Assembly (NCBI RefSeq): GCF_009296185.1
Contig: NZ_WBJR01000007.1
Location: 1 to 64,000, forward strand
Direction of reading: 5' to 3'
DNA length: 64,000 nucleotides
Origin: Hydrogenovibrio sp. JE_KL2
Lineage (GTDB): Bacteria; Pseudomonadota; Gammaproteobacteria; Thiomicrospirales; Thiomicrospiraceae
The notes beneath the pieces were generated by a model. It had not been told where the DNA came from. It saw only the letters and a list, made by a program, of their open reading frames with translations, and made no database searches. Position 1 is the stretch's first letter. Every line of letters begins with the position of its first letter. Below, piece after piece: positions 1-64,000 of the stretch. Both the position numbers and the translations under genes were made by a program.

Positions 1-144
1 TTTCTCGCCTTACCCCTTCGGGCGGCGAGTGCTTCGTTTCTCGCCTTACCCCTTCGGGCGGCGAGTGCTTCGTTTCTCGCCTTACCCCTTCGGGCGGCGA
101 GTGCTTCGTTTCTCGCCTTACCCCTTCGGGCGGCGAGTGCTTCA
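1..144. repeat. Tandem array of four 36-bp hairpin units (family A)
   Basis: Four head-to-tail 36-bp units start at 1, 37, 73 and 109. They are identical apart from the final base of the fourth. Each unit holds a palindrome, CTCGCC then 14 nt then GGCGAG, with a CCTTCGG tetraloop-like core. There are no unique spacers. The array begins at the window edge and probably continues leftward. It lies beyond the 3' end of the gamma-glutamyltransferase gene. Related copies lie at 3398-3423 and 24465-24536. Confidence 0.9.
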
Positions 145-152
145 TTTGTCTA

Positions 153-170
153 AAAACTGCCAGGTTGGGG
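153..170. repeat. Family B repeat arm (single, G4 end)
   Basis: AAAACTGCCAGGTTGGGG differs from the family consensus by one missing T. It lies between the tandem hairpin array and the stop codon of the gamma-glutamyltransferase gene. A partner arm in opposite orientation may lie left of the window, as at 24439-24557 where two B arms flank family A units. Confidence 0.8.
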
Positions 171-175
171 AAAGG

Positions 176-2035
176 TTATTCCATTTTTGATTCAGGCATC
201 TGTTGTTCGTCAGAAGACTCATCTTCTTCCAGAGGTTGTGCCGGCGCCTTGGCAAACACTTTGGCTTCGCCCCGTCCACGGTTATCAGATGCCGCCTGCC
301 ATTGTCCTTGACGTTTCACCACCAATTGCACATCCCCCATATAATCGTTTTTGCGCACCGTGTAGCCCATCAATCGCAATGCGTCTTTGGTAGCCTTTGG
401 CAAGCTTGGGTTGTAGTCGATCTGGTCTTTTGGAAACAGTTGGTGATGCACACGTGTTGCATTCACCGCATCCTGGGCATCCATGTGTTTGTTCAACGTA
501 TTGACAATGGTTTGGAACACCGAGGTGATAATGGTGGAGCCGCCTGGTGTGCCGACCGCCATCACCGCCTGATTGTCTTTAAGCAAGATCGTCGGTGTCA
601 TCGAAGATAGCATACGTTTTTCCGGCTCAATGGCATTGGCATGCCCACCAACCACACCAAACACATTCGCAACCCCCGGTTTACTGCTGAAATCATCCAT
701 TTCATCGTTCATCAGAAAACCGCAACCCTCTATCACCACACCATTACCAAACGGCATATTCAGCGTATAAGTATTGGATACAGCGTTGCCATCAAAATCG
801 ACAATGGAAAAATGTGTGGTTTCCGGCGATTCGATTTTGCCGGGTTGGATACTCTCGGTTTCGGAGGGGCCATCCCACTCCACTCCTTCTGCACGATGGG
901 AAATATAATCATCGGAAATCAACTGCTTCACAGGCACTTCGACAAAGTCAGGGTCGCCGAGATATTTGGCTCGGTCAGCGTAAACCCGTTTCTCCATCTC
1001 TGCATAAAAATGGGCTTCAAATGCTTGCTCGGGAATGCCCTCTTTTTTCGCCAACGCCAATTGACGGCGATACTCAGGCTCCAACAGTGCTTTCATCTTC
1101 AGCAACTGAACCAAAGCAACGCCACCGGAGCTCGGAGGTGGGGCAGAGACCAGAGTGTAACCTTTCCATTCAGCTTGAATTGGCGCACGCCACTTGGCCT
1201 CATAATCCGCTAAATCCTTCAGCGTGATTAGCCCATCATGCGCCTGCATTTGTTTGACAATCGCCATGGCGGTTTCACCGTGATAGAAGTCATCCGCGCC
1301 CTCTTCAGCAATGCGTTTCAAGGTTGAAGCCAGTTCAGGCTGTTTAAACAAGTGATTCGTTTTCAGCCCAGAAAAGTACTGATTGAAATTCAAGTCTTCT
1401 GATTTATCCGCCACCCAGTGTTGATACCACTTACGCGTGGTGACCAGTTCCGACGGCACCATGAAACCGTTTTGCGCATAGTCGATTGCCGGCTGTAGAA
1501 GCAGACGCCAAGGCATGGAACCAAACCGTTGATGCGCCATCCACAGCCCCATCACCGTTCCCGGCACACCCGATGCCTGATAACCAATCAGCGAGCGATA
1601 AGGAATAACTTTTCGATTGTCGTCCAAATACATATTGGCGCTTGCGGCTTTGGGCGCTTTTTCGCGGTAATCCAGAAAGTAGGCGTGTTTATCTGTGCCG
1701 ACTGACTGTACGCCTTGCGGTTGAAACCTAGCGGTTTCGCTGGCATAAAGCGTCATAAAGCCGCCCCCACCGATATTACCGGCTTCGGGATAGGTCACCG
1801 CCAACACAAAGGCAGATGCCACCGCGGCATCTACGGCATTGCCACCTTGTTGTAGAATTTTTTGCGCTGTCTCGGCACTGAACGCATCCGGCATAGCGAT
1901 AGCGGCATTCGATGCTTGTGCCGGTAAAACGATCCAAACCAACAACCACCCGAAAATAACCAGTCGTAAAGACTGAGTCCCGCGTTCAACGAAGCGGTTG
2001 GCGAAGGCAGTGGCGGTGCTAAAAAAACGGTTCAT
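176..2035 (-). CDS. ggt: Gamma-glutamyltransferase, periplasmic/secreted
   Basis: This is an N-terminal-nucleophile hydrolase that removes the gamma-glutamyl group from glutathione and related compounds and transfers it to water or amino acids. The 619-residue length fits a full proenzyme. A hydrophobic stretch near residues 24-42 ending in AQA looks like a signal peptide with a long n-region, so the true start could be further inside. The N-terminal GGNAVDAAVA and GNIGGGGF motifs are present. Autocleavage should occur before the nucleophile Thr at about residue 407 in ETTHFSIVD, giving large and small subunits. The small subunit carries the MLSSMTPTI and GTPGGS motifs. Nothing is missing. 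The neighbouring DUF815 gene is 9 bp upstream in the same direction, so the two may be co-transcribed. Glutathione recycling is the likeliest role. Confidence 0.93.
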   Translation of the reverse strand: MNRFFSTATAFANRFVERGTQSLRLVIFGWLLVWIVLPAQASNAAIAMPDAFSAETAQKILQQGGNAVDAAVASAFVLAVTYPEAGNIGGGGFMTLYASETARFQPQGVQSVGTDKHAYFLDYREKAPKAASANMYLDDNRKVIPYRSLIGYQASGVPGTVMGLWMAHQRFGSMPWRLLLQPAIDYAQNGFMVPSELVTTRKWYQHWVADKSEDLNFNQYFSGLKTNHLFKQPELASTLKRIAEEGADDFYHGETAMAIVKQMQAHDGLITLKDLADYEAKWRAPIQAEWKGYTLVSAPPPSSGGVALVQLLKMKALLEPEYRRQLALAKKEGIPEQAFEAHFYAEMEKRVYADRAKYLGDPDFVEVPVKQLISDDYISHRAEGVEWDGPSETESIQPGKIESPETTHFSIVDFDGNAVSNTYTLNMPFGNGVVIEGCGFLMNDEMDDFSSKPGVANVFGVVGGHANAIEPEKRMLSSMTPTILLKDNQAVMAVGTPGGSTIITSVFQTIVNTLNKHMDAQDAVNATRVHHQLFPKDQIDYNPSLPKATKDALRLMGYTVRKNDYMGDVQLVVKRQGQWQAASDNRGRGEAKVFAKAPAQPLEEDESSDEQQMPESKME

Positions 2036-2044
2036 CTGGTCGCC

Positions 2045-2842
2045 CTAATCTTGAATGGGATTACGCACAAGATAGTCCTGGAAAAACTGCTTGGCGATAC
2101 GTCCGCTTCGGCTGCCGCGTGCCGTGGCAAAACGTACGGCTTCCAAGTGCAGCTGTTCAAGCTCCGTTGGCGAGTGTTCGATATTCACCTCCTTGAACAA
2201 GGCTTCAACCATCTCTAGGTACAACACTTGATCTGGCGCATAAAATGATAGGCTCATCCCGAAACGGTCGGCAAGTGACAGCTTCTCCTGCAAACGATCA
2301 CCAAAATGAATCTCGCCATTGGCGGTTTGGGTATCGAGATTATCCTGATGGTGCTCGGCAACCAGATGGCGGCGGTTAGAAGTGGCGACCATCAAAATAT
2401 TACGCGCCGGCAGTTCAATGGAACCTTCCATCAACACTTTCAAATAACGGTAACTATTGTCGCCATCATCAAACGACAAATCATCGCAATAAATCACAAA
2501 ACGCCAAGGTAGATCTCGGATTTGATCGCTGATTTCGGGAAGGTCGGCTATATCTTCCTTCTCCAACTCAATCACACGTAAGCTTTGGTCATGAAAATGG
2601 TTCAACGCCGCTTTCATCAAAGAGGATTTTCCTGTGCCCCGCGCCCCCCAAAGCAGCACATGATTGGCAGGCTGCCCGGCAATGAAGCTTTGCAGGTTTT
2701 GACAAAACAGGGTCTTTTGCCGCTCAATGCCCAAAAGGTTTGAGAGCTTAATAGGGTCTAATGCCTCGACAGGCTTGAACTTGCCTTTTTTTGCTCGCCA
2801 AATGGCAGCGACATGTTTGTCCCAACGAATTTTCTTTGACAT
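2045..2842 (-). CDS. DUF815 family AAA-type ATPase
   Basis: This is a 265-residue P-loop ATPase of the DUF815 family, whose cellular role is not established. Walker A is WGARGTGKSS near residue 70. Walker B is VIYCDDLSF near residue 118, followed by the sensor segment ILMVATSNRRHL. The C-terminal part with SLADRFGMSLSF and a helical lid resembles AAA+ clamp-loader-like domains. I place the start at 2842 rather than 2848 because AGGA lies six bases before that ATG, whereas the other ATG almost abuts it. The gene ends 9 bp before ggt, suggesting one transcription unit. There is no signal peptide, so it should be cytosolic. Confidence 0.85.
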   Translation of the reverse strand: MSKKIRWDKHVAAIWRAKKGKFKPVEALDPIKLSNLLGIERQKTLFCQNLQSFIAGQPANHVLLWGARGTGKSSLMKAALNHFHDQSLRVIELEKEDIADLPEISDQIRDLPWRFVIYCDDLSFDDGDNSYRYLKVLMEGSIELPARNILMVATSNRRHLVAEHHQDNLDTQTANGEIHFGDRLQEKLSLADRFGMSLSFYAPDQVLYLEMVEALFKEVNIEHSPTELEQLHLEAVRFATARGSRSGRIAKQFFQDYLVRNPIQD

Positions 2843-2909
2843 GACCATTCCTGTTTACGCATAAAAGTTAGATTATACGACTCAAAACGCGACAAAACAA
2901 AACCGCTCG

Positions 2910-2930
2910 AAAATCTGCCAGGTTGGGGGG
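2910..2930. repeat. Family B repeat arm (single, G6 end)
   Basis: AAAATCTGCCAGG followed by TTGGGGGG is a near-perfect family B arm in a tandem (minus/minus) intergenic space, between the stop of the parvulin gene and the start of the DUF815 gene. No opposing arm is visible within 100 bp. Confidence 0.85.
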
Positions 2931-3030
2931 ATGAAATGCGAGTGTGGAACGCCCTCATGAAATAAGGGAGAGGATGAAAGCGACGACCTATCAACGCATA
3001 TGCAAAGATCGTCGCTTGCTAAGAGATGAA

Positions 3031-3312
3031 TTACTCTGTTCTGTCTGTTACTTCAATCAAGTGATAACCGAATTGCGTTTTAACAGGACCTTCCAAAGAC
3101 CCGACATCCGCGCTGAAACAAACTTTATCAAACTCAGGAACCATCATCCCAGGACCGAACTGACCCAAATCACCACCACTGCGGCTTGAAGGACATTGAG
3201 AGTTGGTTTTTGCCACATCTGCAAAATCCGCTCCATCCAAAATCTGTTGTTTCAATTCCAACGCTTTTTCTTCTGAATCTACCAGAATGTGACGTGCTGT
3301 TGCCATTGCCAT
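3031..3312 (-). CDS. ppiC: Parvulin-type peptidyl-prolyl cis-trans isomerase
   Basis: This 93-residue single-domain parvulin catalyses cis-trans isomerisation of Xaa-Pro bonds in folding proteins. The family signature is complete: ARHILV at the N-terminus, ADFADVAKTNSQCPS, GGDLGQFGPGMMVPEF and the C-terminal GPVKTQFGYHLIEV. Without a signal peptide or chaperone domain it matches the cytosolic PpiC of enterobacteria rather than SurA or PrsA. AGGAAAT precedes the ATG at 3312 with suitable spacing. It appears to be transcribed alone, with a 314-bp upstream gap. Confidence 0.93.
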   Translation of the reverse strand: MAMATARHILVDSEEKALELKQQILDGADFADVAKTNSQCPSSRSGGDLGQFGPGMMVPEFDKVCFSADVGSLEGPVKTQFGYHLIEVTDRTE

Positions 3313-3397
3313 TGTTTTATTTCCTTTAGCTTATATTTAGAGAGCTTTACACGAGATGGATTCATGAATAAAAATGGTTAAAATTCGCCTGATTTTT

Positions 3398-3423
3398 CTC
3401 GACTTACCCCTCTGGGCGTCGAG
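3398..3423. repeat. Lone diverged family A hairpin, stem covaried
   Basis: This is the only recognisable element in the 314-bp gene-free stretch 3313-3626. CTCGAC, a 14-nt loop, then GTCGAG matches the family A unit of 1-144 except that the fifth stem pair is A-T instead of C-G on both arms. The loop also differs (CCTCTGGG instead of CCTTCGGG). The rest of the gap is AT-rich, must hold the parvulin promoter, and shows nothing else I can name. Confidence 0.7.
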
Positions 3424-3626
3424 TTCTTTGTATGTTGAAAAACTTGCTAAGAGCAAACTATTAGCTGCGTTTTCCGCCTCAATCAGACAAATTTTTTCTC
3501 ATTTTTCTTTCGCGCTCCACTCGTGCAAAACTCTCATTTAAATCAAGTATCTCTATGAATTTGGGGCGACATTATACCTGAAACACAGTATTTTTCCTGA
3601 TGAGATAATGACTTGATAATAGCGGT

Positions 3627-5729
3627 TTAATGAAACGCTTTTTTAAAGCCAAGAAAGAACTCTTGGTCAAGATTACTGGAGAGGAATGCCGCTTGCAGAT
3701 GCCCTACGCTCAAGGCAGCAGAAACCCCTGAAATGCTGCGGTTAGACGCCAAGTTATCCGTCACATAACGCAAGCTGCCATCTCCGACTGATTGCGGGTG
3801 CTGATAGCCGATACGCGCGTTGTCGTTTTGCCAAAAACCCAGCAAACCAACACGCCAACGGGGGTTCAGCTGCGCTCGATAACCGGCGTAGTATTTCTGG
3901 CTATCAATATTATAGTTTTGGATTAAGCTTTGTCCCGGCTGAGTTTGGCGTGACCAATCCAGCCCAGCCAACCAGCCGTTATGCTGATACTCGGTTTGCA
4001 CGCCGGAAAGCGTCTCGGTCTGCGCGCCCGTAAAAGCACTGGTATTCTCTGAAGCCAACCAGTAAGGCATGATACGCAACCCTTTAAACCCTAGGCTGGC
4101 TTTCATGCCTTGCACCGCAGGCTCGGTTTGTGCCATGGCAGTGACATGATTTGCTTGATTCGGACTCGGCGCGGTGGCACTCATTCCCACAGACATGCCT
4201 GAAAAATGCCCGGTTAAGGATACCTGCCCCAAAACTGACGTATTAAGATTCTGTTGATAGCCCGATGCCATGCCCAAAAACCATAATCCGCTATCCTGAC
4301 GTTCATTGCTGTGAGTGCCGGTCATTGAAAACCCTAACTGCAAATTTGGGCTAAGTTGCTGATGATAATTCACCGGCGCATCGACATAAGCACGCACGGT
4401 TTTATCCAAACCGGATTGATAGGTCTGCACCGGCGTTTCATAGTGCAAGGTGAAGTCACGACCATAACTGTCTACAAATGCGGTACTGGCATTCACCGTT
4501 TTGAAGCCTGCCGGCAAAGTCACCACGGCTGAAGATAAAGGGACACTGGCCGTAGAGGTCGATGTCGTTACACTGGCAACCGGAACCGTTGTCTTACCCA
4601 CAGGCGAAAAGGCAGACTTAAGGTCAACAATCCCCTGCCCGAATGTCGCTGCCGAGTAGCCGGTAAAACTGCGATTCGCGGTATCAATAATGATCTGTTC
4701 CAACTGCACGCCCGTCAGACTTTGCCAGCGCTGTTTCATCACCGCCAACGCCCCGGAAACATTCGCCGCCGCGCCGGATGTGCCCACTGAATATAAGGTG
4801 CTATAACCGTTCGTCACTTCGCTTTGTGCCGGTGCCACCACAAAGCGTGCCTGCACATCGGTATCAGAACCAGCATAATTGGAAAAATACGCCAGTGTTT
4901 TATTGTCGTAGGTGGCACCAACGATCAGGATATTGCTCTTGGCATTCGATTTGACCCAATCCTGATAACCGGAGGTGGTCACTAACAGCGAAGACACGCT
5001 TTTGGAATCATTTCCTGCGGAATGGACGATAGCAACCTGACTGGTGACCGCTTGGTTTTTGATGCTATTCAGCTCACTCTCAATATTGCTGTGCGCCGAA
5101 CCGGTATAACTAACCAACGCACCATAGCCGAAAGACAAATTAATGATGTCCGCGCTATGATTTACTGACCATTCAACGCCCTTTATCATCGATGTACGGT
5201 TCGCATTGCCGTTGGTATCGGCAATCACGCCATTGAGAATATTGGCGTCCGGTGCAGCACCATAAGTGGCGGAACCGATGACTTGCGACATATCATCACC
5301 ATGGTTGGCGTTATAGATGGAAGTGTCACTGTTTTTGACGATTTGGTCATGAGTGAAATCCGCATCATAACGAAGGTTGGCGGACAAAGGAATGTTTCGA
5401 TCATTAATGTCCCAGACAGGCATTCCCGTATCCAAAACCGCAACCGTCACGTCCTTGCCGGTATAGCCGGCATCACGCCAAGGTTTCAGCCCCATTTGGA
5501 TTGCATTGGAAGTCAAGGTACTGGCAATCGGAATTCTGGAAACAGCAGTATCGCTTGAGGTTGCAGGGGGGGATTGATGCACTTGATTGGAACCACACCC
5601 GGACAACAGGAAAAACACCGACAAACTCAGTCCATAGGCAATTTTCTTGTAAACACCAATATTCACGGCGCGAGTCCCTTTATCCGACACTGGTTTGATC
5701 ACTTTTTCCAAGGAGGTTTTCCCAATCAA
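3627..5729 (-). CDS. Subtilisin-like (S8) surface lipoprotein, SphB1-like
   Basis: This is a serine protease of the subtilase family, likely anchored in the outer membrane. The lipobox LLSGC puts the lipidated Cys at about residue 45. The catalytic triad is complete: Asp in VAVLDTG (about 100), His in NHGDDMS (about 143), and Ser in VGTSGAAA (about 318). About 280 residues after the protease domain are rich in alternating beta-strand patterns and resemble an autotransporter barrel. This matches the known lipoprotein-autotransporter subtilase SphB1 of Bordetella, which matures surface proteins. The terminus FFLGFKKAFH is not a classic aromatic barrel end, so autotransport is inference. A GTG at residue 22 with GGGA upstream is an alternative start that gives a more ordinary lipoprotein signal. 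It is divergent from the mevalonate block. Confidence 0.85.
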   Translation of the reverse strand: MIGKTSLEKVIKPVSDKGTRAVNIGVYKKIAYGLSLSVFFLLSGCGSNQVHQSPPATSSDTAVSRIPIASTLTSNAIQMGLKPWRDAGYTGKDVTVAVLDTGMPVWDINDRNIPLSANLRYDADFTHDQIVKNSDTSIYNANHGDDMSQVIGSATYGAAPDANILNGVIADTNGNANRTSMIKGVEWSVNHSADIINLSFGYGALVSYTGSAHSNIESELNSIKNQAVTSQVAIVHSAGNDSKSVSSLLVTTSGYQDWVKSNAKSNILIVGATYDNKTLAYFSNYAGSDTDVQARFVVAPAQSEVTNGYSTLYSVGTSGAAANVSGALAVMKQRWQSLTGVQLEQIIIDTANRSFTGYSAATFGQGIVDLKSAFSPVGKTTVPVASVTTSTSTASVPLSSAVVTLPAGFKTVNASTAFVDSYGRDFTLHYETPVQTYQSGLDKTVRAYVDAPVNYHQQLSPNLQLGFSMTGTHSNERQDSGLWFLGMASGYQQNLNTSVLGQVSLTGHFSGMSVGMSATAPSPNQANHVTAMAQTEPAVQGMKASLGFKGLRIMPYWLASENTSAFTGAQTETLSGVQTEYQHNGWLAGLDWSRQTQPGQSLIQNYNIDSQKYYAGYRAQLNPRWRVGLLGFWQNDNARIGYQHPQSVGDGSLRYVTDNLASNRSISGVSAALSVGHLQAAFLSSNLDQEFFLGFKKAFH

Positions 5730-5807
5730 TTTACTTGGCGTTACGGACGGCGATTCACAAAAAACATCTTCTCACCACATTCGCCATTACAATGAAAAAA
5801 TCCGATA

Positions 5808-5813
5808 TATAAT
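5808..5813 (+). promoter_or_regulatory. Candidate -10 box close to the mvaA start
   Basis: A perfect TATAAT lies 8 bp before the ATG at 5822. Initiation about 7 bp downstream would place the transcript start almost on the start codon. The -35 region is poor (CATTAC at 17-bp spacing). No ribosome-binding site precedes the ATG. Confidence 0.4.
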
Positions 5814-5821
5814 AACCCACT

Positions 5822-6889
5822 ATGACGACTGAATCGATGAATCAAACTTCAAATTTTGCACAGATTCCTATGCAATCTGTAGGCCCTTTCAAATTGATTG
5901 GTGATGTTTGCACCGATGATTTGATGGTTCCGATGGCAACTTACGAAACACCACTTTGGCCTTCAGTGGCTCGTGGCGCGCGCGTAACCCACCACAGTGG
6001 CGGTATCCGCGTCACGGTAATGGACGAACGTATGTCTCGCTCCATTCTGTTGGAAGCACCGGATGCCGGCGTTGCCCGTGAGCGTTTAAGACACATACAA
6101 CAACGTCAAGACAAGTTGCAAACTGTTATCTCCGAGTCCAGTCGCTTTGCAAAATTAATCGACCTCAACTGGCAGGTGATTGGCAACCTGATTTATCTAC
6201 GTTTGGAACTAACTACCGGCGATGCTTCCGGGCATAATATGGTAACCAATGCTGCCGATAAATTAATTCCTTGGCTATTGAAAACCTACGCGGATTTATC
6301 CTACGTTTCCATCTCCGCCAACTATTGCACCGATAAAAAAGTGTCCGCCGTCAACGGCATCCTAGGGCGTGGTAAAAACGTGGTTTGTGAAGCCACCATT
6401 CCACGCAAACTTTGTCAGCGTTTTTTAAAAACCACACCGGAAGCTTTGGTTGACCTTCATATCAAAAAAGATTTGATTGGTAGTATCGTTTCCGGCGGGC
6501 TGCGAAGCGCCAACGCCCATGTTGCGAATATGCTGCTCGGCTTTTATCTTGCCACCGGGCAGGATGCCGCCAATATCGTCGAAGGTTCTCAAGCCATCAA
6601 TCATGTCGAAGTGACTGCCGATGGGGACTTGTATTTTTCCACTACCCTGCCGAACCTGATTGTCGGCAGTGTTGGTAACGGCAAAGGGCTTGAATTCGTC
6701 CAGCAAAACCTGGAACAACTCGGCTGCCTGAACCCAGATGCAGAACCGGGCGAAAACGCCCGCCGTTTGGCTTGCATTGCTGGCGCAACGGCGCTATGTG
6801 GTGAGCTGTCTTTATTGGCCGCACAAACCAACCCCGGCGAGCTGATGGCAGCGCACATCAAGCTGGAACGTTCGGCAAAGAACGTCTAA
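5822..6889 (+). CDS. mvaA: Hydroxymethylglutaryl-CoA reductase, class I-like
   Basis: It reduces HMG-CoA to mevalonate, the committed step of the mevalonate route. Catalytic residues follow the class I (eukaryote/archaea type) pattern: Glu42 in ATYETPL, Lys172 in NYCTDKK, Asp248 in TGQDAAN and His345 near the C-terminus in MAAHIKLERS. The nucleotide-binding loop reads DASGHNM where animal enzymes have DAMGMNM. There is no membrane anchor, so the 355-residue protein is soluble. It opens a three-gene block with the isomerase (start 35 bp after this stop) and HMG-CoA synthase. No Shine-Dalgarno precedes the ATG at 5822, and later ATGs at 5837 and 5870 are no better, so leaderless translation is possible. 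A class I-like enzyme in a gammaproteobacterium suggests ancient transfer. Confidence 0.93.
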   Translation: MTTESMNQTSNFAQIPMQSVGPFKLIGDVCTDDLMVPMATYETPLWPSVARGARVTHHSGGIRVTVMDERMSRSILLEAPDAGVARERLRHIQQRQDKLQTVISESSRFAKLIDLNWQVIGNLIYLRLELTTGDASGHNMVTNAADKLIPWLLKTYADLSYVSISANYCTDKKVSAVNGILGRGKNVVCEATIPRKLCQRFLKTTPEALVDLHIKKDLIGSIVSGGLRSANAHVANMLLGFYLATGQDAANIVEGSQAINHVEVTADGDLYFSTTLPNLIVGSVGNGKGLEFVQQNLEQLGCLNPDAEPGENARRLACIAGATALCGELSLLAAQTNPGELMAAHIKLERSAKNV

Positions 6890-6924
6890 TTGATTCAGTC
6901 TATTTGTTTCAACGGAATTCATTC

Positions 6925-7968
6925 ATGACCCGCCAAAACGACTTTATTCATCAACGCAAACAGGATCATATCCAAACGATATTGGATGACCCTCAAATCG
7001 AGCGTCAGCAAAGCGGATTCGATCAGATTCAGCTCTCCCACAGTGCCTTGCCGGAGTGCGACTTTGATGCCATCAATACCCAGACAGAATTCTTAGGCAA
7101 TCCCCTTTCCTTTCCGCTGTTGATTTCTTCAATGACCGGCGGCAGGTCAGCAAACCTGATGAAAATCAATCAAACCCTTGCAGAGGCGGCTGAAGCCATG
7201 CAAGTAGCTATGGCCGTTGGCTCGCAACGAGTGATGATTGAAGATGCCTCGGCGGAAGAAAGCTTCAAGCTAAGACGCTATGCCCCAACCGTGCCACTGA
7301 TTGCAAACATGGGTGCGGTGCAATTGAATTACGGTTTTGGTCGCGATGATGCCCTGCGCATGGTCGAAACCCTTGAAGCGGATGCGCTTTACCTTCACCT
7401 GAACCCTTTACAGGAAGTGATTCAACCCGAAGGCGATAAAAACTTCACCGGCTTGCTCGATAAAATCCGTCAGCTTGCTGCCGACTTCCCTGTGCCGATT
7501 ATCCTCAAAGAAGTCGGATGCGGCTTGTCCGCGACGGATATCGAAAAAGGATTGCAAGCGGGAATCAACTGGTTTGATTTGGCCGGACGTGGCGGCACCT
7601 CTTGGAGCCGAATCGAAGCGCATCGTCATGGCGACATCAAGGCGCAAGAACTAGGCGTTTTGTTCCAGGATTGGGGTCTGACGACACCACAAGCTCTCCT
7701 ACAAGCCCGTCCATATCAAGACCGCGCGCATTTTATCGCCAGCGGCGGCATTCGCAATGGCATTGATATGGTGAAATCAGTTATAATGGGCGCCCAAATT
7801 TGCGGCATCGCGGCACCTTTTCTGGAACCAGCAATGGACTCCACCGAAGCGACCGTGGCGAAAATACAGCAGTTTGCCAATGAATTCCGCACGGCGCAGT
7901 TCTTATTGGGTGCTTCGGACCGCTCGCAGCTGTTTTTAAATGACAATTTGATTCTCAATAGACAATAA
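6925..7968 (+). CDS. fni: Type 2 isopentenyl-diphosphate isomerase (FMN-dependent)
   Basis: It interconverts IPP and DMAPP using reduced FMN, the last step before prenyl chain synthesis. The 347-residue TIM barrel shows the type 2 signatures: an early FIHQRKQDH, ISSMTGG in the substrate/FMN region, the AVGSQRVM strand, ANMGAVQLNYG, LHLNPLQE, ILKEVGCGLS, and DLAGRGGTSWSRIE for phosphate binding. The C-terminal ASGGIRNGIDMVKS is the standard FMN-phosphate loop. I chose the ATG at 6925 because GGAA lies eight bases upstream. A TTG at 6904 would add seven residues but lacks a ribosome-binding site. It lies between the HMG-CoA reductase and synthase genes, consistent with one operon. Confidence 0.95.
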   Translation: MTRQNDFIHQRKQDHIQTILDDPQIERQQSGFDQIQLSHSALPECDFDAINTQTEFLGNPLSFPLLISSMTGGRSANLMKINQTLAEAAEAMQVAMAVGSQRVMIEDASAEESFKLRRYAPTVPLIANMGAVQLNYGFGRDDALRMVETLEADALYLHLNPLQEVIQPEGDKNFTGLLDKIRQLAADFPVPIILKEVGCGLSATDIEKGLQAGINWFDLAGRGGTSWSRIEAHRHGDIKAQELGVLFQDWGLTTPQALLQARPYQDRAHFIASGGIRNGIDMVKSVIMGAQICGIAAPFLEPAMDSTEATVAKIQQFANEFRTAQFLLGASDRSQLFLNDNLILNRQ

Positions 7969-7987
7969 AGAAAAGAACGCCTCTAAA

Positions 7988-9157
7988 ATGACCGTTGGTA
8001 TCGACTTAATCCATTTCTCCACCTCAGACTATTTCTTGGGGCTGGATACGTTTGCCAAAGAGAAAAGCGTGGATTTGGAAAAATACACCATCGGCATCGG
8101 TCAGGAAAAAATGTCTATTGCGCCACCGGATGAAGACATCATCACCCTAGCGGCAAAAGCGGCGGCTCCGATCCTAGAACAAATTGAGAAGAACGATATC
8201 ACTGCCGTTCTGTTTGCCACTGAATCCGGCATAGACCAATCCAAGTCCGCAGGTGCTTTTTTGCATGGTTTGCTACAGCTGCCGAATCGCTGTCGTGTGG
8301 TGGAGTTCAAACATGCTTGTTATGCCGGCACGGCAGCACTTCAAATGGCAACGAAAATGGTCGCCGCCAATCCGAAAGAAAAGATTCTGGTCATCGCCGC
8401 CGATATTGCGAAATATGATGTCGATTCCTCCGGCGAAGCGACTCAGGGCTGTGGTGCCGTTGCGATGCTGGTGACTGACAGCCCGCGCATTTTAGAAATC
8501 GAGCCTGGTTCAGGTTACTACACCGAAGACGTCAATGACTTCTGGCGCCCAAACCACCGCGAAACGGCCTTGGTGGATGGCAAGTATTCGACCAAAGTCT
8601 ATTTGAACAGCATGAAACATGCTTGGGATAATTTTGTGGAAGAGACGGGACGCGGCTTTGATGATATTGACGCATTTTGTTATCACATCCCTTTCTCGCG
8701 CATGACGGAAAAGGCACACAAAACCCTAATCAAAAAAGTCGGTGCAAAGATTGATGATGAGACTTTCAAACGTCAGACGGATGCGGGTCAAGTGTACAAC
8801 CGCATTGTCGGTAATAGTTACAGCGCATCACTCTATATCGGATTCTGTTCTTTCTTAGACAATGCCCAAGCACCTTTGGAAGGCAAGCGTTTCGGCTTTT
8901 TCAGTTATGGTTCTGGCTGCGTTGCGGAATTTTTCAGCGGCATTATCCAGCCGAATTATCGTCAATATTTGATGACGGAAAGCCACAAAAAACAAATCGA
9001 TTCACGCCAAGCGCTGAGTTATCAGCAATACCTGGCGTTTTACCACTCAGTGGATTTATCCGTCGAAAACATCAAACTGCCTTTAACAAACAAAGGGGCA
9101 TACCGTTTAAAAGCGGTTGAAAACCATATTCGCATCTACGAAAGACAGCAAACTTAG
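7988..9157 (+). CDS. mvaS: Hydroxymethylglutaryl-CoA synthase
   Basis: It condenses acetyl-CoA with acetoacetyl-CoA to HMG-CoA. The bacterial-type enzyme is 389 residues long. The catalytic Cys is residue 111 in KHACYAGT, the general base Glu is residue 79 in ATESG, and His is residue 233 in CYHIPFSRM. These positions are the same as in the well-studied Gram-positive enzyme. The C-terminal FFSYGSGCVAEFFSG motif is intact. It starts 19 bp after the isomerase stop. The acetoacetyl-CoA thiolase that should supply its substrate is not in this window. A family B repeat follows the stop by 11 bp. Confidence 0.96.
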   Translation: MTVGIDLIHFSTSDYFLGLDTFAKEKSVDLEKYTIGIGQEKMSIAPPDEDIITLAAKAAAPILEQIEKNDITAVLFATESGIDQSKSAGAFLHGLLQLPNRCRVVEFKHACYAGTAALQMATKMVAANPKEKILVIAADIAKYDVDSSGEATQGCGAVAMLVTDSPRILEIEPGSGYYTEDVNDFWRPNHRETALVDGKYSTKVYLNSMKHAWDNFVEETGRGFDDIDAFCYHIPFSRMTEKAHKTLIKKVGAKIDDETFKRQTDAGQVYNRIVGNSYSASLYIGFCSFLDNAQAPLEGKRFGFFSYGSGCVAEFFSGIIQPNYRQYLMTESHKKQIDSRQALSYQQYLAFYHSVDLSVENIKLPLTNKGAYRLKAVENHIRIYERQQT

Positions 9158-9168
9158 AAACCCTATCT

Positions 9169-9190
9169 CCCCCCCAACCTGGCAGATTTT
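9169..9190. repeat. Family B repeat arm (C7 end)
   Basis: A C7 run followed by AACCTGGCAGATTTT sits between the HMG-CoA synthase stop and the stop codon of the decayed globin-sensor gene, a convergent junction. Only one arm is present. It lies 2 bp from where the pseudogene reading frame ends. Confidence 0.88.
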
Positions 9191-9192
9191 CA

Positions 9193-9719
9193 TCAAGAAA
9201 TCTCTGATTGAATCCTATTGAGATTCTGCAAGTAAGCTTCGTTGATTAAGTTCAAACTCTTCACCAGCAAGGTATCCAGCAAAATCATTAGGCGCAACTT
9301 ATTGTCGGCATCAACACTGTCGCGGTCATAAACCGCAGCAAAGAACTTGTACTTGATAAGAAACATTGAGGTGCTGACCAGCGACATCGGAATATTGATA
9401 CGAGCAATGCATCTATCCGACATGATATTGAGCTTCAACAACCCGCCCTATTTCCTCAAAATCCACCTTGGGCGAAAGCAACTGGTGCAGTCAGACCTTC
9501 AAGTCATTCTTCAAGCAGTTTTGAACCAACTCTGTTGAGAGAAACTTTGCCGCTTCAGGGTTTCCCATCAAATTTTGATAAAAGAAATCGGTTGCTTCAG
9601 GAATCACTGTCGAAAAAATCTTTTGCCCACTTTTCAATAGTGGCATTATTTTCTGTACTATTAATATCTTTAAAGCTATAGGATCTAAAACCACCACTCA
9701 CATCGTGCTTTTCCAGCAT
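9193..9719 (-). pseudogene. Decayed globin-coupled sensor (globin domain only)
   Basis: Conceptual translation of the minus strand, allowing frame changes, gives a globin-coupled sensor domain. FFYQNLMGNPEAAKFLS near the N-terminus matches the FY..pE..FLs pattern of the family. ARINIPMSLV matches the HARIgIP motif of diguanylate cyclases such as DosC. At about 9464 a TGA interrupts LKV-stop-LHQLL where family members have Trp, so TGG to TGA is likely. A frameshift near 9410-9421 separates QYHVG from IARINIP, and another may exist near 9600. The frame ends at 9193, before any GGDEF domain, and abuts a repeat. The ATG at 9719 and a GTG at 9697 are possible starts. Family assignment is by motif only. 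Confidence 0.65.
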
Positions 9720-9846
9720 AGTCATCTCTAAATTTTAAGCGATAATTTAATCATTATAGCGCTAGGAAAAGTCATACTTTCAAGTAAGAAAAGGACTGCG
9801 AAAAGTTGCTAATGAATGTTTGGGGTCGGAGTAAAGCTAAAGGTAA

Positions 9847-9937
9847 TGGCGGATAGCGGGGGATTCGAACCCCCGAAGGGCGATTAACCCTTACACACTT
9901 TCCAGGCGTGCGCCTTCAACCGCTCAGCCAGCTATCC
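9847..9937 (-). tRNA. tRNA-Ser (anticodon GGA)
   Basis: On the minus strand the gene starts GGATAGC and ends GCTATCC-G-CCA, so the acceptor stem is perfect and CCA is encoded. The anticodon loop is CTGGAAA, giving GGA, which reads UCC and UCU. The long variable arm with CGCCCTTCGGGGG context marks a class II tRNA. GGTTCGAATCC is the T-arm. Confidence 0.96.
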
Positions 9938-9967
9938 GTATAGAGATGTGTCTCGAAAGAAGTGCGC

Positions 9968-10000
9968 ATTATAATGGTTTCTAGTCAAAATAGAAACCAT
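9968..10000 (-). promoter_or_regulatory. Hairpin plus -10 box upstream of tRNA-Ser
   Basis: On the minus strand a perfect 10-bp inverted repeat, ATGGTTTCTA and TAGAAACCAT with a 7-nt loop, is followed directly by TATAAT. The TATAAT lies 31 bp before the tRNA 5' end, so it is a likely tRNA -10 box. The hairpin lies 16 bp after the barrel gene stop and may terminate the upstream operon. No good -35 is seen. Confidence 0.45.
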
Positions 10001-10016
10001 CATGCTACACAGAAGT

Positions 10017-10613
10017 CTAAAAATGATATTGGAAGGACAAGTTTGCTGCCGACCAAGTATTATCAGTTGTATCTGTCTTCAGGAAAGTGTCACGCTGATA
10101 AGATTGATAATCGGCATTGATAGAGAATGTTTTGGTGATATGCAGCCCAACCCCTGCCCCTAGTACCAAACCTGTTTTATACTCATTTGAACTCACCGTG
10201 CCGATCTTTTTTTCGTAATCCATGTAGTTCAACCCAGTATCAAGACTGAACTCCAACATTCGAACAGGTTGCCACTTGAACTTAAATAGCCCGGCAACAT
10301 TATAGTTTTGTCTGACTGACAGGTCAGGCTGCCCTGATGTCTTTGAATTCACCTTTTTATAGCCTGTCGCGGTGGACGCACGAAGCTCTAGATCCAACCA
10401 AGGTCTATAATTGTGACCAAATACCAATAAAATACCATCCGACTCCGTCTGCTTGTAATCGGTAATGCCTATAAACGGGTGGTTGTAGCCAACGCCTATA
10501 TAACCATGGTAATTATCAATCTCTGATGATGAGACGATTGGTTCACCACTCCAAGCTGTGGAACTTAGGCAAACACCGGTTACGATTATTATTTTTTGTA
10601 GCATCTTCTTCAT
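10017..10613 (-). CDS. Outer-membrane beta-barrel protein at the Tad operon end
   Basis: This 198-residue protein has a signal peptide (positive MKKMLQK, hydrophobic core, cleavage near AWSGEP). It then shows alternating strands of the small eight-stranded barrel type: GYIGVGYNHPF, DGILLVFGHNY, WLDLELRAST, GLVLGAGVGLHI, FSINADYQSYQ. It ends in LSFQYHF, the C-terminal Phe typical of barrel insertion signals. It lies 3 bp after the TadG-like gene, so it is probably the last gene of the Tad transcription unit. Whether it contributes to pilus assembly or simply rides along cannot be told from the sequence. Confidence 0.75.
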   Translation of the reverse strand: MKKMLQKIIIVTGVCLSSTAWSGEPIVSSSEIDNYHGYIGVGYNHPFIGITDYKQTESDGILLVFGHNYRPWLDLELRASTATGYKKVNSKTSGQPDLSVRQNYNVAGLFKFKWQPVRMLEFSLDTGLNYMDYEKKIGTVSSNEYKTGLVLGAGVGLHITKTFSINADYQSYQRDTFLKTDTTDNTWSAANLSFQYHF

Positions 10614-10616
10614 TGA

Positions 10617-11951
10617 TTACACCTTTTCCCAACCCGTCCAAATTAAAAAGCTGAACTGTCTCATCTGCTTGGCAGAACAGCCTGTTTGTTGATAAAAGCT
10701 ACCCCAGTTTTGTAGCGGAGATGTCCAGATACGTCTCATAATTTGTATTAGGCCATTTCGAGAACTTGTTAATCCACTAAAATCCCGACAGCTGTAGTAA
10801 TGCTGATTCGCACCTAAGCCCTTGTTGATTGAGTTCATAAATGGCTGCAAGAAATTCGCAAATTGATACTGAGAGGTCGGGTTTGCGGTATATCTCAAAC
10901 AGTCTGTGTTCCCTACCATGAAGCTTTGAACTGCACTTAAAATCCCCCCGAAGAAGCCCTGACTCGGGTCGGCACAAGTGCCAGAACGACCTACATAGAA
11001 AGTACCGCTTATCTTATTGACCGTGGTTTTTGTACCAAAAAACGTATGCTTAACTGTTGTGTATTCCATGGGTTGACTAGGTGTTATCCAAGTCGCACTG
11101 GCAGCATCCCAACTCGCTTCAGGAAATGGATTGGTCCCCCCTGAAATAACAAGGGGAGCATCGACTTTCACATTCTGCCATGCCTGACTGGTTGTGTCTG
11201 TTGATGGCGTACCATCCGTGTAGGCTTTGCCCACCCATTGCGGAGAAAATTGAACGGAATCCACTGCTGTATATTTAGGAGTTCCCCCCCAAATTGCACC
11301 TACTAATCCGCCACTATTTGAAGGCGCAAACCCAGTTTCGCAGTATCGCCTTCTAGCATCAGTGTTTGGATCCCCCATCACGTTATTCGCTGTCGGCTGC
11401 TGCATACAATCATCATAGCGATTGTCACAATAACAACTGGCAACCTCTGGAGAATCTTTGTCATCATTCGTCAAGCCATAAATCGCTCTACCTTCCGGAA
11501 CCAAACCAAAGGTGGATTGTCCAATCAGTTGTACGGCAACCGCAGCAAAATCAGGTACAGTATCCGTTGCGGATAGGTTCTGTTTTGGGTTGTTAGCATT
11601 ACTGGACAAAGGGACAAAAACACCATCAACAATATTGCCAAACGCCAGGTGCACCTGCACCGTTCCTTTAGGTGTTACGCTATCAAGCGCTCCCTGTACG
11701 GTTTCTTTGGCAATATTTCGCGAAACACCGTTCTGAATCATGATCGCATTGAGAGCAATTTCCGAGCGTAAGGCAATCGGGGCTAAAGATTGAGCGTAGT
11801 TATCTAGATTTCTATCTAGGATCTTGGCATTTGCCAGCTCCATGATACCCACCAATGCAGAAACCCCTGCCAGAATACCTAATACCCCCAGTAAACTAAT
11901 TGAGCCTCTTTGTGCGTGTCTTCGTTGACGAGCGTCCATTCTTTTCTCCAT
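10617..11951 (-). CDS. tadG: TadG-like pilus assembly protein
   Basis: The 444-residue protein begins with basic residues and one transmembrane segment (about residues 17-40, GSISLLGVLGILAGVSALVG), the arrangement of TadG proteins anchored by a pilin-like helix. The rest is a large, Cys-containing, low-conservation extracytoplasmic domain (CYCDNRYDDCMQQP, CADPSQG, CSAKQMRQF). Orthology rests on the N-terminus and operon position. The von Willebrand-like domain of some TadG proteins is not obvious here. Its start codon adjoins the TadD stop, so translation is probably coupled. Confidence 0.72.
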   Translation of the reverse strand: MEKRMDARQRRHAQRGSISLLGVLGILAGVSALVGIMELANAKILDRNLDNYAQSLAPIALRSEIALNAIMIQNGVSRNIAKETVQGALDSVTPKGTVQVHLAFGNIVDGVFVPLSSNANNPKQNLSATDTVPDFAAVAVQLIGQSTFGLVPEGRAIYGLTNDDKDSPEVASCYCDNRYDDCMQQPTANNVMGDPNTDARRRYCETGFAPSNSGGLVGAIWGGTPKYTAVDSVQFSPQWVGKAYTDGTPSTDTTSQAWQNVKVDAPLVISGGTNPFPEASWDAASATWITPSQPMEYTTVKHTFFGTKTTVNKISGTFYVGRSGTCADPSQGFFGGILSAVQSFMVGNTDCLRYTANPTSQYQFANFLQPFMNSINKGLGANQHYYSCRDFSGLTSSRNGLIQIMRRIWTSPLQNWGSFYQQTGCSAKQMRQFSFLIWTGWEKV

Positions 11952-12578
11952 TTAGCTAGGGTCAACCCTTTGAATTAATTTCAAGTTATTACGTGCTTTT
12001 TCATTGAGAGGATCTTTTTGAATCGCTTGTTCAAAATAATCCTTAGCCTTCTTATATTGTTTTTGCAGTAGCGCACTGAACCCGAGATTGTTCAGTGCTA
12101 CCACTTCCAAAGTGCTTGAATCAGCATCTTCCAACCATTGATGGTAGATAGCCTCGGCTTCTTTGTAGTGATCTGTCATCAGTGCGAACTTGGCAAAACG
12201 CTGCTCATCACTTTTTGTCTTACCTGACTGTTTAATCACCTGTTGACTTGAAACATAAGCCATATCTAAATTTTGCTTAGCTTCATAGTAATCGGTGTAC
12301 AGTCGATAAACCTTAACGTCATCAGGTTTATATTTTTTAAGCTTATTCAGAAGTCTGTCTGCACGATCGAATTGCTTATTACGAACCTCCAATGCCACCA
12401 AGTCTAGTCCAAATTTGTATTCATCATCTTCAGACAAATTACTGGCTAAAGGTTCCGCCTGATCAATCGGTATTTCCGAAGGCTTTGGTTTACTTGGAAC
12501 GCTTGGAGATGATGAACACCCGGCAAGCCATACCAAAGTTAATCCAAGGCCAATATGTTTGATGCTAGACTTAATCAA
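11952..12578 (-). CDS. tadD: TadD-like TPR lipoprotein
   Basis: This 208-residue lipoprotein has lipobox WLAGC at about residue 21 and two to three tetratricopeptide-like repeats, including VVALNNLGFSALLQKQYKKA followed by KDYFEQAIQKDPLNEKARNNL. TadD proteins are pilotin-like factors needed for secretin assembly or stability at the outer membrane. The gene overlaps the end of the TadC gene by 4 bp and is followed directly by the TadG-like gene. Confidence 0.85.
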   Translation of the reverse strand: MIKSSIKHIGLGLTLVWLAGCSSSPSVPSKPKPSEIPIDQAEPLASNLSEDDEYKFGLDLVALEVRNKQFDRADRLLNKLKKYKPDDVKVYRLYTDYYEAKQNLDMAYVSSQQVIKQSGKTKSDEQRFAKFALMTDHYKEAEAIYHQWLEDADSSTLEVVALNNLGFSALLQKQYKKAKDYFEQAIQKDPLNEKARNNLKLIQRVDPS

Positions 12579-13468
12579 AAACTTCTCCCTAACATAACCA
12601 TCTTCTCGCCAATCATTAAAATAAAGTAAGGCAACATCAAAAATGGCAAAATTATAATGGCCATTTTTGCAGAGGTTTTTGCGGCCTTTTCTTCGATTTT
12701 ACTTTCACGCTGTTGATATAGTCGTCGAGAAAACTCATTTAGGGCAAGGCCAATCGGAGTTCCCAGTTTTTCGTTTTGCGCCAATACCTGAATTAACTCT
12801 TTCACTTCGTCGGAAGGATTTCTTTCTGCAAACTGCTTGAGAGCTTCCTGTCGTGGCACACCTATCTGAATTTGATCCAGCAAATATTGAAATTCGTAAC
12901 AGATTTCAGGATACATTTCGTCGAGTTCTTCAGTCACTCGTTTAAACGCGACAAGATAACTCAACCCGGCATTCATACAAATATTTGCCATATCGAGAAA
13001 ATCAGGTAATGCATCCTTAATTCGATTGAGGCGCATTTTACCCATTTCAATCAAAACTCTTTCTGGCAACAAGAGTGCAATAACCGGAAGAATCAAAGCA
13101 ATTTCTACTTTGGCGTTAAACCAGGTCCACAGGCCCAAACCAATTAATGCTATAAATAGGACAAAACCATACTTAATAAAAAAGTATGCACCAATGTGAT
13201 GATCATCTCTAAAGCCTGCCTTAATGAGCATGTCACGAGTTTTTTCCAACTCTTTTTTACCGGGAGACCCCAATACTCTACCGAGATTACACCACCAGCA
13301 AGCACGCTGCTCTTTCTGCTTTTCTTCTACATAACGGTTTAAGATGCCGACCCTAACTTTGAGATGCTCTATTTCCAGTTGCTGCTGCTGACTGGAGGAC
13401 AAACGTTTTGCCAACAAGAAAGTTGAAAGAAATATTAAACAGGCAACAAGAAACAATAACCCAAGCAT
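12575..13468 (-). CDS. tadC: Tad pilus inner-membrane platform protein TadC
   Basis: This GspF/T2SSF-family membrane protein is 297 residues long. It has an N-terminal transmembrane segment, a pair near residues 105-145 (FIKYGFVLFIALIGLGLW, then LILPVIALLLPE), the conserved cytoplasmic stretch ALPDFLDMANICMNAGLSY, and a C-terminal membrane helix (IIILPFLMLPYFILMIG). With TadB it forms the inner-membrane platform that couples the TadA ATPase to pilin extraction. The start overlaps the TadB stop by one base, indicating coupled translation. Confidence 0.92.
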   Translation of the reverse strand: MLGLLFLVACLIFLSTFLLAKRLSSSQQQQLEIEHLKVRVGILNRYVEEKQKEQRACWWCNLGRVLGSPGKKELEKTRDMLIKAGFRDDHHIGAYFFIKYGFVLFIALIGLGLWTWFNAKVEIALILPVIALLLPERVLIEMGKMRLNRIKDALPDFLDMANICMNAGLSYLVAFKRVTEELDEMYPEICYEFQYLLDQIQIGVPRQEALKQFAERNPSDEVKELIQVLAQNEKLGTPIGLALNEFSRRLYQQRESKIEEKAAKTSAKMAIIILPFLMLPYFILMIGEKMVMLGRSF

Positions 13469-14409
13469 TAGAAACGAATCCTTAACATTGTTCTCAAAAG
13501 CAGCGTTCCCACCCCAATGAGAGTAAGTGAAACGAACAACATCTTTTGCCCTGTCGGGTCTTCAAGAAAAAACTGCATGGATTTGTAATCAAATAAGTAT
13601 TTGTATGCCAAATAAAGTAGGGGCGCCGCTCCAATAAAAATTGCTGTAAATCTGGATTCTGCTGTCATGGTTCTCAACTTTGCCAAAAACATTTCCCTTC
13701 TGCGCATCAATTTAGACAATTCGGTTAAGACAGCAGCCAACTGCCCACCCGTTTCGCGTTGAATAATCAAAGTCACCACAAAAAACTGCGCTTCCTGAAG
13801 TTCAACTCTTGTTTGAAACTCTCTTAGAATTTCTCTCATATTGATCCCCAAAGACAGTTGTCGGGTGACCTCTTTCATTTCTTGCCCAAGCGGTGCAGAG
13901 AACTCATTGGCAATCATGTTCAAAGCACCGTCTATCCCATAACCGGAATGAAGTGCTCTTACCAATGCATCGAGCATTTCAGGAAATTGTTTTTTCATAT
14001 TAGTTTGGCGTTGTTGCTTCCTAAACAGAACATATACGGCAGGCAATAAAGGGGCCATAAAGGTGATTAGAATGAACTTTGGTTCCATTACATGAATGCG
14101 AGACACAATAAAATAACTACTGATTAACAGCAATAAAACTTGTATTCCTGCGAGCTGATAGAGAGTTTTTTGATCGTTAATACCCGCTTTCTTAAGCCAG
14201 TTTTTTAAACCTAAATAAGTTTTTGCACCACGAACTTCAAAAAGCGTTCGATAGCGTTTCTTTTGTTGCTCGGATTCAATGCCTGCTCGCCTTAATAAAC
14301 GCTCTAATTTATGAGCGTTATCGCGTTTTTTTTGCCATGACAATCCTGCTGCCAGAACAATAAATGGCACTAGGATGGCAACAATTAAAAACAGAAAACC
14401 AATATCCAC
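13468..14409 (-). CDS. tadB: Tad pilus inner-membrane platform protein TadB
   Basis: This 313-residue paralogue of TadC has an N-terminal transmembrane helix (IGFLFLIVAILVPFIVLAAG), a central pair of helices, and the T2SSF domain with QFPEMLDALVRALHSGYGI and QRETGGQLAAVLTELS. The C-terminus has two membrane helices. It pairs with TadC as the assembly platform. The gene starts 2 bp after the TadA stop. Confidence 0.93.
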   Translation of the reverse strand: MDIGFLFLIVAILVPFIVLAAGLSWQKKRDNAHKLERLLRRAGIESEQQKKRYRTLFEVRGAKTYLGLKNWLKKAGINDQKTLYQLAGIQVLLLLISSYFIVSRIHVMEPKFILITFMAPLLPAVYVLFRKQQRQTNMKKQFPEMLDALVRALHSGYGIDGALNMIANEFSAPLGQEMKEVTRQLSLGINMREILREFQTRVELQEAQFFVVTLIIQRETGGQLAAVLTELSKLMRRREMFLAKLRTMTAESRFTAIFIGAAPLLYLAYKYLFDYKSMQFFLEDPTGQKMLFVSLTLIGVGTLLLRTMLRIRF

Positions 14410-14411
14410 AA

Positions 14412-15818
14412 TCAGTACACTTCTTTTTTAAAGCTAAAGAGAGACTCCGGCATCGACACCCCAATGGCTTCACACTTCTTGCCGCAAGCTGGGCGCACAC
14501 CGGTCGCACTGAAGATGCCATACATACGATCATTAACAGGATCAATTTTGTTTTCAAACGTATAAATCTCCTGCAACACGACGTTTTCTTCTTCAACCCC
14601 AACCACTTCTGTAATCGACTCAACCCGTCTTTTCCCATCACGACTACGATTGACATAAAGAATGATATCGATGGCACTGGCAATCTGTTTACGAATGGAC
14701 GCTGCAGGAATATCGACACCACTCAAGTTAATCATTAACTCTAAACGCGCAATACAATCTCGCGGGCTGTTAGCATGAAGCGTTGCCAAAGAGCCATCAT
14801 GTCCTGTGTTCATCGCTTGAAGCATATCCAAAACTTCTCCGCCACGAACCTCCCCCAAAACAATACGATCAGGGCGCATACGCAACGCATTTTTCAACAA
14901 CTCGCGCTGGGACACTTCTCCCTGACCTTCAGCATTAGGTGGTCGGGTTTCCAAACGTACCACATGGTCTTGTTGCATACGCAACTCGGCACTATCCTCG
15001 ATGGTGACGGTTCTTTCATTCACGGGAATCAATCCGGAAAGCATGTTCAAAGTGGTGGTCTTACCTGAACCCGTTCCACCACATACTAAAATGTTCAATC
15101 CTGATTTAACGCCATAATCTAAAAACTGGTACATCTCTTCGGTCATCGTACCAAAGGCAATCATGTCCTTTGGACGTAGGTGCTGTTCGGGAAAACGTCT
15201 GATGGAAACGGAGATCCCGTCTACTGATAAAGGCGGAATAATGATATTAATACGCGACCCATCAGGAAGACGGGCATCGACTAACGGGGAAGATTCATCT
15301 ACACGGCGTCCAGTGCTATAAAGCATACGATCAACTTTGTTTCGAAGGTGCTCTTCACTGATGAAGGAGACATCCGTCAATTCAAGTTTTCCGCGACGCT
15401 CTACATAAATCTTGTTATAGCCATTAATGAGAATATCCGATACGGTTGAATCTGCCATTAAGGGTTCAATAGGCCCCAGCCCGTAAATTTCATCCAACAG
15501 CTCTAAGCCTAACTGACGTACTTCTAACTCTGTCAGTGGGTAACCCATTTCAGAAGCGACTTCGCGTACCAATTCTTCCAATCTAGGGCGTAGTTCATTA
15601 CGTGTTTCTTTACTGTCGGCTTCATAGAAAGCCTCATCTTCAGCAGCCAGTTTTTGACAACGCTCTTTAATCTCTAGAAAAGAGATATTTTGAACATTAC
15701 GCTTTTCAAGCGCCGGGGTATGCTCTACCTCATGTTTGGTAACCTCTTCAACAACAGGATTAGTAATCTCAGTTTGTCGTCCCTGCTCAACTTGTCGTAA
15801 CCTTTCTCGAATTCCCAT
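14412..15818 (-). CDS. tadA: Tad secretion ATPase TadA (CpaF family)
   Basis: This hexameric type II/IV secretion ATPase powers Flp pilus assembly. Walker A is CGGTGSGKTTTLNML. The Asp box and Walker B region are VTIEDSAELRM and MRPDRIVLGEVRGGE, and the His box is GHDGSLATLHANSP. The N-terminal regulatory domain and GLGPIEPLMADSTVSDILIN are typical of CpaF. The C-terminus beyond ESITEVVGVE is extended by about 50 residues, with PACGKKCEAIG, a Cys pair that could bind metal (inference). It sits between TadZ and TadB in the usual order. Confidence 0.95.
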   Translation of the reverse strand: MGIRERLRQVEQGRQTEITNPVVEEVTKHEVEHTPALEKRNVQNISFLEIKERCQKLAAEDEAFYEADSKETRNELRPRLEELVREVASEMGYPLTELEVRQLGLELLDEIYGLGPIEPLMADSTVSDILINGYNKIYVERRGKLELTDVSFISEEHLRNKVDRMLYSTGRRVDESSPLVDARLPDGSRINIIIPPLSVDGISVSIRRFPEQHLRPKDMIAFGTMTEEMYQFLDYGVKSGLNILVCGGTGSGKTTTLNMLSGLIPVNERTVTIEDSAELRMQQDHVVRLETRPPNAEGQGEVSQRELLKNALRMRPDRIVLGEVRGGEVLDMLQAMNTGHDGSLATLHANSPRDCIARLELMINLSGVDIPAASIRKQIASAIDIILYVNRSRDGKRRVESITEVVGVEEENVVLQEIYTFENKIDPVNDRMYGIFSATGVRPACGKKCEAIGVSMPESLFSFKKEVY

Positions 15819-15829
15819 ACAACAATCCT

Positions 15830-17092
15830 CTACACCGCTTCACCAACAGGCTTACTACGCATGCTCTTGAATCGCTGTGCCAACATTTTTGGAAGTCGAC
15901 TCAGTTTTTCCCAAGGTTGCTCCACAACAACTTTTTCTAGAGTCGAAGATGACACCTCCATTGTCACACTGCCGTTATGTAACATATTTGCTATACAAAT
16001 TAACTGTCTGTTGACTTTAGACTCAGGGTTAAACTCTTTTAACAAGACCCCTTGTTTCAAGGATTCATTAAAGCCGATGTAATCATTCGAGACTCTAGCA
16101 ACCTTATCTACCCCTAAAGCTTCAATCACTTCTTCCATCATTTCATCTTGATTAGAAGTGTCTCGATTGATAATTAACTTGAGTGAATCTTTGATATAAC
16201 CTAGTCGTTGAGTCAGACGAATCACTGCATTGACTGCTCTAATAGAAGACAGGGATGGCTCTGTCACCAAAACAATGTTATCTGACTCATCCAAACAACT
16301 CAGGGTTACATCAGACAAATCTGAAGAACAATCGATAATGACATGATCAAAGTATTTTCTTAGCGATTGAATAATCGTCTTAATCATATCCGCATTCAGA
16401 TTATCCAACTCTCCAATGTCGGATGGTAAAGGTAATAGATACAATCCTGATGATACGTGTTGAGACAAAGACTTATAAATCAGATTTTCATCAAAACGAT
16501 TCAAGTTGTAGATAAAGTCTGTAATGGTATAGAGACGATCATTCTCCATATTTAAATAGAGAGCAGTGTCTCCTAAAGGCATATTCAAATCGACCAACAC
16601 CGTTCTGTTTTCAGTCATACCTGATATTTGCGCTGCAATGTTGGTTGCCAAAGCCGTACAACCCACCCCACCTTTTAAGCTGAACAATGAGGAAACATTA
16701 CCGTTTTTACCTTTGCGTCGGCGCTCTTGCATATGCAAAATCGACAGAATATGAAAAATTTCATTCGGACACTCGATAAAGCCCTGTACCCCTTGATGGT
16801 TGGCTTCAATAATGAAATCTGCATCCTTCTCTTTCAACAAGACATAAAGAGTCACGCCCTTTGATAGGGTCAAAATCTGGTTGATTTTTTCAAGTGTCCA
16901 CTGCGCCTCGCCATCATATTCGATCATCACCAAGTCAACACTGTCTGGCCAAATATGCGGCAGTTCGTCCATACGCTCTATCTGGAACTTGGACATGATC
17001 GCAACTCGTACCGCTTCTTCAAGATCCTCATCACGTCCGATAAAGATCGCTTGTTTCAGGGCAATGGATGCCGTCGACAATTGCTGTGTCAT
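15830..17092 (-). CDS. tadZ: TadZ/CpaE localisation ATPase, altered Walker A
   Basis: This MinD/ParA-like protein places the Tad machine, usually at a pole. It has an N-terminal receiver-like domain (about residues 12-120) followed by the ATPase fold. The P-loop reads FSLKGGVGCTALATNIA: the usual Gly-Lys-Thr is Gly-Cys-Thr, so the main phosphate-binding Lys is missing while the signature Lys of KGG remains. HVIIDCSSDLSDVTLS corresponds to Walker B/switch II. Non-canonical P-loops are known in some TadZ/CpaE proteins, so loss of catalysis need not mean loss of function. The start overlaps the RcpA stop by 4 bp. Confidence 0.9.
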   Translation of the reverse strand: MTQQLSTASIALKQAIFIGRDEDLEEAVRVAIMSKFQIERMDELPHIWPDSVDLVMIEYDGEAQWTLEKINQILTLSKGVTLYVLLKEKDADFIIEANHQGVQGFIECPNEIFHILSILHMQERRRKGKNGNVSSLFSLKGGVGCTALATNIAAQISGMTENRTVLVDLNMPLGDTALYLNMENDRLYTITDFIYNLNRFDENLIYKSLSQHVSSGLYLLPLPSDIGELDNLNADMIKTIIQSLRKYFDHVIIDCSSDLSDVTLSCLDESDNIVLVTEPSLSSIRAVNAVIRLTQRLGYIKDSLKLIINRDTSNQDEMMEEVIEALGVDKVARVSNDYIGFNESLKQGVLLKEFNPESKVNRQLICIANMLHNGSVTMEVSSSTLEKVVVEQPWEKLSRLPKMLAQRFKSMRSKPVGEAV

Positions 17093-18648
17093 TCCACTGT
17101 CTCCAATCCAATTTTAACCATACTCTTCGGCAATGCAGACTCCCCTTCTGGAAGTACCTTAGCCACTTTCCCTAAAAAGAAGCCATCAAAATCACTGGCT
17201 CGGGTGACATTTTCTCCCGGTAATACTATTTTCCTACCCGCGCCAATCGGGTCAACCAAGGTTGGTGTCACCAGAATCGCCAACTCAGACTTATCTTCCT
17301 CATAGGAAGTCGAGCGGAAAAGTGTGCCTAGAATCGGAATATCCCCCAAAATAGGGACTTTGTTCACTTGGCTTCGTAAATTATCAGATAACAATCCGCC
17401 GATAATGAAGCTTTGACCTGGCGCTAGAGTAATGGTGGTATTCGCTTTACGCGATTTAAATCCTGGCACAATAACATTCCCCGTTTGCGCTCCAGCTGAT
17501 TCATCAATATTGCTGACCTCTGGCGCAACAGTTAACTGTATGTTTCCATCTTCGGTAATGATTGGGCTGAACCGTAAACGAATGCCATATTCCTTGTAGG
17601 TAACAGTAATAGTGTCTTGACTCTGAGCTGTTGGAATAGGCACCTCTCCTCCAACCAAAAAGGATGCGGTTTCACCTGATTGCACCACTAACTCAGGCTT
17701 GGCCAGGACTCGTGCCAAATTATGCCCTTCCAAAATAGATAAAACACCAAATATACTGCCATTTCGAGGATTGAACCCTAACTGAAATCCGTCAGGCTGA
17801 GGGAAGGCAATTTTCGCATCATTTGATGGCGAATTATTCAAACTGAACAAGGCCTGTGTTCCTAAATTTCCTGGCGGAAAAATTCCAAAACGGTCTTTTT
17901 TATCACGAATCGCCATACCGCTTCTGAAAGGGTTCCCCTTCGTCACTTCTGCGACGCGAACAGACAACTTGACCTGGTCTTTGCCAACAACCTTAATCAT
18001 ATTAACGACACTCAGTCCGAGTGAAGAAATTACCGCTTGAATACGCTTTTTACGCGCTTTGTGAGGCACAGTTCCCTTCAGTAAAACCATATAATTCCCA
18101 GCAATCGGGCGGATACTTAATTGCCCTGCCTTTTGAGTTTGCTGCAATATATCCTTGTTCTCACCGGCTTTAACCTTAAGTGTGGCATCATCGTCAATCT
18201 GATTACCAAGATTATCAAGCTCACGCCTGACCGATGAGGTTGAATCTATCCAAATATTTTTCAACTCAAAGCTAACCGTTTTATCAGGGTCAAGTTGAGA
18301 AATAAGCTCATTAACCGTTTTGGATATTTCCGCACGACGAGACGCATCTGGCGAAATATTCAGAACAATGTTATGTCCTTGATTGGGCGTATTTTGGTAC
18401 CAAACGATCACCTCTGTGCGACCTGCCTGCTTACCACTCACCAACAATTCTTTGGCGTTAAGTACTTTTAAATTCGCCAAATCCGGGTTGGCAATCAGTG
18501 CTCGCTTAATCGGCGAATCGAACTTGACGATAATGCTCTCTGTCGCCATTAAGCTATAGGATTTCTCCGCCGCCAGCAAAGGGAATGACAACATTGAAAG
18601 TAACAGCATACTCAACGTATTTGATAAAAGTTTATTCAATGCTTTCAT
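17089..18648 (-). CDS. rcpA: Tad outer-membrane secretin RcpA (CpaC family)
   Basis: This 519-residue secretin forms the outer-membrane channel for the Flp pilus. A signal peptide (to about residue 27, SFPLLAA) is followed by the pilus-formation N-terminal domain (ESIIVKFDSPIKRALIANPD, LLVSGKQAGRTEVIVW) and a BON-like segment (KVVGKDQVKLSVRVAEV). The secretin core follows, with LARVLAKPELVVQSGETASF, GGEVPIP, YGIRLRFSPI, GQSFIIGGLL and VPILGDIPILGTLFRS. All are standard and complete. It overlaps the RcpC stop and the TadZ start by 4 bp each. Confidence 0.95.
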   Translation of the reverse strand: MKALNKLLSNTLSMLLLSMLSFPLLAAEKSYSLMATESIIVKFDSPIKRALIANPDLANLKVLNAKELLVSGKQAGRTEVIVWYQNTPNQGHNIVLNISPDASRRAEISKTVNELISQLDPDKTVSFELKNIWIDSTSSVRRELDNLGNQIDDDATLKVKAGENKDILQQTQKAGQLSIRPIAGNYMVLLKGTVPHKARKKRIQAVISSLGLSVVNMIKVVGKDQVKLSVRVAEVTKGNPFRSGMAIRDKKDRFGIFPPGNLGTQALFSLNNSPSNDAKIAFPQPDGFQLGFNPRNGSIFGVLSILEGHNLARVLAKPELVVQSGETASFLVGGEVPIPTAQSQDTITVTYKEYGIRLRFSPIITEDGNIQLTVAPEVSNIDESAGAQTGNVIVPGFKSRKANTTITLAPGQSFIIGGLLSDNLRSQVNKVPILGDIPILGTLFRSTSYEEDKSELAILVTPTLVDPIGAGRKIVLPGENVTRASDFDGFFLGKVAKVLPEGESALPKSMVKIGLETVE

Positions 18649-19529
18649 TTTGTAATTACCTCTTGAACATCACCACCCTGCATAATTTCAATCACGTCTC
18701 GCTTGGTCTTAGGTTTAAACTTAGGTGGGCGACCTTTACCTTGCTCCATCACTTTTAGGTTGACCCCATTAGTATCGACCAAATTTGTGTCGGAAGGATT
18801 CCGCAACATCAAGTGAATTGCGCCAACATTCATTGCCAAAGCCAATTGCTCTGCCTGCTTGGTCGTCACTTCCAACGCAATCATAGATTTTTTAGTCATT
18901 TTTTCAGCTTCAGCTTCTTTAGAAACAGCAGAACTATTCGCGCCAGGAACGATCATACGGTTGGCTTGTCCAATCGACAGTACAGGAATATTCTGCAAAA
19001 TCGTTCGACTGATCATTTTTTTACCATCAACACTCTGAAAAACACTGATGATGTCAACATGGTCTCCTGGATTCAAAATCCCAAGCAGTCCAGTGTTCGC
19101 ATCAACCGGAAGTCGAATAGCGCGCTCACCTTTAGACAGCAAGGCTTCAACACTTTGTTTTTGCACTGACTTGTCAGAACCGATTTTTTTGTCGATTATC
19201 CACTCGCCAGCATAAATAGTTTGAAAAGCAACATGCCCCACCGCATCCTGTGGATTGGTGATTACGCCATTTACCACAACACCGTCTGTTGGCACACTTA
19301 AAACTTTAAGATCGTCAACATCGATTTTTTCTCCACGATAAATATCTCGATTGGCCACAACAACAGACAGTAGTTTTGGCTTTTGAACAATGGTGACTGT
19401 TTTGACTTGGGCATGAGCCTTGGCATCTTCTACACGGTTCTGCACATAACCATAAACAAACACCACTGCCAAAATTGCAGACAGGGCAGCAGAGCCGTAA
19501 ATCAACCAATCACTGGTTTTCAGCTTCAT
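18645..19529 (-). CDS. rcpC: Tad pilus protein RcpC (CpaB family)
   Basis: This 294-residue protein has one N-terminal transmembrane helix (about residues 9-27) and a SAF domain (VVANRDIYRGEKIDVDDLKV, AIRLPVDANTGLLGILNPGD, VDIISVF). CpaB/RcpC proteins are periplasmic partners of the secretin and may contact peptidoglycan. The C-terminus is basic and unremarkable. It is the third gene after flp and tadE. Confidence 0.92.
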   Translation of the reverse strand: MKLKTSDWLIYGSAALSAILAVVFVYGYVQNRVEDAKAHAQVKTVTIVQKPKLLSVVVANRDIYRGEKIDVDDLKVLSVPTDGVVVNGVITNPQDAVGHVAFQTIYAGEWIIDKKIGSDKSVQKQSVEALLSKGERAIRLPVDANTGLLGILNPGDHVDIISVFQSVDGKKMISRTILQNIPVLSIGQANRMIVPGANSSAVSKEAEAEKMTKKSMIALEVTTKQAEQLALAMNVGAIHLMLRNPSDTNLVDTNGVNLKVMEQGKGRPPKFKPKTKRDVIEIMQGGDVQEVITK

Positions 19530-19575
19530 AATTACTTTCCAAAAAATTCGTTTGATGAAGGCGAGACCTTCATAG

Positions 19576-20100
19576 CTAAGGACTGGCTTGGCAGCTAAAA
19601 TTGATGTCGTAGATACTGGTTCCAGATATCGAAAAATTACTGAATATATTCTTTAATTCAGGTAATACAATGGTTTGAACAGGGTACTTTGCCTGAACCA
19701 CATAATATGCTTGCCCAGCGTCATTACTTACTTGATCAAACTGAACAGTGATATCGGCAGCAGTAATCGGCACCGTTCCACCAGTCAATTGGTATTTGGA
19801 TTGCAACCAATCAAATAGTTGATTTCGCATCAAGTCAGCTGCATCCGCAGTAGCAGTTACCACCCCGCCACTACACTTCAACATCCCTGTTGAAGATTTA
19901 AATGGTAAGGAGTTCCCCTGATTGGCGTCTGTCATAACCCTCTGGTATAGGTTGTTCATATTTTCATTCCATACCAGAGTATCACTCGCATAGTTGATCA
20001 TTTCGACAATCATCAAAATGGTCAGCACCATAATTGGCAGAACATATACTGTTTCCAGCATTACCGCCCCTTTTTGATGCTTAAAATCAATCTTTTTCAC
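19576..20100 (-). CDS. tadE: TadE-like pseudopilin
   Basis: This 174-residue protein has a type IV prepilin-like N-terminus: KHQKG before the cleavage point, then AVMLETVYVLPIMVL with Glu at position +5. Such minor pseudopilins need the same prepilin peptidase as Flp. The remaining domain is soluble with a Cys pair (MLKCSGG and the terminal FSCQASP) that could form a disulfide. It lies 41 bp after the Flp pilin gene. Confidence 0.88.
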   Translation of the reverse strand: MKKIDFKHQKGAVMLETVYVLPIMVLTILMIVEMINYASDTLVWNENMNNLYQRVMTDANQGNSLPFKSSTGMLKCSGGVVTATADAADLMRNQLFDWLQSKYQLTGGTVPITAADITVQFDQVSNDAGQAYYVVQAKYPVQTIVLPELKNIFSNFSISGTSIYDINFSCQASP

Positions 20101-20140
20101 AAGTACGTGTCAGTAAAATCAATTAGCTATGCCTTAAATC

Positions 20141-20407
20141 TTAATTACCCGATCCAGAAGTATCACCTGCTCCAGAAGTACCACCTGTTCCGGCCGATGC
20201 TTCTGAACCTGTAATATCTCCAGCAACAGAAGTCATCTTAGTTTTCATAGCTTGACTGATTGTTCCATCTGTACCAAAGAAAACTGCAGCCAAGGCAACA
20301 ACTGCAGCAACGACTAAGGCATACTCAATCATGCTTGCACCTTTTTGTTTTTCTTTCTTTTGTGCTAATTGTGCTTGAACGTTTTTATATTTTGTTTGAT
20401 CCAACAT
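20141..20407 (-). CDS. flp: Flp-family major pilin with Gly/Ser/Thr-rich tail
   Basis: This is the structural subunit of the Tad pilus, 88 residues long. The prepilin signal is long and basic (about 23 residues). It is cut after KG, giving ASMIEYALVVAAVVALAAV with the invariant Glu5-Tyr6. The segment after the helix is longer than in classic Flp pilins and ends in about 25 residues made mostly of Gly, Ser, Thr and Ala, an unstructured tail that may be glycosylated (inference). First gene of the operon, with a candidate promoter about 50 bp upstream. Confidence 0.93.
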   Translation of the reverse strand: MLDQTKYKNVQAQLAQKKEKQKGASMIEYALVVAAVVALAAVFFGTDGTISQAMKTKMTSVAGDITGSEASAGTGGTSGAGDTSGSGN

Positions 20408-20455
20408 AACTCTATCTCCATTGAAAAAATATCTGTCAGAAGGTTGACGGCAGCT

Positions 20456-20485
20456 ATCTTAACCAAGGGAATTTAGAAGAATCAA
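20456..20485 (-). promoter_or_regulatory. Candidate sigma-70 promoter of the flp-tad operon
   Basis: On the minus strand TTGATT and TAAGAT are separated by 18 bp and end 49 bp before the flp ATG. The surrounding gap 20408-20742 is very AT-rich, contains no gene I can see, and holds this candidate plus the terminator at 20682-20719. Confidence 0.4.
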
Positions 20486-20681
20486 TTTTTTTGATAGGTT
20501 TTGATAAGTGAATTTTTTAATAGAATGATAAAGGTTTTTTCTACGGATTTTTACGAAGAAAAATTTATCGATAAGTAATTGATTAAAAAGAATATATTTT
20601 TATTTATACCCGTAAAAGAGATAAAAATATTATTAAGTTTTAATATTAGAAAGCACTGTAGTAAATGCAGATTTTGAGCAC

Positions 20682-20719
20682 AAAAAAACCTCATTTGCAA
20701 AATACAAATGAGGTTTTTT
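20682..20719. terminator. Bidirectional intrinsic terminator
   Basis: A perfect stem pairs AAAAAACCTCATTTG with CAAATGAGGTTTTTT around a 7-nt loop. The A and T runs give a U-tract in either direction. It lies 24 bp after the stop of the GlcG/HbpS-like gene and should terminate that transcript, insulating the flp promoter. Confidence 0.88.
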
Positions 20720-20742
20720 CTTAAAATCGAAAACAGAAAAGA

Positions 20743-21237
20743 TTACATCATTTCTAGGTCATCGATGACAGCGCCTAAACCTGCAGCTGCACATTTTTCA
20801 TCGTCTTTACCATCCGGCGCACCACTGACACCGATTGCACCGTAAAGCTTACCACCCGCTTGAATCGGTACTGAACCCGCCATGAATGCTAAACCTTCAC
20901 CCAGGTTCACCAAAGGACTTTTTGAGCGGGACTCCATTTGAGAACCTTTAACGTTGAACATGACAGAGGTATAAGCTTTCTTGAAACTGATATTCCAAGA
21001 AACAGGTGGTGCCATAGTGTCGCGCAATTGCGCTTGAGGGATACCATTTCGATCCACGACGGTTACGCTTACAGGAATGCCCTTTTCACGACAAGCTTCA
21101 ATTGAAGCCATTGCAATCTTATTGGCAACATCAAGCGTTAAACGGCTAACGTTAACCGCCATATCTTGAGCGGCTGAAATAGTCGGCAGTGCACTCAACA
21201 CGCCTGCAAATAGCACAGCACTTAGTTTAAGTTTCAT
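20743..21237 (-). CDS. Secreted GlcG/HbpS-like (DUF336) protein
   Basis: This 164-residue protein has a clear signal peptide (cleavage near ISAAQD) followed by one DUF336 domain: LTLDVANKIAMASIEACREK, VSVTVVDRNGIPQAQLRD, FKKAYTSVMF and the conserved end GAIGVSGAPDGKDDEKCAAAGL. Family members include haem-binding HbpS and proteins next to glycolate oxidase; function varies and none can be assigned from context. It is a single-gene unit with a strong terminator after it, divergent from the mevalonate kinase gene. Confidence 0.85.
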   Translation of the reverse strand: MKLKLSAVLFAGVLSALPTISAAQDMAVNVSRLTLDVANKIAMASIEACREKGIPVSVTVVDRNGIPQAQLRDTMAPPVSWNISFKKAYTSVMFNVKGSQMESRSKSPLVNLGEGLAFMAGSVPIQAGGKLYGAIGVSGAPDGKDDEKCAAAGLGAVIDDLEMM

Positions 21238-21425
21238 AAATTACACTCCTTTGGTTTTTTGTAGTTTTTGCTGGGATGATTACCAACCTGCAAATAGATT
21301 GATTTTCCCATCCTAGAATGAAAACGCTTCTATTGAAACTTTGTCGTTTATAATCATTCGTAGAATGAAATTAATTATGCCCTTGAGCCAAGCCTTTTGT
21401 AAATGCCTAACAGTATGAAGACAGT

Positions 21426-22463
21426 ATGAAAACGCTATGTAAAGCACCTGCTAAATTGATACTCAGCGGCGAGCATGCTGTCGTCAATGGTTGTCCCGCG
21501 ATCAGCATGGCGATTGACTTACCCATGTTCTGTGAAGTCACCTCAGAAGCGATTGATGCTCACCAATATCCCTTTGTGGAAATCGAACTGGTCGACTGTC
21601 ACCAAAAGCATGCCTTTCCTTTTGCGATTTGGCAGCAAATGGCGATTGATATCGAAAGCCGCTACCAACTTTTCGAGTCTGGCGCCATGTCCATCCGTAG
21701 TGTATTGAAGCAGCCCGTAGATTTGGTACTGACCACCCTGCATCATTTCCACCACCATTTCAAACTGCAATCCATGCATTGGGACATCAAAATTTATGGC
21801 CACGGATTGCTAGGTAAAGGTTTGGGAAGTTCCGCCGCCGTCATCGTCAGTTTGCTCCACAGCTTGTTCAAACATCACCACAAGGCCATTAATACGATAG
21901 AGATACTCTCGTTGGCAAAAACCATCGAGTCCCGTCAGCATGGTCATTCAAGCGGTATTGATCCCACCACGATTTTCCAGGGCGGTTTGCTTTACTATCA
22001 ACAAAACAAGCCTTTTCAGCCACTAACAGCACATAATTTCAATGCGTGGCTGATAGATACCGGCACACCGGAAAGCACCACAGGGCAAGTCGTCAATCAC
22101 GTAAAGTCGCGTTTTCCCGCCGAACACCCGATATGGAATCACTTTACCCAAATCACTGAAGACATCCGCAATGCATGGCAAGACCAAGATAGTTTTTGCT
22201 TGAAGGAAAGTATTCAGAAAAACCAAACCTTGCTCGAAGAAATTGGTATCGTCCCAGATAAAGTTAAACGCTTTATCAAAGAGTTGGAACAAAACCCAGA
22301 CCAAGTCGCCAAGGTCTGTGGTGCAGGAAACCACAAAGGGCAAAATGGCGGCGTTCTGCTTTGTCTCAGCCCTCTGCCACCTCTGGAGCTTTGCTACCGC
22401 TATGGCTATAATTGCATCGCAATCAACTTAAGCCCAAAAGGAAGTCATTGTGAATTGGTCTAG
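21426..22463 (+). CDS. mvk: Mevalonate kinase
   Basis: This GHMP-fold kinase phosphorylates mevalonate at O5. It shows ISGEHAVV-type motif LSGEHAVVNGCPA (residues 13-25), the ATP loop KGLGSSAAV (131-139), and the mevalonate-kinase-specific ESRQHGHSSGIDP with Glu168 and catalytic Asp179. WLIDTGTPESTTG follows as in other mevalonate kinases. The C-terminal glycine motif is VCGAGNHKGQNGGVLLC. It is the first of three genes completing the pathway begun at 5.8 kb. It overlaps the next gene by 14 bp. Just upstream a four-codon ORF (ATG at 21415) ends in TGA overlapping this ATG. The ribosome-binding site is weak. Confidence 0.88.
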   Translation: MKTLCKAPAKLILSGEHAVVNGCPAISMAIDLPMFCEVTSEAIDAHQYPFVEIELVDCHQKHAFPFAIWQQMAIDIESRYQLFESGAMSIRSVLKQPVDLVLTTLHHFHHHFKLQSMHWDIKIYGHGLLGKGLGSSAAVIVSLLHSLFKHHHKAINTIEILSLAKTIESRQHGHSSGIDPTTIFQGGLLYYQQNKPFQPLTAHNFNAWLIDTGTPESTTGQVVNHVKSRFPAEHPIWNHFTQITEDIRNAWQDQDSFCLKESIQKNQTLLEEIGIVPDKVKRFIKELEQNPDQVAKVCGAGNHKGQNGGVLLCLSPLPPLELCYRYGYNCIAINLSPKGSHCELV

Positions 22464-23409
22464 CAGCGCTCCTGCAAACCTGATGCTCATCGGAGAGCAC
22501 AGTGTCGTTCATGGTTACCCAGCCATAGCCATGTCGGTTTCACAACGCCTGACACTTGACTGGCAAACACGAGACGACATGCAAATATCGATTGAATCCT
22601 CTCTCGGAAACTTCCTGATCCACTTGGATAAATTGCACGCTATTCCCGAAGATTCGGCATTCAAATGGATTCTCTACCCCATTAGAAACCTGCGCCGAGA
22701 ACTCGACAAAGGCTTTAACATCAAAGTCACCAGCGAGTTTGAACATACTTTAGGCTTAGGTAGCTCTGCGGCTGTATTGGCCGCAACACTGGGCGGGTTG
22801 CATTTTTATCTGAGTAAATCCTACGGCATTATCGAGACTTTCCGCCATGGCTTAAAAGTCATCCATCAAATCCAAGGCAGAGGTTCGGGAACCGATTTGG
22901 CAGCTTCTTTAGCGGGTGGTGTGATTTTGTTCGACCCGAAAAAACAGACCATCATTCCTGTTGATGCTTCTCTGCCGGCAACACTGGTTTACAGTGGCTA
23001 CAAAACGCCTACTGCCAAGGTCTTGGACAAAGTGCATCGTGACTGGCTTTACCAACCCGATATTCTTAAAAACCTATATAAGATAATGGGCAAAGTCACC
23101 AGCCAAGCTTTTGATGCGCTGCAAAGAAAAGATATGTCTGGCTTTTACCAGCTGATCAACACCTACCAAGGACTCATGGATGCTCTAGGCGTCAACGATG
23201 ACACCCTTGGACACATTGTCTATCAATTGCGAAGCATTCCTGGTGTGCAAGCCAGTAAAATTTCAGGGTCTGGCCTGGGAGACTGTGTTTTGGGTCTTGG
23301 CATGCAGGTTCGTCACCATAACAACGCGTTGGCAGACTACCAACATATCGAAATCGCAACCGACTACCAAGGTATGACCGTACAACAAACTGACTTACAA
23401 ACCAACTAG
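22450..23409 (+). CDS. mvaK2: Phosphomevalonate kinase (GHMP family)
   Basis: This second GHMP kinase has 319 residues and a GTG start preceded by AGGAAG. Motifs: LMLIGEHSVVHGYPA (11-25), ATP loop LGLGSSAAV (101-109) and QIQGRGSGTDLAASLAGG, where Asp149 is the probable base. The GSG-D-AAS-GG pattern fits phosphomevalonate kinases better than mevalonate kinases, and YSGYKTPTAKVLDKV matches the later phosphomevalonate motif. Together with the neighbours on both sides, that makes the 5-phosphomevalonate step the likely role. The C-terminal SGSGLGDCVLGLG loop is intact. Some homologues are labelled simply as mevalonate kinase. Confidence 0.82.
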   Translation: MNWSSSAPANLMLIGEHSVVHGYPAIAMSVSQRLTLDWQTRDDMQISIESSLGNFLIHLDKLHAIPEDSAFKWILYPIRNLRRELDKGFNIKVTSEFEHTLGLGSSAAVLAATLGGLHFYLSKSYGIIETFRHGLKVIHQIQGRGSGTDLAASLAGGVILFDPKKQTIIPVDASLPATLVYSGYKTPTAKVLDKVHRDWLYQPDILKNLYKIMGKVTSQAFDALQRKDMSGFYQLINTYQGLMDALGVNDDTLGHIVYQLRSIPGVQASKISGSGLGDCVLGLGMQVRHHNNALADYQHIEIATDYQGMTVQQTDLQTN

Positions 23410-23428
23410 CATTTAAATTTCAGACCCT

Positions 23429-24421
23429 ATGAACCTACCACAAGATTTCATCAATCAGCTTATCCCCCACAAAACGCCGAAGAAAATCGGGCAAGGAGCT
23501 GCCGACGTCAATATCGCGCTCAGCAAATACTGGGGGAAACGCCAAGTTGAACTCAACCTACCCACCAACAGCAGTTTATCTATTTCTTTGCCGGGACTGG
23601 GTACCGAAACCAAAATACAGGCAGACGACACCTTGCATCAAGATTGTGTTTGTTTGAATGGCGAGCGCCTCACGCCAGACAATGCTTTTGCTATACGCCT
23701 ATCCAAGTTTCTGGATTTTTTCCGTGAGACGCCGGATACTTTTTTTGATATCCATACCGAAAATACCGTACCCACTGCCGCAGGACTGGCCTCTTCGGCT
23801 TCCGGCTATGCCGCTTTGGTGTTGGCGTTGAACGACTGCTTTGACTGGCAACTGCCTAAAAAGGAATTGTCACTATTGGCTCGCCTCGGCAGCGGTAGCG
23901 CCAGCCGTTCTATTTATGACGGGTTTGTCATTTGGCATAAAGGACAATCAGAAAATGGCCTAGACAGTTTTGCCGAACCGATTGATGCGCCTTGGCCAGA
24001 ATTTTGTATCGGTTTACTGGAAATCGACTTGAAAGCGAAAAAGGTCGGCTCTACCGCTGGCATGCAACAAACAGTGAAACATTGCGAACTCTACCAAGCT
24101 TGGCCGAAAAAAGCCGAGCAGGATGTTCAAGCCATCCAACAAGCCATCTTGCAACAGGACTTTTCTCAACTGGGTGCGTTGGCAGAAAACAATGCGCTCA
24201 GCATGCATGCCACGATGATTGCCACTTGGCCGCCGATTCTCTACTGGCAACCAGAGTCGGTAGAAGCCATGCAAATGGTTTGGGCATTGCGCGAAGCTGG
24301 CGTAGAAGTTTACTTTACGATGGACGCAGGCCCGAACCTGAAACTGATGTTTTTGCAAAAAGACGCCGAACGCATACAACAGACATTTCCTGCATTAAAG
24401 TTGATTCGACCTTTCGGTTAG
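23429..24421 (+). CDS. mvaD: Diphosphomevalonate decarboxylase
   Basis: It converts mevalonate diphosphate to IPP with ATP-dependent decarboxylation. It is 330 residues long with the full set of motifs: ADVNIALSKYWGKR near the N-terminus, LNLPTNSSLSISL, the ATP/phosphate loop TAAGLASSASGYAA, LARLGSGSASRSIYDGF, and the C-terminal catalytic region YFTMDAGPNLKLMF. It follows phosphomevalonate kinase by 19 bp and ends the mevalonate set in this window. A family B/A composite repeat follows. Confidence 0.95.
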   Translation: MNLPQDFINQLIPHKTPKKIGQGAADVNIALSKYWGKRQVELNLPTNSSLSISLPGLGTETKIQADDTLHQDCVCLNGERLTPDNAFAIRLSKFLDFFRETPDTFFDIHTENTVPTAAGLASSASGYAALVLALNDCFDWQLPKKELSLLARLGSGSASRSIYDGFVIWHKGQSENGLDSFAEPIDAPWPEFCIGLLEIDLKAKKVGSTAGMQQTVKHCELYQAWPKKAEQDVQAIQQAILQQDFSQLGALAENNALSMHATMIATWPPILYWQPESVEAMQMVWALREAGVEVYFTMDAGPNLKLMFLQKDAERIQQTFPALKLIRPFG

Positions 24422-24438
24422 GCGATAGCTCAATAGAA

Positions 24439-24557
24439 CCCCCAACCTGGTAGATTTTTCACAAATGAGTAACTCACCACCCGAAGGGTAAGACGAGAAA
24501 CACCGAACTCGCCGCCCGCAGGGGTAAGGCGAAAAAATCTGCCAGGTTGGGGGGGGG
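24439..24557. repeat. Composite repeat: B arm, two A units, inverted B arm
   Basis: CCCCCAACCTGGTAGATTTT at 24439 and an inverted arm at 24532-24557 ending in G9 flank two 36-bp family A units in reverse orientation (24465-24500 and 24501-24536). The A stems vary: one arm pair reads CTCGTC with GGTGAG, kept by G-U pairs in the RNA. It occupies the convergent junction of mvaD and sspB. Confidence 0.85.
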
Positions 24558-24565
24558 CGAAACTG

Positions 24566-24599
24566 AAATCGAGAGCTTGCACGAGCAAGGTCTCGATTT
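24566..24599. terminator. Hairpin terminator at the end of sspB
   Basis: AAATCGAGA pairs with TCTCGATTT, extended inside by CTTGC with GCAAG. On the minus strand it begins inside the sspB stop codon and is followed by a T-rich stretch. On the plus strand ATTTATTT follows. It probably serves the sspAB transcript and possibly both directions. Confidence 0.7.
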
Positions 24600-25023
24600 A
24601 TTTGACGATTGTCAGATGCCGTTTTTTAGATGCCTTTTTAGGCTTGTCTACAGCATTCGATTCGCTCATTTCTGGCGCATCTTCCACTGCATGGTCTTCC
24701 GCTTCCTCTGGGTAAGCTTCTGGAGGAAAAGGCATTCCCTGACCGTTTTCACGAGCAAAAATCGCCAGCACCGCATCAGGGGAGAAGAAAATTTGTTGCT
24801 CCACACCTTGAAAACGAGCCTTAAACCGAAACAGATGGTTATCCATTTGCAGCTCTCGCACCGCTTCAGGATGAATGTTCAACACAATCATGCCTTCTTG
24901 AACATACTGCTGCGGCACCACGACCCCAGGATAGTTCGCGTCTACTTGAACATGCGGTGTCCAGTGATTATCAACAATCCACTGGAACATCGCACGAATC
25001 AAATAAGGGCGGTTAGAAATCAT
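24598..25023 (-). CDS. sspB: ClpXP adaptor SspB
   Basis: The adaptor binds ssrA-tagged proteins and hands them to ClpXP. The 141-residue protein has the family start RPYLIRAMFQWIVDNHWTPH, then VVPQQYVQEG, LNIHPEAVRELQ and RFKARFQGVEQQIFFSPDAVLAIFARENGQGM. An acidic linker leads to the basic C-terminal tail (KKASKKRHLTIVK). That tail resembles the ClpX-docking motif, which in Escherichia coli ends in LRVVK. It lies 11 bp after sspA, the standard arrangement. Confidence 0.95.
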   Translation of the reverse strand: MISNRPYLIRAMFQWIVDNHWTPHVQVDANYPGVVVPQQYVQEGMIVLNIHPEAVRELQMDNHLFRFKARFQGVEQQIFFSPDAVLAIFARENGQGMPFPPEAYPEEAEDHAVEDAPEMSESNAVDKPKKASKKRHLTIVK

Positions 25024-25034
25024 CCGTCGCTCGC

Positions 25035-25676
25035 TTAAACCACATCTCTCATATCCAACTCATCGTCGGACAAAGATTCCATAAAGACTTCACGAGACAA
25101 GACTTTGTTAGCGTAATCTGTAATCGGTTTCGCTGACTTAGGTAGCTCAATACCAAGGTAAGGTAAACGCCACATTAACACCGCCAAGCTGATATCCACC
25201 AAAGAATATTCTTCATTCAAGAAAAATGGCTGATGCTCGAAAACAGGAATCATTTGAATCAATCTTTCCTGCAGGTTACGACGTGCCGCTTTGACTTCTT
25301 TCTCGTCTTGGCTGCTTTGAATGGTTTCTACCAATGGATACCACTCAACTTCGATCTGACGAAGCATTTGACGTGAACGGGCTTTGGAAATCGGGTCAAC
25401 AGACATCAATGGTGGGTGTGGGAAACGCTCATCCAAATATTCGATAATGACTTGTGGATCGTACAGTACCAAATCACGGTCGACCAAAGTCGGTAGCGTT
25501 CCGTAAGGATTTAGTTCCATCAAGTCTTCCGGCATGCCTTCTTCAAGGTTCACTTCAACGATATCCATCGGGATATCCTTTTCTTTTGCCATTAAGCGCA
25601 CGCGGTGAGAGCTTGGGCCTTTTGGGTCTGAAAACAGGGTCATCACCGAACGTTGAACCATTGACAAATCTGACAT
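25035..25676 (-). CDS. sspA: Stringent starvation protein A
   Basis: This is a GST-fold RNA-polymerase-associated protein that alters promoter use in stationary phase. I place the start at 25676 because GGAG lies nine bases upstream; the GTG at 25691 overlaps that site. The N-terminal thioredoxin-like part reads LFSDPKGPSSHRVRLMAKEK, with NPYGTLPTLVDRDLVLYD and IIEYLDERFPHPPLM. The C-terminal helical domain holds FLNEEYSLVDISLAVLMWRL. As in other SspA proteins, the catalytic residue of true GSTs is not evident. It pairs with sspB. Confidence 0.95.
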   Translation of the reverse strand: MSDLSMVQRSVMTLFSDPKGPSSHRVRLMAKEKDIPMDIVEVNLEEGMPEDLMELNPYGTLPTLVDRDLVLYDPQVIIEYLDERFPHPPLMSVDPISKARSRQMLRQIEVEWYPLVETIQSSQDEKEVKAARRNLQERLIQMIPVFEHQPFFLNEEYSLVDISLAVLMWRLPYLGIELPKSAKPITDYANKVLSREVFMESLSDDELDMRDVV

Positions 25677-25816
25677 ACTTTTTAACTCCACATTGAATCT
25701 ATTTAGATAAGGTCTATTTATTATACCTTGGCTGTCAAGTCCTCTGCCCTCGATAGCATTATCGACCGTTTAGGCTGAAAAAGGCTGGATAAACTCTGGA
25801 AAAGAGCCTTCGTGCA

Positions 25817-26782
25817 TCAGGCATCAAGCGCGCCGAATGCAAGCACATCCGACAAGTCTTGCTTACCTTGAGACAAGGCAAACAAACGATCAAAGCCCAT
25901 TGCCACGCCGGAACAGTCCGGCAGCCCGGGTGAAGACAAAGCGTCTAATAAGGCTTCATCAATCGGCACTTCAGCCAATCCGTTTTGGCGGCGTAAGGCT
26001 TGATTCGCTTCAAAACGTTGGCGGTAGGCATCGGCATCCTGCAATTCATGGTAACCATTTGCCAGCTCCATGCCTTGGTAGAAAATCTCGAAACGCTCAG
26101 CAGTCAAATCATTGTCTGGCGAAATACGCGCCAAGGAAGCATCCCTTGCCGGAAAATGCGTCAAACAAGTCAACTGACCCAGACCCAGTAGGGGTTCGAT
26201 GACTTCGGTCAAGACCAACTGCTCCCAAAGCGGTTTATCGTCGGCATCCACACCGATAATCTCGGGAACATTGTTTTGCTTTAAGCAATTCAGACAAACC
26301 TCGGCAGAGGTATGGTGAATATCCGCTATCCCCGCAAAGCGCTCAAATGCCTGCTGATAAGTCATGACTTGTGTTGGCACGTCACCGAGTAACTGTTGAG
26401 CGACCGCAAAGGTTTCTTCAACCATATCCTTCAAGCGATAATTCAAGCGATACCATTCAATCATGGTGAATTCAGGTTGATGTCGTGGGCTCAAGTCGCC
26501 ATTACGGAAAACCTTACCGAGATAATAGATATCTCCTATACCTTCACACAACAAACGCTTCATCGGGTACTCCGATGAAGTATGTAAATAATAGGTTAGC
26601 TGTTGCCCGACATTCGGCAAATCAACGCTCGTTTGCAATGAAGCCAAGTGTACATCCGGCACTGCCGCTCGAGACAGGATTGGGGTATCCACTTCGGTGA
26701 CATTTTGCGCATAAAAAAACGCCCGGAGCTTATGCAAAGCATCCGAGCGTTTTTTCAAGATGTCGATTTTGTGAGAAATCAC
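25817..26782 (-). CDS. epmA: EF-P beta-lysine ligase EpmA (GenX/PoxA)
   Basis: This class II LysRS-like ligase attaches beta-lysine to Lys34 of EF-P. Motif 2 is RNGDLSPRHQPEFTMIEWY and motif 3 is SGVAMGFDRLFAL; the anticodon-binding domain is absent, as expected. It starts with GTG directly after the efp stop codon with no intervening base. The N-terminus KRSDALHKLRAFFYAQNV aligns with the normal EpmA start, so the reading frame is right. That segment also encodes a strong terminator-like hairpin (26713-26755). Partner EpmB lies divergently at 27793. Confidence 0.93.
   Translation of the reverse strand: MISHKIDILKKRSDALHKLRAFFYAQNVTEVDTPILSRAAVPDVHLASLQTSVDLPNVGQQLTYYLHTSSEYPMKRLLCEGIGDIYYLGKVFRNGDLSPRHQPEFTMIEWYRLNYRLKDMVEETFAVAQQLLGDVPTQVMTYQQAFERFAGIADIHHTSAEVCLNCLKQNNVPEIIGVDADDKPLWEQLVLTEVIEPLLGLGQLTCLTHFPARDASLARISPDNDLTAERFEIFYQGMELANGYHELQDADAYRQRFEANQALRRQNGLAEVPIDEALLDALSSPGLPDCSGVAMGFDRLFALSQGKQDLSDVLAFGALDA
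26713..26755 (-). terminator. Terminator-like hairpin inside the epmA coding start
   Basis: Reading the minus strand: an A6 run, stem CGCTCGGA, a loop with an inner GCTT/AAGC stem, TCCGGGCG, then seven T. Allowing one G-U pair the 8-bp stem is perfect and the U7 tail is ideal. It lies 27-69 bp inside epmA, just after efp. Confidence 0.6.
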
Positions 26783-27349
26783 TTACTTCGCGCGAGAAAC
26801 GTATTCGCCCGTTTCAGTATTACAAATGACTTTCTCACCAATGGTGATGAACAAAGGGACTTGTACAACCGCACCTGTAGACAAAGTTGCAGGTTTTCCA
26901 CCGGTTCCTGCCGTATCCCCTTTCAGACCTGGATCTGTATCAGTCACTTCCAACACAACTTGCTTAGGGGGTTTAACCGCAATCGGATCACCATTCCAAA
27001 GTGTGACTGTGCAAGTATCTTGCTCAACCAACCATTTTTCCATATCTGCGACTGCCGCTGGACCCGCTTGATATTGCTCAAATGAAGACGGATCCATGAA
27101 GTGCCAAAATTCGCCATCGTTATAAAGGTATTGCAAATCGGTATCGATAACATCTGCACCTTCAACCTTTTCGCCGGACTTAAAAGTGTTTTCCAATACT
27201 TTACCGGTAATCAAGTTACGGTATTTCACGCGGTTAAACGCCTGGCCTTTACCTGGCTGAACGATTGTATTGTCAATAATGGTACAAGGCTGACCATCCA
27301 TTAAAAACTTCAAACCGTTTTTGAATTCACTTGTGCTAATACTAGCCAT
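26783..27349 (-). CDS. efp: Translation elongation factor P
   Basis: It relieves ribosome stalling at polyproline stretches. It is 188 residues long with the three OB-like domains. The modified lysine is Lys34 in QPGKGQAF, so this is the beta-lysylated type and fits the adjacent epmA and nearby epm[21 protein letters not shown] and [20 protein letters not shown] are standard. Its stop codon abuts the epmA GTG. The upstream 443-bp gap holds an inverted-repeat element. Confidence 0.97.
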
Positions 27350-27497
27350 ATTTCACCTATTTGATTGTCATAATATTGTGAGGCGATTTAAAGCCGCGCC
27401 GCCGATTGGATTTGCGCTTACCGCTAAAACCTCTAAAATAAGCGGCATATTTTAACTTATGCGTCGTCTAATGGGCAATCGCTGACTTTCACATAAT

Positions 27498-27760
27498 GGG
27501 CACCTCAAAAAACCACCAATGAGATTCTGCGAGACTCAAAGGCCACGTCTTCTAGGCGTGCGTTGCCGATCTTAGTCATTCTAAGGTCAAGACGCACAAC
27601 AACGAAGAAGCGGCCTTTAAGCCTCGCCCGAAGGGGCTTAGCCAAGTTTGACAGCCCAGCGTTGCGAAGTCTTGCAAGGTCTAGACATTGCTTCAACTTC
27701 ACGCCTTGTTCTGTCAAACTTGGCGTTGCCAGAATCCATCGGAGGTTCTTCGAGGTGCCC
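27498..27760. mobile_element. 263-bp MITE-like element with about 30-bp terminal inverted repeats
   Basis: The ends read GGGCACCTC-AA-AACC inward and mirror each other over about 30 bp with a few mismatches. AAT flanks both sides, a possible 3-bp target duplication. The interior contains nested inverted repeats: CCAAGTTTGACAG with CTGTCAAACTTGG, and AAAGGCC with GGCCTTT. There is no credible ORF. It occupies most of the 443-bp gap between efp and epmB. Confidence 0.65.
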
Positions 27761-27792
27761 AATGTCAAACAACTTTTTAACCACATAACATC

Positions 27793-28752
27793 ATGATTAT
27801 TCAACGATTAGACGAACTTGCCGCCCAGATAGACATTCCGCTGGAAATCCTGCAACGAAAAACGCTCGACTCTGATTTCAAGCTGAAAGTGCCGGTGCAT
27901 TTCGCGCAACAAATCGAAAAAGGCAATCTTAACGATCCATTGCTCCGCCAAATACTGCCGAGCATTGAAGAAGCGCAAACTGCCGAAGGCTTTTCTCAAG
28001 ATCCGGTTGGCGATTTAAACGCCAACCCAACCGAAAGTCTGTTGCATAAATATGAGGGCAGAGCCTTGCTGATTACCAGCCCGCAGTGCGACATCCACTG
28101 CCGTTACTGCTTTCGCCGCCACTTTCCTTATGAGCAGGCGAAAAAACGCCATTGGCAACAGGCACTTGAGCACTTGGCGGCGGATACTTCCATCCATGAG
28201 ATTATATTGAGTGGCGGCGATCCACTCACTTTATCTGAAGCCGGATTGATTGAACTCCTTCATCAACTGGAACAAATTCCGCATTTGGAAACCTTGCGCC
28301 TCCACAGCCGCACACCGGTGGTCGCCCCCGAACGCGCCAACATGACCAATTGGCTGGTAGCACTCAAGGCTTCTCGTTTCAATAAGGTATTGGTCGTGCA
28401 TTGCAATCACCCTAACGAGTTGAGTGATGAAACACATCAAACATTCCAGCACTATCGAGAGGCTGGGGTCACACTCCTTAACCAATCGGTTCTGCTAAAA
28501 GGCGTCAATGATTCTGCCGACACCTTAAAGCAATTAAGCAAAAAGCTTTTTTCACAAGGCGTATTACCTTATTATTGTCATCTACTGGATAGGGTCGAAG
28601 GTGCCGCGCATTTTGAAGTGGACCCCCCCCCAACCTGGCAGATTTTCGAAACGCTCCGCAAAGAATTACCGGGGTATCTTGTGCCGAAACTGGTGCGGGA
28701 AATCGCCGGAGAGCCCTATAAGACGCCAATATATGAAAATACCGATACATGA
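27793..28752 (+). CDS. epmB: EF-P-(R)-beta-lysine formation enzyme EpmB (radical SAM)
   Basis: This lysine 2,3-aminomutase-family enzyme makes (R)-beta-lysine for EF-P. The SAM cluster is CDIHCRYC (Cys99, 103, 106) in the EpmB-specific context RYCFRRHFPY. GGDPL, LRLHSRTPVV, LLDRVEGAAHF and GYLVPKLVREIAGEP complete the fold. Residues 278-285 (PPPTWQIF) are encoded by a family B repeat that includes a run of nine C at 28623-28631. Compared from memory with the E. coli protein, the spacing between AHF and GYLVP is unchanged, so sequence was replaced without net insertion. A one-base slip there would remove the last 35 residues. Confidence 0.93.
   Translation: MIIQRLDELAAQIDIPLEILQRKTLDSDFKLKVPVHFAQQIEKGNLNDPLLRQILPSIEEAQTAEGFSQDPVGDLNANPTESLLHKYEGRALLITSPQCDIHCRYCFRRHFPYEQAKKRHWQQALEHLAADTSIHEIILSGGDPLTLSEAGLIELLHQLEQIPHLETLRLHSRTPVVAPERANMTNWLVALKASRFNKVLVVHCNHPNELSDETHQTFQHYREAGVTLLNQSVLLKGVNDSADTLKQLSKKLFSQGVLPYYCHLLDRVEGAAHFEVDPPPTWQIFETLRKELPGYLVPKLVREIAGEPYKTPIYENTDT
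28623..28646. repeat. Family B repeat arm inside epmB (C9 tract)
   Basis: C9 followed by AACCTGGCAGATTTT is an exact family B arm lying in frame in the 3' part of epmB. It carries the longest C run of any copy in the window. Confidence 0.9.
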
Positions 28753-28794
28753 AACCTTGTTAGCAGACGCTATCAACCAAACATAATCAAACCA

Positions 28795-30345
28795 ATGCAA
28801 AATCCATTTTACCGACACAACCTCCATCACAACCCGGCATACGGCTATGCATTGCTGTTGATTGTGGCGATGACCGCTTGGCATTTGGTGCTGGCTGGTC
28901 GAGTGAACTTAAGTGTCGATGAAGCACACTATGCGCTTTATGGTCTGAAACTGGACTGGAGTTATTTCGACCATCCGCCGATGGTCGGCTGGTTGAATGC
29001 GATTGCCACCCATTTTTCGCATAGCGATTTCGGATTACGCATCATTCCCATCGCCTTTTTCGCCGCCTCAAATTTCGTGCTCTACCACTTAGCCTGCCGC
29101 TTATACCCAAGCTTCCGTTGGGTAGGGTTCTGGACGCTGGCACTCGTCAACTCGGCTTTTATGTTTGAGCTGCTTGCCACCTCAATGCTGCCGGACACAC
29201 CGTTGATGTTTGCCAGCCTGATGGTTGTCTGGCAACTACTGAACCTACGTGATGCAACTGAACAACGCATTCCCAGATTGAAATTTTGGCTATGGCTCGG
29301 GTTCTGGATAGGGTTTGCAGGACTTTCAAAATATACGTCTGTCATTTTGGTGGTGTCGTTGGTGCTGATCGTTCTGATGGAACGCCGTTGGAAGTGGTTA
29401 ACCGACAAAGGGCTTTGGCTAGCAGTTGTTTTGGCTGGCATCATGATTACCCCAGTGCTTTACTGGAATGCAACCCATGATTGGATTTCTTTTCTGTATC
29501 AAATACACCATGGTACCCACAACCAAGATTGGTCTTGGACAAGAGTCATCAGCACACAACTGGCACAATTCGGCTTATATACGCCAACACTCTATTTACT
29601 GGGACTTTGGCTGATGCTGACCGCATGGTTGTCACACTCGCCTTCGAACAAACTGCTCGCCGCCTTCTCATTACCGACGATTCTGCTATTTGCCATGAAC
29701 TCCGGCTATGAAATGAGCCTGCCGCATTGGACACAACTGGCTTGGCTGTTCATCTCACCTGCTGTTGTTTTTTGGGCGTGGCAGCATTGGACATCAAAGC
29801 TTTTGCGTTGGTTCGTTTATTTTTTCAGTGGTCTCAGTCTGGTATTGGCACTCCTGCTCAATACTCAGCTTTACAGCCCGTGGATGCCTTTCAAATCTAA
29901 AGACAATCCTGTGCGCGATCTGCATGGATGGCAGCTCGCCATAACAGAAGCCAAGGCACTACAAAAACAACATGGCAACGCCCCACTCTTCGCCGCTAAC
30001 TGGACACAAGCAAGCCGCATCGGCTGGTATGCTTACCCGCAGCCTGTGTATGTGACCGACAACCGTTTCGACCAGTTTGACCTCTGGTTCGGCAACCCGA
30101 AAGCCAATAGCGATGGTATCGTCATCGTTCCCAACTATGAAAGCAAAACTTTGAAACTGAACGAACCCGGGCACTTCAAAACCTGCCAGTTGGAAAAAAC
30201 CCTGCCGATTGAAGCGCACAACCACATCATCGTCACCTATCGCCTGTTTTTCTGCCAAGGCTTTCAAGAGCCCGCTTATGCTGGTTGGGCAGCACAACTG
30301 CCAAGTGTGCAAAAAGCCATTCGACAAGAGACTCCAACCCCCTAA
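28795..30345 (+). CDS. Family 39 membrane glycosyltransferase (ArnT-like)
   Basis: This 516-residue polytopic protein of the ArnT/PMT fold transfers a sugar from an undecaprenyl or polyprenyl phosphate donor. The first periplasmic loop carries NLSVDEAHYALYGLKLDWSY, with the acidic pair expected at the catalytic site, and then DHPPMVGWL, the hallmark of this family. Many transmembrane helices follow (for example WLAVVLAGIMITPVLYWNA), then a soluble C-terminal domain (about residues 380-516). The acceptor, lipid A or a protein, is unknown. Two further glycan or lipid genes follow on the same strand. Confidence 0.85.
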   Translation: MQNPFYRHNLHHNPAYGYALLLIVAMTAWHLVLAGRVNLSVDEAHYALYGLKLDWSYFDHPPMVGWLNAIATHFSHSDFGLRIIPIAFFAASNFVLYHLACRLYPSFRWVGFWTLALVNSAFMFELLATSMLPDTPLMFASLMVVWQLLNLRDATEQRIPRLKFWLWLGFWIGFAGLSKYTSVILVVSLVLIVLMERRWKWLTDKGLWLAVVLAGIMITPVLYWNATHDWISFLYQIHHGTHNQDWSWTRVISTQLAQFGLYTPTLYLLGLWLMLTAWLSHSPSNKLLAAFSLPTILLFAMNSGYEMSLPHWTQLAWLFISPAVVFWAWQHWTSKLLRWFVYFFSGLSLVLALLLNTQLYSPWMPFKSKDNPVRDLHGWQLAITEAKALQKQHGNAPLFAANWTQASRIGWYAYPQPVYVTDNRFDQFDLWFGNPKANSDGIVIVPNYESKTLKLNEPGHFKTCQLEKTLPIEAHNHIIVTYRLFFCQGFQEPAYAGWAAQLPSVQKAIRQETPTP

Positions 30346-30464
30346 ATATGCGTGAATAGAATACTTTAGCGAGGAATTCTATCAACCCGGCTTCTATTTT
30401 TGCGATAATACCCGACTGTTATTGACACCTTCACAAAAAACACCAAAACGGCTTGGAGACACTT

Positions 30465-31373
30465 TTGGGCAATATCATTAAACTGCTGTTATCTGCCGCC
30501 ATTATCGGATTTATCTTTTATAAGTTTGAAATGAGTAGCGTACTGAATACCATTTTATCCGCCAATATCGGGTTACTGGTCGCCGCGCTTGTCATGCAGA
30601 TTCTCAGTCAGAGTGTTGCCGCCTACCGTTGGTCTCTGATTATGGGATTGCTGAAATTCGACCACCCATTTTCCTTCTACTTCCGCAGCTACTTCAAAGG
30701 CAGTCTGTTCAACCAAGTATTACCTACCAGCATCGGTGGGGATGCCTACCGTATTGCAGAAGTCTCTGCCAACGGTGGTTTGGTGAAAGAAGCTTTCTAT
30801 GGTGTGTTTATCGACCGTGTTGTCGGTTTGGTCGGTTTGTTATTGCTGAACTTGGCGGCAAATCTGATTGAAAGCAACCTACTGCCTGAAGAAGTCTTTT
30901 GGAGTATCAATATTGTCTTGATCTTAGGGATCGTCGGTTTAGTGGTTTTGTTGTTGATTCGTAAAGTCGCCCTGTTTGACCGCTATAAAATCACCCGTAT
31001 TTTTTATCAGTTATCGAATCGCTTCCGATTCATTTATCGCACGCCAAAGCGTATCAGCCAACAAATGGGGCTATCGGTTTTAACGCATCTATTGTCCATG
31101 GTTTGTATTTTCGGTATCGGGCACAGCGTGGGCATCAATGAACCACTGGTCACTTATCTGGTATTGATTCCGCCAGCCATCTTGCTGACCATCCTACCGA
31201 TTTCCTTTGCAGGCTGGGGGGTTCGTGAAGGCGCTTTGGTGGCACTTTTCCTACTGATTGGCGTTGACCAAACCCAAGTTCTTGCCATGTCACTGCTCTA
31301 TGGGTTCATTTTGATTTTGAGCGCCTTACCAGGGCTATACTATTACCTAAAAAGTAAACATAAGTTTTTATAA
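30465..31373 (+). CDS. UPF0104/LPG-synthase-TM-like membrane protein
   Basis: This protein of about 302 residues with eight or so membrane helices belongs to the lysylphosphatidylglycerol synthase transmembrane (YbhN/AglD) family. Typical motifs: QILSQSVAAYRWSLIMG, FNQVLPTSIGGDAYRI and FAGWGVREGALVALF. Members are linked to lipid-linked sugar or phospholipid translocation, and the exact substrate is unknown here. I prefer a TTG start at 30465 because GGAG lies six bases before it; TTG at 30453 overlaps that site. It lies between a family 39 and a family 9 glycosyltransferase, so an envelope-glycan role is inferred. Confidence 0.75.
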   Translation: MGNIIKLLLSAAIIGFIFYKFEMSSVLNTILSANIGLLVAALVMQILSQSVAAYRWSLIMGLLKFDHPFSFYFRSYFKGSLFNQVLPTSIGGDAYRIAEVSANGGLVKEAFYGVFIDRVVGLVGLLLLNLAANLIESNLLPEEVFWSINIVLILGIVGLVVLLLIRKVALFDRYKITRIFYQLSNRFRFIYRTPKRISQQMGLSVLTHLLSMVCIFGIGHSVGINEPLVTYLVLIPPAILLTILPISFAGWGVREGALVALFLLIGVDQTQVLAMSLLYGFILILSALPGLYYYLKSKHKFL

Positions 31374-31428
31374 CGCAACCTTGCCATATATAATGCTTCA
31401 CATAAGAAATTAGGGAACTTTTGCGAAA

Positions 31429-32643
31429 ATGAATGTTGATATGATGCGTAAAGTGGACCACCATGTTGGAATTCCACTCACATTTTTAGCAACTTATTGG
31501 TTGAAGCTGATTCACTGGATCACCGGACAAAAGCCCGTCACGCCCAAAAACATCCTATTTGTCGAACTGTCTGAAATGGGTAGCACCATCATCGCCGATC
31601 CGGCAATGAAACGCGCGCAAAAGCACTTCAACGCCAATCTGTTCTTCGTCATCTTTAAAAAGAACAAACCCAGCTTGGATTTGCTGAAAACCATTCCTCA
31701 AGACAACATCTTTACCCTTTGTGAAGACAATCTTTTCACCTTGATGCGTGATGCCATCCGCTATTTATTCTGGTGCCGTAAGCACAAAATCGATACCGCA
31801 ATCGACCTAGAACTCTTCTCTCGGGTATCGGCTTTATTGACCGGATTCAGTGGTGCTAAGAATCGCGTGGGATACCATAACTTTCATGGCGAAGGGCTTT
31901 ATCGCGGAGAAATGCTGACCCACAAGGTAAGCTATAACCCACATATCCATATTGCCAAAAATTTCATCTCATTGATTTATGCGCTGGAAGCAAAAACAGC
32001 AGAAGTCCCCTTCTCGAAAGTACTTATTACCGATGAAGATACCAAACTTGATCAAGTCACCTTTACCGAGGCGGAACAAGCGCGCATCCATAAACAAATC
32101 AAGCACTGTCATTTGGATTATGAGCAAGACAAACATCGTATTGTTCTCATCAATCCCAATGCGAGTGACTTGTTGCCACAACGCCGTTGGCCGAAAGCAA
32201 ACTTTATCGAATTGATGCAACGCATCTTAAATGACTACCCGGATGTTTTGGTATTGATTACCGGCGCACCAAACGAGCAGCCGGAAGCAGAAGAACTCAG
32301 AAAACAGGTCAATCACCCTAATTGCGTGAACTTTGCGGGTCAACTCAAGCTGCTGGAAATGCCGATTCTATACACCATCTCAAACTTGATGGTAACGAAC
32401 GATTCTGGCCCAGGACACTTTTCGTCCATCACGCCACTAAAGACCTTTGTATTGTTTGGGCCGGAAACCCCTAAACTTTACGGTTCACTCGGCAACAGCA
32501 CGCCCATTTTTGCGGGCCTTGCCTGCTCGCCTTGTGTCAGTGCCGCCAACCACCGTAAAACGCCTTGCACCGAACCGGTATGCATGGATGCCATTACTGT
32601 CGATACGGTTTACCAGCAAGTCAAAATCCAACTGGATTATTAA
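31429..32643 (+). CDS. Family 9 glycosyltransferase (heptosyltransferase-like)
   Basis: This 404-residue GT-B enzyme resembles the heptosyltransferases of LPS core assembly. The N-terminal domain has ILFVELSEMGSTIIADPAM, and the C-terminal donor domain has LLPQRRWPKANFIEL, VLITGAPNEQPEAE, CVNFAGQLKLLEM and VTNDSGPGHF. The Cys cluster CSPCVSAANHRKTPCTEPVC near the C-terminus is common in this subgroup. The true start may lie slightly downstream. The acceptor cannot be named. A family B hairpin follows the stop by 5 bp. Confidence 0.83.
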   Translation: MNVDMMRKVDHHVGIPLTFLATYWLKLIHWITGQKPVTPKNILFVELSEMGSTIIADPAMKRAQKHFNANLFFVIFKKNKPSLDLLKTIPQDNIFTLCEDNLFTLMRDAIRYLFWCRKHKIDTAIDLELFSRVSALLTGFSGAKNRVGYHNFHGEGLYRGEMLTHKVSYNPHIHIAKNFISLIYALEAKTAEVPFSKVLITDEDTKLDQVTFTEAEQARIHKQIKHCHLDYEQDKHRIVLINPNASDLLPQRRWPKANFIELMQRILNDYPDVLVLITGAPNEQPEAEELRKQVNHPNCVNFAGQLKLLEMPILYTISNLMVTNDSGPGHFSSITPLKTFVLFGPETPKLYGSLGNSTPIFAGLACSPCVSAANHRKTPCTEPVCMDAITVDTVYQQVKIQLDY

Positions 32644-32648
32644 TGCCG

Positions 32649-32688
32649 CCCCCAACCTGGTAGATTTTAAATATCTGCCAGGTTGGGG
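32649..32688. repeat. Family B inverted pair (short loop)
   Basis: CCCCCAACCTGGTAGATTTT faces ATCTGCCAGGTTGGGG with a loop of only a few bases, a near-perfect hairpin. It lies between the convergent glycosyltransferase and lptG genes. Confidence 0.92.
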
Positions 32689-32706
32689 TGGAAAACAAGC
32701 CTTAAC

Positions 32707-33831
32707 TTATCGCAACCGCCTCATCAAGAACAGCGAAATGACAAACAAGGTTACTGCGGGCAAGAACGCACCGAGAACTGAAGAGATATGGTAAACCACG
32801 CTCAGGTTACCGAAGATTTGGTTCAGCAGGTGAAAAGACATCCCGATCAGAATCCCGACAAACACCCGTTGCCCCATACTGACTTGACGCTGTGATCCGA
32901 AAATCAGCGGAAACACCAAAGACACCATACTGATAATGACCAACGGCATCGCAATTTTTCGCCAAAATGCCAGACGATAGGACTCGGCATCCAAATCATT
33001 CTTTTCCAAGAAGTTGATATAACGGTATAGATCAACAATCCCCATGTAACGAGTATCAACATGCAGACTCTGCAAGAGTTCGGGGTTCACCGGCAAAGAC
33101 ACCTGCATCGTCTTCATCTGCTTTTGTTGATAATCCAGTTTTTGCCAACTGCTCTTGCCTTGGAGAATCGGTAAATCCGGCAAGGTTTCTTTCTGCCAGC
33201 CCAGAGCGGTTTCCGTCACGCCCGTTAAACGCCATTGATGCTCACTATTGGGTATAAATTCCGCCTTTTTGGCAAAAACCCTTTTCTCCAAACGATCATT
33301 TTTAACAGTGTAAAGCGTGATATTGAAGAACTGACGCTCGGAAATCACCTTGCCGACATGAACAAACACATCCTCGTCTTTCATCCAAAAGTCTGCGGAA
33401 CTGCCGATGGAAAAATCTCTATTCAACGCTTCGCTTCGCATTTTTTTCGCATAAGCTTCAGCATGCGGCGCAACCGTCTCACCAATCACAGCAACCACAA
33501 ACCATAATATGAGCGCAGACTTCATCACGCCCCAAAATACGCGGCGAATCGACCAGCCCGTCACGCGCAAAATGGTCAACTCGGCATGGTTCGCCAAGCC
33601 GCCCAACCCTAACAGCGTACCAATTAGTAACGCCACCGGAAAAATCTCATAGCCGTAAACGGGGAGCTTCAGTAAGGTATAGAGCGATCCCATTGCCAAA
33701 GTATAGTGATTATTCAACTTACCGAGCTGAATCATGAATTCGGAAAAGCCGAGGATAATGAGCAAGACCATCAATACGATTAAGGTGTAGCTCACCAAAA
33801 CACGTCCCAAATATCGTTCAATAAGATTCAT
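32707..33831 (-). CDS. lptG: LPS export permease LptG
   Basis: LptG is one of the two transmembrane subunits of the LptB2FG transporter that pulls lipopolysaccharide from the inner membrane. It is 374 residues with three membrane helices at each end and a central periplasmic beta-jellyroll. It begins MNLIERYLGRVLVSYTLIVL, and the helix GLANHAELTILRVTGWS is the LptB coupling region. HVDTRYMGIVDLYRYINFLE and the C-terminal QIFGNLSVVYHISSVLGAFLP are typical. It lies 4 bp after lptF. Confidence 0.95.
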   Translation of the reverse strand: MNLIERYLGRVLVSYTLIVLMVLLIILGFSEFMIQLGKLNNHYTLAMGSLYTLLKLPVYGYEIFPVALLIGTLLGLGGLANHAELTILRVTGWSIRRVFWGVMKSALILWFVVAVIGETVAPHAEAYAKKMRSEALNRDFSIGSSADFWMKDEDVFVHVGKVISERQFFNITLYTVKNDRLEKRVFAKKAEFIPNSEHQWRLTGVTETALGWQKETLPDLPILQGKSSWQKLDYQQKQMKTMQVSLPVNPELLQSLHVDTRYMGIVDLYRYINFLEKNDLDAESYRLAFWRKIAMPLVIISMVSLVFPLIFGSQRQVSMGQRVFVGILIGMSFHLLNQIFGNLSVVYHISSVLGAFLPAVTLFVISLFLMRRLR

Positions 33832-33835
33832 TGCG

Positions 33836-34954
33836 CTATTCGCCCTTTGCCGTTGCTTTGCGGGTCAGTTTATTTTGCATTTGATGCAACGAAGGTAACT
33901 CGAACCAACTGGGCTTAAGAGTGCCTTGATACAAGGCAAACACCAGGAAAAGAAGAGGAATCGGCCATAGCCCGATCATCACCGGGAAAACACCATGCTC
34001 CATGGAATCACGCGTCGTCACCAACAACTGATTGAACACGACGTACAGCACCAGTGCCAAGAAGACTTTAGAAAAGCGCCCTTCTCGCGGCGCAGTCTTA
34101 CTCATCTTCAATCCAAGCAGTCCCAGAACGACAATTGATAGTGGTGTCACTAAGCGCCATTGTAGTAGTGCTTGATCTTCTAACGAAGACGACGACAAAA
34201 GCTCCGCAGTGGGCGTCTCATACTTTTGTTTTTTCGGCATAGCCCCTTGGATTTCCGGCAAAAAGCCTTCAAATCGGGCAAAGTTTCGCACAGTAAAAGT
34301 ATCGCCATTCACCAAACCTTCATAGCTGTGTCCATTGAACAGCACCAACGCTAGCTTGCCATCTATCCATTCAAACTGTCCTTTCGGTGCAACCATCAAT
34401 ACATCGCGATCTTGGTTGTGCAAACGCACCCAAACCGATTGCAACTGCTTGTCATCCGTAATGGATTTAGCATAAAAAACGCCTTCACCATTCGGCAATT
34501 CATTAAACTTTCCGGGGGTTAGTAGCGCTAAGGGCGTTGCCGTCTGTGTTTCAAGCATCAACATTCTTTCCTGCTTGAAACTCCATGGCGTGACATATAG
34601 GGTAATCCATGCGGTCATCAGCGCAAGAGGCAGCAAGAACCAAAATACTCTTTTCTGGAAATAACCGGGAGAAATACCGCAACTATTCAATACCACCATT
34701 TCCTGATCTTGATACAAGCGCCCCACCGCTAACATCACAGACAACAAAGCAACCAGTGGCAAAATAACTTCTAGTGCCGGCGGCATCTTATAGAGTAAGG
34801 CACGAAGGACAGCAGACGGCGCAATTTCACCATCAACCGCAACCGCCAACAGCTTGGTGGCTTCGGTTCCGAAAGTAATTAACGACAACACCAAAAATAC
34901 GGCAAAAAAGGTTGCGTACAATTCTTTATAGAGATACTTATCAAGTATTCGCAA
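33836..34954 (-). CDS. lptF: LPS export permease LptF
   Basis: This is the partner permease of LptG, about 373 residues. From a TTG at 34954 the protein begins RILDKYLYKELYATFFAVF, matching the usual LptF start. The reading frame stays open further upstream to 35029 but that extension runs into an inverted-repeat element and has no homology to LptF. Family motifs: GRLYQDQEMVVLNSCGISP (coupling helix) and LQWRLVTPLSIVVLGLLGLKM. The start codon choice is the only uncertainty. The gene is divergent from pepA. Confidence 0.92.
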   Translation of the reverse strand: MRILDKYLYKELYATFFAVFLVLSLITFGTEATKLLAVAVDGEIAPSAVLRALLYKMPPALEVILPLVALLSVMLAVGRLYQDQEMVVLNSCGISPGYFQKRVFWFLLPLALMTAWITLYVTPWSFKQERMLMLETQTATPLALLTPGKFNELPNGEGVFYAKSITDDKQLQSVWVRLHNQDRDVLMVAPKGQFEWIDGKLALVLFNGHSYEGLVNGDTFTVRNFARFEGFLPEIQGAMPKKQKYETPTAELLSSSSLEDQALLQWRLVTPLSIVVLGLLGLKMSKTAPREGRFSKVFLALVLYVVFNQLLVTTRDSMEHGVFPVMIGLWPIPLLFLVFALYQGTLKPSWFELPSLHQMQNKLTRKATAKGE

Positions 34955-34995
34955 AAAACACCGCCAAACGCTAGAATAGATGAATAAAATAAGTG

Positions 34996-35256
34996 GTCGA
35001 CACTGAATAATACATTTAAATTTTGGCAAAACCAGATTTTTCTCAATGAGGCGGCCTTTTGAAAGGCTACCTGGATAGCATGAGAAAAGCCAACGATGTT
35101 GAGGAAAGCTGGTGACGCTCCATCGGATGGGCGTTTAAGCGGGCATACTCGTTGTTGTGGCTCTTGGCAAAGGAAGCACCTTTACCTACAACCCACGCCT
35201 AGAGTCTACCCACTTAAACATCCCACAAAATGTTAAATGCGTTATTCAGTGTCGAC
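34996..35256. mobile_element. 261-bp inverted-repeat element between lptF and pepA
   Basis: The ends are inverted repeats: GTCGACACTGAATAATACAT at the left and its mirror at the right match at 21 of 23 positions, and similarity continues inward for roughly ten more. The interior has strong local hairpins (GGCCTTT-TG-AAAGGC; ACGCTCCAT-CGG-ATGGGCGT) and no credible ORF. It fills most of the 398-bp divergent gap 34955-35352. It could be a non-autonomous transposable element or a structured RNA locus. Neither is proven. Confidence 0.5.
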
Positions 35257-35352
35257 CAAGAATGGCAAAATTATACCTTAATCCCAGAAATAATCATGAT
35301 AGTGACTGTCTTCGACAGTAAATATCAACCTAAAGAAAGGCTATTGGATTCC

Positions 35353-36834
35353 ATGAAACATATCGACTTCTCTCTTCAATCCTCTGCTGACAGCGCAGAC
35401 TTCGACACCTTATTATTACCTGTTTTTGATGATGGTTCCGTACCGGAATCTGCTGCCCACTGGGATCTGGCAGACTTGGTGAGCAAATTGGTGGCGCAAG
35501 GAGACTTCGCAGGAAAGTCGGGAGAAAGTCTGATGCTGTTCGATCAAAAAGGCTTTTCCCGCATTTGTTTAGTAGGGTTCGGCACACCGGAAAAACTGAC
35601 TGAAAAATCTCTGACCGAAACGGCAGACGCCATGGCGAAAGCCATCACCAAATCCGGTGCAGTCAACCTGCTTAGCCTTGCCGGAAGTGTGTTCTCAGAC
35701 AAAATCAACCAAGCCGGCGTGCTTTACCACCTGACACTGGCAACACAAAAAAGTCTTTATGAATATACTCATGTCAGCCGCAGCGCAGAGTTCAAACCTA
35801 AAGAAGTTCGCCTGGAAAAAGTCACCTACATGATTAATGCCCGTGACGAATGGCAAGCTAAAATCAATCAGGCGCAAGCCACGGCTGAAGGCATGGCGGT
35901 CACTCAAGAGTTGGCGAACATGCCGAGTAACTTCTGTACCCCTTCTTATTTGGCAGAAACTGCAAAACAAATGGCGAAAGATTACGACTTTGACTGCAAC
36001 ATCCTTGAAAGGGAACAAATGATCAACATGGGCATGGGTTCTTTCATGGCGGTTGCTCAAGGTTCTATCACGCCACCAAAGATGATTTGTTTGTCATATC
36101 AAGGTGCCGATAAATCCCAAGCACCGATTGCGTTGGTCGGAAAAGGTGTGACTTTTGATACCGGCGGTATTTCTTTGAAGCCCGGCGCTGCCATGGATGA
36201 AATGAAATATGACATGGGTGGTGCGGCAACCGTATTGGGTGTGTTTGAAACCCTAGGCCGTCTTAAGCCTGAAATCAACGTTGTGGGTGTCATTCCCGCA
36301 ACTGAAAACATGCCGTCCGGCAATGCTATCAAACCAGGTGATGTTGTCACTTCCCTTTCCGGCCAAACCATTGAGATTCTCAATACCGATGCCGAAGGAC
36401 GCTTGATTTTATGTGATGCTTTAACCTATGCGCAACAAACCTACAAGCCAAGTAAAATCATTGATATGGCGACTTTGACAGGGGCTTGTATCATTGCTTT
36501 GGGACACCACATCTCCGCAGTTTTGGGTAACGACCAGAATTTGGTGAACGACCTTGTTGAAGCCAGCCAAACCACCTACGACCGTTTCTGGCAACTGCCG
36601 CTGAGCGAAGAGTACGACGAGCAGTTGAAATCCAACTTTGCAGATATGGCGAATATCGGCGGCCGTCCGGCAGGGACTATTACCGCCGCGCAATTCCTTG
36701 CTCGCTTTACCAAAGATATTGATTGGGCACACTTGGATATTGCCGGCACTGCTTGGACAAGCGGCGGTAACAAAGGTGCCACAGGCCGTCCGGTTCCTGC
36801 GTTGGTTGAATACCTGCTAAAACAAGTAGATTAA
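35353..36834 (+). CDS. pepA: Leucyl aminopeptidase PepA
   Basis: This M17 dinuclear-metal aminopeptidase is about 493 residues with a cytosolic hexameric family fold. Metal and active-site motifs: VGKGVTFDTGGISLKP, DMGGAATVLG, NTDAEGRLILCDAL (the NTDAEGRL signature) and DMATLTGACIIALG. The start at 35353 is chosen because the protein then begins MKHIDFSLQSS as in relatives. An upstream extension to 35230 would be encoded by an inverted-repeat element. In E. coli PepA also binds DNA in Xer recombination and carAB control; whether it does here is unknown. The holC gene follows, as is usual. Confidence 0.95.
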   Translation: MKHIDFSLQSSADSADFDTLLLPVFDDGSVPESAAHWDLADLVSKLVAQGDFAGKSGESLMLFDQKGFSRICLVGFGTPEKLTEKSLTETADAMAKAITKSGAVNLLSLAGSVFSDKINQAGVLYHLTLATQKSLYEYTHVSRSAEFKPKEVRLEKVTYMINARDEWQAKINQAQATAEGMAVTQELANMPSNFCTPSYLAETAKQMAKDYDFDCNILEREQMINMGMGSFMAVAQGSITPPKMICLSYQGADKSQAPIALVGKGVTFDTGGISLKPGAAMDEMKYDMGGAATVLGVFETLGRLKPEINVVGVIPATENMPSGNAIKPGDVVTSLSGQTIEILNTDAEGRLILCDALTYAQQTYKPSKIIDMATLTGACIIALGHHISAVLGNDQNLVNDLVEASQTTYDRFWQLPLSEEYDEQLKSNFADMANIGGRPAGTITAAQFLARFTKDIDWAHLDIAGTAWTSGGNKGATGRPVPALVEYLLKQVD

Positions 36835-36863
36835 ACGCACAGACTCACTGAGACAACCAAGAC

Positions 36864-37322
36864 ATGTCACAACAGACAGGCACCCAAAGCAACAGCCAAG
36901 ACGTACTTTTCTACGTCTTGGAAAGTACTGAAACCGCACAAAGAGATGCTTTCATCACCAAGTTGGTGAACAAGATTTACAGCGAAAACCGTCTATGCGA
37001 CATTCGCTGTGGCAACGATCAAGAAACTCAACGTCTTGATATCGCCCTGTGGCAGTTTCGCCCGGAAGCCTTTATTCCTCATGCAATAGCATTGGACGTT
37101 TCGGCGCCGATACAACTTTGGGTGCAACAGGTTTCAGAGCCTTGCGAAGATGTCCTGCTCAATCTGCACACCGACTTTGCCGAGGACTTCAAACAATACA
37201 CCCGAACCATTGAAGTACTGGATCAATCCGAAGCTTTGATCGAAAGAGGTCGTGAACGCTGGCGACAGTATAAAGCCTTAGGAATTGAACCCACCATCCA
37301 CAAAATTCCACCTTCAAAATAA
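36864..37322 (+). CDS. holC: DNA polymerase III chi subunit
   Basis: Chi links the clamp loader to single-stranded DNA-binding protein. The 152-residue protein shows DVLFYVLESTETAQRDAFITKLVNKI, LDIALWQFRPEAFIPHA (the conserved LW-F-PE-FIPH motif), and RGRERWRQYKALGIEPTIHKI. The first dozen residues are extra. It lies 29 bp after pepA, the common pepA-holC order. The valS gene that often follows is absent here. Confidence 0.9.
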   Translation: MSQQTGTQSNSQDVLFYVLESTETAQRDAFITKLVNKIYSENRLCDIRCGNDQETQRLDIALWQFRPEAFIPHAIALDVSAPIQLWVQQVSEPCEDVLLNLHTDFAEDFKQYTRTIEVLDQSEALIERGRERWRQYKALGIEPTIHKIPPSK

Positions 37323-37359
37323 GACCCTATAAATAAAGGCTATACAAAGGCACAACGCA

Positions 37360-38397
37360 ATGGATATTACCCAGCTTCTAGAATTTTCCGTCCAACAGAG
37401 CGCATCCGATCTACACCTGTCATCCGGCATGCCGCCCATGTTGCGAAAAGATGGCGATATCCAAAAACTCGATACCGATCATTTAACGGATGAATCGGTT
37501 AAATCGTTGGTGTATGAAGTGATGAACGACCTCCAGCGCAAGCAGTTTGAAGAACATTTGGAAGTCGACTTCTCTTTTGAGCTGCCGAATATAGCGCGCT
37601 TCCGCGTCAATGTTTTCCAACAAAACCGCGGATTGGGTGCTGTTTTTCGTACCATTCCCAGTACTGTATTGTCACTAGATGCCATTCACGCACCAGAAAT
37701 CTTCAAGAGCATCGCACTCATGCCAAGAGGCCTGGTTTTGGTAACGGGACCAACTGGCTCAGGGAAATCGACAACGCTGGCAGCCATGGTCGACTATATC
37801 AACGCTACGCAAAACGTTCATATTCTGACGATTGAAGACCCTATTGAGTTCGTTCACCCACCAAAGAATGCCTTGATCAATCAGCGTGAGGTTCACCGCG
37901 ACACCAAAAGTTTCAGTAATGCATTGCGCTCGGCACTGCGTGAGGATCCGGACGTTATCCTGGTCGGTGAGTTGCGCGATTTGGAAACCATCAGTCTGGC
38001 GATGACTGCTGCGGAAACCGGGCATTTGGTGTTCGGCACACTACACACCAACTCCGCTGCCAAAACCATTGACCGTATCATTGATATCTTCCCTGCCGAA
38101 GAAAAATCCATGGTGCGTTCCATGCTCTCCGAATCTCTACAGGCCGTCATTTCTCAAACCCTATTAAAACGAGTGGACGGTGGTCGTGTGGCTGCCCATG
38201 AAATCATGCTTGGCTCTTCGGCAATTCGCAATCTGATTCGTGAAGACAAAGTGCCGCAAATGTACTCCATGATTCAGACCTCTAATAAAGTCGGTATGAA
38301 AACCTTGGATCAAGACTTGAAACAATTGGTCAATAACGGCATCATCAGCAAGGACGAAGCGCGCAGCAAGGCCATCAACAAAGCAGATTTCTTGTAA
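37360..38397 (+). CDS. pilT: Type IV pilus retraction ATPase PilT
   Basis: This hexameric ATPase disassembles type IV pili and drives twitching. It is 345 residues. Walker A is VTGPTGSGKSTTLAAMVDYI, the Asp box is ILTIEDPIEF, Walker B is REDPDVILVGELRDLETI, and the His box is ETGHLVFGTLHTNSA. The N-terminal SASDLHLSSGMPPMLRKDGD and the C-terminal AIRNLIRE motif are as in other PilT proteins. AAAGG precedes the ATG. It sits 3 bp before pilU. It shows that the cell has type IV pili in addition to the Tad pilus. Confidence 0.96.
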   Translation: MDITQLLEFSVQQSASDLHLSSGMPPMLRKDGDIQKLDTDHLTDESVKSLVYEVMNDLQRKQFEEHLEVDFSFELPNIARFRVNVFQQNRGLGAVFRTIPSTVLSLDAIHAPEIFKSIALMPRGLVLVTGPTGSGKSTTLAAMVDYINATQNVHILTIEDPIEFVHPPKNALINQREVHRDTKSFSNALRSALREDPDVILVGELRDLETISLAMTAAETGHLVFGTLHTNSAAKTIDRIIDIFPAEEKSMVRSMLSESLQAVISQTLLKRVDGGRVAAHEIMLGSSAIRNLIREDKVPQMYSMIQTSNKVGMKTLDQDLKQLVNNGIISKDEARSKAINKADFL

Positions 38398-38400
38398 TCC

Positions 38401-39552
38401 ATGCCAGCGACCCATTCACAAACCCTTTCCCAAATCCAGACCTTGCTATCGGCATTTGTACAGCAAGGCGGTTCGGATTTATTCATCACCCAGGGATGCG
38501 CCATCTCCATGAAAAAAGATGGACAACTGATTCCCATAACGCAAGGCGAACTCTCCCCTGACGCCTGCAAACAGTTGGTTTTAGGGTTGATGACCGACGC
38601 ACAGCAGCAACAGTTCCTAGCAACAAAGGAAAGCAACTTTGCCTACCGTCTTGCCGATGGCGCTCGCTTTAGGGTCAATGCGTTTTTCCAACAGGGCTAT
38701 GTCGGCAGTGTTATCCGTATGATTCGCAGCGACATCCCGAATTTAGCAGACTTGAATCTGCCAGATATACTGACCGAAATCATTCAGGAAAAACGTGGAC
38801 TCATCCTGTTTGTGGGCGCGACGAGTTCCGGTAAATCAAGCTCCATGGCAAGCTTGATTGACTACCGAAATCATCACTCACAAGGTCATATCATCACCAT
38901 CGAAGACCCAATTGAGTTCATCCACCCTCACGGCAAATGCCTCGTTACCCAACGGGAAGTCGGCATTGATACCGACTCTTATGAAGAGGCCTTGCAAAAC
39001 ACTCTGAGACAAGCACCCGATGTGATTCAAATCGGTGAAATTCGCACTCAGGAAACCATGGAACACGCATTGAATTTTGCGGAAACAGGACACCTATGTC
39101 TGTCGACACTGCATGCAAACAATGCCAATCAAGCCATCGAACGCATCGTCAACTTCTTTCCAGAAGCGCGCCGCGCTCAACTGCTGATGGACTTATCGCT
39201 GAACTTGAAAGCCATTGTTTCCCAGCGGTTGATTCCAAAACAAGATGGTGGTCGCATCGCAGCGGTGGAAGTCATGCTAAACACACCGCGTATCGCTGAT
39301 TTGATTTTCAAAGGGGAAATCGCCGAGCTGAAAGAAGCGATGAAACAATCCGCCGAACCAGGTATGCAAACCTTTGATCAAGCATTGTTTACCCTTTATG
39401 AAGAAGGGAAAATCAGCTACGAAGACACCCTTCGCAATGCGGATTCCTTGAACGATTTGCGCTTAAAGCTTAAATTGGAAAGCCAACGCTTTGCACAGGA
39501 AACCACAAACGGGGATAATACCCCCTCTAATTTAAGCCTTCAGGACTCTTAA
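38401..39552 (+). CDS. pilU: PilT paralogue PilU
   Basis: This accessory retraction ATPase works with PilT. It is 383 residues. Walker A is GATSSGKSSSMASLIDY, Walker B is RQAPDVIQIGEIRTQETM and the His box is ETGHLCLSTLHANNANQ. It is longer at the C-terminus than PilT, as PilU proteins are. The gene is coupled to pilT with only 3 bp between. The next gene, a predicted periplasmic M14 peptidase, starts 4 bp later and may belong to the same transcript. Confidence 0.94.
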   Translation: MPATHSQTLSQIQTLLSAFVQQGGSDLFITQGCAISMKKDGQLIPITQGELSPDACKQLVLGLMTDAQQQQFLATKESNFAYRLADGARFRVNAFFQQGYVGSVIRMIRSDIPNLADLNLPDILTEIIQEKRGLILFVGATSSGKSSSMASLIDYRNHHSQGHIITIEDPIEFIHPHGKCLVTQREVGIDTDSYEEALQNTLRQAPDVIQIGEIRTQETMEHALNFAETGHLCLSTLHANNANQAIERIVNFFPEARRAQLLMDLSLNLKAIVSQRLIPKQDGGRIAAVEVMLNTPRIADLIFKGEIAELKEAMKQSAEPGMQTFDQALFTLYEEGKISYEDTLRNADSLNDLRLKLKLESQRFAQETTNGDNTPSNLSLQDS

Positions 39553-39556
39553 CTTT

Positions 39557-40489
39557 ATGCGTTTTTCGGTATTGCTTTCACGTTCCATTTTGACGCTGAC
39601 CGTGCTTTTCGGTTCATTACAATCGGCTTATGCCAAGGCAACCCTGCCGCAAGCTGAAAACACGCCAGAAACAGCGAAAGCGCAAACGGAACAAGCCGAC
39701 CCGAATCTTGTGATTAAACACCTGTGTAAAGACCTGTCGAACAAGCTTAGAACCATTGATTACCAAGGCTGTCTTTCCCTACACCTTCATGTATCGGACT
39801 ACTCGGTTAAACACAAACCTTTGACTACCCGTGAAATTCTCCCCAACAGCGACATTCCGCCTAAAGGTAAAATCCTGTTTATCGGCGGTATTCATGGCGA
39901 CGAGTATGCAGCGATTAGTATCACCTACCTCTGGTTGCAGGCACTGTTGAAGCCTGAAAACAGAACGCCTTATCATTGGTTGTTTTTGCCCGTTGCCAAC
40001 CCGGACGGACTCTTGCAAAAAAACTCCACGCGTATCAACGCTCATGGTGTCGACCTGAACCGCAACTTCCCTTCCCCTGATTGGGAAAAACTCGCACTTA
40101 AATCATGGAAAAATCACACCCACTCCAGCCCTCGACGTTACCCAGGTCCCACAGCCAACAGTGAGCCGGAAACCCAGTGGATAGTCAAAATCATCAAGGC
40201 CTATCAACCAGATGCCATCATCTCCATCCACGCCCCTTATGGCTTGCTGGATTACGATGGGCCTGAGCATGCTCAACCCAACAAAATCGGGCACCTCAAG
40301 AGACGAGAACTTGGTACTTACCCAGGGTCTCTAGGGCGTTACGCGGGGGAATACTTGAATATTCCGGTATTGACGCTGGAATTAAAATCCGCAGGGCGTA
40401 TGCCTAATGACCGAGAAATCCATAATATGCTGGAAGATTTGGAAGAGTGGGTAAACGATAAGATCAAACAACGCGAAGAAGATATGTAA
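39557..40489 (+). CDS. Periplasmic M14 zinc carboxypeptidase, murein-amidase-like
   Basis: This 310-residue protein has a signal peptide (cleavage near QSAYAK). Zinc ligands are visible as GGIHGDEYA (His and Glu) and the later IISIHAPYG (His). HGVDLNRNFP gives the substrate-binding Asn-Arg, and LTLELKSAG carries the catalytic Glu. This is the pattern of MpaA-like enzymes that trim murein tripeptides, but here with a signal peptide so it would act on periplasmic wall peptides. It starts 4 bp after pilU, which may link wall trimming with pilus passage (inference). A B hairpin follows. Confidence 0.82.
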   Translation: MRFSVLLSRSILTLTVLFGSLQSAYAKATLPQAENTPETAKAQTEQADPNLVIKHLCKDLSNKLRTIDYQGCLSLHLHVSDYSVKHKPLTTREILPNSDIPPKGKILFIGGIHGDEYAAISITYLWLQALLKPENRTPYHWLFLPVANPDGLLQKNSTRINAHGVDLNRNFPSPDWEKLALKSWKNHTHSSPRRYPGPTANSEPETQWIVKIIKAYQPDAIISIHAPYGLLDYDGPEHAQPNKIGHLKRRELGTYPGSLGRYAGEYLNIPVLTLELKSAGRMPNDREIHNMLEDLEEWVNDKIKQREEDM

Positions 40490-40496
40490 TCCGTAA

Positions 40497-40550
40497 CCCC
40501 CAACCTGGTAGATTTTTGGTAACTTACCCGAAAAATCTGCCAGGTTGGGG
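40497..40550. repeat. Family B inverted pair
   Basis: CCCCCAACCTGGTAGATTTT and AAAATCTGCCAGGTTGGGG face each other around a 15-nt loop, between the convergent M14 peptidase and L,D-transpeptidase genes. The left arm begins 7 bp after the peptidase stop. Confidence 0.92.
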
Positions 40551-40633
40551 TTAATCGAATATTGCTTGAAACGCGCGGGGCATGATACTGCCAAACTTAA
40601 AAATGCCTGGCGATAGAGCTTTAACAACCAGCA

Positions 40634-41785
40634 TTAACGACTGGCTATATTGTAAGCAACCTGTGTTTTCTGAGATGGGCTGGTTTGTTGCACTTTCAAC
40701 ACCAACTGCCAACCATTTTGACTGGCTGTCTTTTTCCAGAACTGCTCGACCATTTGCTCTCTACCCTTCACATGGGTTGGGAAAGTCACATAGTACATAT
40801 CCTTTTCCCCAGGGTAGTGGAAGACGCCCACTTTAGACCAGTCAACCTCATATTCCTGTTGTTCACGCAACCATTCATTGATGCGGCTCAACACCTGCTG
40901 TTTGTCATTGGACTGAAGAATTTCTGCAGCATCGCTAGGCACTGGCAACACTTCAGCTTTAGTCGCGATGATTACCGGCGTTTCCGGTGGTAGACGATAG
41001 CGGTCAATCAAATCTGCCATTGCCGGATTGTTCAACACCACACACCCTTTACTCGCCATCGGTGGGCGGCTATAGGTTGAGCGAGGAGTACCATGCAACC
41101 AAATACCGGAGCCGGTTCTACCCAACTGTTTATCCCATTGGTTCGGGTAATTCAATGTCAAAGCCGCCACACCATAAAGTTCCGGCAACTGACGATCGGA
41201 TAATTGTTTGACGATTTGATAGACACCGATTGGCGTTTTCAAATCTCCCTTGGTCTGTTTTCCTGTGCCCTTACGACCAATGGAAACATAGTAGTTAGCC
41301 ACCTCATGGTAAGCACCCGCAGTTTGTTGATACAAAAACAAACGATGCGCTTCAGAATTAACAATGATCAGGTAAGGCTGAGTGCTCGACTTCAATACAA
41401 ATTGCCCAAGGATTTCCGACTCGGTTTGGTGCGTCAACCCTGTCGCTTGCCAACGAACCTTGGCTTCTTCAAGTAATGAGTGAACTTTCTTTGGATAGGC
41501 TTTGCGGTACTCTTGAATCCAACGAGACTTACCGGCTTTAATCGCCAGGAAGTCGGCCTTCATCAATTGCGCCAACTGATATTTCGGATTCTCGTTTGCC
41601 AGGGTTTCGATGTGTTGCATCGCCTGATTGAACGAATAGTCGTGGATAGACTTAAAGCCACTCAGCAATTGTGTTTCAGCGCTTTCCGCCATTGCAATCG
41701 AAGGCAAAAAGAGAGCTCCCGACAGGCAACAGGCAATAAGGCGCGCACGTGGTGCGCTCAATGAGATTCGCAACCGATTAGTCAT
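40634..41785 (-). CDS. Periplasmic L,D-transpeptidase (YkuD domain)
   Basis: This 383-residue protein has a signal peptide (cleavage near SIAMAES). The YkuD domain (about residues 135-275) begins YLIIVNSEAHRLFLYQ. The active-site block runs from HGTPRST to SKGCVVLN, with the catalytic Cys. Such enzymes make 3-3 crosslinks in murein or attach proteins to it. The C-terminal 90 residues (RINEWLREQQEYEVDWSKVG onward) look like a degraded NTF2-like domain as in Csd6/Pgp2-type proteins. It overlaps the end of the upstream TPR gene by 8 bp, so the two are co-translated. Confidence 0.85.
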   Translation of the reverse strand: MTNRLRISLSAPRARLIACCLSGALFLPSIAMAESAETQLLSGFKSIHDYSFNQAMQHIETLANENPKYQLAQLMKADFLAIKAGKSRWIQEYRKAYPKKVHSLLEEAKVRWQATGLTHQTESEILGQFVLKSSTQPYLIIVNSEAHRLFLYQQTAGAYHEVANYYVSIGRKGTGKQTKGDLKTPIGVYQIVKQLSDRQLPELYGVAALTLNYPNQWDKQLGRTGSGIWLHGTPRSTYSRPPMASKGCVVLNNPAMADLIDRYRLPPETPVIIATKAEVLPVPSDAAEILQSNDKQQVLSRINEWLREQQEYEVDWSKVGVFHYPGEKDMYYVTFPTHVKGREQMVEQFWKKTASQNGWQLVLKVQQTSPSQKTQVAYNIASR

Positions 41786-42614
41786 AAACCACTTTTTCCT
41801 GAATGATTTTCCAGCTTTTACCCACTTCCTGCCAAACCAGATATTTCTTCACCGAATCCTTAAAACGATTGGAATCGTAATTCTGAACAAAACTGACTTG
41901 GAACGTATGGTTTGCCAAAGGTACAATTTTTACGTCTCTCAAATGGATTTTAATATATTTTGGGCGCTTAAGGCTATTTTCACGGTTCTTAGCCCAGTCT
42001 TTGTGATTGGTGAACTTATCCGAATGATAATTGCTGTCATAAAAACTCAAATAAGATTTCACGTCTTTGGAAGACCAAGCGACACGCCAATTCTCCACAC
42101 GGTTCAACACGCGCTGCATGTCTTTCTTCGCTTTTTCCAACTGCGCCTTTTCCGGTGTCTTCACCGTCTCGCTTGTCAGTGCAACCCACTTGCCTTTCGG
42201 GTAGTTGATTTCAGAAGGCTTGAACACGGACTGATAAGCCAACTGCGCTTGATAGGCGTAGATGTCGTTCAAGTTCGCCATAATGATGGCGATTTTAGGG
42301 TCGGCGTTCAATGCCGATTCCAAATAGTTCTGCGCTTCGGCGTACTTTTTCTCTTTCATCAAAGTCGCCGCCAAATTGTTCGATACCGCCAAGTCGTTCG
42401 GATAGTCTTTCAACATCCCTTTCCATAGCTCAATGGCTTTATCAGCTCCCTCTTTGGTCGCGGATTGCGCCATTTGTTCAGCTTGAGTGAAGCGCTCTGT
42501 GTAATCTTTATTGCTTTCTTGTGCCAAGGCTACCTGACAGCAAAAAATGCTTATCATCCAGCCAAATACCAAAAACCCGTTTTTCAAATTCCCTTTTCCA
42601 ATGCTTTCCGACAC
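41778..42614 (-). CDS. Exported TPR plus NTF2-like (Csd6 C-terminal type) protein
   Basis: This 278-residue protein has an N-terminal hydrophobic signal (to about CCQVALAQ). It then has one or two TPR units (DLAVSNNLAATLMKEKKYAE) and a C-terminal NTF2-like domain: NRVENWRVAWSSKDVKSYLS, FYDSNYHS and the end YLVWQEVGKSWKIIQEKVVYD. This C-terminal module is common next to L,D-transpeptidases. With the overlapping transpeptidase gene downstream, it is probably a partner or regulator in wall remodelling. The exact activity is unknown. Confidence 0.75.
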   Translation of the reverse strand: MSESIGKGNLKNGFLVFGWMISIFCCQVALAQESNKDYTERFTQAEQMAQSATKEGADKAIELWKGMLKDYPNDLAVSNNLAATLMKEKKYAEAQNYLESALNADPKIAIIMANLNDIYAYQAQLAYQSVFKPSEINYPKGKWVALTSETVKTPEKAQLEKAKKDMQRVLNRVENWRVAWSSKDVKSYLSFYDSNYHSDKFTNHKDWAKNRENSLKRPKYIKIHLRDVKIVPLANHTFQVSFVQNYDSNRFKDSVKKYLVWQEVGKSWKIIQEKVVYD

Positions 42615-42719
42615 TTGTTGCCCTGTCTAAATTTGTTTTTTTATTGAATGATTTAACAGCACTTGACGCTTTTTTTCTTGTATCTATTCTGGTCTACGCT
42701 ATTGATTAACCTTGCTATT

Positions 42720-44756
42720 TTAACGTAAATCCCCAACACCGACCATAGAACTTTTTAACTGTTTGATTTCATCTCTTAATTGCGCTGCGGTTTCAAAATC
42801 CAAATCTTTCGCCGCTTTAAACATCGTTTTCTCCAATGCCTTGATCTGCGCGGCGATTTGCGCAGGCGTCATCTTCGCCAGCACAGCCTTGTCATAATCG
42901 CCTGCTTGCTCCGCAACCTTTTGATTTCCAGCACGTTTCATGCCTTTTGCGGCATAAGGCGAGTCTTCCAGAATATCCGTGACTTTTTTATTCAATGCTT
43001 GAGGCTGGATACCTTTGGCTTCGTTATAAGCAATCTGCTTGGCGCGGCGGCGCTCTGTCTCACCGATGGCTTTCTTCATTGAATCCGTAATTTTATCGGC
43101 ATAAAGTATCGCTTTCCCGGCGACGTTTCGTGCCGCACGACCAATGGTCTGTATCAAAGAACGCTCGGAACGTAGGAAACCTTCTTTGTCAGCATCCAAA
43201 ATCGCCACCAAAGACACTTCCGGGATATCCAACCCTTCTCGCAACAGGTTAATCCCGACCAGCACATCAAACTCGCCGAGTCTTAAATCACGAATGATTT
43301 CAATCCGTTCAACGGTATCAATATCCGAGTGTAGATAACGAACACGAACCTGATGGTCTTCCAGGTACTCGGTTAGATTTTCTGCCATGCGTTTAGTCAG
43401 CGTTGTCACCAGAATACGGTCATTATCCTCAACTCTGAGGCGGATTTCACCCAACAGGTCATCCACCTGCGTCAGGGCCGGGCGCACTTCCAGCACCGGA
43501 TCAAGCAATCCAGTCGGACGCACCACCTGCTCAACCACCTTGGATTGATGTTCTGCTTCATAGTTACCCGGCGTCGCACTGACGAAAATGGTTTGTGGCA
43601 GAATTTTCTCGAACTCATCAAAACGCATCGGGCGGTTATCCAACGCCGAAGGCAAGCGGAAACCGTAAGTCACAAGATTTTCTTTTCGGGAACGGTCACC
43701 CTTGTACATACCGCCGATTTGCGGAATCGTCACGTGACTTTCATCAATGAACATCAATGCATTTTTCGGTAAGTAATCCAGCAAAGTCGGCGGCGGCTCT
43801 CCCGCATTTCTGCCAGACAAATAGCGTGAGTAGTTTTCGATACCGGAGCAATAACCCAACTCCTGCATCATCTCGATATCCAGTCGGGTGCGTTCTTCCA
43901 AACGCTGCGCTTCAACCAGCTTGTTCAAGCTGCGCAACTCATCCAATCGAACTTTCAGCTCTTCTTTCACCACTTCGATGGTTTGCAGAATCCGCTCTCT
44001 TGGCGTGACATAGTGGGATTTCGGATAAACCGTGATGCGTGATGGACGGCTCAATATCTCCCCCGTCAAAGGATCAAACCATGCCAGACTTTCTACCTCG
44101 TCGTCAAACAGCTCAATGCGCACGGCATACTCTTCCGACTCCGCCGGATAAATGTCGATAACATCGCCGCGCACGCGGAAAGTCCCGCGCCAAAGCTCCA
44201 TATCGTTTCTGGTGTATTGCATGGTGGAAAGCTGGCGCAGAATATCGCGCTGAGCAATCGGGTCGCCCAAACGCAACTGCAAAATCATTTTGAGGTATTG
44301 GTCCGGGTCACCCAAACCGTAAATAGCCGATACCGTGGCAATCACGATGACATCTTCACGTTCCATCAATGCCTTGGTGGCAGACAAACGCAACTGCTCA
44401 ATTTGTTCATTGACCGAGGAATCTTTGGCAATGTAAGTGTCGGATGCCGGCACATAGGCTTCTGGCTGATAATAGTCATAGTAGGAGACAAAATACTCCA
44501 CCGCGTTTTTCGGAAAAAAGCCTTTCATCTCGCCATACAGCTGGGCTGCAAGCGTTTTGTTGTGCGCCAAAATAATGGTCGGGCGTTGTACGTTTTCTAT
44601 GACATTTGCCATGGTAAACGTCTTACCGGAGCCGGTCACACCCAACAAGGTTTGAAAGGCTTCGCCGTCCTCCAAACCTTCCACCAGACTCGCGATGGCT
44701 GTCGGCTGATCTCCAGAAGGCTGATATTGTGATGAAATCTGAAAGCTTTTCGCCAT
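42720..44756 (-). CDS. uvrB: Excinuclease ABC subunit B
   Basis: UvrB is the damage-verification helicase of nucleotide excision repair, 678 residues. Walker A is [14 protein letters not shown]. The beta-hairpin [12 protein letters not shown] inserts between strands. DESHVTIPQ is the DEAD-type box, and QTIGRAARN is motif VI. The C-terminal UVR domain ([20 protein letters not shown]) contacts UvrC. I could not find a LexA-type CTGT-N8-ACAG site in the 258-bp upstream gap. Confidence 0.97.
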
Positions 44757-44920
44757 GAAAAAACACTCGTAAACGTCAAAAATTTACTTAAAAAATAAAG
44801 CAATTGGTTGTAAAATGTGGGTTGTGCTTTATATACCTAAAACATGTGAACTAGCCATCAAAACTCTTTGCTAAATACTTGTTTCCACAAAGTATTTAAC
44901 ACAGCATTTTGCCAGTCGAA

Positions 44921-44938
44921 AAAATTTGGTCAAATTTT
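44921..44938. promoter_or_regulatory. Perfect 8-2-8 palindrome, operator-like
   Basis: AAAATTTGGTCAAATTTT lies in the divergent gap between uvrB and the aminotransferase, 77 bp before the latter's ATG. Perfect dyad symmetry suggests a dimeric regulator site. The regulator is unknown. Confidence 0.35.
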
Positions 44939-45014
44939 GATCTTAAAGTTTGCAAAGCAACGAAATATAACACGAAACTATTCTAGCTAAAAATTTGGAT
45001 GAGAACCGAAAACA

Positions 45015-46205
45015 ATGCCCTCAAATTCTAGACTGTCTGATCGAGTCAACCGTGTCAAACCTTCCCTTACCCTTGTCATCACCGCAAAAGCAGCAGAACT
45101 TCGTCGCGCAGGCCGTAACATTATCAGCCTAGGTGCCGGAGAACCGGATTTCGGAACCCCTGAGCATATTAAAAAAGCGGGGATCGAGGCGATTGAAAAG
45201 GAGCACACGCGTTACACGGCAGTCGACGGCATTCCTGAGCTAAAAGACGCCATCATCGCCAAATTCAAACGTGACAACGCGCTAGACTTTGAAGCGAATC
45301 AAATCCTAGTGTCATCCGGCGGAAAACAAAGTTTCTACAACCTGTGCCAAGGCGTGTTGAACGATGGTGATGAAGTCATCATCCCTGCGCCTTACTGGGT
45401 ATCTTATCCAGACATGGCATTGTTGGCAGGCGGCGAACCAATCATTATCGAAGCGGGCATTGAACAAGGTTTCAAAATCACCGCGGCGCAATTGGAAGCG
45501 GCCATCACCCCAAAAACCAAAATGTTCGTACTAAACAGTCCATCCAACCCGACGGGCGCGGTTTATTCGGCAGATGAGTTAAAAGCCATCGGCGATGTGT
45601 TGAAAAAACATCCAAACATCATCATCGCGTCAGATGACATGTACGAGCATATCTTGTTAACCGATATGCCATTCACCAACATCCTACAGGTTTCTCCAGA
45701 GTTGACGGATCGCACTGTGGTATTGAACGGCGTATCAAAAGCCTACTCAATGACAGGATGGCGTATCGGTTATGCAGGTGGCCCGGTAGATTTGATTGCT
45801 GCAATGCGTAAAGTACAATCGCAAAGCACCTCTAACCCTTGCTCTATTTCGCAGTATGCGTCAGTTGAAGCATTGGATGGCCCTCAAGAATGCATCCAAG
45901 TCATGTTGACTGAGTTCAAAAAACGTCATGAGTTCGTGGTAGAACGCATCAATCAGATTCCTGGATTCAAGTGTATTCCAGCAGCAGGTGCTTTCTATGC
46001 GTTTATGGATGTAAAAGATGCCATGAAGATGAAAGGCTTTTCATCGGATGCCGATTTCGCTACAGCGATTTTGGAAGACGTGGATGTTGCCGCCGTTCCG
46101 GGCTCTGGCTTCGGGTCTGAAGGTTACTTGCGTATCTCTTTTGCCACCAGCATGGAAAACTTGGTTGAAGCACTAAACCGCATCGACAGCTTTATGAAAG
46201 CTTAA
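45015..46205 (+). CDS. Class I pyridoxal-phosphate aminotransferase (aspartate type)
   Basis: This 396-residue fold-type I enzyme of the aspartate aminotransferase Ib group begins RLSDRVNRVKPSLTLVITAKA. Motifs: SLGAGEPDFGTPEHIK, the cofactor region SSGGKQSFYNLCQ, NSPSNPTGAVY (Asn-Pro-x-Gly), ASDDMYEHIL, and the Schiff-base Lys in VSKAYSMTGWRIGYAGG. The C-terminal Arg for the carboxylate is in GYLRISFATS. The probable reaction is aspartate plus 2-oxoglutarate, although prephenate or other substrates are possible in this group. Confidence 0.92.
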   Translation: MPSNSRLSDRVNRVKPSLTLVITAKAAELRRAGRNIISLGAGEPDFGTPEHIKKAGIEAIEKEHTRYTAVDGIPELKDAIIAKFKRDNALDFEANQILVSSGGKQSFYNLCQGVLNDGDEVIIPAPYWVSYPDMALLAGGEPIIIEAGIEQGFKITAAQLEAAITPKTKMFVLNSPSNPTGAVYSADELKAIGDVLKKHPNIIIASDDMYEHILLTDMPFTNILQVSPELTDRTVVLNGVSKAYSMTGWRIGYAGGPVDLIAAMRKVQSQSTSNPCSISQYASVEALDGPQECIQVMLTEFKKRHEFVVERINQIPGFKCIPAAGAFYAFMDVKDAMKMKGFSSDADFATAILEDVDVAAVPGSGFGSEGYLRISFATSMENLVEALNRIDSFMKA

Positions 46206-46225
46206 TCTAGGTTTACTCCTAGCTA

Positions 46226-46268
46226 CCCCAACCTGGTAGATTTTTGCATAAAATCTACCAGGTTGGGG
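46226..46268. repeat. Family B inverted pair (C4/G4)
   Basis: CCCCAACCTGGTAGATTTT faces AAAATCTACCAGGTTGGGG around a 5-nt loop. Both arms carry the TAG/CTA variant, so the stem is perfectly matched. It lies between the convergent aminotransferase and nudE genes. Confidence 0.93.
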
Positions 46269-46283
46269 CAATTCAACATAGCC

Positions 46284-46844
46284 TCAAATAATGCCCTTAT
46301 AGTTCAACAGCAACATCAAAGCGGCATAAGCCCGTCCTTCCGAAAACTCAGGATGCGCCAATAAGCTCTGCCACTCTTGCAACGGCCAATAAACCACCTC
46401 CAAAGGTTCAGGTTCATCGCCTTCTGCGGTTTGTGGTGTCAGTTCTTCTGCCAAAACAATATGGGTATGGTGTGTCATGTAACCCGCCGCCAAGGTCAAC
46501 GAATCCAGCAACTCAACCTTTTGCGGGAAGTAACCTATCTCTTCCTGACTCTCACGGATAGCCGCTTGCTCCCAGCCTTCACCCGCATCGATTTTGCCTT
46601 TCGGAAAGCCTAGCTCATAGCGCTCAACGCCAGCCGCATACTCGCGGATCAGTACCATCTTATCCTCCAACACCGGTACCAATAGCACCGCACCGTTTTT
46701 GGAGCTGATAAGTCGCTCGTATTCCACCTCAACGCCATTGGCAAATTGCAACGCCATGGTTTCCACGGTAAAAATCCGCGACTTAACCGTTTCGTTTTTC
46801 GCTAAAATACGAGGAAATTGTTCTGAAGGATTTTCGTTTTTCAT
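46284..46844 (-). CDS. nudE: ADP-sugar/NADH pyrophosphatase NudE
   Basis: This Nudix hydrolase has about 186 residues. The Nudix box runs from GKIDAGEGWEQ to RESQEEIG, fitting GX5EX7REUXEEXGU exactly. The PKG and VPVLEDKMVLIREYAAGVERYE context matches NudE, which acts on ADP-ribose, NADH and diadenosine phosphates. I start it at 46844 (MKNENPSEQF) because an extension to 46919 adds 25 unrelated residues. The HAD phosphatase gene lies divergently 84 bp away; a similar nudE-yrfG neighbourhood occurs in enterobacteria. Confidence 0.88.
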   Translation of the reverse strand: MKNENPSEQFPRILAKNETVKSRIFTVETMALQFANGVEVEYERLISSKNGAVLLVPVLEDKMVLIREYAAGVERYELGFPKGKIDAGEGWEQAAIRESQEEIGYFPQKVELLDSLTLAAGYMTHHTHIVLAEELTPQTAEGDEPEPLEVVYWPLQEWQSLLAHPEFSEGRAYAALMLLLNYKGII

Positions 46845-46927
46845 AATGCAATCATAGTGAAAGGCAACTGAAAAAGCGATAAAAACCCTTTCAACCCAAG
46901 ATAAAAATAGGCAAAGCACTCACACTT

Positions 46928-47584
46928 ATGACCACCATTAACTGGCAAACCATCGATACCGTTTTATTGGATATGGACGGCACTCTACTGGATTTACATT
47001 TCGACTGGCACTTCTGGATGACCTATCTACCGGAGATTTATGCCAATGAAAATAACCTCACCATTGATGAAGCCAACCGAATCATCCATGAGAAGATTCA
47101 CTCACAAACCGGCACTTTGAACTGGTACTGTTTAGATTACTGGTCAACAGAACTACAACTCCCCGTTGCCGAATTGAAGCGTGACTTGAAGCACATGATT
47201 CAAGCACATCCTGAAGTCATGACTTTCTTGAGACGCCTAAAGGAATTGGGAAAAACAGTGATTATGGTCACCAACGCCCACCGAGACAGCTTGGCAATTA
47301 AATTGGAAATGACGGAAATCGGTGATTATTTCGATGCCATGGTCTCGGCACATGACTATGGCATACCTAAGGAAAACGCCGATATCTGGCGTAAAATCCA
47401 GTCAGACTTCCCATTCAACCCGCAAAGAACACTGTTGATTGATGACAATATCCACGCACTGCAAACCGCACAAGACTTTGGTATTCGATACTGTGTTGCG
47501 GCCACGCACGTTAGCCCGAATATGGATAAAGTGGACCCCAAAGGTTTCCCTCATTTTGAGAACTTCAATGAAATCATGCCTTAA
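46928..47584 (+). CDS. yrfG: HAD-family GMP/IMP nucleotidase
   Basis: This 218-residue HAD hydrolase has motif I VLLDMDGTLLDL with a nucleophile Asp and general acid Asp, motif II VMVTNAHRDSL, motif III Lys in GIPKENADIW, and motif IV LLIDDNIHAL. Its length and the pairing with nudE match YrfG, which dephosphorylates GMP and IMP in E. coli. The substrate here is inferred. It ends 4 bp before the convergent stop of the next gene. Confidence 0.85.
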   Translation: MTTINWQTIDTVLLDMDGTLLDLHFDWHFWMTYLPEIYANENNLTIDEANRIIHEKIHSQTGTLNWYCLDYWSTELQLPVAELKRDLKHMIQAHPEVMTFLRRLKELGKTVIMVTNAHRDSLAIKLEMTEIGDYFDAMVSAHDYGIPKENADIWRKIQSDFPFNPQRTLLIDDNIHALQTAQDFGIRYCVAATHVSPNMDKVDPKGFPHFENFNEIMP

Positions 47585-47588
47585 TGCT

Positions 47589-48758
47589 TTATTTCATTAA
47601 TTCACAGTTGTTGTCTGGGTCATAACTATTAAATTGGTTTAACGCAATACCTTTTAGTTTCGCCAAATAGATATCGCCTTTGATATTGTATCTAAGACCC
47701 GCTATGCGATAGTTCAGCTCGGAAGTTGCCATTGATAACTTATCTGCCCAACACTTGGCTTTGCCTAAGTTATAAGAAAAACCGTTAGCCGCATTCCCAT
47801 AGTTGTACGCTAAAGCAAACATAGCATTTTGATTATTTTTTTGCCCAGCTTTAATAAGATAATGTTTGCCTAGTATGTTATCTTTCGGAATAATTTCTGC
47901 ATAGCTGACTCCCATAATGTTGCCTAGCAAAAAATCTGAATAGAACTTCATACACTGCCCAGATCCCATTTCAGCAGCCTTTATAATACCTCTGATCCAT
48001 TTATCTTTAGGCCCTTGTTTAAAACGTCTTATTTGAAGAGTTTTATTTTCTGTTTTTCTACTTTTCTGAATTAAATCACTGTATCCAGCAAATGGCGTTG
48101 GAATGCGCTGACTGAACAAACACATAGCATCTGCATCACCACTATAAGCCAATTTTTTTAAACGCTGATAATAGGGATTTTCTTCTGAAAATTGAAGAGG
48201 ATAATTCCCCATATCCAAATTATAGTAATCATGCAAATGCATATCCAGATAGGCTAACTCTGAACCCTTCTGAACTTCTTTCTGCATTAGCAAGAAAGCC
48301 GTACTGACCCTGTTGTCTTTACTATCATCAACATCCTTAGGATAAAGATTGGGATCTTTATTACTGTGTTCAGTCATTCGATAAATAGCAAAGAAATTTG
48401 TGACGAGTTGTTCCTTTCGCTTTTTAGAAAGTGACTTTACTAATTTTTGATCTAAATCGGGAATACAGTTTTCAACAACTTCTCTATGCCCATCTTTTTT
48501 CCAAACATAAACAGGCGTTGGATATTTAACAGAACTAGGATCGATGTTGACTAAAGTTCCCTGTTGTAACTTACAACGTCCATAAGAATCTACAATCGTT
48601 CTTTTGGGTGCTGGGTTTGCATAAGTATTGCCGAGATAAAAGAGAATCCCGCCCAAGCAAATTAAAAAAGTTAAACCTATAATTTTCTTTTCGCTTACAG
48701 ACAAAAACTGAAAAAACAATGATGTATTTTTGCTTTGATTCATGATGCTTTTCTTCAT
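47589..48758 (-). CDS. Membrane-anchored Sel1-like repeat protein, unknown role
   Basis: This 389-residue protein has one hydrophobic helix near residues 27-46 (IIGLTFLICLGGILFYLG), then a periplasmic domain. The C-terminal half has Sel1/TPR-like alpha repeats (KLAYSGDADAMCLFSQR, IKAAEMGSGQCMKFYSDF, YLIKAGQKNNQNAMFALAYN). Cys residues recur and may form disulfides. No enzyme motif is seen. Base composition looks AT-richer than the flanking housekeeping genes, as does the small gene upstream of it, which hints at an acquired pair. Confidence 0.6.
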   Translation of the reverse strand: MKKSIMNQSKNTSLFFQFLSVSEKKIIGLTFLICLGGILFYLGNTYANPAPKRTIVDSYGRCKLQQGTLVNIDPSSVKYPTPVYVWKKDGHREVVENCIPDLDQKLVKSLSKKRKEQLVTNFFAIYRMTEHSNKDPNLYPKDVDDSKDNRVSTAFLLMQKEVQKGSELAYLDMHLHDYYNLDMGNYPLQFSEENPYYQRLKKLAYSGDADAMCLFSQRIPTPFAGYSDLIQKSRKTENKTLQIRRFKQGPKDKWIRGIIKAAEMGSGQCMKFYSDFLLGNIMGVSYAEIIPKDNILGKHYLIKAGQKNNQNAMFALAYNYGNAANGFSYNLGKAKCWADKLSMATSELNYRIAGLRYNIKGDIYLAKLKGIALNQFNSYDPDNNCELMK

Positions 48759-48792
48759 GGTTGATGCCTCATCCTGTTTCTACACAAAAATA

Positions 48793-48812
48793 CCCAGCCT
48801 GGTAAATTTTTA
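48793..48812. repeat. Diverged family B arm
   Basis: CCCAGCCTGGTAAATTTTTA keeps most of the consensus with at least two substitutions and a C3 end. It lies between the Sel1-like gene and the small exported protein gene. Confidence 0.6.
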
Positions 48813-48905
48813 ACATTGCTTATTGTGCTAAGTGTTTAGTTGTTTGCATAACCCCTACCCTAAGCACGAAATCAATCGAGTCTGACCCCATTGATTTTTA
48901 GATTT

Positions 48906-49382
48906 TTAGAAGTAGTTTTTATAACCTTTATAACTGGTAATTGCGGTTATATCTGTCTTAGTAATAACCATATTGAAATAAGCATTTCGTTCCTGTTGTG
49001 TCGTCATACGAATGTTTAACCCGGTGAGTTTTCTATAGCGCTGTATATTTTTCTCAAAAGCAGCTCGATACTCTTTTTTTTCTTCTGGTGTCATATAGAC
49101 CATAGACAAATCTGCTTTGAGATATTCTTTCTTATCCTGTAATAGCGGGTATTTACTGCGTATACCTGCTGTCTCTAAATAACCCTTTTCATAGCGTTGG
49201 ATTTTTTGATCAGAAAAAGTACTCAAAGCTTGCTCTAAATAGCTATCAACCATTTCAGCCGTAACAGGGGGTGAACTTTCGGCACTTGCTTGATGGCTTG
49301 AAAGCAACAAAAAAATAAAAACGAATGTTGCTCCCCCAACCTGGTAGATTTTTGATGTTTTTAAAATAGCAAAACAATCCAT
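48906..49382 (-). CDS. Small exported protein of unknown function
   Basis: From ATG at 49382 (AGGA-like site AAAGGAATTTTA just before it) the product has 158 residues. It starts with MDCFAILKTSKIYQVGGATF, followed by the hydrophobic core VFIFLLLSS and a cleavage site near QASAES. The mature part is charged and helical (DSYLEQALSTFSDQKIQRYE, MTPEEKKEYRAAFEKNIQRY), with no domain I recognise. Part of the signal peptide (KIYQVGG) is encoded by a family B repeat at 49333-49353. The gene starts 11 bp from the end of the methyltransferase gene on the same strand. Confidence 0.6.
   Translation of the reverse strand: MDCFAILKTSKIYQVGGATFVFIFLLLSSHQASAESSPPVTAEMVDSYLEQALSTFSDQKIQRYEKGYLETAGIRSKYPLLQDKKEYLKADLSMVYMTPEEKKEYRAAFEKNIQRYRKLTGLNIRMTTQQERNAYFNMVITKTDITAITSYKGYKNYF
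49333..49353. repeat. Family B repeat arm inside a signal-peptide coding region
   Basis: CCCCCAACCTGGTAGATTTT is an exact arm lying in frame. On the minus strand it encodes KIYQVGG just before the hydrophobic core of the signal peptide. Confidence 0.88.
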
Positions 49383-49393
49383 TAAAATTCCTT

Positions 49394-50068
49394 TCACTTT
49401 GAACAAGGCGCCAATAAATAGGTTGTTTCCACCGTCTCGACACCTTTGCGCTCAAACTTATCTTCCTGCACTTTTTCAATTTGGTAGTGCTCGCCATACA
49501 GTGTGTGGATTTCTTGTTCACTGACGGCAAACGGCGGACCGTTTCTAACGCTTTGGTCGTAGTCCAAGGCAATCAATAGCATTGGGGTATCTGACGGTAA
49601 GATTTCAAGCAGGTGTTTGGTGTAATCCGCGCGCATCTCTGGTGGCAAGGCAACTAACGCCGCACGATCATAAACGGCAACAACATCCTGACAATCTTCA
49701 CGGGTTAAATGAAAGAAATCCCCGCAGAACAAACGCATAGCTTCCAGTTCATAGCCGCAAAAACGCTCATGCGCCAAGTCTTGAATGCTAAAACGACGGT
49801 GCAGATGATTTTCTTCAATGAATTCTTCCAAAGCCTTTAAGCTTAACTCGACGGCAAGGATGTCGTGCCCCTGTTCTTTCAGCCAAAGCATATCGAGTGA
49901 TTTGCCGCTAAGCGGTACCAACACTTCACCCGCCATTGCCTTGTTATCGCTAGTGAGTAATTTATGCCAGTGTGCTTTGAGATAGGCGTTTACCTCCGGT
50001 TGATGAAACCCAACTACGCCGGATGCCCACATTTGATGCCAAAAATCGTTTTGCAATCCTGTCTCCAA
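49394..50068 (-). CDS. tpm: Thiopurine S-methyltransferase family protein
   Basis: This SAM-dependent methyltransferase of the TPMT family has 224 residues. The start DFWHQMWASGVVGFHQPEVN matches the conserved FW...W..g..gFH motif. The SAM site is VLVPLSGKSLDMLWLKEQGH, with AVELS, followed by YDRAALVALPPEMRADYTKH. In bacteria such enzymes methylate selenium, tellurium or thiol compounds; the substrate here is not known. It diverges from the thioredoxin-fold gene with a 65-bp gap. Confidence 0.87.
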   Translation of the reverse strand: METGLQNDFWHQMWASGVVGFHQPEVNAYLKAHWHKLLTSDNKAMAGEVLVPLSGKSLDMLWLKEQGHDILAVELSLKALEEFIEENHLHRRFSIQDLAHERFCGYELEAMRLFCGDFFHLTREDCQDVVAVYDRAALVALPPEMRADYTKHLLEILPSDTPMLLIALDYDQSVRNGPPFAVSEQEIHTLYGEHYQIEKVQEDKFERKGVETVETTYLLAPCSK

Positions 50069-50133
50069 TTTTTATATTCGTGAATGATGCTTATAATAGC
50101 ATGCAACGCAAACACATCAATTCAAGGCAAACC

Positions 50134-50688
50134 ATGAGCGATACACAACAAAAAGAAACTCCACCCAACCCTCCTTCAACCGAGGAGACGCCATTCTGGC
50201 GTAAGACTTGGGTGCAAAACACCTATTGGATTGTCGGCACTATTATTTTGTTTTTAATTGCCCGCCCCCTGATGCAAGGCGATGTGATTCATGGTCAAGT
50301 GCCGGACATCCAAACCACCAGCATCACCGGTAAGCCCGTACATATTCAGGATTACCAAGGCAAGCCGGTCTTGATTCAGTTCTGGGCGACTTGGTGCCCG
50401 ATTTGCGCTTATGAGCGTGACGGCATCGAACGTGTCGCAGAGAAATACAATGTCATCAACATCGCCACGCAATCGGGTACGGATGCCGAACTGCTGGCGT
50501 TTGCTAAAGAACATGGCATGAACCCTAATTTGATTGTGAATGACCAAGATGGCAAGCTGATGAAAGCCTTTGGCGCTCGCGCGGTGCCGGCAAGCTTTAT
50601 CGTCGACAAAAAAGGTCAGATACAGTTTGTGGAAGTCGGCTTCACCACCAGCATGGGGCTGAAAGCCCGTTTGTGGTATTTGCAGTAA
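50134..50688 (+). CDS. Membrane-anchored TlpA/ScsD-like thioredoxin-fold protein
   Basis: This protein of about 184 residues has a Pro-rich N-terminal tail, one transmembrane helix (TYWIVGTIILFLIARPLM) and a periplasmic thioredoxin fold. The active site is WATWCPICAYE. The cis-Pro is in RAVPASFIVD. It probably reduces or isomerises disulfides outside the membrane, as TlpA, ResA or ScsD proteins do. The ATG at 50134 has AAGG ahead; an upstream extension to 50023 would overlap the divergent methyltransferase gene and is rejected. Confidence 0.85.
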   Translation: MSDTQQKETPPNPPSTEETPFWRKTWVQNTYWIVGTIILFLIARPLMQGDVIHGQVPDIQTTSITGKPVHIQDYQGKPVLIQFWATWCPICAYERDGIERVAEKYNVINIATQSGTDAELLAFAKEHGMNPNLIVNDQDGKLMKAFGARAVPASFIVDKKGQIQFVEVGFTTSMGLKARLWYLQ

Positions 50689-50713
50689 TCGACCACTATT
50701 TGGAACCGAAACC

Positions 50714-51418
50714 TTGCTGAAAAAACTGTCTAAATTCATGATAAAAAAAGTGTCTTATCCGGCAAAGGGTCGACTGATTCATTCCGTGCGGGATGAACAC
50801 GGTTTGATACAAGTGATCGACACGGATACCACCCGCAGCTTGTACTTCGACTCGCCGGTGGAACAAAGTCGTCTGTTCTTCCAAGCGCCAATGACCTTGG
50901 CGTTTGAATACCAACAATGCATGTTGGATTTATTGGATGAATTTGCGCAAAAGCATGCTGTTGAAAAGACATTGATGCTTGGTCTGGGTGGCGGCTTACT
51001 GACCAACCACTTGCACTGTTTCTGGCCGAAAGCACAACACCATGTGGTGGAGCTTCGTGAAGCGGTTATTGAGGCTGCGAAGACCTATTTCTATATGACG
51101 GAAGACCCGGCCATCTTCGTGCATCATCGCGATGCGCTGGATTTTATCGACGAATCGGTACAAAACGGTGACAGTTATTCGGCAGTACTTGTTGACCTAT
51201 ATGATGGCGATGCCATGCCAGACGTTTTTTGTGATGAAGCTTTCTTGTATCAACTCAAAAGCCTGAAACATAAAAACTGTCTGCTACTCTTCAATTTATG
51301 GGCTTCTTCGCCGGACTCGACCTTGGCAATCATCAAATTTTGGGAAAGGCAGTCGGAGTACAAAATCCGCATTGTGCGCACCAAGTCGACTGGGAATGTC
51401 ATTTTAAGCATCTTGTAA
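50714..51418 (+). CDS. Spermidine-synthase-like methyltransferase-fold protein
   Basis: This 234-residue Rossmann protein of the spermidine synthase family has TLMLGLGGGLLTNHL as the nucleotide loop, HHVVELREAVIEAAKTYF after it, and VHHRDALDFI then AVLVDLYDGDAMP. It lacks most of the N-terminal tetramerisation domain and the usual aminopropyltransferase Asp-rich gatekeeper loop, so true polyamine synthesis is doubtful. A TTG start at 50714 has GGAA upstream, and ATG at 50738 is an alternative without a site. Confidence 0.68.
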   Translation: MLKKLSKFMIKKVSYPAKGRLIHSVRDEHGLIQVIDTDTTRSLYFDSPVEQSRLFFQAPMTLAFEYQQCMLDLLDEFAQKHAVEKTLMLGLGGGLLTNHLHCFWPKAQHHVVELREAVIEAAKTYFYMTEDPAIFVHHRDALDFIDESVQNGDSYSAVLVDLYDGDAMPDVFCDEAFLYQLKSLKHKNCLLLFNLWASSPDSTLAIIKFWERQSEYKIRIVRTKSTGNVILSIL

Positions 51419-51543
51419 CAGGCTTTTAGCAGATTTCTGCGGACATCCCCTTTCTTATCCTGCTTCCTATCTGGCGCATTGGTATAATAACGCCCTGAAT
51501 TTTAATCACCCTGAATATTAACCACTTAGGCGACACTCGGTTT

Positions 51544-53451
51544 ATGGCTCTACTTTTCTTACGCGACATGCAACTCAGCTACGGCACCCAAACTTTACTG
51601 GACCATATCCACTTTCAGATCGAGCCGAATGAGCGCGTCTGTATTGTCGGGCGAAATGGTGAAGGGAAATCCACTCTGTTGAAAGTCATTGAGGGCAGCA
51701 TTGAAGCCGATGACGGCAGTCGTATCGTGCAGGATGGTGTCAAAATCGCCAAGCTACAGCAGGAAGTACCGCATGATATGCATGGCAGCGTGTTTCACAT
51801 CATCTCTCAAGGGCTTGGTGATATTGGCGAACTGATCGAGCAATTCCATCAATTGAGCCATGAGGTAGCTGAAAACTACTCCGACGAAGTGCTGGACAAA
51901 ATGACCAAGGCGCAACAGAAGATTGAAGCTGCCGATGGGTGGGGATTCAGTCAACGTGTCGAAACCGTGATTTCCAAACTTGGCTTGCCTGCCGATGCCG
52001 AATTCTCTTCCCTTTCCGGCGGGATGAAACGCCGCGTGTTACTGGCAAAAGCACTGGTACAAGAGCCGGATATTTTGTTGCTGGACGAGCCGACTAACCA
52101 CTTGGACATTCCGTCCATCCAATGGTTGGAAGATTTTCTGAAAAACCTGAATTGCAGTCTGGTGTTCATCACGCATGACCGTGCTTTCCTGCAAGCGCTG
52201 GCAACACGCATTGTTGAACTTGATCGTGGCAGCCTGAGCAACTGGGAATGTGACTACCAAACCTATCTTCAGCGCAAAGAAGAAAAGATGGAAGCCGCAG
52301 CAAAATCCAATGCCGAATTCGACAAGAAACTGGCTCAAGAAGAAACCTGGATTCGCCAAGGCATCAAAGCACGTCGCACTCGTAATGAAGGGCGTGTGCG
52401 TGCTTTGGAAAAGCTTAGAGAAGAACACAAAGCGCGTCGTAGTGTTCAAGGCAAGGCGCAGTTGCAATCGAATGTTGGCGATAAATCCGGTAAACAAGTT
52501 ATTGAAGTGGAAGCCCTGTCTTTTGCTTGGCCGAACCAGACCGTTGTTCAAGACTTCTCCACCATGGTAATGCGTGGCGATAAAGTCGGGATTATCGGAG
52601 AAAACGGTTGCGGGAAATCGACCCTGCTCAACCTGCTACTGGGCAAACTGGAACCGCAATCCGGCAGTGTCAAATTGGGTACGAATTTGCAAATCGCCTA
52701 CTTCGACCAACATCGTGCGCAACTGGATGAAGAAGCGCCAGTGATTGAAAGCGTGCTGGAAGAATCCGACTATATCGAAATCAACGGGCAACGTAAGCAT
52801 GTCATGGGCTATTTACAGGACTTCCTCTTCTCGCCGGAACGTGCTCGCCAGCCGGTTAAAGCGTTGTCCGGTGGAGAGCGCAACCGCCTATTGTTGGCGC
52901 GCGTATTCGCCAAGCCATCAAACCTGCTGATTCTCGATGAACCGACCAACGACCTTGATGTTGAAACGCTCGAACTACTCGAAGAGTTACTCCTTAACTA
53001 TCAAGGCACCGTGCTCATCGTCAGCCATGACCGTGCTTTCTTGAACTCGGTGGTGACCAGCTCGATTGTTTTCGATGCACCGGGCATCGTCAATGAATAT
53101 GTCGGTGGCTATGATGACTGGTTACGCCAGCGTCCAGAAGGTTTCACAGCATTGCATGCGGCAAATGAAAAATCTACTGCCGATAAGCAAGCAAACAACG
53201 CCAGTCCTGCGGCAACCGACAAACCCAAAACCAAGAAACTCAGCTTTAATGAGCAACGGGAATATGACGCGCTTCCGGGGTTGATTGAATCTTTGGAGCA
53301 GGCATTGGAGCAAGCCGCTGAAAAGATGTCTGAAGCAGACTTTTATCAGCAGGAAGGTTATCAGCAAGTGTTGGACGATATGGCAAAGCACGAAGCGGAG
53401 CTGGAGCAGGCGTTTGAACGCTGGGAAATTTTAGAAGCGAAAATCAATTAA
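51544..53451 (+). CDS. uup: ABC-F ATPase Uup
   Basis: This soluble twin-ATPase of the ABC-F family has 635 residues. ATPase 1 has GRNGEGKST, LSGGMKRRVLLAKAL and LLLDEPTNHLD. ATPase 2 has GENGCGKST, LSGGERNRLLLARVF and LILDEPTNDLD. The inter-domain linker is charged. The C-terminal coiled coil (LSFNEQREYDALPGLIESLE onward) is the DNA-binding tail that marks Uup. Family members act on ribosomes or influence precise excision of transposons. TATAAT at 51483 is a plausible -10 box. Confidence 0.93.
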   Translation: MALLFLRDMQLSYGTQTLLDHIHFQIEPNERVCIVGRNGEGKSTLLKVIEGSIEADDGSRIVQDGVKIAKLQQEVPHDMHGSVFHIISQGLGDIGELIEQFHQLSHEVAENYSDEVLDKMTKAQQKIEAADGWGFSQRVETVISKLGLPADAEFSSLSGGMKRRVLLAKALVQEPDILLLDEPTNHLDIPSIQWLEDFLKNLNCSLVFITHDRAFLQALATRIVELDRGSLSNWECDYQTYLQRKEEKMEAAAKSNAEFDKKLAQEETWIRQGIKARRTRNEGRVRALEKLREEHKARRSVQGKAQLQSNVGDKSGKQVIEVEALSFAWPNQTVVQDFSTMVMRGDKVGIIGENGCGKSTLLNLLLGKLEPQSGSVKLGTNLQIAYFDQHRAQLDEEAPVIESVLEESDYIEINGQRKHVMGYLQDFLFSPERARQPVKALSGGERNRLLLARVFAKPSNLLILDEPTNDLDVETLELLEELLLNYQGTVLIVSHDRAFLNSVVTSSIVFDAPGIVNEYVGGYDDWLRQRPEGFTALHAANEKSTADKQANNASPAATDKPKTKKLSFNEQREYDALPGLIESLEQALEQAAEKMSEADFYQQEGYQQVLDDMAKHEAELEQAFERWEILEAKIN

Positions 53452-53468
53452 TCGAGCGATTGTATCGA

Positions 53469-53951
53469 CTAGCGACTCAACTTAGCAGCTGCCTCTGCTT
53501 TATTTGCCATGGGGCGCTGCTTGCCTTTCCAGCGGTTCAGTAATTTCAACAGTCTATACAGTGCATCTTCGGACACAGGTTGTTGAAGCATGAAACGCAC
53601 CTGTTTCTTATTGAGCATGGCTTGCGCGTCATCGATATGTTGCGGCTCGTACATCAAGCCAATCGGTGTTTCGAGAATACTCGGATTGTCATGGGTGACA
53701 GCCATCCACTCGGCTTCAGCGGTTTTGGCTAAATTAAAGTCAATCAATATTGTCAGATAAATCCGATGTGTCGTGTAGTGACGTCGTTTGATTTCGACGG
53801 TCACCTCTTCCGGCGTCGAGAAAAGTGCGATTTCCAGACCAAACGATGCCAACATAGCTTTCATTTGCTGCGCGCGAGTTGCATCCGGTTCACAAATCGC
53901 AATTTTTCGACCCTGAATCCAAGACAATTTATCCAAAACTGACCTCCTCAT
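53469..53951 (-). CDS. Receiver-like domain protein
   Basis: This 160-residue protein resembles a CheY-type receiver fold. It has a first strand KIAICEPDATRAQQMKAML, a central YLTILIDFNLA where the phospho-acceptor Asp would be, a later VRFMLQQPVSEDALYRLL corresponding to the K-P segment, and a basic tail. The first acidic pair is only partly kept (ICEPD), and the Lys of the last motif is replaced by Gln (QQP for KP), so phosphorylation is uncertain. There is no output domain. It faces uup convergently with a 17-bp gap. Confidence 0.6.
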   Translation of the reverse strand: MRRSVLDKLSWIQGRKIAICEPDATRAQQMKAMLASFGLEIALFSTPEEVTVEIKRRHYTTHRIYLTILIDFNLAKTAEAEWMAVTHDNPSILETPIGLMYEPQHIDDAQAMLNKKQVRFMLQQPVSEDALYRLLKLLNRWKGKQRPMANKAEAAAKLSR

Positions 53952-54200
53952 GACCGCATAACGGCCGACTTCTTTCTTGTTTTTTCTCTATTATGCTAGA
54001 GCTGGCGCAGGATTCCCAGCCTCTCTATAAAAATCTAACAGAAAATTGCCGCTTTTCTTTACTGCAAAGTGTGTTTTTTGGCTATACTATTTCGTCACAA
54101 TTATCATTTACAACACATAAAAATGCTGTCGTTTTTTTCATAAAACTAAACAGATACGTTGTTCATTTAAACACAGGAAAATATCACGGGAACAGGTTAT

Positions 54201-55334
54201 ATGAGCTGTAAAGATCAACATTCTTACTCAACTTTTTGTCGTTCATCCAATAACGCATTGAAAGAGCCGATGTTCTTCGGACAAAACGTCAATGTTGCTC
54301 GTTATGACCAGCAGAAACACCCTATTTTTGAAAAGCTGATTGAAAAGCAATTGAGCTTTTTCTGGCGCCCAGAAGAAATCGACTTATCTTCAGACCGCGG
54401 TGAATATGCGGATTTGCCAGAACATGAAAAACATATTTTCATCAGCAACCTGAAATACCAAACCCTTTTGGATTCGGTTCAAGGTCGTTCGCCAAACGTC
54501 GCACTTTTGCCTTTGGTGTCTATCCCAGAACTGGAAACCTGGATTGAGACTTGGTCTTTCTCAGAGACGATTCACAGTCGCTCTTATACACACATCATCC
54601 GCAATATCGTTTCCAATCCTTCATTGATTTTCGACGACATCGTTACCAATGAAGAAATCGTCAAGCGTGCTGTCACCGTTACCGAGTATTACGACGAGTT
54701 GATCGCCCTGACCAACAAGATGTATGCAGAAGAAATCGACATTGAAAAAGACGATGCGTTCCGTAAGAAAGTCAAGACGGCACTTTATCTGACGATCGTG
54801 TCGGTGAACGTACTGGAAGCCATTCGTTTCTATGTGTCTTTCGCTTGCAGCTTCTCTTTCGCAGAACGTTCGTTGATGGAAGGTAATGCCAAAGTCATCA
54901 AGTTGATTGCCCGCGATGAAGCACTGCATCTGTCCGGCACACAACACATGATCAACCTGCTGAAAGAAGGCAAGGATGATCCTGAAATGGTCGATATTGC
55001 CAAAGAGCAGGAAGAAATGGTTTACCAAATTTTCCGTGAAGCGGCTGAGCAAGAAAAACAATGGGCGGAATATTTGTTCAAAGACGGTTCAATGATCGGT
55101 TTGAATGCCAGCATATTGAAAGACTACGTTGAGTACATCACCAATATCCGTATCAAAGCTTTGAAGCTTGAACCTATTTTCCCGAACAAGAGTAACCCGC
55201 TACCTTGGATGAACAACTGGTTGGTGAGTGACAACGTTCAGGTTGCGCCTCAAGAGTCGGAAATCAGTTCTTACTTGGTGGGTCAGGTTGACTCCAAAGT
55301 CGAGAAAGACGACTTCAACGATTTCGCTTTATAA
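54201..55334 (+). CDS. nrdB: Class Ia ribonucleotide reductase beta subunit
   Basis: This is the radical-generating small subunit for dNTP synthesis, 377 residues, closely similar to E. coli NrdB through [20 protein letters not shown]. The radical Tyr is in [15 protein letters not shown]. Iron ligands lie in [23 protein letters not shown] and [13 protein letters not shown]. The C-terminus ([20 protein letters not shown]) is the alpha-docking tail. The alpha subunit gene is not adjacent, which is unusual; it must be elsewhere. AGGTTAT precedes the ATG. I see no clear NrdR box in the 249-bp upstream gap. Confidence 0.95.
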
Positions 55335-55348
55335 ATCTTTTAGACAAG

Positions 55349-55402
55349 CCCCCCAACCTGGCAGATTTTCCTGAAAAATATTCAAAATCTACCAGGTTGG
55401 GG
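55349..55402. repeat. Family B inverted pair (C6/G4)
   Basis: A C6-AACCTGGCAGATTTT arm faces AAAATCTACCAGGTTGGGG around a 14-nt loop. It lies 15 bp after the nrdB stop, in the convergent junction with the anti-sigma gene. Confidence 0.92.
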
Positions 55403-55451
55403 TATCCCCGCCTTCACACTCTTAAACCTGCTTAGAGCAACTTAGCTCAAA

Positions 55452-56255
55452 TCAGCCAAAACTTACCGACTTAAAGAAATGCATTTGCGCCATCGCCAAT
55501 TGCTTATCGGTCGCCCCCACAATCGCAACCACAGCACCTCTTACGGGAATAATCTGACCTTTCAGTCCATCCTGCACAAAGGTATACATGCCGTTCAATT
55601 GCCGATGCGGCAAGACAATAATCGTTACAGGGCCTTCTTCTTCCTGTAGAACGATATGTAGCCCTTTTTGGCCATCCACCTCGCAGTCGCCGGCATAACT
55701 CATGAAATCAATCGGCTTATGCAAGGTTGCGCCAACATATTTGAAAATGCGTTGTAGCTCTTTCGGCGTTGGTTCTGGTGCATTCTTCGTCATGATTGCC
55801 GGTTCTTCTTTTGCGTGTGCAACAATGTGCTGCAACACCGCATTTTCCATTTCAACAGCATCGCCCTGCAATGCAGAAGCGTTTTGACTGGAATGGTAAT
55901 CATAAAAAGACAAGCCAATCGCCAATACCATAATGGACGCCGCCATCGCGCTCCATCTGGAAAAGTCCGCCAAGTTTAAGAATCGCGTCTTGGGTGTTTT
56001 TGCCAATGTTGCTGTTGAACCTGCCGCTTCAAAACTGTTTTTGATGAGAATACGCTCATGCAACCCTTCCGGTGCCGGAACATCCAATACCTGTTCCAGA
56101 CGCTCTTCAAACTGTTTGGCTTGTTTCACCAATTCGACCTTTTGAGGATGCTGCTCAAGGTAGGCTTTCATTTCATCGTCCAATTCACTTGGCGATTGCC
56201 ATAGGCGCTGTTGGAAGCTGATGTCATCTAGACGAATATCATCGAATGATTTCAT
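55452..56255 (-). CDS. DUF3379-type anti-sigma factor candidate
   Basis: This 267-residue protein has a cytoplasmic N-terminal part (about residues 1-95), a transmembrane helix (WSAMAASIMVLAIGLSFY), and a periplasmic domain with PIDFMSYAGDCEVDGQKGLH and a C-terminal VAIVGATDKQLAMAQM. This matches DUF3379 proteins that neighbour ECF sigma genes. The gene overlaps the sigma gene by 4 bp, so the two are translationally coupled. The role as anti-sigma factor is inferred from layout; the signal sensed is unknown. Confidence 0.75.
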   Translation of the reverse strand: MKSFDDIRLDDISFQQRLWQSPSELDDEMKAYLEQHPQKVELVKQAKQFEERLEQVLDVPAPEGLHERILIKNSFEAAGSTATLAKTPKTRFLNLADFSRWSAMAASIMVLAIGLSFYDYHSSQNASALQGDAVEMENAVLQHIVAHAKEEPAIMTKNAPEPTPKELQRIFKYVGATLHKPIDFMSYAGDCEVDGQKGLHIVLQEEEGPVTIIVLPHRQLNGMYTFVQDGLKGQIIPVRGAVVAIVGATDKQLAMAQMHFFKSVSFG

Positions 56256-56773
56256 AGACTGCCTCCTTTCATTTGCGCTTTTCCGGGGACATCGGTCATC
56301 AACTTTTTCAACTGCTGACGAGCACGGAAAAGTCGGGTATTGACGGTTGCCAACTTCAAGTCGAGTTGTTCGGCGATTTCATCACCGGAAAAGCCCCAAA
56401 TCACTTGCATCAATAAAGGCTCTTTAAATTCGTTATCCAGTTTCATAATGGCATGGTAAAGTTGTTGCTGCGCCAGTTGTTCAGCCGGTTCGTGGCTTGG
56501 GTCGTCGGCCACCAAAGCCTCTTCTATCTCCAACCATTCCGGTGTTTTCTTCTCGAAACGTCTTGCATTTTCTCTTCGTAAAATCGTCATCAGCCAAGCT
56601 TTGGCGGCTTTCTCGTCCTGCAAATGGTCAATCGACTTCCAAGCACGCGCAAAGGTCTCTTGCACCAGGTCTTCGGCAATTTGCTTGTCTTTTGCCAACC
56701 AGAAAGCCACCCGATACAGGTCGCTGGCATAGGCTCTGACTAATTTTTCAAAAAAGGGGTGGGCTTTTTTCAA
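56252..56773 (-). CDS. ECF-type RNA polymerase sigma factor
   Basis: This 173-residue sigma-70-family protein has only regions 2 and 4. Region 2 reads LYRVAFWLAKDKQIAEDLVQETFARAWKSI. Region 4 has the helix-turn-helix FKEPLLMQVIWGFSGDEIAEQLDLKLATVNTRLFRARQ, shown here only by its ends: FKEPLLMQ and TVNTRLFRARQ. It is likely held inactive by the membrane protein encoded next. Target promoters cannot be named. Confidence 0.92.
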   Translation of the reverse strand: MKKAHPFFEKLVRAYASDLYRVAFWLAKDKQIAEDLVQETFARAWKSIDHLQDEKAAKAWLMTILRRENARRFEKKTPEWLEIEEALVADDPSHEPAEQLAQQQLYHAIMKLDNEFKEPLLMQVIWGFSGDEIAEQLDLKLATVNTRLFRARQQLKKLMTDVPGKAQMKGGSL

Positions 56774-56829
56774 GTTTCGTGTCTCTAGCTTTTTGAACAG
56801 AGTATTGTTCTTTTGTTATTAGACCTGCT

Positions 56830-57681
56830 TTAAGTTGGATTTCTTTCAAACTTTTCTTTCAAGAGTGCTCTTTGCGCAAGATTTAACTCATAAACCGCTG
56901 AGGCCCCTAAAATTACAGTCATCCAAACCACATACATCCAAAGCAAAAACAGCGGTACCGCAGCGAATGCTCCATAGATCAAATCATAGCTTGGGAACCA
57001 CTGAACATAGAACACGAATGCCTGTTTGAGCACTTCCAACAGAAACGAGACGATAAGTGCGCCAATGAACGAGGCTTGCCACGCGACCTTGGCGACAGGT
57101 ACATAGTGAAACAGGAACCAGAAGCCCAGCACATTCATCAATATTGGCAGATTGAACAACCAAACTGAGTTGGCTATCTGAGGAGAAATACCACCCAATG
57201 CTGGTAAAACCGATGTCATGGTAAAACTTATCACCAACAACAGTGGACCGACAAGCGCGATACTCAAATAGCTCAGCAGGCTAATCCACAATCTACGTTG
57301 TGTATTCTTGTCCCACATGGCGTTGATTTTGTTATCAATCGACCACAACATCAATAGAAAGGTGATGAAAATAAATAGGATGCCCACGCCCTTCAAATGG
57401 CTGGCATGAGAAGAAAATTCGAGCAGATATTGTTCGACCATGGGCGAGCTGCTCGGTAGCAAATGTGCCAGCAGTTGGTTAACAATATCCGCCGAACGAT
57501 TTTTGAAATAATCGGTAACCGAGAGCACGCTGATAATCACCCCGAGAAAGGGAACAACGCCTACCAGAGAGGTGTAAGACAACACGGTTACGGCATCCAA
57601 TCCATCCTTGTTTATGAAGTTATGGAAAGTGCGTATCCAAAATCGGCCACGAAACAACTGAAATACCAACAAACTCTTCAT
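56830..57681 (-). CDS. YihY/BrkB-family inner-membrane protein
   Basis: This 283-residue protein has about six membrane helices. Family motifs are DAVTVLSYTSLVGVVPFLGV near the N-terminus, the FFKNR-like SVTDYFKNRSADIV, and the C-terminal FPSYDLIYGAFAAVPLFLLW, YGAFA being diagnostic. The old label ribonuclease BN is wrong for this family; the function is unknown. The N-terminal cytoplasmic helix FHNFINKDGLDA is normal. Confidence 0.87.
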   Translation of the reverse strand: MKSLLVFQLFRGRFWIRTFHNFINKDGLDAVTVLSYTSLVGVVPFLGVIISVLSVTDYFKNRSADIVNQLLAHLLPSSSPMVEQYLLEFSSHASHLKGVGILFIFITFLLMLWSIDNKINAMWDKNTQRRLWISLLSYLSIALVGPLLLVISFTMTSVLPALGGISPQIANSVWLFNLPILMNVLGFWFLFHYVPVAKVAWQASFIGALIVSFLLEVLKQAFVFYVQWFPSYDLIYGAFAAVPLFLLWMYVVWMTVILGASAVYELNLAQRALLKEKFERNPT

Positions 57682-57802
57682 TTATCCAAACGCCTCAAAA
57701 TCACCTAAGCACTTATTTTTTAAATAAAAAACTATGCCTAACATTTACACATGTCACCATTAATTTTTTTAAATTGCTAAGGTCATTTCATTCTATCAAA
57801 AT

Positions 57803-60166
57803 ATGCGCATGAATAAGTCTTCCAACACTTTTGTTAATTTTCTGGTTATCGGCTACGCTTTAGTCATCATCTTGGTGGCATTGTCCGCAGGCATTTTCTT
57901 TAACTACGAACAGAAAATTTCCAAATCCTTCAAAACCTATACTCAGAACATCGATTTTCAGGAAAACATTGATGCGTTGTTCAATGCGTCTTCACAACGC
58001 AGTATTCAAATGGTTCGCATGCTGAATGCAAAGGATGCTTTTGAAGTGGACGACCTTCAGATGAAAATGAACCACTACGAACATATCATCGTCACCGTAC
58101 TGCAAGGGCTGGAAAAGTTCGCTGATAAAAAACAGCTTGAACTCCTCTCTTCTGCCCGAAAAATCATGGGGCAAAACCAAATCTATCAAAATCAAGTTTA
58201 TAACCTTTTGATGGATGACAAAAAAGAAGCCGCACTCAAGCAACTGGTAGACGTCACCTTGCCGAAGCTGCGCAATGTGCAGGACATTTTGACTAAGCTA
58301 CAATCAGACTATAAACGCCATGCTGACAACTCCAGAAAAGAGTATGCGGAGTTGATCTCTGAAATGCGCAATATGATCTTGTCGGTGGCACTGCCGATTA
58401 TCCTAAGTTTATTGGGCATAGCACTTCTAACCATTCGTAAATTGAAACGCTTTGCCAACTCTCAACAGGAGTTGCTGGAAAATCTTGAAACCATCGTCCA
58501 TAACCGGACCAGAGAGTTGTTGCTTGATAGACAGTTGATGCACAACCTGAACGAAGCCATCGGGATTTTCAGCCAAGACAACCACTTACTGATTACCAAC
58601 AAAAAACTCTCCAAGCTATTGGAGTTTTTTGCCATTCCCTCAGAGCAAACCATTTGGACGATATTGACTACGCTGTTTGAAGATTTGGATTTAAAAGACA
58701 TTCAACACCAATTGCTCAACCATCACGGTTGGCGAGGCGAAGGAAAAATCAGTGCTAGCGAGCGTCAAGTGATGATGATCGACATTTCCAGCATTCAAGA
58801 CCCCAGTTTGCCGGAGCCTTATTTTTCAATCATCCTGACGGACATTACCGAGCTGAAAAACATACACAACCAGCTTGAGTTCACCGCCAATTATGATGCC
58901 GTCACGCAACTGCCGAACCGTTTTAGCTTCAATAAAAAAGTGCAAAAAACCATTGAAGAGGCTCCTGACCAGACATTCCACCTTTTCTATATGGATTTGG
59001 ATGACTTCAAATGGGTGAATGACCATCTGGGACATGCCGCGGGTGACGAATTCCTAAAAGAGGTCGGACAGGCCTTTAAAAACACTTTGCCGCCAAATCA
59101 GTTCCTCGCACGAATTGGTGGAGATGAGTTTGCGATACTCATCGATCGCCCAATGGATACCTACCAATTGGAGCGTATGGCCACCAATCTGCTTAACAAC
59201 CTGAAAAACGTCAACAAAGGTCATCATGTGGAACATGAGATTGGCTGTAGTATCGGTGTCGCCAACTATCCTACCCATGGCTACACAGCCGAGACTTTAT
59301 TGAAAAGTGCTGATTTTGCGATGTATCAGGCGAAAAAAGGCGGTCGCAACCGTTATTGTCTGTTCTCTCACCAGCTCAATGAAGAGCTGCGCTACCTGCA
59401 TGAGCTGGAACAAAACCTGAGAGCGGCGGTCAAAGAGAAAAGCTTTGAGCTGCATTACCAACCACAATATAGTCTGCACTCGTTGAAACTGGTGGGCGCG
59501 GAAGCGCTGATTCGCTGGCCGTTGGAAAATCGTCAGATTCCACCAGACGAGTTCATCCCGCTTGCTGAAAAATTTGGTCTAATTAACGAGATTGGAGAAT
59601 TTGTTTTCGAAACCGCAATCAAACAACTTTCGAGCTGGAATGATTGTCCGACGCCACTGCCGAGAATGGCGATTAACGCTTCTTCCATCCAATTACTCGC
59701 CGGAAATTTTGGGGCTTTTGTCGAAGAACTGCTATCACGAAACAAACTGAGTGCTAATAGAGTGGATATTGAAGTCACTGAGTCCGTCATGATGAAAAAC
59801 ATTGAGAAAAATGACTCTCCTGACTCTACCTGCTTGAGTCTATTACAGGAAAAGGGATTAGAAATTTCCATTGACGACTTCGGAACGGGCTATTCATCCC
59901 TTTCTTATATCAAGCACTTGAATATCGATCGTATCAAGATTGATAAAAGCTTTATCGATGACCTTGAGTTTAACCGCGAGGCTCGTTCAATTGTTAAAGC
60001 CATTATCAAAATGGGGCATAGTTTGGGACTGAAAGTGCTCGCTGAAGGGATTGAAACGCCTAACCAGCTAGATATACTCAAGCAGCTTGATTGCGATGAG
60101 GGACAAGGTTTCTTATTCAGCAAGCCAATCAATGCTGAAAAATTTAGAATTAAATGTCTTTCTTAG
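57803..60166 (+). CDS. GGDEF-EAL membrane protein for cyclic di-GMP turnover
   Basis: This 787-residue protein has a transmembrane helix near residues 11-35, a helical sensor (about 36-195), a second membrane helix (SVALPIILSLLGIALLTI), a PAS-like region, then GGDEF and EAL. The GGDEF box is intact (LARIGGDEFAILID), but the upstream I-site Arg-x-x-Asp is absent. EAL residues are complete: GAEALIRW, AINASSIQL, DIEVTESV, IDDFGTGYSS, RIKIDKSF and AEGIETP. It could make or degrade the messenger; the complete EAL set suggests at least phosphodiesterase activity. ATG at 57809 is an alternative start. Confidence 0.92.
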   Translation: MRMNKSSNTFVNFLVIGYALVIILVALSAGIFFNYEQKISKSFKTYTQNIDFQENIDALFNASSQRSIQMVRMLNAKDAFEVDDLQMKMNHYEHIIVTVLQGLEKFADKKQLELLSSARKIMGQNQIYQNQVYNLLMDDKKEAALKQLVDVTLPKLRNVQDILTKLQSDYKRHADNSRKEYAELISEMRNMILSVALPIILSLLGIALLTIRKLKRFANSQQELLENLETIVHNRTRELLLDRQLMHNLNEAIGIFSQDNHLLITNKKLSKLLEFFAIPSEQTIWTILTTLFEDLDLKDIQHQLLNHHGWRGEGKISASERQVMMIDISSIQDPSLPEPYFSIILTDITELKNIHNQLEFTANYDAVTQLPNRFSFNKKVQKTIEEAPDQTFHLFYMDLDDFKWVNDHLGHAAGDEFLKEVGQAFKNTLPPNQFLARIGGDEFAILIDRPMDTYQLERMATNLLNNLKNVNKGHHVEHEIGCSIGVANYPTHGYTAETLLKSADFAMYQAKKGGRNRYCLFSHQLNEELRYLHELEQNLRAAVKEKSFELHYQPQYSLHSLKLVGAEALIRWPLENRQIPPDEFIPLAEKFGLINEIGEFVFETAIKQLSSWNDCPTPLPRMAINASSIQLLAGNFGAFVEELLSRNKLSANRVDIEVTESVMMKNIEKNDSPDSTCLSLLQEKGLEISIDDFGTGYSSLSYIKHLNIDRIKIDKSFIDDLEFNREARSIVKAIIKMGHSLGLKVLAEGIETPNQLDILKQLDCDEGQGFLFSKPINAEKFRIKCLS

Positions 60167-60221
60167 CTCTGGCATAATATCAGAAAAACTTTATTTTCTA
60201 TCTTCCGAGCACAATCCATAC

Positions 60222-61172
60222 ATGCCTGATGTGTTACGTTTTTTCGTCGCGCTTTGCCTTGTTAGCTGTTTTCCCTCTATCTTGTATGCGGAAACCAACA
60301 TTTCTGATGCCATTCGGAAGAACTTAGCGACCTCAACAGGCATTATTACTTTTTTGACCAGCCAAGAGTCGGTATCTGCTGGAACATACGCGGTTGAAAA
60401 GACAACTCAGGACAGCCCTTCATCATCATTTTCGACATTTAAACTCCCTTATCGTAAAAGCTATCCTATGCACGATGACGGTTCTAGATGGTCTATGCTG
60501 TTAGGCTATGGACGTTTTGACATGAACCAGAAATTCGAGGTAAATGATGGTCGAGCTGATTCATCCTGGGATGCCAATGCCCTCAGTGCAGGAGTTGGTT
60601 ACTCTAGGAAGCTTAATTCTGATGTGCGTTGGTTCTCTACGCTGGAGCTGGCATACAGTCAAATCTACCATGATTACAACGTGCCTACGACAACGTCAGG
60701 AGCACCTAAAATCGGATACGTCACTTTCGATTGGCGAACCAACGCTTTATCGCTGATTCCTGCAATTGGGTTACGCTTTCCTATCTTGCCGAAACAAACA
60801 TCATGGCAGTTTGAAACCAAAGCGGTTTACCTCTTTACAACCAGTGTATTTGCTTCGCGAACTGAAGAAGTCTCTGCAAAGTCTACGCTATGGGTCAACA
60901 AGATTGATTTTGGTGAGCCTTTGACAGTTTCCATGGATACCTGGGGAGTTGCCATTAACCCGCAGTTCAAGAGAACTGATGCTTATGGCAGAGTGCATGA
61001 CGCTCTGGCGACAGAGTATTGGTACGAGGCCAATCTTAACTTTCGTTTAAAATCTTATGAAGACAAATGGTGGAACAATCTTTCATATGGCTTCAGTTAC
61101 TTGCAAGGCAAACACTTCCGAGGCGGACAATTGAGTATCAACTTCAACCTTGAACAATTTAATTTCAAGTAA
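60222..61172 (+). CDS. Outer-membrane beta-barrel protein
   Basis: From ATG at 60222 the product has 316 residues and a signal peptide (DVLRFFVALCLVSCFPSILYA, shown by its ends DVLRFF and SILYA), cleaved before ETNIS. The mature part alternates hydrophobic strands and turns (WSMLLGYGRFDMNQKF, WFSTLELAYSQIYHDY, WQFETKAVYLFTTS, LNFRLKSYEDKWW, QLSINFNLEQFNFK), typical of a barrel of about 12 strands. An upstream start at 60087 would overlap the GGDEF-EAL gene and is not needed. Function unknown; perhaps co-transcribed with the gene before it. Confidence 0.72.
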   Translation: MPDVLRFFVALCLVSCFPSILYAETNISDAIRKNLATSTGIITFLTSQESVSAGTYAVEKTTQDSPSSSFSTFKLPYRKSYPMHDDGSRWSMLLGYGRFDMNQKFEVNDGRADSSWDANALSAGVGYSRKLNSDVRWFSTLELAYSQIYHDYNVPTTTSGAPKIGYVTFDWRTNALSLIPAIGLRFPILPKQTSWQFETKAVYLFTTSVFASRTEEVSAKSTLWVNKIDFGEPLTVSMDTWGVAINPQFKRTDAYGRVHDALATEYWYEANLNFRLKSYEDKWWNNLSYGFSYLQGKHFRGGQLSINFNLEQFNFK

Positions 61173-61175
61173 CCT

Positions 61176-61961
61176 TTATGAAACTGGCCTAATGATGCCT
61201 CTAGTATAAAGCATTTCCAGCACTGGCTCGGCAAACGACGTGAGAGCAGCTACAGACTGGCCTGACGATTCTGATAAGCCCATCAATAACGCTTTAAAGG
61301 TTAAATCTTTCTGTTCATCCAAACGGGTAATTAAGTGATACAGCAATGGCGACAAGGCCATAAACTGCACCAGATCTTCCGAGTCACGATAAACCAATAA
61401 AGTGGTCACTTCAGTGGGTATTTCAGGAATAAAATCAACTGAAATCTGGTTCACCGGCCACTGATAAGACAAAGGCCAAGCAACGGGTGAAAGCTCATAA
61501 CGGGCATCCAGAGATGGTTTAAATTCTGGATTGTTAAAAAACCCTATTTCAGGTGCTACCGCCAATGCAACTTCAACCCACTCATAGTGAGCCAGTTCAA
61601 ATAAAAATGGAGGATCCGAACTCTGCCGCTCATACTCATTTTGCAAGAAAAGCAGAAACTCCTGCCCTAGCTCATGAAACAGCGGCGTTTGTGCACGGTG
61701 CTTCACCATGTACTCTCTAATCAAGCTTTCCCAGCGTGCTTCACCAAGCAAAGAAAATAAGACGGGAAATTGATTGGTGAATATCTCATAAACATTGTTG
61801 AAAAAAAGCGACTCATAGAGCTTAAGACGCCTCTCTTCAATCGGTAGTGCTCCAGTAACACTGGCAACGTCATATTGAACATGCTCAGGGTCGCGAATAT
61901 GAGATGAAAAAGCACGTTGTATTTTTTGAAACGTCGGAAGATTGTCGGTTTGCTTATCCAT
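61176..61961 (-). CDS. DUF2063 protein, MNIO partner (BufC/HvfC type)
   Basis: This 261-residue protein of the DUF2063 family starts FQKIQRAFSSHIRDPEH, with RRLKLYESLFFNNVYEIFTN and LFSLLGEARWESLIREYM, then the helical bundle LFELAHYEWVEVALAVAPE. A winged-helix-like C-terminus follows (LYHLITRLDEQKDLTFKALL). In known clusters such proteins form the recognition partner that brings the precursor peptide to the MNIO enzyme. The start overlaps the MNIO stop by 8 bp, so the two are coupled. Confidence 0.85.
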   Translation of the reverse strand: MDKQTDNLPTFQKIQRAFSSHIRDPEHVQYDVASVTGALPIEERRLKLYESLFFNNVYEIFTNQFPVLFSLLGEARWESLIREYMVKHRAQTPLFHELGQEFLLFLQNEYERQSSDPPFLFELAHYEWVEVALAVAPEIGFFNNPEFKPSLDARYELSPVAWPLSYQWPVNQISVDFIPEIPTEVTTLLVYRDSEDLVQFMALSPLLYHLITRLDEQKDLTFKALLMGLSESSGQSVAALTSFAEPVLEMLYTRGIIRPVS

Positions 61962-62808
61962 ATTTTTTCATGCCGAATCTTTCTTGATAGCGCTGTTGTG
62001 CAAGACGAATCTGCTCAACTTCCAACATCAAATCAGGCAATGGCGGAATATTGAAGTCTCGCTCTAGTAACGTCGGTTTTATGCCATGAATGGCATAGGT
62101 TTGATCCAACAAATCCCATACCTCTTGTTTGACATCTTCACCATGCGTATCGACTTTCAAATCATCTGCTTCATCAAAATGCCCCGCCATATGTAAATAC
62201 ATCATGGCATTCGTCGGCATGGCCTGCATATATTGAACGGCATCATAACCATGATTAATGCTATTGACGTAAGTGTTGTTAACATCAAACAACAGGCCGC
62301 ATTGCGCCTCATTCACCACGGCATTTACAAATTCCTGCTCGGTCATTTCACTGCTAGGCATCGCATAGAAAGAAATATTCTCAATGCCAATCGTTCGCTC
62401 CAAAATATCCTGAACGCGTTTGATGCGCTCCGCGACATAATGAACCGCTTCTTCAGTAAAAGGAATGGGCATCAAGTCATACAGCTGTCCAGAATCTCCA
62501 CAATAGCTGAGGTGCTCCGTGTAGTAACGCACGTCATGCTGCGAGAAAAATGCCTTGAGCTGATGCAGGTACTCTTCATTCAAAGGTGCCATTCCGCCAA
62601 GGTCGAGTGACAATCCGTGACAGACAAAAGGATAGCGCTCCGTTAGCTTACGAAGATCCCGTCCCATTTTCCCACCGAAACTCACCCAGTTTTCTGGTGC
62701 AATTTCAAAGAAGTCTACATCAATCGACGCGGCATCAAGAATCTCATAAAAGAAATCCCGCCTTAAGCCAAGACCAACGCCGTGAATTGCATTTGGATCA
62801 AAATTCAT
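61954..62808 (-). CDS. MNIO-family (DUF692) peptide-modifying enzyme
   Basis: This multinuclear non-heme iron oxidative enzyme has 284 residues and a TIM-barrel fold. It has the family landmarks GVGLGLRRDFFYEIL, FEIAPENWV, CHGLSLDLGG, YTEHLSYCGDSG, LFDVNNTYVNSINHGYD and HLAGHFDEADDLKVDTHGE, whose His, Asp and Glu residues supply the iron ligands. Relatives convert Cys in precursor peptides to oxazolone/thioamide (methanobactin, bufferins) or to thiooxazole rings. The gene is downstream of a Cys-repeat precursor gene, separated by a terminator-like hairpin, and overlaps the partner gene. Confidence 0.9.
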   Translation of the reverse strand: MNFDPNAIHGVGLGLRRDFFYEILDAASIDVDFFEIAPENWVSFGGKMGRDLRKLTERYPFVCHGLSLDLGGMAPLNEEYLHQLKAFFSQHDVRYYTEHLSYCGDSGQLYDLMPIPFTEEAVHYVAERIKRVQDILERTIGIENISFYAMPSSEMTEQEFVNAVVNEAQCGLLFDVNNTYVNSINHGYDAVQYMQAMPTNAMMYLHMAGHFDEADDLKVDTHGEDVKQEVWDLLDQTYAIHGIKPTLLERDFNIPPLPDLMLEVEQIRLAQQRYQERFGMKKYG

Positions 62809-62830
62809 TTTTACTATCTAAAGATTAAAA

Positions 62831-62850
62831 AAAGCCGCGATTGCGGCTTT
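62831..62850 (-). terminator. Hairpin between precursor and MNIO genes
   Basis: On the minus strand AAAGCCGC-AATC-GCGGCTTT is followed by four further T, so the transcript ends in U7. It lies 9 bp after the precursor stop and 22 bp before the MNIO start. Confidence 0.85.
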
Positions 62851-62858
62851 CTTTAGGG

Positions 62859-63257
62859 TTACTGCATTTTATAACCGCATTTACCTTCTTGTGCTTGATC
62901 TTTGTCTTTCTTCATAGATGCGCCACAGTTTCCGTGTCCATCCTTCTTCATTGACGCACCACAGTTACCTTGGCCGTCCTTCTTCATTGACGCACCACAA
63001 TTACCTTGGCCGTCCTTCTTCATTGACGAACCACAGTTACCTTGGCCGTCCTTCTTCATTGACGAACCACAGTTACCTTGGCCGTCCTTCTTCATTGACG
63101 AACCACAGTTACCTTGCGCTGCTGCAACTTGCTGATAACCACCTTCCAAGGTCTTAAATTCAAACGGGTTTTCCCCAGCCATTGCCGAACCAGATACAGC
63201 CACTGCTGCTGATGCGCCAGCCAACTTTAAAAAATCTCTTCGTGAGCATTTAGACAT
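62859..63257 (-). CDS. Tat-exported Cys-repeat precursor of an MNIO-modified peptide
   Basis: This 132-residue protein starts with a twin-arginine signal: SRRDFLKLAGASAAVAVSG, cleaved near AMAGEN. A short leader (NPFEFKTLEGGYQQVAAAQ) is followed by six 12-residue repeats of the type GNCGSSMKKDGQ and a final EGKCGYKM. That gives seven Cys in near-identical NCG or KCG sites. EGKCG is the motif modified by MNIO enzymes in HvfA/BufA-type peptides. Start 63257 is preferred because it gives the Tat signal; an extension to 63341 adds a non-signal stretch. Probably a periplasmic metal (copper) binder after modification, by analogy only. Confidence 0.8.
   Translation of the reverse strand: MSKCSRRDFLKLAGASAAVAVSGSAMAGENPFEFKTLEGGYQQVAAAQGNCGSSMKKDGQGNCGSSMKKDGQGNCGSSMKKDGQGNCGASMKKDGQGNCGASMKKDGHGNCGASMKKDKDQAQEGKCGYKMQ
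62908..63123. repeat. Six 36-bp coding tandem repeats in the precursor gene
   Basis: Units begin at 62908, 62944, 62980, 63016, 63052 and 63088. Middle copies are almost identical (63016 and 63052 exact, 62980 and 62944 one or two changes). The copy encoding the most C-terminal repeat (62908) is the most diverged. Ser/Ala alternates at one position (GSS versus GAS). Confidence 0.93.
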
Positions 63258-63436
63258 GGTATCCTCCAAAAAATGATACGTGCTTAAAGGTTGTGAATGT
63301 AAAAATGTTTGCCAAGGCTTTACCTGCGGCATGACTGACATTCCTAACTAACTAGACCCAATAAAACCGATTTTATTTCAAATAAAGTAAACTATTTTAA
63401 ACCCTTCTTCAAACTGAAAATGACTGATGAAAGATT

Positions 63437-63586
63437 ATGAGTAATGCACTGGAAGAAAAAAAGCGTCTGATCAAACTACTTGAAGCGTTGGACAAAAAGC
63501 CTTCCCAAAAAGTGCAACTGACAGAAGAACAAGCCAAACAACTTGCGCAGACTATTAAAAAGTTACTTAAAAAGCACCTTCATTAA
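63437..63586 (+). CDS. Small Lys-rich helical protein (49 residues)
   Basis: An ATG preceded by GAAAGA opens a 49-residue frame. It starts MSNALEEKKRLIKLLEALDK, continues KPSQKVQLTEEQAKQLAQT, and ends IKKLLKKHLH. It is amphipathic helix throughout, highly basic, with no Cys or signal peptide. It fills the space between the divergent precursor gene and the convergent DJ-1 gene, whose stop lies 3 bp away. I do not recognise a family. Coding status rests on composition, start context and tight fit. Confidence 0.5.
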   Translation: MSNALEEKKRLIKLLEALDKKPSQKVQLTEEQAKQLAQTIKKLLKKHLH

Positions 63587-63588
63587 AC

Positions 63589-64000
63589 TCAGGGTCTAAG
63601 CAGACCTGCTTCCACTTGTTTCTTGGCTTCAGAACCAACCAACAACTCAATCAAAGTCAAAGCGAAGTCCATAGCCGTTCCAGGGCCACGAGAAGTAATG
63701 ATATTGCCGTCAATGACAACGGCTTCTTCTAGATAGGTCATATTTTCAGCAGGAACTTTATCTATATGCCCTGGGAAGCTAGTTGCTTTCTTATTGTCCA
63801 ACAGCCCAGCAGATACCAGTACTTTGGGAGCAGCACAAATAGCACCTATAAGAGCTTGCTTCATTGACATACTAGTAAGGAAATTTCGCAGCGCTACACT
63901 ATCATTGAGGTGATTGGCGCCTGGCAGTCCACCCGGTAAGACAACCATATCAAAATCAGCAGCATCTACATTATCGATAGAGCTATCTGCGACGAGTTTA
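63589..64000 (-). CDS. DJ-1/PfpI family protein, 5' end beyond the window
   Basis: The visible 137 residues are the C-terminal three quarters of a DJ-1/ThiJ-like protein. The frame stays open to the window edge: KLVADSSIDNVDAADFD precedes MVVLPGGLPGANHLNDS. The reactive Cys lies in the nucleophile elbow GAICAAPKVL, and SRGPGTAMDFALTLIELL is the standard C-terminal motif. It is closest to the YajL/DJ-1 branch, with roles in oxidative stress and possibly repair of glycated groups (debated). The N-terminal strand and acidic residue that activates Cys lie outside the window. Confidence 0.88.
   Translation of the reverse strand, partial: KLVADSSIDNVDAADFDMVVLPGGLPGANHLNDSVALRNFLTSMSMKQALIGAICAAPKVLVSAGLLDNKKATSFPGHIDKVPAENMTYLEEAVVIDGNIITSRGPGTAMDFALTLIELLVGSEAKKQVEAGLLRP

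Follow-up and report, generated by a model that had tools for sequence, protein, structure and literature searches.

Sites of a candidate uptake-sequence-like motif and their change of spelling in Hydrogenovibrio, seen from a conserved copy in epmB

Sequence-specific DNA uptake words are described in the portions of the literature consulted for two families, Neisseriaceae and Pasteurellaceae. A motif present in hundreds of copies in Hydrogenovibrio sp. JE_KL2 (G000, the genome under study) is probably a third, previously undescribed uptake-sequence-like system, since its origin by substitution, strong consensus, AT tract, dialects and inverted pairs match reported features of uptake sequences. 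One copy lies in frame in epmB and, as the alignments read, is an old site of this genome-wide motif that was not pasted in. It seems fairly likely that self-DNA-recognition words have a third lineage, independent of the other two, in this family of bacteria. That lineage would have five or more spellings, sites rewritten almost completely in place between close species, and loci such as epmB where the same codons show several spellings side by side.

The motif, its spellings and its place among genes

The 19-mer pattern CCCCAACCTGGYAGATTTT matches 396 sites with at most two mismatches in the 2.44-Mb G000 genome, and the reversed pattern matches none. The motif consists of a 10-base core, CCCAACCTGG, followed by an AT tract, together CAGATTTT. 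Finer counts come from a sample of 464 kb, about a fifth of the genome, made up of the window (the whole 64-kb stretch of DNA analyzed here; Table 1) and 400 kb of contig C1. Roughly 17-19 positions of the motif are nearly fixed in this sample, and its 77 sites share no sequence beyond positions 0-18, apart from A or C being mildly favored immediately ahead of them. Exact copies of the 10-mer outnumber those with one mismatch in all four genomes examined, in samples of 460-464 kb (80/22 in G000 and 71/34, 68/20 and 75/38 in the others), and a shuffled-word control gives 0-3 exact copies. Motif density, from genome-wide counts in G000 and of the spelling CCAGGCCTGG, is about 0.13-0.36 per kb. 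The two strands are balanced, with 30 plus and 32 minus sites at up to two mismatches in 400 kb of sequence; a strand bias along contig C1 that appeared in a site list was rejected as an effect of listing, as the sequence itself carries both strands equally.

A T-rich tract follows the core on its 3' side in G000, G010, G003, G008 and G007. It is partly built into the G000, G010 and G003 sites, which were collected by a pattern containing TTTT. T content also served to orient the palindromic words of G008 and G031; for G031 the tract is not established. Unoriented 10-mers also carry it: GGCAGATTTT occurs 45 times in G000 against 5.7 expected, and TGGCTGTTTT 29 times in G008 against 6.4. In the 17 sites of G007, collected by core alone, positions +13 to +17 are 82-100 percent T. 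Positions +26 to +28 lean weakly toward A/T in G000, and +21 to +23 carry T in the 17 G007 sites, which is no more than a hint of a second AT tract.

The motif is not spelled alike in all relatives. Enrichment of k-mers with no motif assumed (G000, G003, G008, G001, G009, G006, G002, G007 and G031) returned as top 10-mer CCCAACCTGG in G000, CCCAGCCTGG in G003, CCAGGCCTGG in the pieces of G008, G001, G009, G006 and G002, and CCAGGGGTGG in G007, where the opposite strand reads CCACCCCTGG and then CGATTTTT. For G004 and G005 the spelling, again CCAGGCCTGG, is taken from its genome-wide count. This word occurs 367-677 times per genome in 7 of the 11 genus genomes and 0, 0, 0 and 1 times in G000, G003, G007 and G010. 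Among the 23 other family genomes it reaches 263-747 copies in eight, 27 and 37 in two more, and 0-8 in the remainder, which makes 263-747 copies in 15 of the 34 genomes of the taxonomic family. The 21 genomes from outside the family hold at most 35, with 0-13 copies of the reversed control there and 0-2 inside the family. A different word, around ACCGGCCGGTA, is abundant in G031 (L159-L161) and is possibly a further dialect; CCGGCCGGTA is found there 35 times in 60 kb against an expectation of 0.6. No clear motif emerged by k-mer enrichment from 80 kb each of G012, G018 and G016, and eleven further family genomes with no high CCAGGCCTGG count (G011, G014, G017, G020, G021, G023, G024, G025, G027, G028 and G029) were left out of the spelling sampling. 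Four of the five spellings have CCTGG in common. One exact 18-mer of the motif was also seen in each of five viral contigs of 14-45 kb (L180-L184).

Most copies lie between genes, although genes cover 88-89 percent of the samples: 61/80 sites are intergenic in G000, 52/71 in G010, 51/68 in G003 and 40/75 in G008. The G000 sample holds 11 inverted pairs, in which both arrangements of the arms occur. Convergent genes border 38 of the 276 intergenic regions, and 16 of the 22 paired sites fall between such genes; the same placement applies to 10/16 paired sites in G010 and 10/14 in G003.

Could the motif act inside the cell? The intergenic bias and the concentration of inverted pairs between convergent genes would suit the site of a chromosome-organizing or regulatory protein, or a terminator element, in each case with co-evolved specificity. 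Such a role is possible but unlikely. The excess of exact over near-exact copies is unlike ordinary binding sites, as argued in the excerpted text of PMC1626085, the in-gene copies of G000 lie on either strand of the gene (8 same, 11 opposite), the number of nearly fixed positions would exceed what such a protein needs, and terminators can do without a single spelling.

The inventory of uptake genes bears on the same alternative, which gains from the fact that a PilQ-like secretin of the longer type was not found in G000, G003 or G010. Among the 11 genus genomes searched, a protein of this type of about 700 aa is present in six, at 183-195 bits and thus under the curated cut-off of 284; G004 and G007 also lack a match. 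Matches to comEC and comEA occur in all 11 (comEA of G007 under the curated cut-off), which lends the uptake reading weak support because they are also found in E. coli and in genomes such as G012 and G018, where the search for a motif gave none. The window carries Tad/Flp-type pilus genes on the minus strand (12578-19529), comprising RcpC/CpaB, a secretin, a CpaE-like ATPase, a TadA-like ATPase and two T2SSF proteins, and translations from G000 include MSHA-like pilus genes. A prepilin cluster lies at about 195-198 kb of contig C8 in G000. FimT/GspH was considered as a receptor and rejected, with GspH matches in 0 of 11 genus genomes.

Table 1. Coordinates in the window of epmB, its C tract and the motif copies
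Feature	Position	Strand	Remarks
epmB, EF-P beta-lysylation radical-SAM enzyme	27793-28752	+	319 aa, intact; TIGR03821 398.3 bits, cut-off 369.3
C9 tract in epmB	28623-28631	+	first C is third base of GAC, then CCC CCC CC(A)
Uptake-sequence-like motif in epmB	28628-28646	+	exact 19-mer CCCCAACCTGGCAGATTTT, in frame
Motif copy	152-170	-	1 mismatch
Motif copy	2910-2928	-	exact
Motif copy	9172-9190	+	exact
Motif copy	24440-24458	+	inverted-pair arm, convergent genes; 36-bp-type repeat between arms
Motif copy	24534-24552	-	second arm of 24440 pair; nine C precede on own strand
Motif copy	32650-32668	+	inverted-pair arm, convergent genes
Motif copy	32670-32688	-	second arm of 32650 pair, 1 mismatch
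Motif copy	40498-40516	+	inverted-pair arm, convergent genes
Motif copy	40532-40550	-	second arm of 40498 pair
Motif copy	46226-46244	+	inverted-pair arm, convergent genes
Motif copy	46250-46268	-	second arm of 46226 pair
Diverged copy	48792-48810	+	3 mismatches to pattern; G003-type core CCCAGCCTGG
Motif copy	49334-49352	+	exact, within called ORF of opposite strand
Motif copy	55351-55369	+	inverted-pair arm, convergent genes
Motif copy	55384-55402	-	second arm of 55351 pair

The diverged copy at 48792 is the only exact CCCAGCCTGG core in the 464-kb sample. The window also holds a 36-bp unit, TTTCTCGCCTTACCCCTTCGGGCGGCGAGTGCTTCG, in four tandem copies (1-144), with a diverged copy at 24486-24536 between the arms of the 24440/24534 pair; a stretch similar to the unit lies 3' of the motif at position 767136 of contig C1. 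A repeat with a period of 36 nt, its copies up to 89 percent alike, occupies 62868-63152.

Site positions between species and the change of spelling in place

Positions were compared over the 464-kb sample on genes called by a simple ORF caller and paired as reciprocal best hits, counting intergenic regions of at least 30 bases whose flanking genes are adjacent orthologs in both genomes. Between G000 and G010 the motif is present in both genomes in 32 regions and in neither in 170, with 0 discordant (202 regions); between G000 and G003 the figures are 24, 145 and 1 (170 regions). Genes behave alike, with 16 sharing the motif, 350 lacking it in both and 1 discordant for G010, and 12, 337 and 5 for G003. 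Some stability of position is also seen against G008, which uses CCAGGCCTGG: 5 intergenic regions carry the motif in both genomes, 9 + 6 are discordant and 100 have it in neither (p=0.003), and for genes the counts are 6, 7 + 18 and 248 (p=2.5e-4). The lower figures show real turnover of sites at this larger distance: of the 13 genes with a G000 site, 7 have none in G008, and of the 14 such intergenic regions, 9 have none.

At shared positions the spelling itself has been exchanged. BLAST aligned 54 of 78 G000 sites to G010 and 46 of 78 to G003. With the first, sixth and twelfth positions omitted, identity within the core is 0.987 to G010, against 0.854 in the flanks, and 0.931 to G003, against 0.671. 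The sixth core base is identical between G000 and G003 in a fraction of 0.15: of the 46 aligned sites, 39 have A in G000 and G in G003, and 7 have A in both, some of these seven being places without the motif in G003. Among the sites found in the G003 sample, 73 of 74 have G at this base. The lone A-spelled site of the 74 is the one in comEC, a gene that carries a motif site both in G000 (C1 407904, L031) and in G003 (C1 937683, L112). Genome-wide, three exact A-form 19-mers occur in G003 among the matches listed. Of the coding sites of G000, 11 of 13 compared with G008 and 15 of 17 compared with G003 align ungapped over the motif, and the homologous codons hold the other genome's spelling in 4/13 and 12/17, respectively.

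These comparisons weigh against the view that a transposase dispersed the motif as a mobile repeat of REP/MITE type and that part of epmB was replaced by one of the copies. The hundreds of near-identical copies and the inverted pairs fit such an element, and G000 does have one match to a Y1 transposase, with motif copies on both sides. However, no such match was found in the motif-bearing G010 and G003, while G001, G002 and G007 have Y1 matches without the G000 spelling. The RAYT-like gene itself (L051, 1408-2275) has its own GGGGTCAGACTC-type flanking ends, as judged by eye, and lies between two motif copies. Empty sites number 0 in 202 intergenic regions against G010, with a discordance of 1 in 170 against G003; the copies share nothing beyond the 19-mer, and the sixth base was switched in place. 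In the sample these results already contradict a mobile origin, which is very improbable.

The epmB site

The gene epmB adjoins efp and epmA. The codons at its motif, GAC CCC CCC CCA ACC TGG CAG ATT TTC, encode D P P P T W Q I F; AACCTGGCAGATTTT follows directly 3' of the C9 tract, and the 24 bases at 28623-28646 recur exactly, as the reverse complement, at 24534-24557. A first-pass annotation had described an exact repeat arm lying in frame, a run of nine C in the coding sequence and an unchanged length around the segment. The descriptions hold, the last of them within the genus: EpmB is intact, the arm and run are where it placed them, and the alignment of epmB from the 11 genus genomes (G000 included) has no indel around the site.

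Its interpretation fared differently. The segment had been taken as a repeat captured in epmB by replacement of host sequence. The alignment points the other way, with the site homologous throughout the genus and the homologous codons holding, exactly, the genome's own genome-wide spelling in 10 of the 11 genomes. This is CCCAACCTGG in G000 and G010, CCCAGCCTGG in G003, CCAGGGGTGG in G007 and CCAGGCCTGG in G001, G002, G004, G006, G008 and G009, and G005 has 9 of 10 bases of its own spelling. G010, the genome closest to G000, reads ACA ACC CCA ACC TGG CAG ATT TTC, G003 reads GAT ACC CCA GCC TGG CAG ATT TTT, seven other genus genomes have CAG GCC TGG and G007 has CAG GGG TGG. None of the five spellings is found at this site in 14 genomes examined from outside the genus. 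In an epmB tree of 17 rows G000 and G010 are joined with support of 99/97, and both with G003 at 100/99; 5 of 14 inner branches fall below 80, leaving the order of the remaining lineages unsure. The motif spellings are congruent with this phylogeny. A homologous site in the sister species, and other spellings elsewhere in the genus, argue that the segment was not captured.

The length of the C tract has a shorter history. Nine C are private to G000 among the 11 genus genomes, with C4 in G010 and G003 and shorter runs elsewhere, so the tract is, as read from the alignment, a recent change. Three base differences separate ACA ACC CCA in G010 from CCC CCC CCA in G000. The 464-kb sample contains two C9 runs, both at motif copies (epmB and the intergenic copy at 24534), so the motif accounts for the epmB tract, and selection on epmB need not be invoked. 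Comparison of G000 with G010 at 54 aligned sites shows C runs next to the motif that vary in length by 1-2 bases at six, each of them intergenic, which makes length mutability plausible; with one genome per species in the set, these figures speak to differences between species and not within them. The annotation expected a base gained or lost simply to cut the last 35 residues. Translated in silico, a C8 tract lengthens the protein from the wild-type 319 aa to 330 aa and a C10 tract shortens it to 309 aa, each with a replaced C-terminus. We think that three prolines in an enzyme serving polyproline translation are a coincidence of a C-rich motif. That a captured repeat serves as a slippage-prone switch for EF-P beta-lysylation is hardly credible. 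The private C9, the variable C runs and the altered C-terminus of a frameshifted EpmB speak for it; against it, the site is common to the genus and free of indels, and the second C9 run is intergenic.

The gap between efp and epmB (27500-27760) holds a long but imperfect inverted repeat (GCACCTC ... GAGGTGC), noticed by eye; Rfam has no match to it at the gathering threshold.

Proposed mechanism and known systems

How might such sites be maintained and respelled? If the motif is an uptake-sequence-like system, a surface receptor on a type-IV-type pilus would bind it on outside DNA, and conspecific fragments bearing it would be preferentially taken up and recombined. Uptake bias together with selection for receptor fit would keep copies perfect, and sites would build up via point mutation where this is harmless. 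A shift in receptor specificity would then lead to sites being rewritten in place. The epmB C run may have reached nine as a by-product, by the three further base differences in G000.

No description of such a motif in these bacteria was found among the matches listed in the open-access PMC literature; of the papers listed for Hydrogenovibrio and natural transformation, none has that subject by title. A third family, if true, would offer an independent test of how uptake words originate and spread, and of how the spelling of hundreds of genomic sites shifts in concert with a receptor. The close relatives G000, G010 and G003 differ by a dialect switch of a single base, and nearly all sampled sites have been respelled where they stand; because the switch has been caught there, the question of dialect change becomes directly testable. 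The motif would also be a practical tag for transforming this group.

REP/RAYT elements resemble the motif in their hundreds of short, dispersed and often paired copies. The motif differs from them in that, of the three genomes with G000/G003-type spellings, two have no Y1 match; it also shows no empty sites against G010, and in coding copies it mostly substitutes for sequence and does not insert.

The DUS of Neisseriaceae are, in the excerpted text of PMC3630211, divided into several species-specific dialects, occur as terminator-associated inverted pairs and have CTG in all dialects. The motif likewise has dialects and inverted pairs, the pairs lying mostly between convergent genes, and CTG recalls the CCTGG of four of five spellings, an agreement that may be coincidence. 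The core is otherwise unrelated to DUS, which have a known receptor in ComP and, according to the part of PMC1626085 consulted, no flanking motif. The density of the motif lies about 3-8 times under the roughly 1 per kb quoted for USS and DUS.

The USS of Pasteurellaceae have an unrelated core and belong to a different family of bacteria, and the motif here is a candidate uptake sequence. Yet they offer several likenesses. USS cores are followed by an AT tract, as in eHin-USS AAAGTGCGGTCAATTTT and eApl-USS AACAAGCGGTCAAATTT (PMC12616744, in the portion available), and the motif, CCCAACCTGGCAGATTTT, likewise combines a core of about 10 bases with an AT tract. What distinguishes the two USS dialects lies in the first half of the core, and the same is true of the spellings here. 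USS are also reported, in the same consulted part of PMC1626085, to originate by substitution and not insertion and to have more perfect than singly mismatched copies, and the motif resembles them in both respects.
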